A DNA stretch of 43,725 nucleotides. Source: Psychroflexus aestuariivivens (GTDB taxonomy: Bacteria > Bacteroidota > Bacteroidia > Flavobacteriales > Flavobacteriaceae). Below, in pieces: positions 1 to 43,725 of the stretch. The notes beneath the pieces are model-generated. The model saw only the letters and a program-made list of their open reading frames with translations. It did no database searches and was not told the DNA's origin. The translations under genes were made by a program, and so were the position numbers. The stretch covers positions 1 to 43,725 of the forward strand of contig NZ_RQVT01000019.1 of NCBI RefSeq assembly GCF_004010055.1. Direction: 5' to 3'. Within the stretch, counting starts at the first letter, position 1. Each line of letters begins with the position of its first letter.

Positions 1-76
1 GTATTTATGTCAAATTGATTTAAAACCATCATGAGATTTTGTTTTTGACAAAGCTAGCGGGTAGATTCAAAACTTC

Positions 77-119
77 TGACCGAAAAATCGCCGAGTTTTG
101 ACTGAAAATTAGCCGAGTT
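77..119. repeat. two imperfect direct repeats, 22-bp period
   Basis: Two 21-base units, at 77-97 and 99-119, match at 18 of 21 positions. Both start TGAC, carry a GAAAA core and end GCCGAGTT. They lie just beyond the stop of the minus-strand gene at 126. Short repeated units of this kind occur at the ends of IS21-type elements, but no transposase or clear terminal inverted repeat is visible in the window, so an element end is only a guess. Confidence 0.55.
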
Positions 120-125
120 GACTTT

Positions 126-1268
126 CTAATTTTCTAGTTGCTGATTATCAGTGCTTAAGCCTTTTAATTTATAGACTAAATCGACAAAGTATTTACGTTC
201 GTTGGAGTAGCATTTGGCTAAAGTTTCCGTGGGATTAATTAAAGGAACAGAAATTTTTGCTTTTTTATACCATTCTCGAAAGGTCTTATCTTTAACAAGT
301 ATAAGACCTTCTTCATACATTCTTCTATAAAAATAGCAAACGGATTGACGGATTTCAACGGCTTTAGCTAATGTGCAAAAGATATCATAAGCCTGAGCAT
401 CTAAAAAAATACTTTGAGGGAAATCGGAGATTGCATTTCTATCATTTTTAAAATCAATTTTAAATTCCTCGTTGAGCTTACTGGCTAAACTTTCAAATAT
501 CTTTGGGCGAGTGACAAAATTGACACTCATATCAAAATCCCTTACCATCTTCAAAAACCAATTATAACAGCCTTCCTTAACTTCTATAATTTGAACACTT
601 GGTATTATTGGAGAGTCTGAATGGTGAATAATTTCTTTCATCACATTGTTCATAGGTGTATTAATTTCGATTTCAAAGCTGAATGATTTTAAAAATTCAT
701 CAACCAATGCTTTAGAAATCAAATATTCTAAATGACAAAATGCGTCGTTTAATTTGTCAAGATTTATGAATTCCCTTTTGACACCTCTAGCTAATAAATA
801 ACCTGTCAAAGAAAGTTCGGTGCCAGCTAATAGATCATCTTCTAGAGGGATATGCGAATTCATTGAGTTTACTAATGTATCAAAAGATTCAAAATTTCGT
901 GAATTCTTCTCAATAAAATCCAGATAGCGTTCCACCAACGGGTCTTTACAATTTGAATATAATGAAATTCTTTCGGTAAAAGCGAAATGATCCAAAGGCG
1001 AATAAGGTTCGTGATTAAATTCTATAGGAATTCTAACAACTTGAAGTTTACCTAAAAAAAACCTTTTTAAAAGCAAATCTTGTCCATCAACAATATCATA
1101 AGAGTCATGATCAAGATCTTGAACTAAATTATTGAAATAACAAAAAGCAAGTAGATTTTTAATAAAAATTCTAATCATTGATTCTTGTGTATCATCAATA
1201 TCTTTTAACCTATAAGATATATCTTGTTCAGAAGGATTTTTGTCAAAGAATTCAAAATTGTAATACAT
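126..1268 (-). CDS. hypothetical protein, 380 aa, cytoplasmic
   Basis: The ORF is intact and starts with ATG at 1268. I do not recognise the family. The protein has no signal peptide and no membrane segment. It is rich in Phe, Leu, Asp, Glu and Lys and looks largely helical. Features that might help a search are FFLGKLQVVRIPIEFNHE near residues 70-87, an acidic stretch around 140-150, and a C-terminal region with REWYKKAKISVP. It stands alone: nothing co-directional lies beside it, the 3' side carries two direct repeats, and a gene-free gap of about 500 bases lies on its 5' side. This setting suits an accessory gene gained by transfer, but nothing in the protein proves that. I considered an RteC-like protein and did not find the family's conserved C-terminal features. 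Confidence 0.7.
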   Translation of the reverse strand: MYYNFEFFDKNPSEQDISYRLKDIDDTQESMIRIFIKNLLAFCYFNNLVQDLDHDSYDIVDGQDLLLKRFFLGKLQVVRIPIEFNHEPYSPLDHFAFTERISLYSNCKDPLVERYLDFIEKNSRNFESFDTLVNSMNSHIPLEDDLLAGTELSLTGYLLARGVKREFINLDKLNDAFCHLEYLISKALVDEFLKSFSFEIEINTPMNNVMKEIIHHSDSPIIPSVQIIEVKEGCYNWFLKMVRDFDMSVNFVTRPKIFESLASKLNEEFKIDFKNDRNAISDFPQSIFLDAQAYDIFCTLAKAVEIRQSVCYFYRRMYEEGLILVKDKTFREWYKKAKISVPLINPTETLAKCYSNERKYFVDLVYKLKGLSTDNQQLEN

Positions 1269-1767
1269 GATAGAGTGGTTTTTATCAAAAATACAAAAAG
1301 ATAGTATATATGTTTAAAACTTATGAAATTAGTCATCTTTAAAACTTACTGTACTAGTGTGGAGTTTACATTCAAACAAAGCAGCATTAGTGGTGTAAGT
1401 TTGAAGTCAAATATACTGAAAACTCTAAATGAAGCCTTCTAGAATGGCCCAAATTCAGAATTTGATAATACTAAATATTGAAGAAACCATATATTGATTC
1501 AGTAAGACTTGAAATTAGTTAGCTTTTGAAATGTTTATTAAACTGAGTTATTAGATATATTTTACAAAATCAGATAGTTGTTAGTACTTGCTCAAGATTA
1601 AAATTACTATGAAAAAGCTGTTAACGTAAAGAGTAAATAAAATATTTACTTTCAAAATTTTAAATTTTACTTTCTTTCTAAGTTTTATTTGTTAACTTTA
1701 TTATTCAATACTAACAAAATCAATCGAGTAACTTTAAATTTAATTCATCCAATTAAACTCAACAATT
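1269..1767. other. gene-free AT-rich stretch
   Basis: About 500 bases without a convincing ORF. A TAnnTTTG-type box (TAAGTTTG) lies at 1396-1403, but no TTTG lies at the expected distance upstream of it. No hairpin, tRNA-like fold or repeat was noticed. The right-hand part probably holds the promoter of the small membrane protein at 1768. The rest may be decayed sequence. Confidence 0.4.
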
Positions 1768-2043
1768 ATGGACAAAATAATTAATAACAGAAACTTGACC
1801 ATTATTAATTTCGGAATCATCATTTACTTCCTCACAATTTATTTGCTGTATTATTTTAAAATAGAGTTTGTATTAATTGGAGTTCTAAGAGAATTATTTA
1901 CTATACCATTCTTTTTAGCTCAAATAGTTTTTCTTTTCATCGGAATTAAATACTTAATTCAAAATCAAAGACATACACTGACAGTGTTAAGTGTAGTATC
2001 ACTTGCAATTTGTGCAATTATTACGATTGGAAGTTTTTTTTAA
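1768..2043 (+). CDS. small membrane protein, 91 aa
   Basis: The ATG at 1768 follows an AT-rich leader. After a short polar N-terminus come three hydrophobic helices, at about residues 10-28, 33-62 (possibly two short spans) and 70-90. Between them is a short polar loop with QNQRHT. The family is not recognised. It is a monocistronic gene between the gene-free stretch on its left and the MbnP/MbnH-like operon on its right, from which it is separated by about 215 bases. Nothing links it functionally to either side. Length, composition and an intact frame favour a real gene over a chance ORF. Confidence 0.55.
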   Translation: MDKIINNRNLTIINFGIIIYFLTIYLLYYFKIEFVLIGVLRELFTIPFFLAQIVFLFIGIKYLIQNQRHTLTVLSVVSLAICAIITIGSFF

Positions 2044-2254
2044 ACCCAAATTTTAGCTGATTTCGAATTGATCATAACAAAAAGCAGAATCCTTGAGGAC
2101 AAATCATCTTTCTTTAAGAATTAGCAAACTTTAGGAGATTCTTGGTTCTATGCTTGGAACATTTAAAAGTTTTAGATGATAGCCTTTTTTTGAAAAACTT
2201 TCAAAAGTCAATGTGATAAAGCTTAAGATGTTCATTTATTACAGGACATTTCTT

Positions 2255-2262
2255 TATATTTG
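2255..2262 (+). promoter_or_regulatory. TAnnTTTG -7 box at the start of the propeller/MbnPH operon
   Basis: TATATTTG fits the Bacteroidota -7 consensus TAnnTTTG exactly. No good TTTG -33 box lies 17-21 bases upstream. The last three bases of the box are the TTG proposed as the start of the next gene, so if this is the promoter, translation must begin further in, for example at the TTG at 2272. Confidence 0.35.
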
Positions 2263-3684
2263 AATCAAAAATTGAAAACTTTCTACAACTCGATTATTTT
2301 GTTATGCGCAAGCATAACTTTTGCACAGACACCATGCGAAAATGGTTTTGCCGATGAATTTCCTTGCCTGGACTACGATTTGATGGCTCATATTGATTTA
2401 AATGAACTTTCTGCAGGTTCTGGAAATGATTCCTGGGGATGGACAGACCCACAAGACAATTCTGAATATGCCATTGTTGGCTTGAATAATGGTACTGCTT
2501 TTATCGATATTTCAGAGCCTACAAATCCAATTTATTTAGGCAAACTTCCTACGCATACTACTAATAGTCAGTGGCGTGATATCAAAGTCTATGGAAATTA
2601 CGCTTTCATCGTTTCCGAAGCCAATGGTCATGGCATGCAAGTTTTCGATTTGACGAAACTTAGAAATGTGCCTAACGCGCCATTAACTTTTGATGCTGAC
2701 GCCCATTATGATGGTTTCGGGAATGCACACAACATTATCATCAACCCTAGCGAACCTTTTGCATACGCAGTGGGAACCTCAACCTATTCTGGTGGTCCGC
2801 ATTTTGTAGATATTTCTGACCCTTTGAACCCCGTTGAAGCTGGTGGTTATGACTCTAGTTTTTACACACATGATGCCCAAGTGGTGACTTACAACGGCCC
2901 CGATGAAGATTATATCGGTCAGGAGATTTTTCTTGGTAGCAACGAAGACGAAGTCGTGTTTGTTGATGTCTCCAATAAATTTAATCCAACTTTGATTTCA
3001 AGTATAGATTATAGCAATATTGGCTACACACATCAAGCCTGGTTGACCGAAGACCAGCGCTATTTTATCCTTGGTGACGAAATCGATGAAATTAATTTTG
3101 GATTCAATACCAGAACTTTAATTTTCGATTTACAAGATTTGGACAATCCCCTACTTCACCATGAATACCTTGGGCCGACTTCAGCCATAGATCACAATGG
3201 TTATGTGGATGGCAACACCTATTATCTCTCTAACTATTCCGCAGGCTTACGATTGATAAATGTTGAAAATATCGGTGATGCTGAAATGACAGAAATCGGT
3301 TTTTTCGATACTTATCCAGAAAATGACAGTCCTAGTTTCAGCGGATTATGGAGCAATTACCCTTATTTTGAAAGCGGAAATATTGTATTGAGCGACATTG
3401 ATCGAGGTTTCTTTTTAATTCGGAAATCAGGAACTGTGGGAACGCAAGAATTTGCTACAGAACACTTTAAAATGTATCCGAATCCTGCCACTAATGTGGT
3501 TGAATTTGAACACAAAAACAATTTATTAAATTCTATTGAAATATTTAATCTTATCGGTCAAAAAGTAAAAAGTTTTCAATTTGAAGGCGAGAATTCCGTT
3601 CAAATTAATATTGAAAATTTGAAATCTGGCATGTACTTAGTCAAAATAAACGGCAAGCACAATGAAAAATTGATTGTAAAATAA
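2260..3684 (+). CDS. choice-of-anchor B family protein with LVIVD repeats and T9SS type A sorting domain
   Basis: This is a secreted surface protein of 474 aa. A signal peptide ends near residue 23 (ITFAQ). The body carries LVIVD-type repeats such as GTAFIDISEPTNPIYLG, HFVDISDPLNPVEAG, VVFVDVSNKFNP and LRLINVEN, which are known to fold as beta-propeller blades. From about residue 400 there is a type IX secretion C-terminal domain (MYPNPA, IFNLIGQKV, LKSGMYLVKI). The start is TTG. No ATG, GTG or TTG lies upstream after the stop at 2224, and a second TTG at 2272 would give a shorter but still good signal peptide. The stop overlaps the next ATG by one base (TAATG), so the two genes are probably translationally coupled. 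It heads the operon with the MbnP-like and di-heme proteins. The family call is secure. The ligand or partner is unknown. Confidence 0.88.
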   Translation: MNQKLKTFYNSIILLCASITFAQTPCENGFADEFPCLDYDLMAHIDLNELSAGSGNDSWGWTDPQDNSEYAIVGLNNGTAFIDISEPTNPIYLGKLPTHTTNSQWRDIKVYGNYAFIVSEANGHGMQVFDLTKLRNVPNAPLTFDADAHYDGFGNAHNIIINPSEPFAYAVGTSTYSGGPHFVDISDPLNPVEAGGYDSSFYTHDAQVVTYNGPDEDYIGQEIFLGSNEDEVVFVDVSNKFNPTLISSIDYSNIGYTHQAWLTEDQRYFILGDEIDEINFGFNTRTLIFDLQDLDNPLLHHEYLGPTSAIDHNGYVDGNTYYLSNYSAGLRLINVENIGDAEMTEIGFFDTYPENDSPSFSGLWSNYPYFESGNIVLSDIDRGFFLIRKSGTVGTQEFATEHFKMYPNPATNVVEFEHKNNLLNSIEIFNLIGQKVKSFQFEGENSVQINIENLKSGMYLVKINGKHNEKLIVK

Positions 3685-5054
3685 TGCAGTTTAAACACTA
3701 CATATTATTTTGTGCTTTTTTCGCTTTGATGGCTTGCAATACTGATGATGATTCACCTGAAAACGGAGACAATATTTCAGAATTTCAAGGCGAAATCGAT
3801 GTTTTGAAAAGTTTTGGCGGCAGTGCACAAGATGATTTTTTATCGGTGGTAGAAAGTCAAGATTTAGGCATTGTGGCTTTTGGTTTCACACAAAGTAATG
3901 ACGGCGACATTACCGATAAAACCACGACAGACAGCGATTATTGGTTGGTAAAATTCGATCGAAACCTCAACCTGATCTGGCAAAAAACTTTTGGCGGCAG
4001 TAGCGACGATCGCGGTCAAAGTCTAATTTCTACAACTGATGGTGGTTTTGCTGTGACAGGTTTTACACGAAGCAATGATGGTGACATTAGTACAAATTAT
4101 GGTTTCCAGGATTTTTGGGTGGTCAAACTCGATGCTAATGGCAGTATAGAATGGGAAACCAGCATAGGTTTTGCTGGCAATGACCGCGGATACGACATAA
4201 TTCAAACCCAGGACGGCGGCTATTTTGTTACCGGTTTTTTAGATGTTACCGCCAGTAATGGTGAAGGGAATGACGATTTCAACTCTGAAGGCAGACCGAT
4301 GCAAAGTTTTTCGGCTAAACATGGTGTTGGCGAATTTTGGGGCATCAAACTCGATGCTCAGGGCGAGATGCAATGGCGACGTTATTTTGGCGGAACAAAT
4401 AACGATAGAAGTCGCGCAGTGATTCAAACTGCTGATGGTGGTTTCTTACAAACTGGACATTCCGAAAGCGATGATTTCGATATCACCAACCCGAAAGGCA
4501 GTTATGACGTTTGGGTGGTGAAAACTTCAGCGGAAGGCGACTTGCTTTGGGAGAAAAATTTTGGAGGCAGCAGCATTGAAATCGCTTATGATTTAGTGCC
4601 AACTTCCGATGGAAATTTCATCTTGGTTGGCGACACCCGAAGCAGCGACCAAGACATTAGCAATCCAAAAGGTAATGCAGATGTCTGGGTCATAAAATTT
4701 GATGGCGAAGGCAATATGATTTGGGAAAAAAGCTTTGGTGGCAGCGATTTTGATTCAGCGCAATCCATTGAAATTTTGAATAATGGCGAGTTTCTGATTA
4801 CCGGAAATAGCAAAAGCATCGATAATGATTTAAACCAAAATTATGGGCAAAATGACATTTGGAACTTTATCATTTCAACAAATGGCGAGCTACAATGGCA
4901 ATTAAATATTGGTGGTGATGGTTTAGACTTTGGAAATGATTCCGTTCAATTGCAAGATGGAAGCATAATTGTTGTTGGTAGCTCTGAAAGTGACACTGGC
5001 GACATAGAAATGAATAAGGGCGATAAAGATGCCGTGATTTTTAAATTGAAATAA
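3684..5054 (+). CDS. lipoprotein with seven FGGS/DGGF repeats, probable seven-bladed beta-propeller
   Basis: This 456-aa protein has a lipobox with Cys at residue 18 (ALMAC) followed by acidic residues, so it is exported and lipidated. The rest is built of seven repeats of about 55-65 residues. Each has FGGS-x-DD at its start, T-x-DGGF-x-x-x-G in the middle, a DGDI-type turn and then D-x-WVVK-x-D-x-x-G-x-x-x-W. The third repeat contains an insertion of some 25-30 residues. Seven units suggest a closed seven-bladed propeller; that is an inference. I know no function for the family. It starts within the stop of the preceding gene and is followed two bases after its own stop by the MbnP-like gene, so it should be made together with that system. 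It may be a scaffold or substrate of the di-heme enzyme. Confidence 0.8.
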   Translation: MQFKHYILFCAFFALMACNTDDDSPENGDNISEFQGEIDVLKSFGGSAQDDFLSVVESQDLGIVAFGFTQSNDGDITDKTTTDSDYWLVKFDRNLNLIWQKTFGGSSDDRGQSLISTTDGGFAVTGFTRSNDGDISTNYGFQDFWVVKLDANGSIEWETSIGFAGNDRGYDIIQTQDGGYFVTGFLDVTASNGEGNDDFNSEGRPMQSFSAKHGVGEFWGIKLDAQGEMQWRRYFGGTNNDRSRAVIQTADGGFLQTGHSESDDFDITNPKGSYDVWVVKTSAEGDLLWEKNFGGSSIEIAYDLVPTSDGNFILVGDTRSSDQDISNPKGNADVWVIKFDGEGNMIWEKSFGGSDFDSAQSIEILNNGEFLITGNSKSIDNDLNQNYGQNDIWNFIISTNGELQWQLNIGGDGLDFGNDSVQLQDGSIIVVGSSESDTGDIEMNKGDKDAVIFKLK

Positions 5055-5056
5055 TA

Positions 5057-5791
5057 ATGAGAATATTAGCTTTTTTAAGTTTAATATTGGTGTTGACATC
5101 TTGTGACGATGATGATGCTTACTTAGTTGAACTTAATCTCAATTTTGAACACCACGTCGATAATGAAGTTTTGGTCTTTAATGAAATAAATTACGAAAAT
5201 AATTCAGATGAATTTTATAGCATTTCTGAATTGAAATATATCATCAGTAACATTCAGCTTCAAAATAAAAATGGAAACTGGTTTAGTTATCCTGTTGAAG
5301 ACAGCTACTTCTTGATCAATGCTGGAGTTGAAGAAAGTTTAATCGTTAATCTTTCAGGAATCCCGAATGGAAATTATCAAAACATCAGATTTGGATTTGG
5401 CGTTGACCAATCGAATTACCCATTGAATGGCGTTAATAATTTTGTGCCGACTGCTGAAGAGAATGATATGCTTTGGAGTTGGTCTGCCGGTTATATTTTC
5501 CTAAAATTTGAAGGCGAATATCAATTAGTCGATCCAATTGCACCGGAAAACTTTTTATACCATGTTGGCAGTCATGGACAAAATTTGGACAATTACAGAA
5601 CCGTAGAATTAGCAGTCGATTTAGATTTAAACGCTGACACACAACTTGATATTTCTGCGGATGTTTCCAAAATATTCGATGCCACGCATCAAATGTCTTT
5701 ACAACAAAAGTCTGATATTCAAATAGACCCGGAAAACGCTCCGAAAATAGCGGATAATGTTGTAGAAATGTTTCAAATTCAAATGAATTAA
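5057..5791 (+). CDS. MbnP family lipoprotein (copper-binding protein family)
   Basis: This 244-aa lipoprotein has its lipobox Cys at residue 16 (LVLTSC). The fold signature is that of the MbnP family: NFEHHV near residue 29, the YIISNIQL strand, FGFGVD near 112, the DMLWSWSAGYIFLKFEG block at about 137-153, and HVGSHG near 169. Family knowledge: MbnP of methanotrophs is a periplasmic copper-binding protein, and its partner MbnH converts a conserved Trp to kynurenine. Here Trp140 and Trp142 are the obvious candidates, and His32, His33, His169 and His173 are possible metal ligands. The gene lies two bases after the propeller lipoprotein and two bases before the MbnH-like gene, the usual pairing. 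Copper binding and Trp oxidation are inferred and have not been shown for this protein. Confidence 0.85.
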   Translation: MRILAFLSLILVLTSCDDDDAYLVELNLNFEHHVDNEVLVFNEINYENNSDEFYSISELKYIISNIQLQNKNGNWFSYPVEDSYFLINAGVEESLIVNLSGIPNGNYQNIRFGFGVDQSNYPLNGVNNFVPTAEENDMLWSWSAGYIFLKFEGEYQLVDPIAPENFLYHVGSHGQNLDNYRTVELAVDLDLNADTQLDISADVSKIFDATHQMSLQQKSDIQIDPENAPKIADNVVEMFQIQMN

Positions 5792-5793
5792 AC

Positions 5794-6840
5794 ATGTGTA
5801 GAGCTTTGTATGTGTTGTGTTTATTGTTTTTGCTCGTTGCTTGTGGTAGCGACGACAGCAGCTATACAGATATTGAAGACGAAAACAGAGTTTTAGATTT
5901 TCCACAACCTGATTTTTTCCCCTCACCCACTTACGATTTGGAAGCCAATCCACCGACTGAAAAAGGTTTTGAATTGGGAAAAAAACTTTTTTATGACGGG
6001 CGTTTGTCTTCAACAGGTGTTATTTCTTGTGGGTTTTGTCATATTCAGGAGTTTTCGTTTACGCATCACACGCATATCGTAAGTCATGGTGTGAATGGTG
6101 CTTTGGGCACACGAAATGCGCAACCGCTGATGAATTTAGCATATATGGAAGATTTCTCCTGGGATGGTTCGGCGGCACATTTGGATGCCTTTCCGATTAT
6201 TCCTATCACCACCGACGTGGAAATGAATGAAAGCGTGGGCAATGTCATAGAAAAACTAAAAGCCGATGAAGATTACCAAAGTTTGTTTGCCGCTGCTTTT
6301 GAGAATGAAAATATCGATGCGGACAATATGTTCAAAGCTTTGTCCCAGTTTTTGATTATGATGGTTTCTGCCGACACCAAATATGATAAAGTCATGCAAG
6401 GCAATGCTGTTTTTAGTGAAGAAGAAGCTTCTGGCAAAGCTGTTTTTGAAGCTAAATGTGCCAGTTGTCATTCTGGGATTTTATTCACCGACCAAAGTTA
6501 CCGCAACAATGGTTTACCGATAAATCCAGAATATAACGACATTGGTCGCGAACGCGTCACTGGCGAGAGTGATGATCGTTATAAATTTAAAGTCCCAACT
6601 TTAAGAAATATTGCCCTCACCTACCCTTATATGCACGATGGGCGTTTCCAAACCTTATCTGAAGTTTTGAATCATTATGATTCTGGAATGGATCACACTG
6701 AAAATCTGGATCCGATTTTTATCAATGACAATGAAATAGGCATTCCGCTTTCAGACACAGAAAAATCACAGTTATTGGCATTTCTTCAAAGTCTAACGGA
6801 TGACAATTTTATATTAGACCAACGTTTTTCTGAATTTTGA
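5794..6840 (+). CDS. di-heme cytochrome c peroxidase family protein, MbnH/MauG-like lipoprotein
   Basis: This 348-aa protein has a short signal peptide with a lipobox at Cys17 (LLVAC). The first heme motif is CGFCH at residues 79-83 and the second is CASCH at 222-226. Trp123 lies 40 residues after the first heme His, as in di-heme peroxidases, where this Trp bridges the hemes. Near the C-terminus the segment TYPYMHDGRF is followed by NHYDSG. Tyr295 sits where classical peroxidases have a Met ligand, as in MauG-type enzymes with a His-Tyr heme. That points to an oxidising maturation enzyme rather than a simple H2O2 scavenger. The gene is last in the operon, directly after the MbnP-like gene, which is the natural substrate candidate. 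The product is expected to be periplasmic or attached to the outer membrane. The family is certain; the MbnH-like role is a well-supported inference. Confidence 0.88.
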   Translation: MCRALYVLCLLFLLVACGSDDSSYTDIEDENRVLDFPQPDFFPSPTYDLEANPPTEKGFELGKKLFYDGRLSSTGVISCGFCHIQEFSFTHHTHIVSHGVNGALGTRNAQPLMNLAYMEDFSWDGSAAHLDAFPIIPITTDVEMNESVGNVIEKLKADEDYQSLFAAAFENENIDADNMFKALSQFLIMMVSADTKYDKVMQGNAVFSEEEASGKAVFEAKCASCHSGILFTDQSYRNNGLPINPEYNDIGRERVTGESDDRYKFKVPTLRNIALTYPYMHDGRFQTLSEVLNHYDSGMDHTENLDPIFINDNEIGIPLSDTEKSQLLAFLQSLTDDNFILDQRFSEF

Positions 6841-6897
6841 TTAAATTTTTCTAAACGATCAGTCTTTTTTATACATTGAAATCAAAGTTTTAATTCA

Positions 6898-6985
6898 CGC
6901 CAAGCTAGCAAAGAGAAAACACAAGCCACGCAAATTATTGATAATCATCAAACATAATTTTGCATACTTTGCGAAAAGCTTAGCG
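6898..6985. repeat. nested palindromic element (long imperfect hairpin)
   Basis: The outer arms are at 6898-6913 (CGCCAAGCTAGCAAAG) and 6967-6985, which in reverse complement reads CGCTAAGCTTTTCGCAAAG. The inner arms are GCAAATTAT at 6930-6938 and ATAATTTTGC at 6954-6963. The GCAAAG/CTTTGCG words recall dispersed palindromic repeats that are common between genes in Flavobacteriaceae. It follows the MbnH-like gene by about 57 bases and may also stop or stabilise that transcript. Confidence 0.55.
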
Positions 6986-7112
6986 GTCTTTACTGGAAAA
7001 ATATATACAAAATTCTGGCAACAAATTTTTTAAATATAGCAGTTGAATATTTTTTTGATACTGATTAGCTATGAATTTTTTATGTAATTTAGTCCATTCA
7101 TGTTAAAAAATT

Positions 7113-7856
7113 ATGGCTAAACTTTTACAACGCAAACGTCGAATTTTAATTAAAAACAAGAACACCAAAGATTATCTGCTTTATGCTATTGGTGAAATTG
7201 TCCTTGTGGTTATCGGAATTTTGATTGCCGTGCAACTGAATAATTGGAATGAACAACGAAAACTTCAAGCTAAGGAAATCACCATGTTGAAAGATTTACA
7301 AACCAGCTTAACCGCCGCAGTTGAACAACTTGATATGAATGCAAATGGTTTTGAATATTCTGCTGACAACTTATATTTTATTAAGAGTCATCTCCAAGAA
7401 CAGAAACCAATCAACGATTCTGTAAAAACAGCATTGATGAGTTTGGTGAGTTTTCCTTCGCCAAAATTCGATTACAGCGCTTATGAAAGTTTAAAAACCA
7501 AAGGCATTGACTTGATCTCAAATAAAGATTTACGATTTGATATTGTAAATGCTTACGAAGTAGATTTTTATTATTTGATCAAAGATTTAGATTCAAACTT
7601 GAGTCGTATTAACACTGATTATTTCCCATTGGCTACAAAACATATTCGTTTTGATTTCAATAAAGATTTGCTAAATCCCAAAGCCAATCCTATTGATTAT
7701 AAAGCCTTGCTTCAAAATGATGAATTCATCAATATGGTCAGTTTGTTGGCAGGATTTAGGCAAATCGGCGCGGCGAGTTCAGAACAAATCAAAACTGAAA
7801 TTGAAGCTCTGATTGAAAGGATTGAAGAAGAAATACAGAGGTTGGAGGGTTCATAA
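7113..7856 (+). CDS. DUF6090 family membrane protein
   Basis: This 247-aa protein shows the hallmark of the DUF6090 family of Flavobacteriia: a basic N-terminus (RKRRILIKNKN) followed by YLLYAIGEIVLVVIGILIA, which forms one transmembrane helix at about residues 24-44, and QLNNWNEQRK directly after it. The remaining 200 residues are a soluble, mainly helical domain with probable coiled coil, ending in a charged IERIEEEIQRLEG helix. The function is unknown. With one N-terminal helix it is probably anchored in the inner membrane, but its topology cannot be decided from the sequence. The start ATG is at 7113. It is monocistronic, about 270 bases after the MbnP/MbnH-like operon, so shared function is not implied. 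Confidence 0.85.
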   Translation: MAKLLQRKRRILIKNKNTKDYLLYAIGEIVLVVIGILIAVQLNNWNEQRKLQAKEITMLKDLQTSLTAAVEQLDMNANGFEYSADNLYFIKSHLQEQKPINDSVKTALMSLVSFPSPKFDYSAYESLKTKGIDLISNKDLRFDIVNAYEVDFYYLIKDLDSNLSRINTDYFPLATKHIRFDFNKDLLNPKANPIDYKALLQNDEFINMVSLLAGFRQIGAASSEQIKTEIEALIERIEEEIQRLEGS

Positions 7857-8127
7857 TTTAAACTTAGTTTTAATACTTCAGATGGGTTGCGATATGAATT
7901 GTACTTAGTATAAATAAAAACTGAAGATTTCTGCAATCGTCGACATGGTTTAATTTTGTCACTTAGAGTATTTTTCGATGAACGCTAAACGGGTAGGAAA
8001 TATATCTAGAAGTCATTGATAGCAAAAAATCATGAATAGTTCTAGATAGTCTGTTAAACATAGTCGAAGTACATTTTTAAGTTCTTTTATGTGTCATATA
8101 AAAGTTTGCCATAATTAAAAACTAGCT

Positions 8128-8511
8128 CTATAAATCATCTTTTATCATAAAACTTTTCACTCTATATTCTACAAAAAAGGTGCACACTATTCCTATTGTG
8201 TAAGCAATCAAGTCACCTATGCTAAACGATGTCCCTAAAATAAGACTCACAGTTTTTTTATATTTTTCAGGATAATAATTTTGCAAAGAAGAGAGTTGAA
8301 GAAATTCTATTCCAAAAGCAACTGCCAAGGCGAGTAAACTTGCTTTTAAAACCGATATATTTAAAAAACTTTTAATCAGCGTATAAACTAAAATCACAGC
8401 AAAAAAATCGCCTAAAGTGTATCTAATAAAACCAGTTGTTTTTTCGATAAATATTTCTAACGTAAAAATTACGATTGACAGTATAAAGTATTTTTTGTGA
8501 AATTTAATCAT
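8128..8511 (-). CDS. DUF2809 domain membrane protein
   Basis: This is a 127-aa protein if translation starts at the ATG at 8511; a further ATG at 8532 would add seven residues. I prefer 8511 because it lies one base beyond the stop of the preceding gene and gives the typical MIKFHKKYFI start with a basic residue cluster before the first helix. Four hydrophobic helices are visible. The motif IRYTLGDFFAVILVYTLIK, which includes G-D-F near residue 35, and the later GDLIAYTIGI are characteristic of DUF2809. The function is unknown. It is the last gene of an operon with the 130-aa membrane protein and the DUF4153-like gene, which is preceded by an operator-like site shared with the regulator operon. 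Confidence 0.8.
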   Translation of the reverse strand: MIKFHKKYFILSIVIFTLEIFIEKTTGFIRYTLGDFFAVILVYTLIKSFLNISVLKASLLALAVAFGIEFLQLSSLQNYYPEKYKKTVSLILGTSFSIGDLIAYTIGIVCTFFVEYRVKSFMIKDDL

Positions 8512-8512
8512 A

Positions 8513-8905
8513 TTATTCAAAGGTAATATCATTATTTTTAGGGTTTAGCTGACTTTCGCATATCCAAACCCAAGCTTGCATCAAGGTGAAAAAGGCTGAG
8601 ACTAAAAATGCACTGATGAACTCGTCAAAATTAGACTCTACGATTAAATACGTGAATCCACAAAAGACTACAATCGAATAATAAGGAAAATACTTTTTGA
8701 AACTGTCTTGTTTATTTAATCGAACAATTGGAAGAATACTTATTAAAATTGTAAAAGAACTAATTATTGTGATTGGTATCATTGAAATTAATATTGCGAT
8801 AGGAAAAAAAATTCCAAAATCTTCAGTGATCATCATCCAAAAAATGAGTGTTGATAGAAAACTAGATTTTAATAAAATTAGAAATAAACTTGCTAAATGA
8901 TTCAT
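8513..8905 (-). CDS. small four-helix membrane protein, 130 aa
   Basis: The protein has about four membrane helices, at roughly residues 5-25, 28-55, 75-92 and 97-115, with a short basic loop (RLNKQDSFKKYF) between the second and third. The C-terminus is polar (LNPKNNDITFE). I do not recognise a family. Its ATG at 8905 overlaps the TGA of the upstream DUF4153-like gene by four bases (ATGA), and its own stop is followed after one base by the next ATG, so the three genes are clearly one translationally coupled operon. It is probably under the same winged-helix regulator as the others. Confidence 0.75.
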   Translation of the reverse strand: MNHLASLFLILLKSSFLSTLIFWMMITEDFGIFFPIAILISMIPITIISSFTILISILPIVRLNKQDSFKKYFPYYSIVVFCGFTYLIVESNFDEFISAFLVSAFFTLMQAWVWICESQLNPKNNDITFE

Positions 8906-10290
8906 TTTTCAATTTTTGAATTATCATAAACTACTTCTTGCCAAGAATTATCTTTTAAGTCTTTAATGTAATTCTCATATTTTTGATCTATTCTTTTTTG
9001 AAAATTGAGATTAATGTCATTCTTTTCCGCATAGGCTTTCAGCATAAAAGTGTTATTGTTTGATAAATTAATCAGGTAATTATAATCTACTACATCAGCG
9101 TAATTGATGTTGTAATGGGTTATCAATTTATCCCAATTTATAGTTGTTGATATAACTAAAATAGCAAAAGCCAAACTGAGATTTTGGCGAAACAGAAACC
9201 ATAAATTTTTGATTTTAAACACTTTGATGTAAGTCGTTATTAAACCAATAGATGTAGCAATTAAGAAAAAAATTACGCCAATTCTTTTATAGGTTAGCCC
9301 AAAAGATGACATGTACTCAATGTTTTTCAATACGGTACTGAAAACTACCATCAGGTTTAAAAAAATCCAGATAGCAGTTAATTTTTTTAAATCTTTGTTT
9401 TCATTATAGAAATTAAGTTCTCCTCTAAAAAAATATAGTATAATGACAATAGCCAATACATTAGAAATAATTAGAGCATTAACACCATTATGAACTTGAT
9501 CAGAAAGTTGTGGTGCAGTCATTTGGTAAATTTCAGTAAGGTAAAAAATGTCGGTTGCTAAAAAAAATAAAATAAGTAGGTTCAGTACAACTAATAATAC
9601 TAGTCCCAACTGTTTCTCTTTTTTTACTTTTTGTATTTTAGACTTATTTAGGTTAATTTCTTTTAAATTATTACCTATTCTTAAATCATTTGACGTTAGA
9701 GTTTCTACGGTAATGGGATGAGAGATATTGTAAAACAAGTAGTAACCTAAGCCTGTAAAAATAATCCATTGAATATTTATAAAACTGAAATCTATTTTGG
9801 AAACCATATCATTAAAAACGGGATTCCCATTCCTGTATAAGGCAATGAATATCAATGACAAAGCTAAAGGAATTCCAATTATTTTTGACCAGTACAAATA
9901 GTCTATTTTTTTCTTTTTTTCGTTATTATCATCTAGATCAGCCCTGTCGTAGTACCTAGAAAAATAAGAAACAATTGAGGTGTATATGCCATTGATCCAA
10001 TTAACATATATAGAAGATTTAGGTTCAGAAACACTTCCTATTAGGGTAAAAAAAGCAATTAAATTGGCTAGAATCACCAAGCTTGAATTATAAAAATACA
10101 CCATTACTCCAGTGATTAAATAAGCTGCGATTTTAAGTAGTATACTTCTGTTTTTTGTGAGTTCAGGATTTTTCAGAATTAGTATTGAAGAAGTCAATAC
10201 TGAAAATAAAAATAAATTCAACCCAATGTTTTGTTTGTAAAATAATGTGCTGAATATTAATGCGCTTATAAGTGAAATAAGGTTTTTCAT
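8902..10290 (-). CDS. polytopic membrane protein, DUF4153/DUF4173-like
   Basis: This 462-aa protein has about eleven to thirteen hydrophobic helices over the first 400 residues, then a soluble tail of about 60 residues (NYADVVDYNYLINLSNNN and KRIDQKYENYIKDLKDNSWQEV). The layout, the YWSKIIGIPLALSLIFIALYRNGNPVFND segment (about residues 130-160) and the DUF4153-type tail fit DUF4153/DUF4173 proteins, which are common in Bacteroidota near winged-helix regulators. The function is unknown. It is first in a three-gene operon. A 22-bp operator-like inverted repeat lies 14 bases upstream of its ATG and matches the one upstream of the regulator operon. Confidence 0.72.
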   Translation of the reverse strand: MKNLISLISALIFSTLFYKQNIGLNLFLFSVLTSSILILKNPELTKNRSILLKIAAYLITGVMVYFYNSSLVILANLIAFFTLIGSVSEPKSSIYVNWINGIYTSIVSYFSRYYDRADLDDNNEKKKKIDYLYWSKIIGIPLALSLIFIALYRNGNPVFNDMVSKIDFSFINIQWIIFTGLGYYLFYNISHPITVETLTSNDLRIGNNLKEINLNKSKIQKVKKEKQLGLVLLVVLNLLILFFLATDIFYLTEIYQMTAPQLSDQVHNGVNALIISNVLAIVIILYFFRGELNFYNENKDLKKLTAIWIFLNLMVVFSTVLKNIEYMSSFGLTYKRIGVIFFLIATSIGLITTYIKVFKIKNLWFLFRQNLSLAFAILVISTTINWDKLITHYNINYADVVDYNYLINLSNNNTFMLKAYAEKNDINLNFQKRIDQKYENYIKDLKDNSWQEVVYDNSKIEK

Positions 10291-10303
10291 TCTTTTTGTT
10301 TAA

Positions 10304-10325
10304 AAAGTACTTTGTATTTCAAAGT
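10304..10325 (-). promoter_or_regulatory. operator-like inverted repeat, site 2 (upstream of the DUF4153-like operon)
   Basis: Read on the minus strand, the site is ACTTTG-AAATA-CAAAGTACTTT. The arms ACTTTG/CAAAGT are separated by five bases and followed by TACTTT, itself part of the palindrome AAAGTACTTT. The same 22-base design, with only the five spacer bases different, occurs at 11269-11290 before the regulator operon. It lies between the regulator's stop and the ATG at 10290. Confidence 0.7.
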
Positions 10326-10341
10326 TGATTAATAAAAAAAT

Positions 10342-10638
10342 TTAGGTCTTGTTAATTATTTTTTCTAATGCTTCAATATGTTTTTTAAACTCTTGTTCTC
10401 CAATTTTAGTAACACTGTATTTTGTATTTGGTTTTCTGCCAACAAATTGCTTTTCAACCTTTATGAATCCAACTTTTTCAAGTGCTTTCGTATGGCTAGC
10501 TAAGTTACCATCTGTTGCACCAAGTAAATCTTTTAAAGTTGTAAAATCTACAGATTCATTAACCATCAAAATTGACATAATACCAAGTCGAATTCTATGG
10601 TCAAAAGCTTTATTAATATTTAAAAGTATGTTTTTCAA
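10342..10638 (-). CDS. winged helix-turn-helix transcriptional regulator (HTH_34/ArsR-like)
   Basis: This 98-aa protein is a single winged-helix domain. DHRIRLGIMSILMV (residues 13-26) is the N-terminal helix. TTLKDLLGATDGNLASHTKALEKVGFI holds the recognition helix, and VEKQFVGRKPNTKYSVTKIG is the wing. This pattern is typical of the PF13601 (HTH_34) regulators of Bacteroidota. There is no cysteine cluster, so metal sensing is unlikely. The start codon is TTG at 10638, overlapping the preceding gene's stop as TTGA; the next Met is at residue 21, too far in. It is cotranscribed with the membrane protein before it. The paired operator-like sites make it the likely autoregulator and regulator of the DUF4153-like operon downstream. 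That link is inferred. Confidence 0.88.
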   Translation of the reverse strand: MKNILLNINKAFDHRIRLGIMSILMVNESVDFTTLKDLLGATDGNLASHTKALEKVGFIKVEKQFVGRKPNTKYSVTKIGEQEFKKHIEALEKIINKT

Positions 10639-11264
10639 ATCTGATTTTTGTTAGGTTTTTTGTCATACTTATAAAACATAATACTTCCATAAATAATATG
10701 CATTACACCAAAGCCAAGAACCCAAAACCAAAATCCATATTTTGGAACCAATGCACAAAGTAAGCCTAAAATAATCTGAATGATTCCTAAATATTTAATA
10801 TCACCAATTGTATACTTAGAGGCATTAAATAGTGCCAAGCCATAAAAAAGTAGCATCAAGGCGGCGGTTTGTCCATATTTCTCTTGCATTAAAATGATTA
10901 AGGTATAAACGCCTCCTGCTAATAACGGTACTAGAAAATTAAAAAGTAGTCTTCTTGTTAAGGAATCCCATATTTTTTGATTATTCTTTTTTGCCTTTTT
11001 GGTCGTTAAATAGATTGCAGAACCCACACTGAGTAAAGTAACTAACACTAAATCTAATAAGAGCAATAAAAAAGTATCATAGTCTAATATCAAAAATCCA
11101 GTGCCAATTTGGTCAGAAACCAGCCAATATGCAAAAGAAGCACCAATGAGTGCAAAACATCCAGCTAGGATTCCCGATAATCCACTTAAGGAAATAAACT
11201 TTGAAGATCTATTCATCAAAGTTTTGATTTCACTAATGTCGTTTAAATAATCTATTTTGTTCAT
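10635..11264 (-). CDS. membrane protein, 209 aa, encoded with a winged-helix regulator
   Basis: I start it at the ATG at 11264 (MNKIDYLNDISEIKTLMNRS). The ATG at 11297 would place the start inside or beyond the operator-like site and add MFYFVLQSTLS, which looks like leader sequence. After a soluble head of about 25 residues containing SEIKTLMNRSSKFISLSGL come six hydrophobic helices, with a basic loop (TTKKAKKNNQKIWDSLTRR) in the middle. The head-plus-helices layout is typical of Flavobacteriia membrane proteins encoded directly before HTH_34 regulators. The function is unknown; a signalling or sensor role for the regulator is possible. The stop overlaps the regulator's TTG by four bases. 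Confidence 0.8.
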   Translation of the reverse strand: MNKIDYLNDISEIKTLMNRSSKFISLSGLSGILAGCFALIGASFAYWLVSDQIGTGFLILDYDTFLLLLLDLVLVTLLSVGSAIYLTTKKAKKNNQKIWDSLTRRLLFNFLVPLLAGGVYTLIILMQEKYGQTAALMLLFYGLALFNASKYTIGDIKYLGIIQIILGLLCALVPKYGFWFWVLGFGVMHIIYGSIMFYKYDKKPNKNQI

Positions 11265-11268
11265 ACTT

Positions 11269-11290
11269 AAAGTACTTTGAAGTACAAAGT
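11269..11290 (-). promoter_or_regulatory. operator-like inverted repeat, site 1 (upstream of the regulator operon)
   Basis: On the minus strand it reads ACTTTG-TACTT-CAAAGTACTTT and ends four bases before the ATG at 11264. Apart from the five-base spacer it is identical to site 2 at 10304-10325, and it has the same orientation relative to the gene it precedes. It is the best candidate binding site of the winged-helix regulator at 10342-10638. Confidence 0.7.
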
Positions 11291-11468
11291 AAAACAAATT
11301 ATTTCATTTAATATGAAAAAAATTACTTTTTATTTTTTTGTTAGACTTATTCGTACTTATTCAAAGAAGTTTAATTGTCATATAATATAATTCAATCAAC
11401 TAGCATACAATTCGATATGTATTTTAAAAGCGACTTGCATAAAATCAGAAAATTCATCAATTTAAGGT

Positions 11469-12146
11469 TCAAATCAAAGTATCTATAAAATTATTGGCGC
11501 GTAGGACTTTCAATAACTCAAAGTCACTGTTGGTTTCTAAACCAAAAACATCTTTTATTTTGGCTTTACGTTTCTTGATGGCGCTTAGAGAAAGTGCAAC
11601 TTCTGAAGCGATTTCTATTAATGATTTATTCTGATAAATACCTTGCAGAATTTTTAAATCAATATGATCTAAAGCTTCAAATTTTTTAAGATTTTCTACC
11701 GCATCTCGATAAGTCGGCGTGCAGGTAAATTTATCTTCATCTATGCTTTGTAGTGTTTCGATGAGAAAATCCAAATCCATATCACATTTGATGAGCACAC
11801 CACGGAGATTATATTCGTTTTCTAAAGCTTTAAGTGTAATTGTAGAAAATGAAGCTGTAACGACTAACACTTTAGCTTTTGGCATATGTCTTTCTATCAA
11901 TGGCAACAAATCCACACCACTTTCGTAATAAGCATCGCCAGAATTATAGACTGTTTTGAAACTGAGATCCAAAATTATACCAGTCACATCTTTGTGTAAA
12001 GGATTGGTGATGGCCTTATGAGCTTCAGATAAGCCTAAGGCTATTATGGTTTCAAATTTTATGTCTACCAAAGCTATCGCTTTTTGATAAACATCCACCG
12101 TGAGCAGGTGGTCTTCTACAATAAGAAGTTTCTTCTGAATAGGCAT
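11469..12146 (-). CDS. response regulator with receiver and LuxR-type HTH domains
   Basis: This 225-aa protein has a receiver domain over residues 5-130. Its acidic pocket is E11/D12, the phospho-acceptor is D60 in IILDLSF, and Thr97 and Lys120 complete the site. A long loop follows D60 (KTVYNSGDAYYESG). The C-terminal LuxR/NarL-type helix-turn-helix is at about 155-215 (LDHIDLKILQGIYQNKSLIEIASEVALSLSAIKKRKAKI). No histidine kinase lies nearby, so the partner must be encoded elsewhere. The neighbour upstream is the broken TonB-receptor-like gene, 115 bases away; control of it is possible but unsupported. The domain call is secure. Confidence 0.9.
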   Translation of the reverse strand: MPIQKKLLIVEDHLLTVDVYQKAIALVDIKFETIIALGLSEAHKAITNPLHKDVTGIILDLSFKTVYNSGDAYYESGVDLLPLIERHMPKAKVLVVTASFSTITLKALENEYNLRGVLIKCDMDLDFLIETLQSIDEDKFTCTPTYRDAVENLKKFEALDHIDLKILQGIYQNKSLIEIASEVALSLSAIKKRKAKIKDVFGLETNSDFELLKVLRANNFIDTLI

Positions 12147-12261
12147 TTAGTTGGTTTTGTTGCAAAAATATGTAAACTCCTTTTCCTGTCTTTACACCAA
12201 AAGTACAGCAATAGAAATATAATTTACAAAAAATATTTAACACCTAGAAACAAATTCTAAT

Positions 12262-14253
12262 TTATTTGAATTTGTATGTTATACCTAAGTTGAAGTAACG
12301 TTTGAAAACTGCATTTTCTGTTGAAGTAAATACGGCTTGATTGAAGTCTCTGGTTTCAAAACTCTTTGCATTCAGCAAATTAGAAATACTTAAGAAGAAT
12401 GACCAATTGGTTTGTGTTTTTTTACGCAATACAAAGTCCAAATGATTAAATTGATCTTTGCTTTGAAGAAAATACACACTTTTGAAACCCAATGCCATGA
12501 GTAGTTGATCCGACATCAACTTGGATTTTAATGTGATGCTGTTGGTCAAAAAATTGAACGTATCTTGAAAATCATCTGTAATATTTTCAAATTCAAAATG
12601 AGAATATTTGGACAATAAATTGGCATCTAAAAACTCAAAAATACCTGTATCAACTTTAAAACCGAGCAAGTATCGATGACTTTTATTAGTCTGTAAGTTG
12701 TCCTCTACTAAATATTGAAAACTATTATTGAGCATTTCCGGTTCTAAAATCAATTTTGTTTGTCCTAAAGTCTTTTTAAATTTCACTGAATAAGCTGTAT
12801 AACTGCTCTGTAATTGATCGGCGGTTTGTAAAATCAATTTATTACTAAAAGTCTGATTATTTAAATTTTCTGAAATGCCATGCAAAACGGCAGCATCGAT
12901 TTCAAAATTTCGACTTCTGAAATTTTTAAAATAGGACAATGTATAAGTGGTATTGAAAAACGGCTCTAAGAACTGGCTGGGTAAAAAAATAGTTTGAAAA
13001 TTCTGAAAATAACTCCCTCCAATAATTTTATCGAGCGGAAAATTCCCTAATGTTTTAGATCCCATAAAATCTAGTGAAGCGGTTTCACTAAAATCATAAT
13101 TCAGTGCTAAGCTATATTGAAAAAAGTAATCCTTTTCACGAGTTTCACCAAAAGGAAACTCCATTTCAGATAAAGTCAAATCGGTGTTGATAGAGAGTTC
13201 TCCAAAAGCGTTTTGATAGCTATAAATGCCGTTATGCAAACGATAGTCCAGGCTTTGATTTGGATTGTTAAATTCAAAATCAAATTGGTTAGAAAAGTTA
13301 GTGTTTTTACTATTTTCTAACTGATTGTAGCGCCACCGATAACCAAAAAAATGATTGCCCCAACTTGACTTCAAGTTGAGTCTTATATCTTGTACAAATT
13401 GTGTTTCTTTATGATCATTAATTTGGTTTAGCTCATACACGCTTTCATCGATACTTCTGCCGATAAAAGCTGCAATATCCGAATCATCGGTTTCAAAAAA
13501 GCTTTGAATTCTGTAATCTTCAGATTTGTAGGACGTTTTAGCTACTGCACCAATTTTTGAAGAGAACTCGTATTCTATGGCATTGTTCAGATAAAGATTT
13601 CTTGTCCTGTTCTCCCTGTCGAAATCTCTATTGAAACCACTTTCAGCTTGGGTTTGTATAGCATTGTCAAACCAAACATAATTCACATCGGTTTTTATTT
13701 TGATATGCTTCTCAGTATGTTTTAGCTGAAGTTTATTCTTCGTATGCAACTCTCGATTAGTATTATCGATTTGAAGTTGGTTTTGAAGTATATTTTGAAA
13801 AAACTGAGTGGTTTGACTAGCGTTTTTTGTGAAAGCATATTTGTTGAACGTCCCAAAATACAAATCGGTTTGTTCACTCAAAACAAAATTAGTCGATAAG
13901 CCTAAAATACTATTATCGTTTTGTGTGAAATTATTAAATCCGTATAATTCCTTTTGAAGACCTTGACGTTCTTTTACTTCATTAAAATCTTTGGGTAACG
14001 AAAGCATATTCTGCACAGCTTCCTCACCAATATTTTTAATTTGTTTTAGATCAATTCTATTGTTTCCAAAATTGGTACTTTCTCCAAAAAGCTGCAAATT
14101 GAAATTTTCATTTAAAGAAAAAAAATTGCCGTAAGCTCCAAATTTTGTGTTATTTTGATAACCTTTGGACGCTTGCTCTTTTCCAAAAAACGATTTATTG
14201 AGGTCGGACTGAAGTTGAACATCAAGAACGGCGAATTTTTCATCGCTAAGCAA
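12262..14253 (-). CDS. C-terminal beta-barrel part of the TonB-receptor-like protein
   Basis: This 663-aa fragment has no true start. The 'Met' at 14253 is a TTG within SLLSDEKF, and the frame is open back to the frameshift near 14304. The sequence has alternating aromatic and polar beta-strands throughout, many Asn/Gln/Phe residues and a C-terminal strand ending YFNLGITYKFK, with a terminal aromatic-x-Lys/Phe pattern typical of outer membrane barrels. It corresponds to the barrel of large Flavobacteriia receptors that start with a carboxypeptidase-regulatory domain. The substrate cannot be told. As the genes stand, this part would not be made unless frameshifting or slippage occurs. Confidence 0.75.
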   Translation of the reverse strand: MLSDEKFAVLDVQLQSDLNKSFFGKEQASKGYQNNTKFGAYGNFFSLNENFNLQLFGESTNFGNNRIDLKQIKNIGEEAVQNMLSLPKDFNEVKERQGLQKELYGFNNFTQNDNSILGLSTNFVLSEQTDLYFGTFNKYAFTKNASQTTQFFQNILQNQLQIDNTNRELHTKNKLQLKHTEKHIKIKTDVNYVWFDNAIQTQAESGFNRDFDRENRTRNLYLNNAIEYEFSSKIGAVAKTSYKSEDYRIQSFFETDDSDIAAFIGRSIDESVYELNQINDHKETQFVQDIRLNLKSSWGNHFFGYRWRYNQLENSKNTNFSNQFDFEFNNPNQSLDYRLHNGIYSYQNAFGELSINTDLTLSEMEFPFGETREKDYFFQYSLALNYDFSETASLDFMGSKTLGNFPLDKIIGGSYFQNFQTIFLPSQFLEPFFNTTYTLSYFKNFRSRNFEIDAAVLHGISENLNNQTFSNKLILQTADQLQSSYTAYSVKFKKTLGQTKLILEPEMLNNSFQYLVEDNLQTNKSHRYLLGFKVDTGIFEFLDANLLSKYSHFEFENITDDFQDTFNFLTNSITLKSKLMSDQLLMALGFKSVYFLQSKDQFNHLDFVLRKKTQTNWSFFLSISNLLNAKSFETRDFNQAVFTSTENAVFKRYFNLGITYKFK

Positions 14254-14294
14254 ACTTTCTTTGAGTTTCCTGTTTTTCTCATCGAAACGAACTT

Positions 14295-14897
14295 CTATAT
14301 TTTTAACTCTTCTGGTGATAAAGATTTAGTGAGCATAGCATTTCCCATATCTGAAACCTCTTTACCGTCTATAAGAATTTTGTTGATAATTTTCCCGTTC
14401 ACTTTAATATCTCCATTGGCTTGTATTTCAAAACCTTCCAAACGCGACAATACTTGTTCTAAATTTTCATCATAAGCTTCAGTATGATGTTCAATGTCAT
14501 AGATAATAGTGTCTTTTTTGACAATCACTGGTGGTTTACTCTGTACAATAACTTCATCCAATTTTGACAATTCTGAAGTTGTCATAAACAAATCCAGCGT
14601 CAATGCTGCTTTACTGTCTTTTTCTATCACTAAAGTCTGCTTTAGTTTTGAAAAGCCTAGACGACTAACCTCAATATTATAAACACCAATATCTAAAGCT
14701 TTAGAAAATTGAAAAAATCCGCGATTATCCGTTTTTGTTGAAGTGATGTATTTATTAGAGTAATATTCTAAAATTAAAATATTTGCATCAGAAATTGATG
14801 TTGAATCTTCGCTGTATAAATTGCCTGATAGTTTTGTTTGAGAAAACGAAACACAACAAATCATTAAGCAAAAGATAAAAGCAATATGATTATTCAT
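14295..14897 (-). CDS. N-terminal part (CarboxypepD_reg-like and plug) of the TonB-receptor-like protein
   Basis: This 200-aa fragment starts with ATG at 14897 and has a signal peptide ending near residue 20 (CVSFSQ). Residues 22-105 form a carboxypeptidase regulatory-like beta-sandwich (SGNLYSEDSTSISDANILI, TKTDNRGFFQFS). The region from about 110 (LDEVIVQSKPPVIVKKDTIIYDI) to LSRLEGFEIQANGDIKVNGK and ILIDGKEVSDM is the plug-like domain of this receptor class. It ends abruptly at TAG just after SPEELKI, where the homopolymer shifts the frame. The stop of the GLPGLI gene is 16 bases upstream of its ATG, so the two form one operon. Confidence 0.8.
   Translation of the reverse strand: MNNHIAFIFCLMICCVSFSQTKLSGNLYSEDSTSISDANILILEYYSNKYITSTKTDNRGFFQFSKALDIGVYNIEVSRLGFSKLKQTLVIEKDSKAALTLDLFMTTSELSKLDEVIVQSKPPVIVKKDTIIYDIEHHTEAYDENLEQVLSRLEGFEIQANGDIKVNGKIINKILIDGKEVSDMGNAMLTKSLSPEELKI
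14300..14304 (-). other. homopolymer frameshift site
   Basis: The minus strand reads GAG TTA AAA ATA TAG. Five A's follow TT, and six would restore the downstream frame (TTA AAA AAT ATA GAA). This is the only lesion seen in the receptor gene. Confidence 0.75.
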
Positions 14898-14913
14898 AAA
14901 ATAATATTCAAGC

Positions 14914-15576
14914 TTAACGATTGGCTTTTCTTATACGCTTTTTGATTGCCTTTTTGTTATTTTCTAAATTATTCAATTCATCTTTGGATATTTCAAAAGC
15001 TGCTGATATATCTTCTAAAGTTTTATCAGAATTCATATCTATTTCTGTCGCAACACACTTGTTGTTAGCATTGGAATAATAAAATTCTAAAATCAATCCA
15101 GGCAGTCCAGCGTATTTAAAAGGCCCAGCTTCAACAGGAATATCTGTAGTAAACCACGCAAATGTAGTTCCATCCATATTGTTAATCTTGGTTGCTTTTC
15201 TCACCGTATAGCCTAAAATTGTTTTCGTTTCATCTGTAATAGTCCACTCAGGATTGTAGAGCCAACTTGCTTTGACTTGGTATTCATCCAGTTGACGTTG
15301 TTCTGTAAATTTTTCAGTATCGTAATCATAGTTCACAATATAATGTTGTCCGTGTAGTTGAAATTCTGTACCGTCTTTTTCAAAGGTCTCTCCTTCAAAG
15401 TCAACTTTAAATTGTGCCAAATCTTCTGTAATTAAAAGCTCCGAATCGTATTGTAGCAAACCACCAAATGATGTGTATTGGTAAGTGACATTTATATTTT
15501 GGGAATGACTAAATGTGTAAAAAACAAACACGAATAAAACTGATAATAAACCATTGTAGGTGAAAAAGTATTTCAT
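14914..15576 (-). CDS. GLPGLI family protein
   Basis: This is a secreted protein of 220 aa. The signal peptide is at 1-25 (ending SHSQ), and the body is a beta-rich domain. The defining motif is YAGLPGLILEF at about residue 150, preceded by AWFTTDIPVEAGPFKY. Earlier strands (YDSELLITEDLAQFKVD; WTITDETKTILGYTVRKAT) also fit the family. The function of GLPGLI proteins is unknown. They occur in Bacteroidota, often next to a TonB-receptor-like barrel with an N-terminal carboxypeptidase-regulatory domain, exactly as here. The C-terminus is strongly basic (NKKAIKKRIRKANR). It is the first gene of the operon, and its partner is frameshifted. Confidence 0.92.
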   Translation of the reverse strand: MKYFFTYNGLLSVLFVFVFYTFSHSQNINVTYQYTSFGGLLQYDSELLITEDLAQFKVDFEGETFEKDGTEFQLHGQHYIVNYDYDTEKFTEQRQLDEYQVKASWLYNPEWTITDETKTILGYTVRKATKINNMDGTTFAWFTTDIPVEAGPFKYAGLPGLILEFYYSNANNKCVATEIDMNSDKTLEDISAAFEISKDELNNLENNKKAIKKRIRKANR

Positions 15577-15810
15577 AATAATTTCCTTTTAAAGAATCGT
15601 AAGAATAAGTTTCAGAAGAGCTTCTTTGTTTGAGCTTATATAAATAACGACAACATTTTCAGAATAGTATACTTTCAATAAGAATCCTGAAAATTGTTTC
15701 TTTTTGAACCTAAAATAAAAAATACCCATTGACAGGTATTAAATTATTAACATTAATCAACTATATTCGTTAAATAATTTTAACAGAAAACAACTTTTAA
15801 ATCTTTAATT

Positions 15811-16809
15811 ATGAAAACAAAAATTTACCTTTCAATGTTAACTTGCGTTGCTTTGGCCTTGTTCAGTTGCAGCAGCGACGATGATAAGAGCAATTCTGAT
15901 ACTTCATCCACTTTTGAAGAATCGTATTTCACAATTCAAGACGGTGAATTCAAAACTGGTTCTATGCCAGAAAGCAACTCAACTGAATTATCCATAACTT
16001 CAGTAGATGGCAATAGTACAATATTGCCGGGCGGTAGCAATAATATTTCTATTGCTGCAGAAGGCGACCCGACGCATACTTTAATTGGAATTGAGGGACA
16101 AAGCGGATACTACCAACTACCTTATGTAAATAGTGCTGGCAGAAGCTTATCTTCAACTGTCACTTATGATATCGTTCAAATTTTAATCGGTCAGGGCGCA
16201 GAATCAGATTTCACGATAGTTATTGCGGTGATTGATGAAGATGGTAATGTGAGTGAATATGTCTATCTCGTTGTCACCATTATTGAAGCTGGTACTGGAT
16301 TACTACAAGTTAATTGCTCTTGGAACAAAGAAAATGATGTTGACTTACATCTTAAAGAACCGAATGGAGAAGTAATTTATTATGCTAATGCTACCTCTCA
16401 AAATGGTGGAATGCTTGATATAGACAGTAATGCGGGTTGCAGTATTGATGGCATCAATAGTGAAAATATTTTCTATGAAGACAGTAGCATCCTTGAAGCT
16501 GGTGAGTACGAAGTGATGGTTGACTTATGGTCAAATTGTGACATTCCAAATAACACAAATTATACGGTAACCGTTTATTTTGATGGTCAACTGATCAATG
16601 TTACGGAAGGTTCCAATCCGTTCAATGACTCATTCACGCCTGCAGATGATAGTAATGGACCTTTGTCAATTGCTAAGTTTATTATTGGCGCAGACAGACC
16701 TAGTGCTGTAGAAAATGAATTTAATAATATTAATACCGTTAAAAGTTATCGTTTCCATTTCGATAATGAAAGACCTCAAGATGATGTTTTGAGTCCTGAA
16801 AAACTATAA
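15811..16809 (+). CDS. lipoprotein with YfaP-like (DUF2135) domain
   Basis: This 332-aa lipoprotein has the lipobox Cys at residue 20 (LALFSC) followed by a Ser/Asp-rich spacer. An Ig-like beta region covers about 50-165. The C-terminal half is a DUF2135/YfaP-like domain: LLQVNCSWNKENDVDLHLKEPNGEVIYY (DVDLHL is the hallmark), a DSNAGCSIDGINSENIFYED segment, GEYEVMVDLWSNC, and strands to about residue 290. The last 40 residues are polar. Asp-rich motifs suggest calcium binding, which is not proven. The protein is probably exposed on the cell envelope. The gene stands alone, with a strong hairpin terminator 24 bases after the stop. Confidence 0.8.
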   Translation: MKTKIYLSMLTCVALALFSCSSDDDKSNSDTSSTFEESYFTIQDGEFKTGSMPESNSTELSITSVDGNSTILPGGSNNISIAAEGDPTHTLIGIEGQSGYYQLPYVNSAGRSLSSTVTYDIVQILIGQGAESDFTIVIAVIDEDGNVSEYVYLVVTIIEAGTGLLQVNCSWNKENDVDLHLKEPNGEVIYYANATSQNGGMLDIDSNAGCSIDGINSENIFYEDSSILEAGEYEVMVDLWSNCDIPNNTNYTVTVYFDGQLINVTEGSNPFNDSFTPADDSNGPLSIAKFIIGADRPSAVENEFNNINTVKSYRFHFDNERPQDDVLSPEKL

Positions 16810-16832
16810 TTTATAATAAGTGAATATGAGAT

Positions 16833-16865
16833 AAACGGCGTTTAAATTATCTTTAAACGCCGTTT
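16833..16865 (+). terminator. hairpin terminator after the DUF2135 lipoprotein
   Basis: A perfect 14-base stem (AAACGGCGTTTAAA at 16833-16846, complement at 16852-16865) closes a five-base loop. A short T-rich tract follows. It serves the + strand gene ending at 16809. Confidence 0.75.
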
Positions 16866-16890
16866 TGATTTCTAGATGAAAAATTTATAA

Positions 16891-16920
16891 AAAAAGAGCT
16901 TCAAATTTGAAGCTCTTTTT
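16891..16920. terminator. bidirectional hairpin terminator
   Basis: A 30-base perfect palindrome at 16891-16920 has a GAGCTTC core, with an A run on the left and a T run on the right. It lies between the converging DUF2135 gene and yaaA and suits termination in both directions. Confidence 0.8.
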
Positions 16921-16927
16921 TTATAAA

Positions 16928-17689
16928 TCAACGTACAAAAACCGGCTCGCTTTCTTTTTCTGTATATTCTTCACTGTAATGATAATCTAAATAATCAAAA
17001 CCTTTAAGATCACTTAAGTTCTGAGCATTATGGTCTAGAATATATCTTACCATCGCACCACGTGCTTTTTTAGCATAAAAACTTATTACTTTTAGTTTTC
17101 CATTCTTGAAGTCTTTGAAAACTGGTGAAATGATTTTAGATTTCAACGCCTTATGATTTACTGCTTTAAAATACTCTTGGCTTGCTAAATTCACGAATAA
17201 TTCGTCCTCTTTCAATTCTGAATTCAGTGAATCCGTAACTTTCTCCTGCCATAATTCATAAAGATCATCATTTTGTTCAATAGTGAGTTTTGTACCCATC
17301 TCTAACCGATAAGGTTGGATGAGATCCAAAGGTTTCAAAATACCATACAAACCGGAAAGAATCCTCAGTGAATCTTGAAGCTTTTCAATTTTATTGTCTG
17401 GAATAGAATATGCGTCGATGCCGTCATACACATCACCATCGAAAGTATAGATTGCTGGTCTTGCATTTTCTGTGGTGTGCTTTTCTTCAAAATCTTGGTA
17501 ACGACCATAGTTCAAATCTGCTAACTTGTCGCTGATACTCATCAGTTCAGAAACTTCAGATTTAGTCATTCGGGCTAATTTCCGATTGACTTGGGCTGCG
17601 ATTTCTTCAAATTCTGGTGTTGTATGTTTTTTGGTTGGCAATGAATCTTCAAGGTTCAAAGATTTTGCTGGTGAAATAACAATTTTCAT
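16928..17689 (-). CDS. yaaA: peroxide stress protein YaaA (UPF0246/DUF328)
   Basis: This 253-aa cytoplasmic protein covers the full usual length of the family. The N-terminal [15 protein letters not shown] and the later [36 protein letters not shown] and [14 protein letters not shown] blocks are the family signature. In E. coli, YaaA lowers free iron and protects DNA and protein from Fenton damage during H2O2 stress, and the fold has DNA-binding features. The ATG at 17689 is preceded by an AT-rich region of about 90 bases with a 15-base palindrome (ATCAAATAATTTGAT) at 17765-17779, possibly an operator or a weak terminator for the upstream gene. A shared terminator lies just beyond its stop. 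Confidence 0.95.
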
Positions 17690-17778
17690 AATTTCAATTT
17701 TGATTAAAAATAATGAATTTATTGGTTTCAGAAATCAATTCAATTAATCATTCACAATACAACCATCAAATAATTTGA

Positions 17779-18816
17779 TTATATTTTATGAACGCTATTT
17801 TTTGAATAATTTTGCCACTTTTCAATACAAGTCTGCATATCTTCTGGTATTTCAGAATTGAATTCCATCCACTCTTTAGTCACTGGATGCTCAAACGCTA
17901 AAGTTTTGGCATGCAGAGCTTGTCGAGGCAAAACTTTAAAACAATTATCTACAAATTGCTTATACTTTGAAAATGTCGTGCCTTTCAGAATTTTATGACC
18001 ACCGTAACGTTCATCGTTGAAAAGCGTGTGACCAATATGCTTCATGTGAACTCTGATTTGATGCGTTCTGCCAGTTTCCAGTTGACAGGAAATCAATGTC
18101 ACGTAACCCAAACTTTCTAGCACTTTAAAATGGGTTATGGCAGGTTTGCCATATTCAGCATCATCGCCTTCATAAACCATATTTTGAAGTCTATTTTTAG
18201 GATTTCTACCAATATTTCCCTCAATAGTTCCTTCTTCTTCGGAAACATTGCCCCAAACTAAGGCGATGTATTCACGTTTACTGGTTTTATGAAAAAATTG
18301 TTTAGACAGATATGTCATTGCAGATTCTGTTTTGGCAATCACTAAAAGTCCACTTGTGTCTTTATCTATTCTATGAACCAAACCTGGACGCTCGCTAGAG
18401 TTGTTTGGCAGATTATCAAAATGATAAATCAATGCGTTGATTAAAGTTCCAGAATAGTTGCCATGTCCTGGATGGACTACCATTCCAGCGGGTTTGTTCA
18501 CAACGAGTAAACTATCGTCTTCATATACGATATCAAGCGGAATATCTTCGGGAGTGAGTAAGTTTTCGTAGGGCGGGTATTCCAAAAGCACTTTGACTTC
18601 ATCGCCTGCTTTTACTTTGTAATTTTGCTTGACAGGATCTCCGTTAACGTAAATATTTCCGTCTTTGGCTGCCTTTTGAATTTTATTTCTTGTCGCATTT
18701 TCAATGAAATTCATCAAAAATTTGTCTACTCGCAAAGGTTCTTGTCCTTTTGTAGCCTTAAAACTGTGGTGTTCAAAAAGGTCGTCGTTGCCTTCGTCGA
18801 TATCTTGGTGTTGCAT
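17779..18816 (-). CDS. RluA/RluD-family 23S rRNA pseudouridine synthase
   Basis: This 345-aa enzyme is of usual length. An S4 RNA-binding domain covers about residues 28-85 (LRVDKFLMNFIENATRNKIQKAAKDGNIYVNGDPV). The catalytic domain has the RluA signature HRIDKDTSGLLVIAKT, with the catalytic Asp near residue 150. Later motifs (LETGRTHQIRVHMKHIGHTLFNDERYGG) confirm the RluA/C/D class. Members with an S4 domain act mostly on 23S rRNA, RluD at helix 69, so this is probably RluD-like; the exact uridine cannot be told from sequence. The ATG at 18816 lies four bases after the stop of the PASTA gene, so the two are cotranscribed. This pairing is common in Flavobacteriia. Confidence 0.93.
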   Translation of the reverse strand: MQHQDIDEGNDDLFEHHSFKATKGQEPLRVDKFLMNFIENATRNKIQKAAKDGNIYVNGDPVKQNYKVKAGDEVKVLLEYPPYENLLTPEDIPLDIVYEDDSLLVVNKPAGMVVHPGHGNYSGTLINALIYHFDNLPNNSSERPGLVHRIDKDTSGLLVIAKTESAMTYLSKQFFHKTSKREYIALVWGNVSEEEGTIEGNIGRNPKNRLQNMVYEGDDAEYGKPAITHFKVLESLGYVTLISCQLETGRTHQIRVHMKHIGHTLFNDERYGGHKILKGTTFSKYKQFVDNCFKVLPRQALHAKTLAFEHPVTKEWMEFNSEIPEDMQTCIEKWQNYSKNSVHKI

Positions 18817-18820
18817 TAAA

Positions 18821-19450
18821 TTAGTCTGTGTTTGATTGATTTGTTGACTGAATCGTGTCAGTAACTTGAGTAGTATCTTCTAAATCTTGGTCAAACCTTA
18901 AACTTCCATCGCCAACAACCAAATCTATGACACTGGTCTTAGGTAGAAAATCACCAGATTCTAGCTTTTCTCCCTCATGCCTCAATTCTAAAATTGCTCC
19001 TTTTGCCATGTCAGGTTTCTTTATGATTTCACCAATTTTGAAGCCCAAAGATTTCAAAGTAGGTTCAACTTGTCTTCTGGTTTTCCGAATTAAATTTTCT
19101 GGAATTTCAACATCTATAAAACCAGATGGATTTAAAGTGAGGTATATTTTACGATTTTCTTTAACTTCTCGTCCTGCTGCAGGAAATTGTTCCAATACAG
19201 AATAAGGTGGGTAATCGGGGTTATAATTGGCAGAATCTAAAATCTCTCGCCTCAGATTCATTGTTTCCAACTTTTTATCTACAATATCTAATGTCAGCTT
19301 GGAAAGATCTGGAACATCGATTGTTTCGTTGTGATTTGTTTTAACATCCAAGTAATGCATTGTACCAAACCCGAGCAATACCAATACAATAGTTGCTAGT
19401 ATAAGTTGAAGTAAAAAAACTTTACTAAATATGAATTTAAAAATTTTCAT
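18821..19450 (-). CDS. PASTA domain membrane protein
   Basis: This 209-aa protein has one N-terminal transmembrane helix (about residues 12-32, QLILATIVLVLLGFGTMHYL). Two PASTA units follow, at roughly 42-107 (VPDLSKLTLDIVDKKLETM to KIYLTLNPSG) and 112-180 (VEIPENLIRKTRRQVEPTLKSLGF to VIDLVVGDG). The tail is acidic and Thr/Gln/Ser-rich. There is no kinase or transpeptidase domain, so it is a stand-alone PASTA protein facing the periplasm. PASTA domains bind peptidoglycan or muropeptides in Ser/Thr kinases and penicillin-binding proteins; here that is only an expectation. It precedes the pseudouridine synthase in one operon. Confidence 0.9.
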   Translation of the reverse strand: MKIFKFIFSKVFLLQLILATIVLVLLGFGTMHYLDVKTNHNETIDVPDLSKLTLDIVDKKLETMNLRREILDSANYNPDYPPYSVLEQFPAAGREVKENRKIYLTLNPSGFIDVEIPENLIRKTRRQVEPTLKSLGFKIGEIIKKPDMAKGAILELRHEGEKLESGDFLPKTSVIDLVVGDGSLRFDQDLEDTTQVTDTIQSTNQSNTD

Positions 19451-19536
19451 AGCTTAATTTAATTTGCAAATATAGGATAAGCAGATTCGTGATAAAAATA
19501 AATTAACGGGATATCGCATTTACTTTTTATTAGAAT

Positions 19537-20007
19537 TTACATATTTATGTCGTCGTAATAGACCAAATACCACTTCCCATCTTTCAATTTGAAGCGTCGC
19601 TCAATTTTGAATCCAGCATCTTCAATCCAATATTTCTCAACGACCATATCATTTGTTTTTTTCAAACTATGCTCAAATTCTTCAGATTTTGGATTTTCAG
19701 ATACTTCAGCTTGAATAAATTCCCAGTTTTCTTTACTCCATTTATGATTTTTCACACCATCAACAAAAACACCTTCAAGAGGAAAGTTTATCCTCGACAT
19801 TTGAAAACTAGGATTATTGTGGAATTTTTTATTGAAAGTTTCAAAACTTTCCTTGCCAGAATTAGAAATTTTACTGGAACTTTTGGTTTCAGTTCTAGGT
19901 TTTTTGTCGCTATTTTCAGCTGTTTTTTTCTTGCTTTTACAAGAAATTGAAAAACATAACAACACTAAAAGTGAAAGTTTTAAAAAGGATTTGGTTGCAG
20001 AAGACAT
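19537..20007 (-). CDS. lipoprotein, DUF4348-like
   Basis: This 156-aa lipoprotein has its lipobox Cys at residue 23 (CFSISC) with KSKKK after it, then a Lys/Ser-rich linker. The folded domain runs from about residue 50. It includes ESFETFNKKFHNNPSFQMSRINFPL, the pattern (FQ-x-x-R-I-x-FPL) seen in DUF4348 proteins of Bacteroidota, and ends with FKLKDGKWYLVYYDDINM. That fold resembles small NTF2-like domains. The function is unknown. It lies between the PASTA gene and bshA, with gaps of about 86 and 91 bases, so it is probably transcribed alone. Confidence 0.8.
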   Translation of the reverse strand: MSSATKSFLKLSLLVLLCFSISCKSKKKTAENSDKKPRTETKSSSKISNSGKESFETFNKKFHNNPSFQMSRINFPLEGVFVDGVKNHKWSKENWEFIQAEVSENPKSEEFEHSLKKTNDMVVEKYWIEDAGFKIERRFKLKDGKWYLVYYDDINM

Positions 20008-20098
20008 AATTCAAATTAGGTTAGTTTTTCAAATAGATTTTTGAAATTAAATCAGTCTAAATGTACTGATTTTTTGAATACTAACTTAAAATAAAATT

Positions 20099-21217
20099 TC
20101 AAATCATTTTCTGGTAAAGTGCCTCATATTCTGTAACAATCTTCTTGACATCAAACTTTTCTGAAGTCTTTCTAGCACCAACTTTAAATTTTGCTAGCAA
20201 ATTTTCATCAGATAATATCTTGATCCCATTTGCTGCCATTCCATCGATATCTCCAACTTTATTCAAATAACCTGAAACTCCGTGAATATTGACTTCAGAA
20301 AGACCACCAACATCTGAAGAAATAACAGGAACACTATGTGCCATAGCCTCTAAAGCTGCCAAACCAAAACTTTCCTTTTCTGATGGTAATAAAAACAAGT
20401 CTGAATAACATAAGATTTTCTCGACTTCGTTGCTCTTGCCTAGAAAAATAATTTTATCTCTTATACCCAATTTATGGGCTAGATCTGAAGCTGCTTCACG
20501 TTCTGGACCATCTCCAATAATAATAAGTTTGGATTTTACGTGTTTTTGAATTTTATCGAATATTTTAATCACATCGTCAATTCGTTTGACTTTTCGCAAA
20601 TTACTGACATGAATTACAATTTTTTCATCTTCATTTGCCACAAGTTCGCGTTGGCAATCTGAATGGTCGTCATTTAGATTTTCAAAATCTATAAAATTTG
20701 GAACAACGTGAATATCTTTGTTAATATCGAAAATATCTAAAGTATCTTTTTTCAAACTTTCGGAAACCGAAGTCACCACATCGCTTTTGTTGATGCTGAA
20801 ATTTACTGCTGGTTTATAAAAAGAATGACTACCAACGAGAGTAATATCTGTACCGTGCAGAGTTGTCATCATTGGTAGGCTTATGCCTTCTTCAGCCAAC
20901 ATTTGTTGCGCCATAAAACCAGCATAAGCATGAGGAATTGCGTAATGCACGTGCAAAATATCAATATTATATTTTTTGACCGTGTTTACTAATTTACTAG
21001 ATAAAGCCAGTTCATAAGGTTGATAATGAAATAATGGATATTCAGGAACCAAGACTTCATGGTATTTTATTTTATGGCTCAAATGCTCTAATCTGACGGG
21101 CTGTTTATAAGTTACAAAATGAATTTCGTGTCCCTTTTTTGACAAGGCAATACCTAATTCTGTTGCTACTACTCCACTACCGCCAAAAGTTGGGTAGCAC
21201 ACGATTGCTATTTTCAT
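20099..21217 (-). CDS. bshA: N-acetyl-alpha-D-glucosaminyl L-malate synthase BshA
   Basis: This 372-aa GT4-family, GT-B fold glycosyltransferase is of full length for the family. It has the N-terminal PTFGGSGVVATELG loop, HVHYAIPHAYAG (about 95-106) and LHGTDITLVG, which are BshA signatures. The C-terminal domain carries the nucleotide-sugar site with EKESFGLAALEAMA (the E-x7-E motif near 280-294). BshA joins N-acetylglucosamine from UDP-GlcNAc to L-malate, the first step of bacillithiol synthesis, in the cytoplasm. It is the last gene in a long minus-strand cluster, 66 bases after the GH3-serine hydrolase gene. BshB and BshC genes are not in the window. The function is well supported. Confidence 0.96.
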   Translation of the reverse strand: MKIAIVCYPTFGGSGVVATELGIALSKKGHEIHFVTYKQPVRLEHLSHKIKYHEVLVPEYPLFHYQPYELALSSKLVNTVKKYNIDILHVHYAIPHAYAGFMAQQMLAEEGISLPMMTTLHGTDITLVGSHSFYKPAVNFSINKSDVVTSVSESLKKDTLDIFDINKDIHVVPNFIDFENLNDDHSDCQRELVANEDEKIVIHVSNLRKVKRIDDVIKIFDKIQKHVKSKLIIIGDGPEREAASDLAHKLGIRDKIIFLGKSNEVEKILCYSDLFLLPSEKESFGLAALEAMAHSVPVISSDVGGLSEVNIHGVSGYLNKVGDIDGMAANGIKILSDENLLAKFKVGARKTSEKFDVKKIVTEYEALYQKMI

Positions 21218-21283
21218 TCGGTTTTTTGTTTGTTCAAAATTAGCGCATTTAGAAAAAAATTGTCTTAAACAAATGTCAATTGT

Positions 21284-24193
21284 CTATTCTTTTTCGAGCG
21301 CTTGGTAAATGATTCCTTGAATTTTGGTACGAATGTCTTCCTCAATTAATTTTTTGTTACTCGCATCTGGGTGAATTCTATTAGATAAAAAGACGTAAAC
21401 AATTTCTTTTTCTGGATCTGCCCAAGCATAAGTTCCTGTAAATCCTGAATGGCCAAAACTCGTCATCGATAAACAACCACAAGTTGGGCCGATTTCGTCT
21501 AGCTGTGGTTTATCAAAACCAACCCCACGTCTTACTTCATTATCACAATAATAGCAGGTATTAAATTTATCAATCGTTGTTTGAGAGAAATAACGTTTAT
21601 CTCCATAATAACCACCATTCAAATACATCTGCATAAATTTAGCAACATCAGTGGCATTTCCAAACAAACCAGCATGACCGCCTACACCACCTAACATGGC
21701 TGCACCTTGATCATGTACTGTACCTTTTATTAAAGTTTTTCTCCAGATTTCATCATTTTCAGTTGGAATAATGCGGTTTTCATCAAAATGTTTTAAAGGA
21801 TAAAATCTTAAATTATTCGCTCCCATTGACTTATAAAAATATTCATAAGCGACTTGATCTAAAGTTGAATCTGTTTCTCTTTCGATGTATTCTTTCAAAA
21901 AGTAATAAGGCAGATCAGAGTATTTATACTCCAATTCATCCCTCAAATCACTATCAATAATAGTATTTTGAATAGAATCTCTAAAATCACTACGCAGATA
22001 CATTTCTTCAGTAATTTTTATATTGAAATCCTTTGAAGGCTGGGTTTTGTAATATTTTTCTAAATCTTCCAAGGTATTTAGATAAAAAGGAATCCAAGGT
22101 TCTAGTCTTGCATAATGGGTTAGCATATCTTTTACCGTAATATTAGCTTTATTGGTGTTGGCTAATTCTGGTAAAATGTCAACCAATTGTGTGTCCAAAC
22201 TAATTTTATTTTCTTCTTCTAGAGTCATCAAAATTGGCAAAGTTGCAAGAATTTTGGTCACTGAAGCTAAATCGTAAACGTCATTTTCTTCTACCGGATT
22301 ATTTTTACTATAGGTATGAAAACCGAAATTTTTATTGAAGATCGCTTTACCTTTTCTAGCAATAAGAATTTGCATTCCTGGCGTCATTTTCTCTTCAATA
22401 GCAAGATTTGCGATAGAATCTATCTTTGAGAGTTCATCGGGGTCGAATCCTAAATTCTCTGGATAATCGTAACCCAAACGTCCGTTATCACTGTAACTGT
22501 ATCCTGTACCTACTGGAAAAGCTGAAGTGATACTTACAGGTAATTTTCCATTAACAGGCAAAGCACCAAAAATCTGCTGAGCAACTACACCTTGGGTGAT
22601 TTTGCTATTCTGATAAGCTTGAATAATACCGTCAATATTGATGAAACTTTTCAAATCTAGGAGACTGTAAGGTCTTGTGAAATTCACTAAAATCGTTTTG
22701 TTGTTTTTAGAAATTTCATCTATCCAGTGAATTTCTTGTTCGCTAAATTTATAGCTTGCCCATGGGCTTTCGTCGGATTTATGATAACCTATAATAACAC
22801 GGTCAAAATTTTTCAATTCGGATTTTATGTCATCCAAATTGCTAGATTGAATGCGTTCAACTTTAGTAAAACGGTTCAACATTTTGAAAAACTCTTCGCC
22901 AGAATCATCTCCAAGTTTTAAATAAGCTGTTTTTTGATATGCTAAATCCGAAATCGGTAAAATGCCAATATCGTTTTTAATTAAAGTAACGGCATTTTTA
23001 ATAGCTTTTTGGCAAAGGGCGTGATTTTCAGTTTTATTTAAATCTTCAATTAAATTTTCAGTTTCTACAGGCTTAAAATTATTTAAGCCAACTTTATATT
23101 TCGCATAGAGAATTTTTTTGACAGAACTTGCCAATCGTTGTTCACTAATTTCACCATCTTTCAATGCTTGCTTAATTTTTTGAATTGCCTTGGGAATGTC
23201 TTCAGATATCAGTAAAATATCACTGCCAGCTTTCAAAGCTTGAACATCAACTTCACCTGCTTCATCAAAATTGCTGACTCCTTTCATATTAAGAGCATCG
23301 GTAATCACCAAGCCGTCAAAATTTAGTTCGGACTTCAATAAGTCTGAAACGATTGTTTTAGACAAAGAAGAAGGAAAATTCATTTTTGGGTCTAAACTCG
23401 GAACATTCAAATGTGCAACCATAACGCTGCTAACACCAGCATCAATCAATTTTTTGAAAGGCGAAAGTTCAACACTTCTAATTCTTTCTTCTGTAAAATC
23501 GATTGTTGGTAGCGTTTTATGAGAATCCTGACTTGTATCTCCATGTCCTGGGAAATGCTTGGCGTTTGACAAAATTCCCGCCTCATGCATACCATTCATA
23601 AAAGCCAGAGCATTTCTGCTAACAATTTCTTTAGTTTCCCCAAAAGAGCGATTTCCGATAATTGGGTTTTCAGGATTGGTATTGATGTCGACAACTGGCG
23701 CAAAATTAATGTGAACACCAAGTCTTTTGTTATGTTTGCCGATTTGAAAACCCACTTCTTTCACAATACTTGTGTCTTGAATAGCACCTAAAGTCATGTT
23801 CCACGGAAAGGTGAAAGTAGAATCCAAACGCATAGCCAATCCCCATTCTGCATCCATTCCTATAAGTAAAGGGATTTTTGCATTTTTCTGAATTTCATTG
23901 GTAATTTTAGCCTGTCGCTGTGGTCCACCTTTTGAAAAAATGACACCTCCAAGTTTGTATTTCTTTATGGTTTTTTTAAGCTGATTTATTTCAGATTCAG
24001 ACTTATTTGAAAACACATCAATCATAAATAACTGACCTATTTTTTCATCTAATGTCATCTCCTTAAAAACAGAGTCAACCCACTGACTTTGCGCATTTAG
24101 ATCTTCAGCAAATAATGGGTTTTGAGCGTAAAAAGTTTGTGATGAAAAAATAGTCACCAAAATGATGACTATTGTATTAATTCTCTTTTTCAT
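21284..24193 (-). CDS. glycoside hydrolase family 3 and serine hydrolase (beta-lactamase fold) fusion protein
   Basis: This 969-aa exported protein has a signal peptide at 1-23. The N-terminal GH3 domain (about 40-370) resembles NagZ-type beta-N-acetylglucosaminidases: GVIFSKGGP, the catalytic His loop KHFPGHGDTSQDSH near residue 215, and VITDALNMKGV with the likely nucleophile Asp near 298. A GH3 C-terminal alpha/beta domain follows to about 560. From about 590 to the end it is a class C beta-lactamase-like serine hydrolase: SVTK (Ser near residue 644), a tyrosine motif YSD, and HSG in GHSGFTG near the end. The fusion suits muropeptide recycling in the periplasm, removing GlcNAc and trimming or esterifying peptide or sugar, but the substrate is inferred. 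It is ten bases after the preceding gene's stop and precedes bshA. Confidence 0.93.
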   Translation of the reverse strand: MKKRINTIVIILVTIFSSQTFYAQNPLFAEDLNAQSQWVDSVFKEMTLDEKIGQLFMIDVFSNKSESEINQLKKTIKKYKLGGVIFSKGGPQRQAKITNEIQKNAKIPLLIGMDAEWGLAMRLDSTFTFPWNMTLGAIQDTSIVKEVGFQIGKHNKRLGVHINFAPVVDINTNPENPIIGNRSFGETKEIVSRNALAFMNGMHEAGILSNAKHFPGHGDTSQDSHKTLPTIDFTEERIRSVELSPFKKLIDAGVSSVMVAHLNVPSLDPKMNFPSSLSKTIVSDLLKSELNFDGLVITDALNMKGVSNFDEAGEVDVQALKAGSDILLISEDIPKAIQKIKQALKDGEISEQRLASSVKKILYAKYKVGLNNFKPVETENLIEDLNKTENHALCQKAIKNAVTLIKNDIGILPISDLAYQKTAYLKLGDDSGEEFFKMLNRFTKVERIQSSNLDDIKSELKNFDRVIIGYHKSDESPWASYKFSEQEIHWIDEISKNNKTILVNFTRPYSLLDLKSFINIDGIIQAYQNSKITQGVVAQQIFGALPVNGKLPVSITSAFPVGTGYSYSDNGRLGYDYPENLGFDPDELSKIDSIANLAIEEKMTPGMQILIARKGKAIFNKNFGFHTYSKNNPVEENDVYDLASVTKILATLPILMTLEEENKISLDTQLVDILPELANTNKANITVKDMLTHYARLEPWIPFYLNTLEDLEKYYKTQPSKDFNIKITEEMYLRSDFRDSIQNTIIDSDLRDELEYKYSDLPYYFLKEYIERETDSTLDQVAYEYFYKSMGANNLRFYPLKHFDENRIIPTENDEIWRKTLIKGTVHDQGAAMLGGVGGHAGLFGNATDVAKFMQMYLNGGYYGDKRYFSQTTIDKFNTCYYCDNEVRRGVGFDKPQLDEIGPTCGCLSMTSFGHSGFTGTYAWADPEKEIVYVFLSNRIHPDASNKKLIEEDIRTKIQGIIYQALEKE

Positions 24194-24202
24194 ATTAAAA
24201 TT

Positions 24203-24685
24203 TTATAGAAACCTGTTATGCCAACTTTCAGTCATCGGCACTTCCCAGAAATCTTTATATTCAGCTTTTGTATTCACAAGATTGTTGAATACAATTGTCT
24301 TTGGCGAAACTGCTTTAGTTTTTACCATTTTTTTGAAATCCAATAATGTCTTATAGGCAACAAATTCACCACTTTTGAAACTGACGTTCATTTTGTCTAG
24401 CAAATCAACATCATATTCTTTTTCTAATTGTTGAATAAAATGAACTGAAGCATCTATAGAGCAACCGCTGGCATTTGCCTGAGATTCGTCTAAACCTATT
24501 ACAATAAATCGGTTGTATTTTATTTCAAAACCAGCTTTCAGCATTTTGCCATGAACTGTCCATTCCTGTAAAAAAGAATTTAGTTTTTGACTGATTTCAG
24601 CAATTTCATCTTCATTAAATCCTCTATTAGCTTGGTAAATCCAAACTCTTGAATCGTCTGGTAAATCTTTAAAATCTACAACCAT
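24203..24685 (-). CDS. conserved Bacteroidota protein, usually mislabelled 'ABC transporter ATPase'
   Basis: This is a 160-aa soluble protein. It starts with ATG at 24685, just after the CCG-domain gene's stop. The start MVVDFKDLPDDSRVWIYQANRGF, IKYNRFIVIGLDESQANASGCSIDASVHFIQ and the end TESWHNRFL match a family that is widespread in Flavobacteriia and conventionally named ABC transporter ATPase. I see no Walker A, Walker B or LSGGQ motif, so that name has no support. The conserved GCSIDASVHFIQQLEKEY segment carries one Cys and one His. It is encoded between the Fe-S gene and the GH3 gene, four and nine bases away, so it belongs to the same transcript. The function is unknown. Confidence 0.88.
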   Translation of the reverse strand: MVVDFKDLPDDSRVWIYQANRGFNEDEIAEISQKLNSFLQEWTVHGKMLKAGFEIKYNRFIVIGLDESQANASGCSIDASVHFIQQLEKEYDVDLLDKMNVSFKSGEFVAYKTLLDFKKMVKTKAVSPKTIVFNNLVNTKAEYKDFWEVPMTESWHNRFL

Positions 24686-24688
24686 AAT

Positions 24689-25480
24689 TTATAAATCTTC
24701 TGCATTTGCAATCATTTCAACGACATCCAAAACTTCGATATCATCCTGTTTTTCTTTATTCTTAACGCCGTCTGTCATCATGGTATTGCAAAACGGGCAA
24801 CCCGCAGCTACAATATCAGGTTTTGTTTCTATAGCCTGTTCTGTTCTGTGAATATTAACTTCTTTGTCTCCTTTTTCTGCATCTTTGAACATTTGAGCAC
24901 CACCTGCACCACAGCAAAGCCCTTTTGCTTTGCAAGATTTCATTTCTATCAGTTCAACTTCGAGTTTTCTAAGTAAATCTCGTGGCGCTTCATATTCATT
25001 GTTAGCACGACCTAAATAACAAGGGTCGTGAAAAGTAATACGCTTGCCTTTAAACTTTCCACCTTCAACTTTCAAACGCCCCTCATTTAGTAATTGCTTT
25101 AGAAATTGTGTGTGGTGAATGACCTCATAATTTCCACCTAAAGCAGGGTATTCATTTTTAATTGTATTGAAGCAATGTGGACATGCAGTGACAATTTTTT
25201 TCACTTCATAAGAATTCATTACCTCGATGTTTGTCATCGCTTGCATTTGAAATAAAAACTCATTTCCAGCACGTTTTGCAGGATCTCCTGTACAACCTTC
25301 TTCGGTTCCCAAAACAGCGAAATCGACATTGGTTTTGTTAAGAATTTTTACAAAAGCCTTAGTTATTTTTTTTGCTCTGTCATCAAAACTTCCAGCGCAT
25401 CCAACCCAGAATAAAACTTCGGGTTGCTTGCCTTCTGCTAGATATGATGCCATCGTTGGCACTTTAAGTGTTTCACTCAT
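24689..25480 (-). CDS. (Fe-S)-binding protein with CCG (HdrB/GlpC-type) domains
   Basis: This 263-aa cytoplasmic protein has two cysteine-rich halves. The second is a complete CCG motif: CYLG, then LCCGAGGAQMF, then GCPFCNTMM. The first half is similar but less canonical: VGCAGS, then EEGCTGD (one Cys where CC is usual), then CPHCFN. In heterodisulfide reductases and related oxidoreductases such motifs bind a special [4Fe-4S] centre. It is separated from the membrane Fe-S protein at 25911 only by the HAD-like gene and is very likely its soluble partner. Together they would move electrons between a quinone pool and an unknown donor or acceptor. The ATG is at 25480. Confidence 0.92.
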   Translation of the reverse strand: MSETLKVPTMASYLAEGKQPEVLFWVGCAGSFDDRAKKITKAFVKILNKTNVDFAVLGTEEGCTGDPAKRAGNEFLFQMQAMTNIEVMNSYEVKKIVTACPHCFNTIKNEYPALGGNYEVIHHTQFLKQLLNEGRLKVEGGKFKGKRITFHDPCYLGRANNEYEAPRDLLRKLEVELIEMKSCKAKGLCCGAGGAQMFKDAEKGDKEVNIHRTEQAIETKPDIVAAGCPFCNTMMTDGVKNKEKQDDIEVLDVVEMIANAEDL

Positions 25481-25485
25481 ATTTT

Positions 25486-25905
25486 TTAATCTTTAAAAAC
25501 TTGAATTGTCACATTTTTCTCAACTAATTCAGTAAATTTTCCTTTATATCTTGTTGCTTTCACAAGGTGATTATCTATCCAATGATAGTTTCCTCCTCTT
25601 GGTTTCCCCATCAATAAATTATGGTACTTAAAACCGTGTTTGTTCAACCAGTTTTCAGTAATCTCTCGATGGTTTTCTGTTCTTGAGGTGAAAAAACATA
25701 TCTGATGACCATCTTCGTACCATGAATTCAAAGTTTCCAGAGCATCTAAAAATGGCTCACATGTTGCCATTCTTTCCGGCTCTTCGTTTGGAACATCTTC
25801 TGTAATTGTACCATCAATATCTATCAGATAATTTTTAATATCTGCTGGTAAAATAGGGCTTACATTTTCGCCTTCAATTTTTTTTTGTTGAAGTTGATCT
25901 TTCAT
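25486..25905 (-). CDS. HAD-superfamily hydrolase-like protein (often mislabelled phosphoheptose isomerase)
   Basis: This is a 139-aa protein. HAD motif I is LIDIDGTI (Asp29, Asp31), motif II FFTSR (Thr73/Ser74), motif III the Lys in GKPRGG (Lys101) and motif IV WIDNH (Asp111). All catalytic positions are present, so it should be an active phosphatase-like enzyme with little or no cap domain. The substrate is unknown. Homologues in Flavobacteriia are often called phosphoheptose isomerase, but there is no SIS domain here. It lies between the two Fe-S genes, five bases from each, in a cluster that is otherwise redox or envelope related. Confidence 0.88.
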   Translation of the reverse strand: MKDQLQQKKIEGENVSPILPADIKNYLIDIDGTITEDVPNEEPERMATCEPFLDALETLNSWYEDGHQICFFTSRTENHREITENWLNKHGFKYHNLLMGKPRGGNYHWIDNHLVKATRYKGKFTELVEKNVTIQVFKD

Positions 25906-25910
25906 AATAT

Positions 25911-27248
25911 TTAGGATTCTTCTGTCGCCCAGTTCAGACGATCTTGTTGATTATATGGCCAAGGTGCAGCATTATTTTCGATATTGGACATGGCGTTGTT
26001 TAGTTCCGCTGGCGCAGCACTTTCTTCCATAACCAAATATTGTCGCATATCCATAATAATAGATAATGGATCTATTCCTACGGGACATGCTTCTACACAA
26101 GCATTACAAGTTGTACAAGCCCAAAGTTCTTCTCTGGAAATGTAATCATCTAAAAGTTGTTTATCGTCGTTTTCTTTTTTATTGTCAATATTCTTGCTGA
26201 CTTCCTCCAAGCGATCTCTGGTATCCATCATTATTTTTCTTGGCGACAATTTTTTCCCAGTTTGATTGGCTGGACACTCTGCAGTGCAACGACCACATTC
26301 TGTACAAGTGTAAGCGCTAAGAAGTTGAAACCAATTAAGGTCTTTAACATCACTTGCCCCAAATTTTTCTGGAACATCTTCTTCTCCTCCTTCAGGTTCT
26401 GCAAATGGATCGGCATCTGGATCCATCATTAGTTTTACTTCATTAGTAACAGCTTCAAGATTTTTGAATTTTCCTTGTGGATTCAAATTTGAAAAATATA
26501 CGTTGGGAAATGCCAATAAAATATGAAGGTGCTTGGAATAGTATAGGTAATTCAGAAAAATTAAAATTCCGATAATATGCAACCACCACGCTGCTCTTTC
26601 AATAATAATTAATGTTGAATTACTCATCTGGTCAAAAATGGGTAATAAATATTGACTGACTGGAAATGCGCCTGCAATTCCTGCTTCACTTGCATAATGT
26701 TCAGCACCATTGAGTTGTAATTGATAATCTGTGGCATTCATTGTTAGAAATAAAACCATCAAAACCACTTCAAAATACAAAATGTAGTTGGCATCACTTT
26801 TAGGCCAGCCTTTAAGTTCATTAGCTAAAAATCTTTTGATATTCAAAAAATTACGTCTTATCAAAAATATTATAACACTAACTAAAACTAATAAAGCTAA
26901 AATCTCGAAACTACCAATTAAGACATCATAAACCGGTCCTAGAAATGAAAAAATACGATGTGTTCCAAGTATACCATCGATAATAATCTCTAGAACTTCT
27001 ATATTTATAATTATAAAACCAACATAAACAATGATATGAAGAAAACCTGCTATTGGTCGTTTGACCATTTTGGATTGACCTAGAGCAACACGCATCATTT
27101 TTTTGAAACGAAGGTTTTTTTGGTCGGTTCTGTCAATGTCTTTTCCTAGTTTTATATTTCTAGATAAAGTTTTTACATTTTTTATAAAAAACCAAACGGC
27201 AAAAGCCAAAGCTAGAATGAATAAAATTTGTGGTAAATATTGCATCAT
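25911..27248 (-). CDS. membrane (Fe-S)-binding protein with NarI-like helices and two 4Fe-4S sites (HdrC/GlpC-like)
   Basis: This is a 445-aa protein. About six helices lie in the first 260 residues: 5-22, 62-85, 100-130, 155-172, 215-235 and a weaker one. His residues in some helices (HIIVYVGF, WLHIIG) could ligate heme b. A soluble domain then carries two ferredoxin-like sites, CTECGRCTAECP near residue 312 and CTTCNACVEACP near 379. This matches the membrane subunits that work with a CCG protein, whose gene lies two places downstream. The likely role is quinone-linked electron transfer at the inner membrane; the donor or acceptor is unknown. The protein has two adjacent Met at its start, at 27248 and 27245. 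The C-terminus ends NWATEES, typical of the family. Confidence 0.92.
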   Translation of the reverse strand: MMQYLPQILFILALAFAVWFFIKNVKTLSRNIKLGKDIDRTDQKNLRFKKMMRVALGQSKMVKRPIAGFLHIIVYVGFIIINIEVLEIIIDGILGTHRIFSFLGPVYDVLIGSFEILALLVLVSVIIFLIRRNFLNIKRFLANELKGWPKSDANYILYFEVVLMVLFLTMNATDYQLQLNGAEHYASEAGIAGAFPVSQYLLPIFDQMSNSTLIIIERAAWWLHIIGILIFLNYLYYSKHLHILLAFPNVYFSNLNPQGKFKNLEAVTNEVKLMMDPDADPFAEPEGGEEDVPEKFGASDVKDLNWFQLLSAYTCTECGRCTAECPANQTGKKLSPRKIMMDTRDRLEEVSKNIDNKKENDDKQLLDDYISREELWACTTCNACVEACPVGIDPLSIIMDMRQYLVMEESAAPAELNNAMSNIENNAAPWPYNQQDRLNWATEES

Positions 27249-27256
27249 TTATGTGT

Positions 27257-28189
27257 TTATTCTGAATCTTTATATTTTACGCTATTTTTTCCAAATACTG
27301 AAAAATGCACATAACGCTTTGGATTTTCTTTAATATCCCGAAGCAACTCTTCCAGTTCTTTGGTTGCTTTTTCTAAATTAGTATAAAGTTTTTCATCGTT
27401 TAAGAGTTTACCCATACTGCCTTCTCCGTTGTCCAATTTCTCACTAATCTTCTTGAATCTAAGCACTGTTTCTTCAGCATTAGAAACAATTCTATTGAAT
27501 TCTATTTGAGATAAAGTATCTGAAACTTTGACTAAATTATCTGATGTTTTTTTGAAATTTTGAAATGTTTTGTCAATATTTTCTGAGTTTGAACCAACTA
27601 CTTTTTCAATTTCTTGCGAAGCTTTATTTAAAGATTGCAAAGTTTCATTCAATTCAGCAAAAGAAGTTTTGACAGAAGATTTTGTTTCGGAATCTAAAAT
27701 AAAATTTACAGAAGAAACCAAAGTGTCGATACTTACAACAGCTCTTTCTATTTTATCTTTAAGAGGGCTCAATTTCTCATTGACTAATTCTATTAAGCCT
27801 TCATCGACTGAAGACTGCAAAGTGTCGCCAGGTTGTGCCATTTCTTTATTGCCGATATCTGGCACGATTGTCATGGTTTTTCCTCCAATTAACCCACCAC
27901 CGTAAATCTTCGCTTCACTACTTTCAGAAAACTGAAAATCATGATCTATGCTTAAAGTTACAATTAATTTACCTGTATTATCAATAAAACTTATATCAGA
28001 CACGTTTCCAACTTGATAACCGTTTATGGTAATCGGTGCAGAAGCACTTAGACCCTCAACATCGTCATAAATAGCATAAAACACACGTGAGGAATCAAAT
28101 AAGTTACTACCTTTCAAATAGTTGTAACCAAAGATCAACATAGCTAGAGCTACAATAGCTAAAATTCCGGCTTTTAGTTCTTTTTTCAA
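27257..28189 (-). CDS. MlaD family (MCE domain) protein
   Basis: This 310-aa protein has one N-terminal membrane helix (about 8-25, GILAIVALAMLIFGYNYLKG) and an MCE domain at roughly 36-115 (VEGLSASAPITINGYQVGNVSDISF, IYGGGLIGGKTMTI). A long helical, coiled-coil region follows with repeated Lys/Glu/Ser, up to about 290. MlaD-type proteins form the periplasmic ring of phospholipid transport systems; the matching MlaE permease and MlaF ATPase are not in this window. The only usable start is TTG at 28189; no ATG occurs between the amidase stop and this point. A TACATTTG box lies in the 42-base gap, so it could have its own promoter. The neighbours are the amidase before it and the Fe-S protein after it. 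Confidence 0.93.
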   Translation of the reverse strand: MKKELKAGILAIVALAMLIFGYNYLKGSNLFDSSRVFYAIYDDVEGLSASAPITINGYQVGNVSDISFIDNTGKLIVTLSIDHDFQFSESSEAKIYGGGLIGGKTMTIVPDIGNKEMAQPGDTLQSSVDEGLIELVNEKLSPLKDKIERAVVSIDTLVSSVNFILDSETKSSVKTSFAELNETLQSLNKASQEIEKVVGSNSENIDKTFQNFKKTSDNLVKVSDTLSQIEFNRIVSNAEETVLRFKKISEKLDNGEGSMGKLLNDEKLYTNLEKATKELEELLRDIKENPKRYVHFSVFGKNSVKYKDSE

Positions 28190-28231
28190 ATGAATAAATT
28201 TTAGTTCAAATGTAATAAACTTTGATGAAAC

Positions 28232-29347
28232 TTATTCATCTGCTTTGGTTTTCAAGGCTTCTTTTATTGATATTTTTTTTGCTTCCTTATTAAAAGCGAC
28301 TATAAATGCAGAAGTATAACCTTGAGCTTTAGCCTTGTCTTTCAGGTTTTGGGCTTCAATATAATTATTGGTTTCTCCAAAATAGTATTTGTATAAGTCG
28401 TTTTCTAAATTTCTACTCAGAGGAGATAATTTTTTGAAATTTTCTGGACTCGGATCTATTTTCTTAGAGCTCGCCGCCAATTGCACTTTAAAAATCACAT
28501 CGTCAAAATCTTCAACTACAGCCTCGGTACTCACTTTGTATTCTTCCAATTCAGCTTCAATATTACTTACATTTATAGTGTTTTTATAATTATTAATTCC
28601 GTCAATAATAGCATCTGCTAGTTTATCCTGACCAGATTTAGAATTCAGATAAGCACCTTCTTTTTTGTTGGTCAAAAAACCTGTTTCTACCAAAACACTT
28701 GGCATATAAGTTTCTCTTAGTACAAGAAAACCAGCTTGTTTTACACCACGGTTTTTTCGTTTCAAAGTATTTGTAAATTCTTTTTGAACAAAATCTGCTA
28801 ATAGAATACTTTGGTCTAAAAATTCTTCCTGTGTAAGACTAAAAATTATATAAGATTCTGGAGATTCTGGATCAAAACCATCGTATTTAACTTCATAATC
28901 TTCTTCAAACTTAATTACCGCATTTTCTTTCATCGCAACTTCTAGGTTATCTTTATTTCGGTGAAGACCTAAAACAAATGTTTCTGTACCATAAGGCGAA
29001 CTGTTTGCTACACCATTGCAATGTACCGAAACGAACAAATCTGCTTTGGCTTTATTAGCAATGTCAGCACGTTTATGTAATGGAATAAAAACATCTTTTG
29101 TTCTGGTGTAAATGACTTCTATATCATCATATTTTTTCAATTCTTCACCGACTTGAAGAACAATACTTAAGGCAATATCTTTTTCCAAATAATCATTCCC
29201 TGTATTTCCAGAATCTTTACCACCGTGTCCAGCATCCAAAACAACCTTGAATTTTGAAGACGAAAGCTGAGAATAAGTCTGAATTGGACTGAAAAAAATA
29301 AAATTTAAAAACAATAAAAAACACAAACTGAAGTTTTTGGAAGACAT
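28232..29347 (-). CDS. N-acetylmuramoyl-L-alanine amidase (Amidase_3) with C-terminal SPOR-like region
   Basis: I start this 371-aa protein at the ATG at 29347 (MSSKNFSLCFLLFLNFIFF), which gives a proper signal peptide. The ATG at 29392 would lie within the promoter box. The Amidase_3 domain has the zinc site VVLDAGHGGKDSG (His), YLEKDI (Glu) and SVHCN (His), with the catalytic Glu in LVETGFLTN. Mature residues 275-370 (FKVQLAASSKKIDPSPENFKKL, AKAQGYTSAFIVAF) look like a SPOR domain for binding denuded glycan. It cleaves peptide from peptidoglycan during cell separation in the periplasm. It is first in the long minus-strand cluster, divergent from lptD. Confidence 0.95.
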   Translation of the reverse strand: MSSKNFSLCFLLFLNFIFFSPIQTYSQLSSSKFKVVLDAGHGGKDSGNTGNDYLEKDIALSIVLQVGEELKKYDDIEVIYTRTKDVFIPLHKRADIANKAKADLFVSVHCNGVANSSPYGTETFVLGLHRNKDNLEVAMKENAVIKFEEDYEVKYDGFDPESPESYIIFSLTQEEFLDQSILLADFVQKEFTNTLKRKNRGVKQAGFLVLRETYMPSVLVETGFLTNKKEGAYLNSKSGQDKLADAIIDGINNYKNTINVSNIEAELEEYKVSTEAVVEDFDDVIFKVQLAASSKKIDPSPENFKKLSPLSRNLENDLYKYYFGETNNYIEAQNLKDKAKAQGYTSAFIVAFNKEAKKISIKEALKTKADE

Positions 29348-29391
29348 ATATATGATGTTATTAATGATAATTGAAACTTTTTTAGCTAGCA

Positions 29392-29422
29392 TAAAAATAA
29401 AATGTAATTTTGGGGTTTCAAA
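29392..29422 (-). promoter_or_regulatory. amidase promoter (-33/-7)
   Basis: On the minus strand TTTG (29422-29419) is followed after 19 bases by TATTTTTA (29399-29392), which matches the TAnnTTTG box at 7 of 8 positions. Transcription would begin near 29385, leaving a leader of about 40 bases before the ATG at 29347. This supports the shorter start. Confidence 0.5.
29405..29412 (+). promoter_or_regulatory. lptD -7 box
   Basis: TAATTTTG fits TAnnTTTG exactly. A TTTA, imperfect for -33, lies 20 bases upstream at 29381-29384. It interlocks with the divergent amidase promoter, so the two probably compete or are co-regulated. Confidence 0.45.
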
Positions 29423-29458
29423 AACTAAGCCGTTTTTACAAAAATAGTACTAAAAGCA

Positions 29459-32152
29459 TTGCGCACAAATATACTTCATATACTTTTTTGGATTGGACTG
29501 TTTGCAAACTTCAGTCTAAACGCTCAAGAAAAAAAGACCGGCGACTCTGACCTTGGTTATTTGATTAAAAATCCTATCGATTCTATCACTCAAGCTACTA
29601 AAATTGCAATTGGTGACACCATTCAGCAAGATTCAGTAAAAGTAAAAAATGAAACTCTTACAGATATCGTAAAAGCTGAGGCTAAAGATTATCAAAGATT
29701 TTCTAGAAAAGAAGACAAAATGTATTTGTACAACGAAGCTCAGATTGTTTATGGCGATATGCAAATAAACGCTGGCCGGATTGTAATAGATAATGCTAAA
29801 CAAGAAGTTTTTGCAGCAGGTATTGTTGATTCTACAGGAACTTACACCCAGATGCCTGTGTTTAAACAAGGACAACAAGAAATAAAACCTGACAGTTTGA
29901 CTTTCAATTTTGATACACAAAAAGCTTTGGTTTACAATTCCAGAACTGAGCAGGGTGGTTTCAAAGTGAAAAGTGAAGTTTCGAAAAGACAAAATGACTC
30001 CACCTATTATTCTGCCAATGCAAAGTTCACAACCGCTGAAGATATTGATAATGCAGATTATTACTTTTTTGCTAGAAAAATAAAATTTGTCCCGGACAAA
30101 AAAATAGTCACAGGATTAGTTAATATGTATATCGCCGATGTTCCAACGCCTTTAGGTTTGCCATTCGGTTTTTTCCCTTTGACCGACAAACAGTCTTCAG
30201 GCTTCATTATTCCATCCTATGGTGAAAATCAAAACAGAGGTTTTTTCTTACAAAATGGCGGTTACTATTTAGCCTTAAGTGATTATGCAGATTTGGCGAT
30301 TCAGGGTGATTATTATACCAACGGAAGTTATGGTTTGCGCGTGGAGTCGAATTATGCTTTGCGGTATAAATTCAATGGAAATTTTGCGCTCCGCTACGAA
30401 AAATTATTATTGGAAGAACGTGGTTTTCCTGATTTTAGTGAAACCACAGTTTTCAACTTTAGATGGACACACAATCAGGATCAGAAAGCAAATCCAAGTT
30501 CGCGATTTTCTGCTTCAGTAAACCTAGGCTCAAGCGATTATTACCAACAATCTGTAAACCAAAATAATACAGGTAATTTTTTGAATAACACAATGAATTC
30601 TTCTATTTCATATTCAAAGTCTTTTGAAGGTGAACCAAGTATGAATTTGAATGTAACAGCAACTCACAATCAAAATACAAACACGGAAGCAATCAATTTA
30701 ACTTTGCCTACTATGCAATTTAGCATTGGTCGTATTTTTCCATTTGAACCCAAAACTGGAACCAAAAAAGGAGCCATTGAAAATATCAATTTACAATACA
30801 ATGTAAGAGCAGAAAATAGAATTCAAACCACAGATTCTTTATTTTTTCAGCCAGAGATGTTCAAAGGCGCAGACGTCGGTGCCAGACATACTATTCCTTT
30901 GTCAACCAATTTTAAAATTTTTGATCATTTCAGTGTAAGTACAAGTACAAATTTTGAAGAAGTTTGGACTATGAAAACTTTTGAACAACGCTACGATGAA
31001 CAACTCCGACAAGTGGATAGAGATACTGTGAGAGGGTTTGATTCATATAGAACTTATAATTTTTCTACTGGCATTGGAACAACAGTTTATGGAATGTTTA
31101 ATTTTGATGATGATAAAAAAATAAAAGCGATTAGACACGTTATGCGCCCGTCTATTTCTTACAACATCAACCCAGGTTTCGATCAATATTACGACGAATA
31201 TGTTAGAACTGGCATCGCTGGCGCACCAGACGAAGTTGTCGAATATTCTAGATTTCAAGGTACTTTGAATGGCGCTCCTAACAAAGATTTTTCAAGTAGT
31301 ATGTCATTTAGTTTAACCAACGATTTTGAAGCTAAAGTCAAAAAGAAAGATTCAACTCTAACTGGTGATGATCGATTCAAAAAAATAAAACTTTTGAACA
31401 ATTTTGGCGTCAGTGCAAATTACAATTTTGCCGCAGATTCTTTGAAATTAAGTCCTGTAAGCATTCGAGGAACACTTCCTATAGTTCAAGAAAAATTGAG
31501 TATCAACTTTTTAGGAACTTTGGATCCATACGCTTTAAACAGCAATAACCGTAGAATTGACAAGCTAAACATCAACAATGGTGGTAGTCTTTTTAGACTT
31601 ACTAGAGGAAATATGAGTTTTAGCTATTCTTTTTCAAATAAAGATTTCGAAAAAAGCGAAGATGAAGACGAGGAAGAAGAGGAAGAAGATCTTGGAAGTG
31701 AAACCTTTAGAAATGGTGGTAGACGAGATGATCTTTTTGGAACAAGCGACCCGCTGAATCGACGAAATACTGACGATGATGAACCTGTCACAGACGACAA
31801 CGAACGTTATAATTATAAAATACCGTGGAATCTGAACCTTTCCTACACGATGACCTATAGCAACAACGCCAGAGAAGATGAAATATCTTCGCATTCCTTA
31901 ATGTTTTCTGGCGATGTAGAATTATCACCAAGTTGGAATGTCGGCGTTTCCTCTGGTTATGATATTAAAAATAAAGGCTTTACATTTACGCAATTGAGAT
32001 TTATGCGTGATTTGAAAAGTTGGCAAATGAGTTTCAATTGGACGCCATTTGGAACTAGAAAATCATGGTTTTTCTTTATCGGTATAAAATCATCGATTTT
32101 GCAAGACATCAAATACGATAAAAACAGAGAACGCGACCGAACTTTAAGATAG
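29459..32152 (+). CDS. lptD: LPS assembly outer membrane protein LptD
   Basis: This 897-aa outer membrane protein has a signal peptide at 1-22 (FANFSLNAQ). The N-terminal OstA-like beta-jellyroll region includes YLYNEAQIVYGDMQINAGRIVIDNAK at about 88-115. The central LptD motif ADVPTPLGLPFGFFPLTDKQSSGFIIPSYGE lies near 225-255, and a long beta-barrel follows to the end. LptD with LptE inserts LPS in the outer leaflet. A strongly acidic, Glu-rich loop lies near residues 732-745. The start is TTG at 29459. The frame is open only back to 29429, without ATG or GTG, so TTG is the best choice. RidA follows five bases after the stop. The length and motifs fit Bacteroidota LptD. Confidence 0.94.
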   Translation: MRTNILHILFWIGLFANFSLNAQEKKTGDSDLGYLIKNPIDSITQATKIAIGDTIQQDSVKVKNETLTDIVKAEAKDYQRFSRKEDKMYLYNEAQIVYGDMQINAGRIVIDNAKQEVFAAGIVDSTGTYTQMPVFKQGQQEIKPDSLTFNFDTQKALVYNSRTEQGGFKVKSEVSKRQNDSTYYSANAKFTTAEDIDNADYYFFARKIKFVPDKKIVTGLVNMYIADVPTPLGLPFGFFPLTDKQSSGFIIPSYGENQNRGFFLQNGGYYLALSDYADLAIQGDYYTNGSYGLRVESNYALRYKFNGNFALRYEKLLLEERGFPDFSETTVFNFRWTHNQDQKANPSSRFSASVNLGSSDYYQQSVNQNNTGNFLNNTMNSSISYSKSFEGEPSMNLNVTATHNQNTNTEAINLTLPTMQFSIGRIFPFEPKTGTKKGAIENINLQYNVRAENRIQTTDSLFFQPEMFKGADVGARHTIPLSTNFKIFDHFSVSTSTNFEEVWTMKTFEQRYDEQLRQVDRDTVRGFDSYRTYNFSTGIGTTVYGMFNFDDDKKIKAIRHVMRPSISYNINPGFDQYYDEYVRTGIAGAPDEVVEYSRFQGTLNGAPNKDFSSSMSFSLTNDFEAKVKKKDSTLTGDDRFKKIKLLNNFGVSANYNFAADSLKLSPVSIRGTLPIVQEKLSINFLGTLDPYALNSNNRRIDKLNINNGGSLFRLTRGNMSFSYSFSNKDFEKSEDEDEEEEEEDLGSETFRNGGRRDDLFGTSDPLNRRNTDDDEPVTDDNERYNYKIPWNLNLSYTMTYSNNAREDEISSHSLMFSGDVELSPSWNVGVSSGYDIKNKGFTFTQLRFMRDLKSWQMSFNWTPFGTRKSWFFFIGIKSSILQDIKYDKNRERDRTLR

Positions 32153-32157
32153 TAATT

Positions 32158-32544
32158 ATGAAAAAAATCATCAACTCTAAAAATGCTCCTTCTCCAATTG
32201 GGCCATACAATCAAGCCATTTTAAGCCAAGGTTTTTTGTACACTTCTGGACAAATTGCTATAAATCCTGAAATTGGACAAATAGAATTCGACAATATTGA
32301 ATCTGAAACAAAACGCGTTATGGAAAACCTAAAAGCCATTCTTGAAGCTGCTAATTTGGGTTTTTCTAATGTAATCAAAGTGTCCATCTTTATTTCAAAC
32401 ATGGATAATTTTTCAAAAATAAATGAGGTTTATGCCACTTATTTTGATGAAAAAGAAGCGCCGGCTAGAGAAACTGTCCAGGTGGCAAAATTACCTAAAA
32501 ATGCCAATGTAGAAATCAGTTTGATCGCTGTGGAAAACATCTAA
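32158..32544 (+). CDS. RidA family enamine/imine deaminase
   Basis: This 128-aa protein is a complete Rid domain. It has APSPIGPYNQAI at the N-terminus, YTSGQIAINPEIGQI, a middle helix with MENLKAILEAANLGFSNVIK, and the conserved C-terminal PARETVQVAKLPKNANVEI containing the active-site Arg near residue 105. RidA hydrolyses reactive 2-aminoacrylate and similar imines released by PLP enzymes, in the cytoplasm as a trimer. It sits between lptD and the sodium symporter with gaps of five and four bases, so it is cotranscribed although functionally unrelated. The subfamily is probably RidA proper. Confidence 0.95.
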   Translation: MKKIINSKNAPSPIGPYNQAILSQGFLYTSGQIAINPEIGQIEFDNIESETKRVMENLKAILEAANLGFSNVIKVSIFISNMDNFSKINEVYATYFDEKEAPARETVQVAKLPKNANVEISLIAVENI

Positions 32545-32548
32545 ATTT

Positions 32549-34273
32549 ATGGTTCTTAGCACTTGGGATTGGCTTATTATTATTAGTTTTTTTGTCCTCA
32601 GTCTTGCCATTGGAATTATAGTTTCCAAAAAAAGCGGTCAAAGTGCCAAAAACTTTTTTTTATCGGGCAGAAATATGTCTTGGTGGCTGCTGGGAATTTC
32701 TATGGTTGCCACTACTTTTGCTGCAGACACTCCAGGATTAGTCGCAGGAATCGTCAGGAATGATGGTGTTTATGGCAACTGGATTTGGTGGAGTTTTCTA
32801 CTTACAGGAATGTTAACTGTCTTTTTTTATGCAAAACTATGGCGAAAAAGTGAAATCTCCACTGATTTAGAATTTTATGAACTTCGCTACAGTGGAAAAA
32901 GTGCTGCATTTCTCCGTGGTTTTCGGGCTTTATATTTAGGCGTATTTTTCAATATTGTGATTATGGCTACAGTTTGTTTGGCTGCAATTAAAATAGGCCA
33001 TGTCATGTTCAACTTTTCTGCAGTAGAATCTTTAGTGATTTCATGTTCTGTCACTGTTTTATATTCAATGCTTGGCGGTCTGAAAGGTGTTATTATTACA
33101 GATTTTGTTCAGTTTGCTATTGCAATTACAGGCAGTATTTGGGCAACGATTTATATTGTAAATATTCCTGAGATTGGCGGTTTAGAAAATTTGCTAGCTA
33201 GCGCAGAAATTCAAGGAAAAACCTCCATTTTCCCAGATTTTTCGAAACCTGAAATTTATATTCCTTTATTAATTATTCCTTTAGCCGTACAGTGGTGGAG
33301 CGTTTGGTATCCGGGTGCCGAACCTGGCGGTGGTGGGTATATTGTTCAAAGAATGTTGGCTGCAAAAAACACAAAACACGCCACTTTGGCTACACTTTTA
33401 TTCACAGTGGTTCATTATGCGGTTCGACCTTGGCCTTGGATTGTTATTGGTTTAGCTTCATTAATAATTTTTCCAGACTTGGCTAGTTTAGCCGTAGCTT
33501 TTCCAGATTTGAGTGAAAATTTTATCAAAAATGACCTGGCTTACGCCGCTATGCTTTCCTACTTACCATCCGGTTTACTAGGTTTGGTTGTCACTTCACT
33601 AATTGCAGCGTTTATGAGTACCATTTCAACACATTTAAATTGGGGAAGTAGCTATGTTGTCAATGATTTTTTTGTGAGATTTCTAAAGCCAAATGCTACT
33701 GAATTTCAAAAAGTACTGACTGGAAGATTGTCTACATTATTGATGATGGTTTGTGCTGCTTTGTTGGCTTTGGTTTTGGATGAAGCCAGAGATGCTTTCA
33801 ACTTGCTTTTGCAAATTGGTGCTGGCACAGGATTGTTATTTATTCTAAGATGGTTTTGGTACAAAATCAACCCATATAGTGAAATTGCTGCCATGCTATC
33901 TTCATTCATTATAGCAGTTCTTTTTTTTGTTGGTAAAAAACAAAACTGGTGGCAATTAGAATCGCATATTGAATTGGTTATTGGGGTTTTAATCACCACT
34001 ATTATTTGGGTTACAGTGAGTTTTTGCACGAGACCAACTGATGAGAAAACACTCCGTAAATTTGAAAATAAAGTCTTCGACCAAGGCGATAAATTTCATA
34101 ATTTCAAATACAAAATACTAGGATTTGTGTTTGGAATTTCTGGCGTCTATTCGGCTTTATTTGCGACTGGATATTTTATTTACAAAAATTTCATGTTATC
34201 TGTAATTGCAACATCAATTTCTGTGATTTCTATTGGAATAATTATAAAATTTCGAAAGAAAATTCTAAGTTGA
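32549..34273 (+). CDS. sodium:solute symporter family protein
   Basis: This 574-aa inner membrane transporter has about thirteen or more helices. The SSS family features are clear: FFLSGRNMSWWLLGISMVATTFAADTP at about 37-63, GGLKGVIITDFVQFAI near 175-190, and LGLVVTSLIAAFMSTISTHLNWGSSYVVNDF near 345-375. The AFMSTISTHLNWG segment is the family's Na2-site helix. The substrate could be a sugar, amino acid, sialic acid or nucleoside and cannot be told from this sequence. It ends the lptD-ridA-symporter transcript and is followed by a weak hairpin. There is no regulator nearby. Confidence 0.93.
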   Translation: MVLSTWDWLIIISFFVLSLAIGIIVSKKSGQSAKNFFLSGRNMSWWLLGISMVATTFAADTPGLVAGIVRNDGVYGNWIWWSFLLTGMLTVFFYAKLWRKSEISTDLEFYELRYSGKSAAFLRGFRALYLGVFFNIVIMATVCLAAIKIGHVMFNFSAVESLVISCSVTVLYSMLGGLKGVIITDFVQFAIAITGSIWATIYIVNIPEIGGLENLLASAEIQGKTSIFPDFSKPEIYIPLLIIPLAVQWWSVWYPGAEPGGGGYIVQRMLAAKNTKHATLATLLFTVVHYAVRPWPWIVIGLASLIIFPDLASLAVAFPDLSENFIKNDLAYAAMLSYLPSGLLGLVVTSLIAAFMSTISTHLNWGSSYVVNDFFVRFLKPNATEFQKVLTGRLSTLLMMVCAALLALVLDEARDAFNLLLQIGAGTGLLFILRWFWYKINPYSEIAAMLSSFIIAVLFFVGKKQNWWQLESHIELVIGVLITTIIWVTVSFCTRPTDEKTLRKFENKVFDQGDKFHNFKYKILGFVFGISGVYSALFATGYFIYKNFMLSVIATSISVISIGIIIKFRKKILS

Positions 34274-34278
34274 TTTTA

Positions 34279-34303
34279 TACCAGTTTAAACTTCAAATTG
34301 GTA
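34279..34303 (+). terminator. weak hairpin after the symporter gene
   Basis: The arms TACCAGTTT (34279-34287) and AAATTGGTA (34295-34303) pair with one G-T wobble over a seven-base loop. A TTTT tract follows at 34309-34313. It is weak and AT-rich, but placed correctly between converging genes. Confidence 0.35.
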
Positions 34304-34399
34304 CTATTGTTTTAAAATGAAGTTCAATTTAAAACATTCAGCTCAAATATTGAATTTGAAATAATTCAAGAATCTTTTTCGTGATGATTCCTTTCAAAT

Positions 34400-37300
34400 T
34401 CAATTGAAACCTTTTTTCTCATTAGGAAAAATAATATAATCTGGTTGTTTGGATGGCTCTGCTCTTTGCTCCTCTTCTTCTCTGCCTTTCTCTTGCTTTT
34501 CGAATTCCTTGTTTAAAATTTTATTAATCAACTCTTTAAAAGTATCAAAATCTACGGTGTAAGTTAGACCAATACCTTGTGTATAACCTAATTCTTCACC
34601 TATAAACTGAATATCACTTTCTCGATTGAACACATTAGCACGTAAACTACCTGTTTCGTTTAGCAAGAAATTGACAACCACATCGCCAAAGATTACAGAT
34701 TCTGTAACACCACCAACGGGAACACCGAATTTTCCGTTGATTAAAATGCGCTCACTAATTTGTGTTTTGATAGATAATCCAACACGATCCGCCATATTGT
34801 TTTGATTAAGTGTGCGATCGTTTTGTTGATAATTCAAACCAAGTTTGAATTTGTTGTCTTCATCTTTAATAATATCATCCACAATTCCTGAGGCGCGCTC
34901 AATCAGGTTTCCAGTAATCGCATTTTGCCCAATTCCAGCTTGACTATAAAAAGTACCTTGAGTGACCAAAGACAGGGCTTGCAATTCTGTATTTTCCCTA
35001 CCCTGAACTCGATATTCCAACTCGCTTTTCACTACTGAAGAAAGATTGGGATAGTTCAAGTCGAAAGTAATATCTGGCTGAATAATTTGCCCGTTTAGGT
35101 TAATCATCACTTCAACAGGGATTTCACGATTTATACTTGGATTTTCCAACAATATTGAAGGATTAGCCTCGGTTACATATTTTGCCTGAACGTCAATATT
35201 TGCACGAACTGGATCACCATTCCAAGTCAAATTTGAACCTGGAACAACTTGAAATTTTTTCTGAACTAATCCTGAATATTTAAAATTGTATTCGCCTTCG
35301 TAAGCCACAAAGTCGCCATACATATTGAATTTTCCATTGGTATTGATTTCAATCAATAAAGTTCCAGCACCACGACCTTTCAGACTACTTCCGTTGATTT
35401 GATCAACCACAATTTCGACTTCAGCATCGCGCGTAATATCCAAATTGAAATTCAAACTTACCCCTTTTACATCTTTAATTCTTATTTGATTTCCTTCCTC
35501 TTGTCTCAGTTTGTCTTCTAGACTTAAAAAATATACAAATGAATTATCCCCAAGCGTTTCAGAATCGTCCAGAGGAATTTTGAAAACAGTATTTTCCTGT
35601 GTTCTTGCTTCTACATCGATAACCAGCTCATCAGTCGGTCCAGAAATCTGCGCATTTCCGTCTATAAAAGCCGTTCCATAATAGAGCGCACCATCTTCAA
35701 ATTTTGTATCTAATGCTAGAAGATTGTCTGAAGAAATATTTAGATCTAAATTCCATTTTGAAAATGCTTGATTTGTAATGCTTCCCGATAAAATTCCTTT
35801 GGTTTCATATTTTGTATCAATGATTTCAATGTTATCAAAAACAAATTCTTTTCTGTTGAATTTTACTTTTGAATTTTCAGCAAAATCGTAATCGATATTT
35901 AGATAAGGTACGTTAAGACCAGCTTTGTCCAAATTGAGTTCTCCATCAAATTCTGGATCGTTGATTTGTCCAGAAACATCAACATTTCCTGAAACTAAAC
36001 CACGAATATTAGAAACCACATCTTCGCCGAAACCACTAAATGGAAGAATGTTGAAATCCTTGAAAGCAACATTCATATCGAAAAACTGATTTTGGTTTTG
36101 GCTCCTGATTTCACCTTCAGCTTTAAACAATTCTTTGTTATCTTTTTTCAGCAAGGCTTTTAAAGAAAAATTACTCAAATCCTCATTTCCATCTGCTAAT
36201 AAATTCAAATTTCCATAATCTTGATCATTCAGTTTTAAATCTTTAACTGTTGCGTCAAAATTAGGATTATAGAGGTTGTTTTCTTGGTAAATATTCAATA
36301 CGCCATCCAAAACGCCATTGATATTCAAACTATCGATATTTGGGGTGATTTTAGCTAAATCTACTTCTTCAAATTTCAAGTTTACATCTTTGTAGGTGGA
36401 ATCTCTAAGTTCACCATTCAATTTAATAAATTGATCATTATGTGATAAAAGTATAGAGTCAATTTCAAAATTTTGGAAGCCACGCTCAATTTTTACTTTA
36501 TTCCGCTTGTTAGAATTTTTATTTATAAACCACAGGTTGTCTTTATAGACGATGCTTGAGCGTTTGAAACCAAATGTAGATTTGTCGTTTTCATTTGCAG
36601 TTTGATACAAACTCAAATTGAATTTATCTTGATTATTATCGCCACCCTTAAATTCTGTTCTCACGAAAAGTGTATCTTTCAAATTGACGTTAATCATATT
36701 GAAATCGGAAATATCGTAAGCTGAAGTATGAATTTTTTCGATTTCAGCATAACTGTTATACAATGAACTTTTTGTATCTATTTGAATGTTTACGTTTTCG
36801 AATTTATTATCATAAGCTCCAATAGAAGGAGATTTGAAATTTAACTTAAAATCATTTTCGCTAGCGACAATACTTCCACGCATAAAAGTATTTGGTGCAA
36901 CTTCAATATCTGGGAAGAAAACTTCGACAATTTTATTATAAATATTGATATCGAAATCTACGTACTGATAGTTCGTTTTGTCGGTCTCTTCAGATCTGAA
37001 ATATAGATTTTCAACCGCATTGAAGAATAATTTTGGGAGCTCAGAGATTTTGTAATCTCCAACTAAACTTCCGCTTATGATATCTGGACTATTGATACTG
37101 ATGGTATGAATTTCTTCATCAAATTTTGAAGAAATCTGTAATTCTTCAAAATTGAATTTTTCCTTTTCGTTGTTGTATTCAAAATTATTGAAGACAATAT
37201 CACCGCGCATTTGGTCGATTTCATTTCCAACTAAGTCAACTTTTACGTTGCCCTTGAAATCTGCTAAACTATCACGAGTAACAATATTCAAAGCTTTAAG

Positions 37301-38791
37301 ATTGGAATATTCAATATCGGCTTCAAAATCATAAACATTTTGTTCGCTCGAGGCATCTACTAAACCTTTGAAATCGAACAGAAAGTTAGGATCGTTACTT
37401 TTCAAATCACCTTTGAAATAGGGAGCTTTCAGGTTGCCATTGATTTCTATATTCTTGTATTCATAATTATTGATTTCTATAGATTTTATTTGGCCTGCAA
37501 CTTGCGTATTCAGTGATTCTTTAGTGAAACCTTTGCCATCAACTTTAAGATTGAAGGCGGTTTTGCCAAGAATATTTTCAGAAAAAAAAGATTTGATATT
37601 GAAATTATCAAAACGCAAATCGCCTTGATAAGTTACAGATTCAGGATCTTTGAAATTTTGGAAATTAATTTTCAATTTGGATTGACCTATTTCAGTTGAA
37701 GCCAACATATTTAGACTTAAATCATTCTCAGAAACTTTTGCTCTTCCCGTTAGTGTCATCATTCCAAATTTTGAAATAAATTCTGGTAAATTTGTACCTA
37801 AATCTCTAGGTAACAAGCTTACCAAATCTTCATAATTTGTAGTCACAGAAAAGCGATCACCATCCAAATTGAAATCAGATTCGCCAAACATATTGTTCAA
37901 CGTCAATCCTCCTTCAATTTTGCTTTTAGAAATGCCATTAATATCAAGATTGGATAATGTCAAATTATTAAGCGTTCCGCTAAAATCGCTACTTAAAACA
38001 AAATCTTGACCAAAGCCAAAACCATCATAAAACCGTCGTAAATCTGAGCTGGAAATTTTAGCATTTTCAAAACTGGCTTTAATATTAACTTTGTCGGTAA
38101 AATCTTTCAAATCTTTGCGTTCATAACTCAAGTCAATTTTGCCATTTAGCTTTGAGTTAGGCGTTTCAATTTGAAGATTTTCAAAACTCATGGACGATCT
38201 TGTGTAGTTGAATTTTGACGTAAAGTCCTCTATAACCAAACCTTCCTGTAAAATTCCGGATAAGCGTTGAACTTGCAAATCGACTTCTGTTCCTATAATT
38301 TTAAAATCACTAATATTGAAATCCAATTCATCTATATCGAATGTACGCTGTTCTGTTTTGTTTTCATCTTCAATAATTACACGACTATTGATTGCTAAAA
38401 CTCGGTCGATATACAATTCGAAAGGTTTTGAAACTTTGGTTGTATCTTCAAATTTATTAAGAAAAGCAGAGAAGCTATCATCCTCTTCGAATTTATATTG
38501 CTTCAATTTGAATTTTAAACCTTCAAATTCAGCGTTTGAAAAATTGTAAGTGTTGTCTGCAAATTCTGAAAGATTCACCAATGAAGTGGATAAAGAATTT
38601 GCATAAATAATTGTATCATTATAATCATCTTGAATGAAAACGTTCTCTAATTCAACTTGACCTTTAAAATTAACTTTAATGCCATCTACAGAAATTTTTG
38701 TGTTGTAAGTTTCATTCAAATTGGTGGTCAGTTTATTAGCAAAATAAGACTGAACCTGTGGAATTGAAAATACCAAAACAATGAGTAACAA
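34400..38791 (-). CDS. translocation/assembly module TamB (DUF490) protein
   Basis: This very large protein (1463 aa from 38791) is a beta-helical envelope protein. The N-terminus is a membrane anchor, the middle holds hundreds of residues of beta-taco/AsmA-like repeats (NLKIEG-, DFKGNVKVDL-like strands), and the C-terminal TamB/DUF490 domain has FVAYEGEYNFKYSGLVQKKFQVVPGSNLTWNG near 1165-1195 and PDITFDLNYPNLSS. TamB-like proteins span the periplasm and help lipid transport or outer membrane assembly. The conventional start at 38791 is a TTG inside the membrane anchor. Coding continues back to at least 38848 (IKKFLNILKKIFVAIFLL, the usual basic head), but with no ATG, GTG or TTG. The start is therefore unclear; see finding. 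Confidence 0.9.
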   Translation of the reverse strand: MLLIVLVFSIPQVQSYFANKLTTNLNETYNTKISVDGIKVNFKGQVELENVFIQDDYNDTIIYANSLSTSLVNLSEFADNTYNFSNAEFEGLKFKLKQYKFEEDDSFSAFLNKFEDTTKVSKPFELYIDRVLAINSRVIIEDENKTEQRTFDIDELDFNISDFKIIGTEVDLQVQRLSGILQEGLVIEDFTSKFNYTRSSMSFENLQIETPNSKLNGKIDLSYERKDLKDFTDKVNIKASFENAKISSSDLRRFYDGFGFGQDFVLSSDFSGTLNNLTLSNLDINGISKSKIEGGLTLNNMFGESDFNLDGDRFSVTTNYEDLVSLLPRDLGTNLPEFISKFGMMTLTGRAKVSENDLSLNMLASTEIGQSKLKINFQNFKDPESVTYQGDLRFDNFNIKSFFSENILGKTAFNLKVDGKGFTKESLNTQVAGQIKSIEINNYEYKNIEINGNLKAPYFKGDLKSNDPNFLFDFKGLVDASSEQNVYDFEADIEYSNLKALNIVTRDSLADFKGNVKVDLVGNEIDQMRGDIVFNNFEYNNEKEKFNFEELQISSKFDEEIHTISINSPDIISGSLVGDYKISELPKLFFNAVENLYFRSEETDKTNYQYVDFDINIYNKIVEVFFPDIEVAPNTFMRGSIVASENDFKLNFKSPSIGAYDNKFENVNIQIDTKSSLYNSYAEIEKIHTSAYDISDFNMINVNLKDTLFVRTEFKGGDNNQDKFNLSLYQTANENDKSTFGFKRSSIVYKDNLWFINKNSNKRNKVKIERGFQNFEIDSILLSHNDQFIKLNGELRDSTYKDVNLKFEEVDLAKITPNIDSLNINGVLDGVLNIYQENNLYNPNFDATVKDLKLNDQDYGNLNLLADGNEDLSNFSLKALLKKDNKELFKAEGEIRSQNQNQFFDMNVAFKDFNILPFSGFGEDVVSNIRGLVSGNVDVSGQINDPEFDGELNLDKAGLNVPYLNIDYDFAENSKVKFNRKEFVFDNIEIIDTKYETKGILSGSITNQAFSKWNLDLNISSDNLLALDTKFEDGALYYGTAFIDGNAQISGPTDELVIDVEARTQENTVFKIPLDDSETLGDNSFVYFLSLEDKLRQEEGNQIRIKDVKGVSLNFNLDITRDAEVEIVVDQINGSSLKGRGAGTLLIEINTNGKFNMYGDFVAYEGEYNFKYSGLVQKKFQVVPGSNLTWNGDPVRANIDVQAKYVTEANPSILLENPSINREIPVEVMINLNGQIIQPDITFDLNYPNLSSVVKSELEYRVQGRENTELQALSLVTQGTFYSQAGIGQNAITGNLIERASGIVDDIIKDEDNKFKLGLNYQQNDRTLNQNNMADRVGLSIKTQISERILINGKFGVPVGGVTESVIFGDVVVNFLLNETGSLRANVFNRESDIQFIGEELGYTQGIGLTYTVDFDTFKELINKILNKEFEKQEKGREEEEQRAEPSKQPDYIIFPNEKKGFN

Positions 38792-38933
38792 TAATAAAAA
38801 TATTGCGACAAAAATCTTTTTTAGAATGTTTAAAAATTTTTTGATAACCTGTTTTTTTCTTGTTCAGCGAGACTTTTTCAAAGATAAATGAAATACTAAT
38901 CCCAAATGCATTTTTTTAAGTAACAAATTTATT

Positions 38934-38941
38934 TAGATTTG
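38934..38941 (+). promoter_or_regulatory. tsaD -7 box
   Basis: TAGATTTG fits TAnnTTTG exactly and lies 28 bases before the ATG at 38970. No TTTG is found at the -33 position; a run of seven T's is there instead. Confidence 0.4.
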
Positions 38942-38969
38942 TCTTAGTTTTAGAAATATCAACAAAATA

Positions 38970-39995
38970 ATGTCAAATTCCAAAGACGTTTACGTTTTGG
39001 CCATAGAATCTTCCTGCGATGACACTTCGGCAGCTGTTCTTAAGAACGATAAAGTCTTGAGCAATATTATTGCGTCGCAGAAAGTTCATGAAAAATATGG
39101 CGGAGTTGTTCCAGAACTTGCTTCCAGAGCACATCAACAACATATTGTACCAGTAATACAACAAGCTATAGAAAGTGCAGGAATTTCTAAAAAGCAATTG
39201 TCTGCAATTGCCTTTACAAAAGGGCCAGGCTTGATGGGCGCTTTGTTAGTTGGAAGTTCTTTTGCTAAATCTTTGAGCTTAGCTTTGAAAATTCCATTGA
39301 TAGAAGTGAATCATATGCAAGCGCATTTATTGGTACATTTTATTGATGAAGATCATTTATCGAAACCAAAATTTCCATTTTTAGGAATTACAATTAGCGG
39401 CGGTCATACGCAAATTGTAGAAGTGAAAGATTATTTTGAAATGAAAGTCATTGGTGAAACTTTGGACGATGCCATCGGCGAAGCTTTTGATAAGTGTGGC
39501 AAAATGTTTCAATTGCCTTATCCAGCCGGACCACATATCGACAAACTTGCAGATAAAGGAAATGAGAAAAAATTTGAATTTGCAAAACCAAATGTGAAAG
39601 GTTTAGATTTTAGTTTCAGCGGTTTAAAAACTTCAGTTTTATATTTTTTGCAAAAACAAACCCGAGACAATCCCAATTTTATAGAAGAAAATCTAAATGA
39701 TTTGTGCGCTTCATTTCAAGCTAAAGTGGTTGATATTTTAATTTCAAAAATAGAAAAAGCAGTGAAGCAAACTGGCATCAAACAAATTGCTATCGGTGGT
39801 GGTGTTTCTGCTAATTCTGGAATAAGGTCAGCTTTGAAAGCAAAAGAAGTTTCAAAAAAATGGGAGACTTTTGTGCCAAAATTCGAATATTGTACGGATA
39901 ATGCTGCAATGATTGGGATTGTTGGTTATTATAAATTTTTGAATAAGGATTTTACGGAGTTAACAGCAAAATCAAATGCTAGATATCGATTTTAA
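38970..39995 (+). CDS. tsaD: tRNA N6-adenosine threonylcarbamoyltransferase TsaD
   Basis: This 341-aa enzyme is of usual length. It has the ASKHA-fold ATP motifs (AIESSCDDTSAAVL at 11-24, ISGGHTQIV at 142-150, GGGVSANSG) and the metal site HMQAH (His115, His119) with the last Asp in CTDNAAMIG. TsaD with TsaB and TsaE transfers threonylcarbamoyl to A37 of tRNAs that read ANN codons, in the cytoplasm. It is divergent from tamB across about 120 bases and begins a + strand run. The parvulin-like gene follows after 12 bases. The function is certain. Confidence 0.97.
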   Translation: MSNSKDVYVLAIESSCDDTSAAVLKNDKVLSNIIASQKVHEKYGGVVPELASRAHQQHIVPVIQQAIESAGISKKQLSAIAFTKGPGLMGALLVGSSFAKSLSLALKIPLIEVNHMQAHLLVHFIDEDHLSKPKFPFLGITISGGHTQIVEVKDYFEMKVIGETLDDAIGEAFDKCGKMFQLPYPAGPHIDKLADKGNEKKFEFAKPNVKGLDFSFSGLKTSVLYFLQKQTRDNPNFIEENLNDLCASFQAKVVDILISKIEKAVKQTGIKQIAIGGGVSANSGIRSALKAKEVSKKWETFVPKFEYCTDNAAMIGIVGYYKFLNKDFTELTAKSNARYRF

Positions 39996-40007
39996 ATTTT
40001 AAAAAAC

Positions 40008-40640
40008 ATGTTGAAAAAAATATTTTTTATATTCATTTTACTATTAAGTTTCAATTTAACAGCACAACGCGCATTGTTCAATCAAAATTTTGATGAATTT
40101 TCAGAATTCGATATTCCCGAGAATGAATTAAAACAATATAAATCTGAAGGGAAACTCACCATTTTCAATGTCGAAAAACACTCCACTAGTTTAGCAAAAA
40201 AACTGTTTGATTTGAAAGTTGGAAAAACTTATGAAATTAAAAAAGGCACTTTTACTAAAGTTTTGAAAGTTGTTGCCAGTAAAGAAATTGAGCACTATAG
40301 AATTAATTATATATTTCTGGATGGTAATAAATTCACGTACGATAAAATTGATAAACTAAGAGATAAACTAAAAAATATGGCAGGAGGAAGATATGATTTT
40401 AAAGGACTTGCCAAGCAATATTCTATGGACATGAACAGAAACAGAGGTGGAGATTCTGGTTGGTTTAAGGAAGGCAGAATTCATGAAGATTTTAGAAATG
40501 CAGCATTATCTAAAATGAGAAATGCTAATGAAATTTTTAAAATAGATTTAGAAAATGAAAAATGGTTTTATTTGGTCAAAAAAACTTATTCTCCACGTAA
40601 AATTAGGGAAATTGTTGTTTTAGAAACGGAAGTGAGATAA
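40008..40640 (+). CDS. secreted parvulin-type peptidyl-prolyl isomerase domain protein
   Basis: This 210-aa protein has a signal peptide at 1-20 (LLSFNLTAQ). The C-terminal half holds a PpiC-like rotamase region: YDFKGLAKQYSMDMNRNRGGDSGWFKEGRIHEDFRNAA at about 129-167, where GGDSGWF is the core motif. The first half (FNQNFDEFSEFDIPENELK and a small beta region) is not recognised. It probably assists folding of exported proteins in the periplasm. The stop TAA overlaps the ATG of rsmE by one base (TAATG), so they are translationally coupled. The general fold is well supported; the client proteins are unknown. Confidence 0.82.
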   Translation: MLKKIFFIFILLLSFNLTAQRALFNQNFDEFSEFDIPENELKQYKSEGKLTIFNVEKHSTSLAKKLFDLKVGKTYEIKKGTFTKVLKVVASKEIEHYRINYIFLDGNKFTYDKIDKLRDKLKNMAGGRYDFKGLAKQYSMDMNRNRGGDSGWFKEGRIHEDFRNAALSKMRNANEIFKIDLENEKWFYLVKKTYSPRKIREIVVLETEVR

Positions 40641-41338
40641 TGCAATTATTCTACGAACCAGATTTTGAAAACAAACAGGAATTTGTTGAAATCAATTCAA
40701 CAGAAAGTAGACATATTGCCAAAGTATTGAGAAAAAATAATGGTGATTTAATAAATATTACAAATGGTCGAGGCCTCTGTGCTAAAGGAATATTAGTTAG
40801 TAATCACCCTAAAAAATGTGTTATAAAGGTTGACGAACTGTTATCTCAAAATACGCCTGAACATTTACATATTGCGATTGCACCAACCAAAGCTAACGAT
40901 CGATTTGAATGGTTTTTAGAGAAATCTACAGAAATTGGAATTACAGAAATTACACCTATTATTTGCCAAAACAGTGAACGTCGCAAAATCAAACCAGAAC
41001 GCTATGAAAAAGTGCTTCAAGCAGCAATGAAACAATCTTTAAAATTTCATTTACCTGTTTTGAATCCACTTCAAAGTTATGAAGACTTTATCAAAATGAA
41101 TACTGAAGAAAAAAAGTTAATCGCTCACTGCGAAGATTCAGAAAAATCAGAACTTTCTTCCAAAATTGAAAAAAATATCTTAGTTTTAATCGGTCCTGAA
41201 GGCGATTTTTCCAGTACAGAAATAGAGAAAGCTTTAAGTCACGGTTTTGAAGCAATCAATCTTTCAGATTCAAGACTTCGTACAGAAACTGCTGGAATTG
41301 TTGCCTGTCATACAATTAATTTAATGCGTTCTTTATGA
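40640..41338 (+). CDS. rsmE: 16S rRNA (uracil(1498)-N(3))-methyltransferase RsmE
   Basis: This 232-aa enzyme has the full RsmE layout. An N-terminal PUA-like region includes ESRHIAKVLRKNNGDLI. The SPOUT methyltransferase domain has KANDRFEWFLEKSTEIGITEITPI, LIGPEGDFSSTEIEKA and the C-terminal knot motif LSDSRLRTETAGIVA. It methylates U1498 of 16S rRNA with S-adenosylmethionine in the cytoplasm. It starts in the stop of the isomerase gene, and its own stop overlaps the DUF4159 start as ATGA. The function is secure. Confidence 0.96.
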   Translation: MQLFYEPDFENKQEFVEINSTESRHIAKVLRKNNGDLINITNGRGLCAKGILVSNHPKKCVIKVDELLSQNTPEHLHIAIAPTKANDRFEWFLEKSTEIGITEITPIICQNSERRKIKPERYEKVLQAAMKQSLKFHLPVLNPLQSYEDFIKMNTEEKKLIAHCEDSEKSELSSKIEKNILVLIGPEGDFSSTEIEKALSHGFEAINLSDSRLRTETAGIVACHTINLMRSL

Positions 41339-41979
41339 AATTTATTTTTATAAATATTTTCCTCCTTGTTGGTATTCTAGCTCACGGTCAAAAAATTGGA
41401 TTATTAAAATATGAAGGTGGTGGTGATTGGTACAGTAATCCTACTTCATTGTCAAATCTGATTGCTTTTGCGAACGAAAATATTTCAACAAAAATAGATG
41501 CTCAAGCTGAGGAAGTTGAGCCAGATAGTCCTGAAATTTTCAGATATCCTTACATTCATATGACTGGTCATGGTAATGTATATTTTTCTGAAGAAGCTGC
41601 AAAAAACCTAAGGAATTACATGCTTAGTGGTGGATTTCTTCATGCCGATGACAATTATGGAATGGAGCCATATTTCCGTGAAGCCATCAAAAAGGTTTTT
41701 CCAAATCGAGAATTGAAAGAATTATCAAGTAATCATCCTATTTTCAAAAATAAATTTGTTTTTGAAAATGGTTTACCAAAAATTCATGAGCACGATGGCA
41801 AGCCACCACAAGCTTTTGCTATTGAAGATGATAATGGCAGGATTATGCTTCTTTTTACTTATGAAAGTGATCTTGGAAACGGTTGGGAAGATGAATCTGT
41901 GCATAACGACCCAAAGGAAATTCGTTTGAAAGCCTTGAAGATGGGAAGTAATATTTTAAAATATGCATTTTTAAATTAA
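41335..41979 (+). CDS. DUF4159 domain protein, secreted
   Basis: This 214-aa protein has a signal peptide at 1-18 (VGILAHGQ). DUF4159 hallmarks are KYEGGGDWYSNPTSLSNLI near 24-43, YPYIHMTGHGNVYFSEEAAKNLRNYMLSGGFLHADDNYGM at about 70-109, and SSNHPIFKN. The fold is thought to resemble class I glutamine amidotransferase-like domains; the function is unknown. It overlaps rsmE by four bases and is followed one base later by the SpoU gene. The family call is secure. Confidence 0.92.
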   Translation: MKFIFINIFLLVGILAHGQKIGLLKYEGGGDWYSNPTSLSNLIAFANENISTKIDAQAEEVEPDSPEIFRYPYIHMTGHGNVYFSEEAAKNLRNYMLSGGFLHADDNYGMEPYFREAIKKVFPNRELKELSSNHPIFKNKFVFENGLPKIHEHDGKPPQAFAIEDDNGRIMLLFTYESDLGNGWEDESVHNDPKEIRLKALKMGSNILKYAFLN

Positions 41980-41980
41980 G

Positions 41981-42475
41981 ATGAAACAATATCAATTAGA
42001 GCATCAAGATATTGAGAATCAAAAAAATTCTATAAAAGTTGAATTATTTCTTGAAAAACTAAATAGCCCAGCAAATTTAGGAGCTATTTTCAGAAACGCT
42101 GAAGCTTTTGGAGTAAAAAAAATTTGGCTAAATAAATCGAATATGGCAGATTTAAGGAGCTCTAGGTTTAAAAGAACATCTCGTTCAACAGAAAAAAATC
42201 TCCATATTGAATTTTATGACAATCCTATTGAAGTTTTAAAAGAAGTAACTCAAATTAAGATTGGGATTGAAATTACCTCAGAAAGCAAAAACATTTATCA
42301 TATACAAGAAAATATACAAACTTGTACTTTGGTTTTAGGAAATGAAATTGGTGGAATTTCAAAAGAAGTTATATCAATTTTAGATTCCATTTATCATATA
42401 CCTATGTTTGGATTAAACTCGAGCATCAATGTTGCCCAATCTTGTGGAATTGCACTATATGAACTCAATAGATGA
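41981..42475 (+). CDS. TrmH/SpoU-family RNA 2'-O-methyltransferase
   Basis: This 164-aa protein has a single SPOUT domain without an extra RNA-binding domain. Motif 1 is LNSPANLGAIFRNAEAFGV (residues 29-47), motif 2 is LVLGNEIGGIS, and motif 3 is LNSSINVAQSCGIALYEL at the C-terminus. A basic segment, SSRFKRTSRSTEKN, may contact RNA. It uses S-adenosylmethionine to methylate a ribose 2'-OH; whether the target is tRNA or rRNA cannot be told. The next gene's ATG lies inside its last codons. The class call is secure. Confidence 0.93.
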   Translation: MKQYQLEHQDIENQKNSIKVELFLEKLNSPANLGAIFRNAEAFGVKKIWLNKSNMADLRSSRFKRTSRSTEKNLHIEFYDNPIEVLKEVTQIKIGIEITSESKNIYHIQENIQTCTLVLGNEIGGISKEVISILDSIYHIPMFGLNSSINVAQSCGIALYELNR

Positions 42476-43673
42476 CTTTAAAGAGAAAATAAAACGATTA
42501 TCTCGAAAAGAGGTACAAGATTTTATTATCGAGAATTTGAATGAAGATATTACAAGGTTAATATTGAAAGGAAGTCCTTTTGAAGATATTTCAATAAAAG
42601 ATATAGCCATCCAAATTGAAAGTAAATTAAAAATAAAGAAAAAACTTCCAACTTGGTTTAATGCTGATTCGGTAATTTATCCACCGAAACTAAATTTAGA
42701 ACAAACATCATCTGAAATAACAGCGAATCATAAGTCAAAAATTATTGACAAAAATTCTAAAGTTTTGGATATAACAGGAGGTTTTGGAGTCGATGATTTT
42801 TACTTTTCTAAGCGCGCAAAGCAAGTTACACATATAGAATTAAATGATGAACTATCTCTGATTTCAAAATATAATTTTGAAATACTTGGAGTAAGTAATA
42901 TCTTTTCTGTCAACGGGAATGGTATTGATTATTTAAAAAATTCTACTAAAACTTACGATTGGATTTATATAGATCCTTCACGTAGAAATGAAGGAAAAAA
43001 AGTAATACAACTTGAAAATTCGTTACCTAACATTATTGAAAATTATAAAATATTTGAAGAGCATTGTAGGCAATTAATGATAAAAACATCACCTATGTAT
43101 GACCTTAACATGGGATTTAAAGAACTTAAAGGTATTCGAGAAGTGCAAATAATTTGCATTAAAAATGAAGTAAAAGAAATCCTATGGCTTATTGATTGGA
43201 GAGAATTTAATTATAAGAATATAAAAATTTATAATTACAAAACTTCTAATCAATTTTCAAAATTTGAAGGAAATAAAAATGAAGAAATACAGCTTAATAC
43301 TGAATTTTCTTTACCTCTGAAATATTTATATGAGCCTAATTCAGGAATTATGAAGAGTGGTTTGTTTAATACTTTATCAGTTAAATATAATTTAAAAAAA
43401 ATAGACTTAAACTCAAATATATTTACCTCTAATGAAAAAATAGATGAATTTCCTGGTAAAATTTTTAAATTTATTCAGATCATTAAAACGAAAGATTTAA
43501 AGAAAAAATTTAAATCATCAGGTGTGAATTTAATTAGTAGGAATTATGGGATGGCTACTTTAGAAATCCAAAAGAAATATAAATTGAAAACTTCAGGAAA
43601 AATAGAGTATTTGATATTTACAAAAATAAATAAGACTCGAATTATTATTTATTGTCAAAGATTGTTTGATTAA
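42459..43673 (+). CDS. class I SAM-dependent methyltransferase, THUMP-like domain protein
   Basis: I use the ATG at 42459 (MNSIDDFKEKIKRLSRKEVQ), giving 404 aa. A further ATG at 42429 would extend it deeper into the SpoU gene. The methyltransferase region has motif I VLDITGGFGVDDFYFS (around 100-115) and motif IV WIYIDPSRRNEGKK. The DPSRR form is typical of a Bacteroidota family with a C-terminal THUMP-like domain, here from about 290 to the end (KYLYEPNSGIMKSGLFN and later SRNYGM). The substrate is unknown, perhaps RNA. It overlaps the SpoU gene by 17 bases and ends the + strand operon, with a hairpin terminator after it. Confidence 0.9.
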   Translation: MNSIDDFKEKIKRLSRKEVQDFIIENLNEDITRLILKGSPFEDISIKDIAIQIESKLKIKKKLPTWFNADSVIYPPKLNLEQTSSEITANHKSKIIDKNSKVLDITGGFGVDDFYFSKRAKQVTHIELNDELSLISKYNFEILGVSNIFSVNGNGIDYLKNSTKTYDWIYIDPSRRNEGKKVIQLENSLPNIIENYKIFEEHCRQLMIKTSPMYDLNMGFKELKGIREVQIICIKNEVKEILWLIDWREFNYKNIKIYNYKTSNQFSKFEGNKNEEIQLNTEFSLPLKYLYEPNSGIMKSGLFNTLSVKYNLKKIDLNSNIFTSNEKIDEFPGKIFKFIQIIKTKDLKKKFKSSGVNLISRNYGMATLEIQKKYKLKTSGKIEYLIFTKINKTRIIIYCQRLFD

Positions 43674-43678
43674 AACAA

Positions 43679-43704
43679 AAAAGCCTCTATTTCTAGAGGC
43701 TTTT
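43679..43704 (+). terminator. intrinsic terminator after the methyltransferase gene
   Basis: The stem AAAAGCCTCTA (43679-43689) and TAGAGGCTTTT (43694-43704) pairs perfectly over a TTTC loop, with a T run at its 3' side. It ends the tsaD-to-methyltransferase run. Confidence 0.88.
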
Positions 43705-43725
43705 ATTGCAAATAAGGAAGGCGGC

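Follow-up and report, generated by a model that had tools for sequence, protein, structure and literature searches.

MbnP, a copper protein, and MbnH, a haem enzyme, form a pair that first became known in methanotrophs, and we know of no partners or job assigned to such pairs outside those bacteria. In Psychroflexus aestuariivivens (Flavobacteriaceae), genes for a related pair directly follow two genes for predicted beta-propellers, raising the question of whether the four proteins belong together and what they may do at the cell surface. The window, i.e. the whole stretch of DNA analysed, is 43,725 nucleotides long; the features of the module at 2260-6840 are:

2260..3684, +: LVIVD / choice-of-anchor-B beta-propeller protein, 474 aa when read from TTG 2260, with signal peptide and T9SS type A tail
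2332..3426, +: choice-of-anchor-B propeller domain, residues 25-389
2728..2730, +: LVIVD His157, start of the innermost strand of blade 3 (invariant, 179/179; strand E158-161)
2869..2871, +: LVIVD His204, blade 4 (invariant, 179/179; strand E205-210)
3031..3033, +: LVIVD His258, blade 5 (invariant, 179/179; strand E257-262)
3193..3195, +: LVIVD His312, blade 6 (invariant, 179/179; strand E311-317)
3472..3681, +: T9SS type A sorting domain, residues 405-474
3684..5054, +: lipoprotein of 456 aa with a seven-repeat SBBP-type propeller (lipobox Cys18, then NTDDDS)
4179..4187, +: SBBP N166-D167-R168, aligned with H-D-H of loci without MbnP/MbnH
4320..4322, +: SBBP His213, invariant (179/179) in both SBBP types
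4638..4640, +: SBBP Arg319, mark of the MbnP/MbnH-linked type (130/130 loci with MbnP, 0/46 decidable loci without)
5057..5791, +: MbnP-like lipoprotein, 244 aa, Cys16-DDDD, PF20243 (E 3.2e-44)
5468..5482, +: MbnP M138-L-W140-S-W142 (MxWxW), aligned to MAWNW of 7l6g_A; Trp140 is the predicted kynurenine precursor
5561..5563, +: MbnP His169, predicted copper ligand, aligned to the His of VHVGS in 7l6g_A
5794..6840, +: MbnH-like di-heme lipoprotein, 348 aa, Cys17-GSDDSS, PF03150 and TIGR04039
6028..6042, +: heme-binding motif 1 of MbnH, C79-x-x-C82-H83
6457..6471, +: heme-binding motif 2 of MbnH, C222-x-x-C225-H226
6676..6678, +: MbnH Tyr295, predicted to be an axial heme ligand as in MauG/MbnH, aligned with a Tyr of 6e1c

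Gene layout and family assignments

The window ORF check places four reading frames, all on the + strand, at 2260-3684, 3684-5054, 5057-5791 and 5794-6840. The LVIVD and SBBP genes overlap in a TAATG, and gaps of two bases separate SBBP from MbnP and MbnP from the adjoining MbnH. The contiguous, coupled arrangement claimed in an earlier note on this DNA is thus borne out in coordinates and strand, apart from the LVIVD start, which is more likely TTG 2272 than TTG 2260, judging by its signal-peptide length in comparison with an LVIVD protein of the same genus (L257).

In gene order, the products are an LVIVD propeller carrying a T9SS tail, a lipoprotein with an SBBP-type propeller, a lipoprotein of MbnP fold and a third lipoprotein, MbnH-like, with two CxxCH motifs. 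In an NCBIfam profile search the LVIVD protein matches the full-length domain of TIGR04312 with 568.4 bits (cut-off 100), and its type A tail matches TIGR04183 with 51.1 bits, upholding the earlier LVIVD/T9SS assignment; searched by sequence against the PDB, it gives convincing E-values for the T9SS tail only. The SBBP reading frame has no match in Pfam and stays below the equivalog cut-off of the LipL53 SBBP lipoprotein model NF047494 (50.2 against 400 bits). By profile it matches the propeller of CylK (E 1.1e-34), an alkylating enzyme; the CylK domain and the "Bagel" propellers share its repeat type but are not part of a lipoprotein module.

The earlier MbnP and MbnH assignments stand at fold and Pfam level, with 151.5 bits for PF20243 (gathering score 27) and 172 bits for PF03150. 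The six best PDB matches of the MbnP AF2 model are all 7L6G MbnP (E 2.7e-7 to 2.3e-6; TM 0.59 by query length), the next match having an E-value of 0.047. Met138, Trp140, Trp142 and His169 all align, in a profile match that is itself weak (E 0.23), with residues of 7l6g_A that we take to be the copper-site ligands of MbnP, and His169 is invariant in 28 alignment rows. The best solved relative of MbnH is 6e1c (E 1.6e-44), which we take to be the MbnH structure, followed by bacterial cytochrome c peroxidases. Tyr295 aligns with a tyrosine of 6e1c that is presumably an axial heme ligand, and a tyrosine occupies this position in 66/66 four-gene loci.

The likeness to MbnP and MbnH of methanobactin loci (Methylosinus trichosporium; 7L6G, 6E1C) extends to the MbnP fold, the aligned Met-x-Trp-x-Trp and His, the adjoining di-heme enzyme, its two CxxCH motifs and its aligned Tyr. 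In contrast to those loci, the MbnB model TIGR04159 has no match in the organism's own genome, agreeing with the earlier remark that a methanobactin gene is absent; the proteins fall below the NCBIfam cut-offs of TIGR04052 (MbnP, 39 against 140 bits) and TIGR04039 (MbnH, 225.7 against 362.85 bits, yet the best-scoring NCBIfam model); two propellers are co-encoded; and the proteins are lipoproteins with acid-rich, export-like signals. These acid-rich stretches follow the lipid cysteine in SBBP, MbnP and MbnH and resemble the surface-export signals in the accessible part of PMC5080379.

Recurrence of the locus in Flavobacteriaceae

The SBBP gene is present in 99/199 Flavobacteriaceae genomes, with LVIVD just upstream in 99/99. 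MbnP is added in 67/99, usually at a site between thiL and suf, and LVIVD and SBBP occur without adjoining MbnP in the other 32/99. The core of the locus is LVIVD plus SBBP, and MbnP/MbnH travels with one SBBP type; of the four-gene unit proposed earlier, the order recurs, but the core is the smaller one. Across the phylum, sampled with 395 genomes, full-length SBBP was found only in Flavobacteriaceae.

Of the 110 MbnP loci, which comprise the window and 109 fetched ones, 66 show the order LVIVD (one or more)-SBBP-MbnP-MbnH, 65 without an intervening ORF and one (L035) with two ORFs before MbnH. L110 is an ordered module cut by the contig end after MbnP; L109, its other contig piece, belongs to the 43/110 loci in which MbnP is accompanied by MbnH only. 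The same-order co-occurrence that the earlier note had proposed seeking across Bacteroidota does recur, within Flavobacteriaceae, and the 66/110 loci and 67/199 genomes exclude a chance meeting of the four families in a single strain: the module is real and recurrent. In 126 contiguous loci of this order the median gaps are 11, 7.5 and 6 bases. While the MbnP/MbnH pair is already known from methanotrophs, its association with propellers at this locus is, as the earlier note supposed of the four-gene module, undescribed in the literature searched.

Other MbnP/MbnH pairs of Flavobacteriaceae share family and gene order but have no LVIVD or SBBP; they lie next to a small protein together with one of 330 aa, next to a TonB-plug/YtkA-like pair, or next to a YHYH protein. 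Their MbnP retains xWxW in 42/42 cases, with Met at −2 in 41. Unlike TIGR04312 proteins at large, the LVIVD proteins of the module have a fixed SBBP partner. Their anchors are interchangeable, being either a lipobox or a long (T9SS) tail, with both together in 2/179. LVIVD is multicopy in 51/130 loci with MbnP and 0/47 without, the contig-end locus L196 being counted among the 47. A simple lipobox pattern is present in 169/179 SBBP, 127/130 MbnP and only 89/129 MbnH proteins, the last figure counting against the copper role considered below.

Two SBBP types and the presence of MbnP/MbnH

The survey and named loci number 179, with 174 distinct SBBPs, as five survey/named pairs share an identical SBBP (126 with MbnP, 48 without, three cut ones included); the named loci are the 80 best-matching among 541 and therefore lean towards SBBPs near the query. 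Three contig-edge loci are undecidable and stand outside the 176 decidable ones: L142 and L180, both R-type with the contig ending after SBBP, which the 177-row tables and the trees do not include, and L196, GHDH-type with the contig ending 85 bases after SBBP, which is absent from the flank trees. The MbnP-less group thus has 47 members with L196 and 46 decidable ones without it.

SBBP type agrees with the presence of MbnP/MbnH at the locus in 176/176 decidable cases. Arg319 marks all 130 loci with MbnP, and an extra His pair, GHDH, the 46/46 decidable loci without; at the positions of N166-R168, H-D-H occurs in those 46/46 and in 0/130 loci with MbnP. Judging by repeat position, the GHDH pair and His213 lie in loops on the same face of the same blade. 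Only two LVIVD columns differ between loci with and without the pair, both weakly.

The flank genes thiL, sufB and sufC reject a single clade lacking the pair (AU p 1.3e-9, 44/137 loci used). On the flank tree, built from 137/177 loci after leaving out 40 without complete thiL, sufB and sufC, supported branches force five changes in the full set and four in a careful subset. The SBBP tree separates the two states by a single split (support 96), although labelling L142 and L180 as MbnP-less would give three changes instead of one. With one split there, yet one clade rejected by the flanks, SBBP of one type and MbnP/MbnH behave as one heritable unit, inherited together. The exact change of SBBP type with the presence of the pair suggests that they work together.

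The pair might instead be a passenger that entered the thiL-suf gap next to SBBP in a single insertion and shares its neighbour's history without joint function. Adjacent genes share trees through physical linkage alone, and LVIVD, the other neighbour of SBBP, also has fewer changes than the flanks (6 against 8); the sign test on supported branches (p 0.0625) has only five pairs and is therefore unable to pass 0.05. However, the retention of GHDH in 46/46 decidable loci lacking the pair and of Arg319 in 130/130 linked ones looks like constraint, not drift, and SBBP, MbnP and MbnH are absent together from a same-genus genome that retains LVIVD. We consider the passenger explanation unlikely. 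On the MbnH trees, GGGYH-type and WxW-type four-gene loci lie far apart; an in-place swap of one pair for another was dropped, as AU tests reject neither a common MbnH clade (p 0.539) nor the WxW-type loci as one SBBP clade (p 0.154).

A possible surface metal module

We propose, with a probability of about 0.5, that this is a cell-surface module of Flavobacteriaceae for handling metal, most likely copper, with an MbnH-made, kynurenine-type site on MbnP that docks on SBBP; we infer the metal, the modification and the docking. MbnH, with its Tyr-ligated heme, would oxidise the first Trp of the MbnP WxW (Trp140) to kynurenine, which together with Met138 and His169 would form a site for Cu(I). 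MbnP and MbnH would be seated on the SBBP propeller as their surface platform, and LVIVD, whose four phase-matched histidines (157, 204, 258 and 312) lie where its central channel opens, may be a further partner, metal-binding or enzymatic, the whole taking up or holding copper outside the cell. In favour of this proposal are the recurring gene order and close spacing, the MbnP fold with its aligned Met, WxW and His, the heme motifs and Tyr295 of MbnH, the match between SBBP type and the pair together with their tree histories, the acid-rich signals, the alternative LVIVD anchors and the multiple LVIVD copies at loci with MbnP. Counted against it are the sign test with its five supported pairs (p 0.0625), the scores below the TIGR04052 and TIGR04039 cut-offs, the usual neighbour, which is the suf (Fe-S) operon and not a copper locus, the lack of a copper transporter or regulator among the four genes, and three genomes with GHDH-type SBBP (G075, G184 and G189) that have an MbnP/MbnH pair elsewhere.

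A comparable arrangement exists in CorA/CorB and MopE/SACCP of methanotrophs, where a copper protein at the surface bears a kynurenine derived from Trp and has a MauG-like di-heme gene beside it; the accessible part of that account describes another protein family with a site of two His, Kyn and water, and mentions no propeller partners (PMC3912023).

The MbnP motif varies among the 68 rows from four-gene survey loci: MxWxW in 7, W-x-(V/W)-P..LGGGYH in 54, F-x-V-P in 6, and one cut. The first Trp is retained in most GGGYH-type proteins. This re-wiring of MbnP in most four-gene survey loci was also counted against the copper module. In the GGGYH type the Met at −2 from the Trp is missing, which, with the cytochrome c peroxidases as next best solved relatives, would fit an MbnH that serves at the surface as a peroxidase or in electron transfer, MbnP being a simple metal or heme-docking lipoprotein that contains no kynurenine. 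Since Tyr295 stands at the position of the 6e1c Tyr and the window MbnP has the full MxWxW...H set, this seems to us improbable.

In the six F-x-V-P loci, MbnP has Phe where the first Trp stands and no Trp there, with MbnH adjoining. MbnH might thus oxidise a propeller Trp instead of, or besides, that of MbnP; the LVIVD W59-G-W61 is an invariant WxW that alignment and AF2 model (pLDDT 89.3) put at the channel mouth. The earlier suggestion of the propellers as further Trp substrates is nevertheless disfavoured for LVIVD, because both Trp are equally invariant with adjoining MbnP/MbnH (128/128 readable rows) and without (48/48, three contig-end loci included). With no association between this Trp and the pair, it was rejected as a substrate, and oxidation of a propeller Trp is very improbable.

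Alignment and model also place invariant His, Asp and Glu of LVIVD at the starts of innermost strands. The target of the module might not be copper but, e.g., phosphate esters, with LVIVD as a metal-dependent hydrolase akin to the Sphingobium propeller phosphotriesterase and MbnP/MbnH maturing or protecting LVIVD. That phosphotriesterase (5hrm) is the best PDB match of the model (E 3.5e-12, TM about 0.5), but at 14% identity and an rmsd of 6 Å, in a fold class with 974 chains at E 0.001 or better. Such a role, which we regard as quite unlikely, leaves unexplained why SBBP and not LVIVD tracks the pair.

A bolder reading, in our view rather unlikely, is that both SBBP types serve the same task in different ways, the metal site having moved between proteins across lineages. 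Without MbnP/MbnH, SBBP would bear its own His site (GHDH and His213); with the pair, that site would be given up, Arg319 would appear, and an external MbnP copper centre, built by MbnH through Trp oxidation, would serve, the change having happened as a cassette about five or more times.

In this module the MbnP/MbnH pair is joined by two surface propellers, and a switch in SBBP residues follows the pair. Present in a third of the surveyed Flavobacteriaceae genomes, it provides testable partners for MbnP/MbnH and a natural comparison, inside one genus, of loci with and without the pair. It is a way to ask what role kynurenine copper sites may have in bacteria that make no methanobactin.

A conserved four-gene module

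In the window, four open reading frames lie contiguous, as the earlier note had claimed, with a one-base overlap followed by two 2-base gaps:

2260-3684, + strand, LVIVD choice-of-anchor-B propeller ending in a T9SS type A sorting domain (TIGR04312, 568.4 bits)
3684-5054, + strand, SBBP (family profile against the CylK propeller, E = 1.1e-34; SBBP lipoprotein model sub-threshold)
5057-5791, + strand, MbnP-like (Pfam MbnP, 151.5 bits)
5794-6840, + strand, MbnH-like (di-haem peroxidase/MauG match and MbnH NCBIfam model)

A Pfam search with SBBP gave zero matches. For the fourth protein, proposed earlier to be MauG/MbnH-like, the di-haem peroxidase/MauG part of the assignment stands; the MbnH model is its top NCBIfam match, yet below cut-off (225.7 of 362.85 bits). 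Its closest solved relative is 6e1c. TTG 2260 is a doubtful start for LVIVD; starting at TTG 2272 gives a signal peptide resembling that of a same-genus relative. The Bacteroidota -7 box has the consensus TAnnTTTG; TATATTTG at 2255-2262 fits it, overlapping the TTG at 2260 and being compatible with a start at 2272. On the minus strand, two open reading frames at 5433-6013 (120 and 104 residues), overlapping MbnP and MbnH, look like antisense chance frames.

The co-occurrence of the four families is not specific to this strain. The order LVIVD (one or more)-SBBP-MbnP-MbnH is present in 66 of 110 MbnP loci (109 fetched regions and the window), one of them with two reading frames before MbnH. One further module is interrupted by a contig end, and 43 loci have only MbnP and MbnH, among them L109, the other contig piece of the interrupted module. 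Within the 199 family genomes, PF20243 (MbnP) matches in 99, TIGR04312 exceeds its cut-off in 106, and a reverse search with the SBBP alignment gave full-length matches above 440 bits in 99. At E 1e-60, SBBP scored above 500 bits in nine genomes of a 395-genome phylum sample, all nine from the window's family. LVIVD is directly upstream of SBBP in all 179 SBBP loci examined (99 from the survey, window included, and 80 named loci, the best 80 of 541). Of the 99 survey genomes, 32 have no MbnP adjoining SBBP, and some of these 32 carry the MbnP-MbnH pair elsewhere. Named carriers of all four genes include Psychroflexus, Aquimarina, Aequorivita, Mesonia and Gilvibacter. The four genes thus form a conserved module, of which we found no description among the open-access papers listed in our searches; a 2021 study reportedly contains an MbnP neighbourhood analysis, which may list the arrangement.

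Predicted sites and surface signals

The MbnP-like identity given in the earlier note is borne out by the Pfam score and by the AlphaFold2 model (pLDDT 87.6), whose six best PDB matches are the six chains of 7L6G, MbnP of Methylosinus trichosporium (E 2.7e-7 to 2.3e-6; next match 0.047). The MbnP profile aligns weakly with 7l6g_A (E 0.23), placing DMLWSW...YHVGS of the window on GMAWNW...VHVGS. Manesis et al. (2021) reportedly found the first Trp of WxW converted to kynurenine, with His, Met and solvent completing a Cu(I) site; Met138, Trp140 and His169 of the window would fit such a site. Among 68 survey MbnPs of four-gene loci, MxWxW occurs in 7, F-x-V-P..LGGGYH in 6 and W-x-(V/W)-P..LGGGYH in 54 (53 by pattern, plus L051), and one is cut (L110). 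The 63 MbnPs of named loci (from the best 80 of 541) divide into 34 with MxWxW and 29 with GGGYH, and xWxW is present in 42 of 42 from pair-only loci, which lack LVIVD and SBBP. MbnH retains both CxxCH motifs and Tyr295, the latter aligned to a Tyr of 6e1c. Passages of PMC3621798 describe the pair as conserved well beyond methanobactin producers, and part of PMC3912023 describes a kynurenine copper site in CorA, the gene of which adjoins a MauG-like gene.

A variable-length, often acidic insertion follows the conserved His motif of MbnP in nine pair-only loci (L040, L041, L042, L043, L045, L047, L049, L050, L052). In a separate clade (L033:1-18558, L036:1-18510, L037:1-18549, L038:1-18561), the pair immediately precedes another surface partner, a T9SS-tailed protein with a YHYH domain. 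Pfam matches identify it in L036 and L037; in L033 and L038 it is assigned from frame size and location alone. At L045:7750-13343, sub-threshold TonB-plug and YtkA-like proteins, with a 122-residue protein ahead of them, precede the pair in what these matches suggest is an import-like setting. At L119:6826-10161, a 128-residue protein lies upstream of the pair and a 330-residue protein overlaps MbnH; neither has a Pfam match, and frames of like size occur in many other loci.

The strands of the LVIVD model (pLDDT 89.3) can be read as seven blades. In blades 3 to 6, the innermost strand has a His at its start (His157, His204, His258 and His312, respectively), which would gather these residues at one mouth of the channel, a likely metal site. 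All four are invariant in 179 of 179 proteins, equally so with or without the pair. In the PDB, the model best matches 5hrm, a propeller phosphotriesterase that is a two-metal enzyme (E 3.5e-12, 14% identity). By simple patterns, the 179 LVIVD proteins have a lipobox and short tail (84), a long tail without lipobox (83), both lipobox and long tail (2) or neither (10). From the lipid Cys, the window has CNTDDD in SBBP, CDDDDA in MbnP and CGSDDS in MbnH; the lipobox pattern is satisfied in 169/179, 127/130 and 89/129 proteins, respectively. Acidic motifs following the Cys are reported to be surface export signals in PMC5080379, with SDDFE predicted for F. johnsoniae.

SBBP type and the MbnP-MbnH pair

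Comparing 130 SBBP loci with MbnP next door against 49 without, six columns differ notably (166, 168, 317, 319, 332 and 440, numbered as in the window's SBBP). Arg319 is present and His at 166 and 168 absent in all 130 SBBPs with MbnP (R type), whereas all 46 decidable SBBPs without MbnP have His at both positions and no Arg319 (GHDH type). In three of the 49 loci the contig stops shortly behind SBBP: L142 and L180 are of R type, L196 of GHDH type. Read from repeat positions, the loops with 166-168, 213 and 319 would fall on one face.

Of 177 loci scored for flanking genes, which excludes L142 and L180, 156 have thiL upstream, 157 have suf downstream and 146 have both. Ten loci, including the window, have neither, some being near a contig end. 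Identities rest on NCBIfam equivalogs (thiL, sufB) and an Fe-S subfamily model (sufA) in L092, to whose proteins those of other loci were matched. Presence of the pair requires one change on the SBBP tree when L142 and L180 are excluded (support 96) and three when they are included. It requires 8 changes on the sufB tree, 9 on thiL and 8 on thiL+sufB+sufC (3, 3 and 5 forced by starred branches), and 6, 3 of them forced, on the LVIVD tree. A single pair-less clade is rejected on the flank genes (delta lnL 388, p-AU 1.3e-9; 44 of 137 rows, a set that forces 4 changes). Supported independent pairs agree in direction (5/5; sign test p 0.0625, the best reachable with five pairs). SBBP type and the pair thus exchange jointly relative to neighbouring genes. 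LVIVD is multi-copy in 51/130 loci with MbnP and 0/47 without, as raw counts uncorrected for shared descent.

The module within the genus

SBBP is present in 11 of 27 genomes of the window's genus (E 1e-100 or better). In all ten other carriers the module adjoins thiL; MbnP and MbnH follow in nine, and the tenth stops at a contig edge. The window's module is not beside thiL: its genome's own thiL lies on contig C61, where the frame begins at base 235, and the genome's suf genes are on contig C9. At 0.384, the G+C of the module exceeds the mean of 0.326 in the window's other reading frames above 150 residues. Relocation, transfer or an assembly break may alike account for its place. In the same-genus genome G174 (L257:7758-10478), thiL and LVIVD are kept and SBBP, MbnP and MbnH are jointly absent; the frames next along agree in size and direction with those of Psychroflexus gondwanensis. 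This locus is a natural three-gene absence, usable for comparison.
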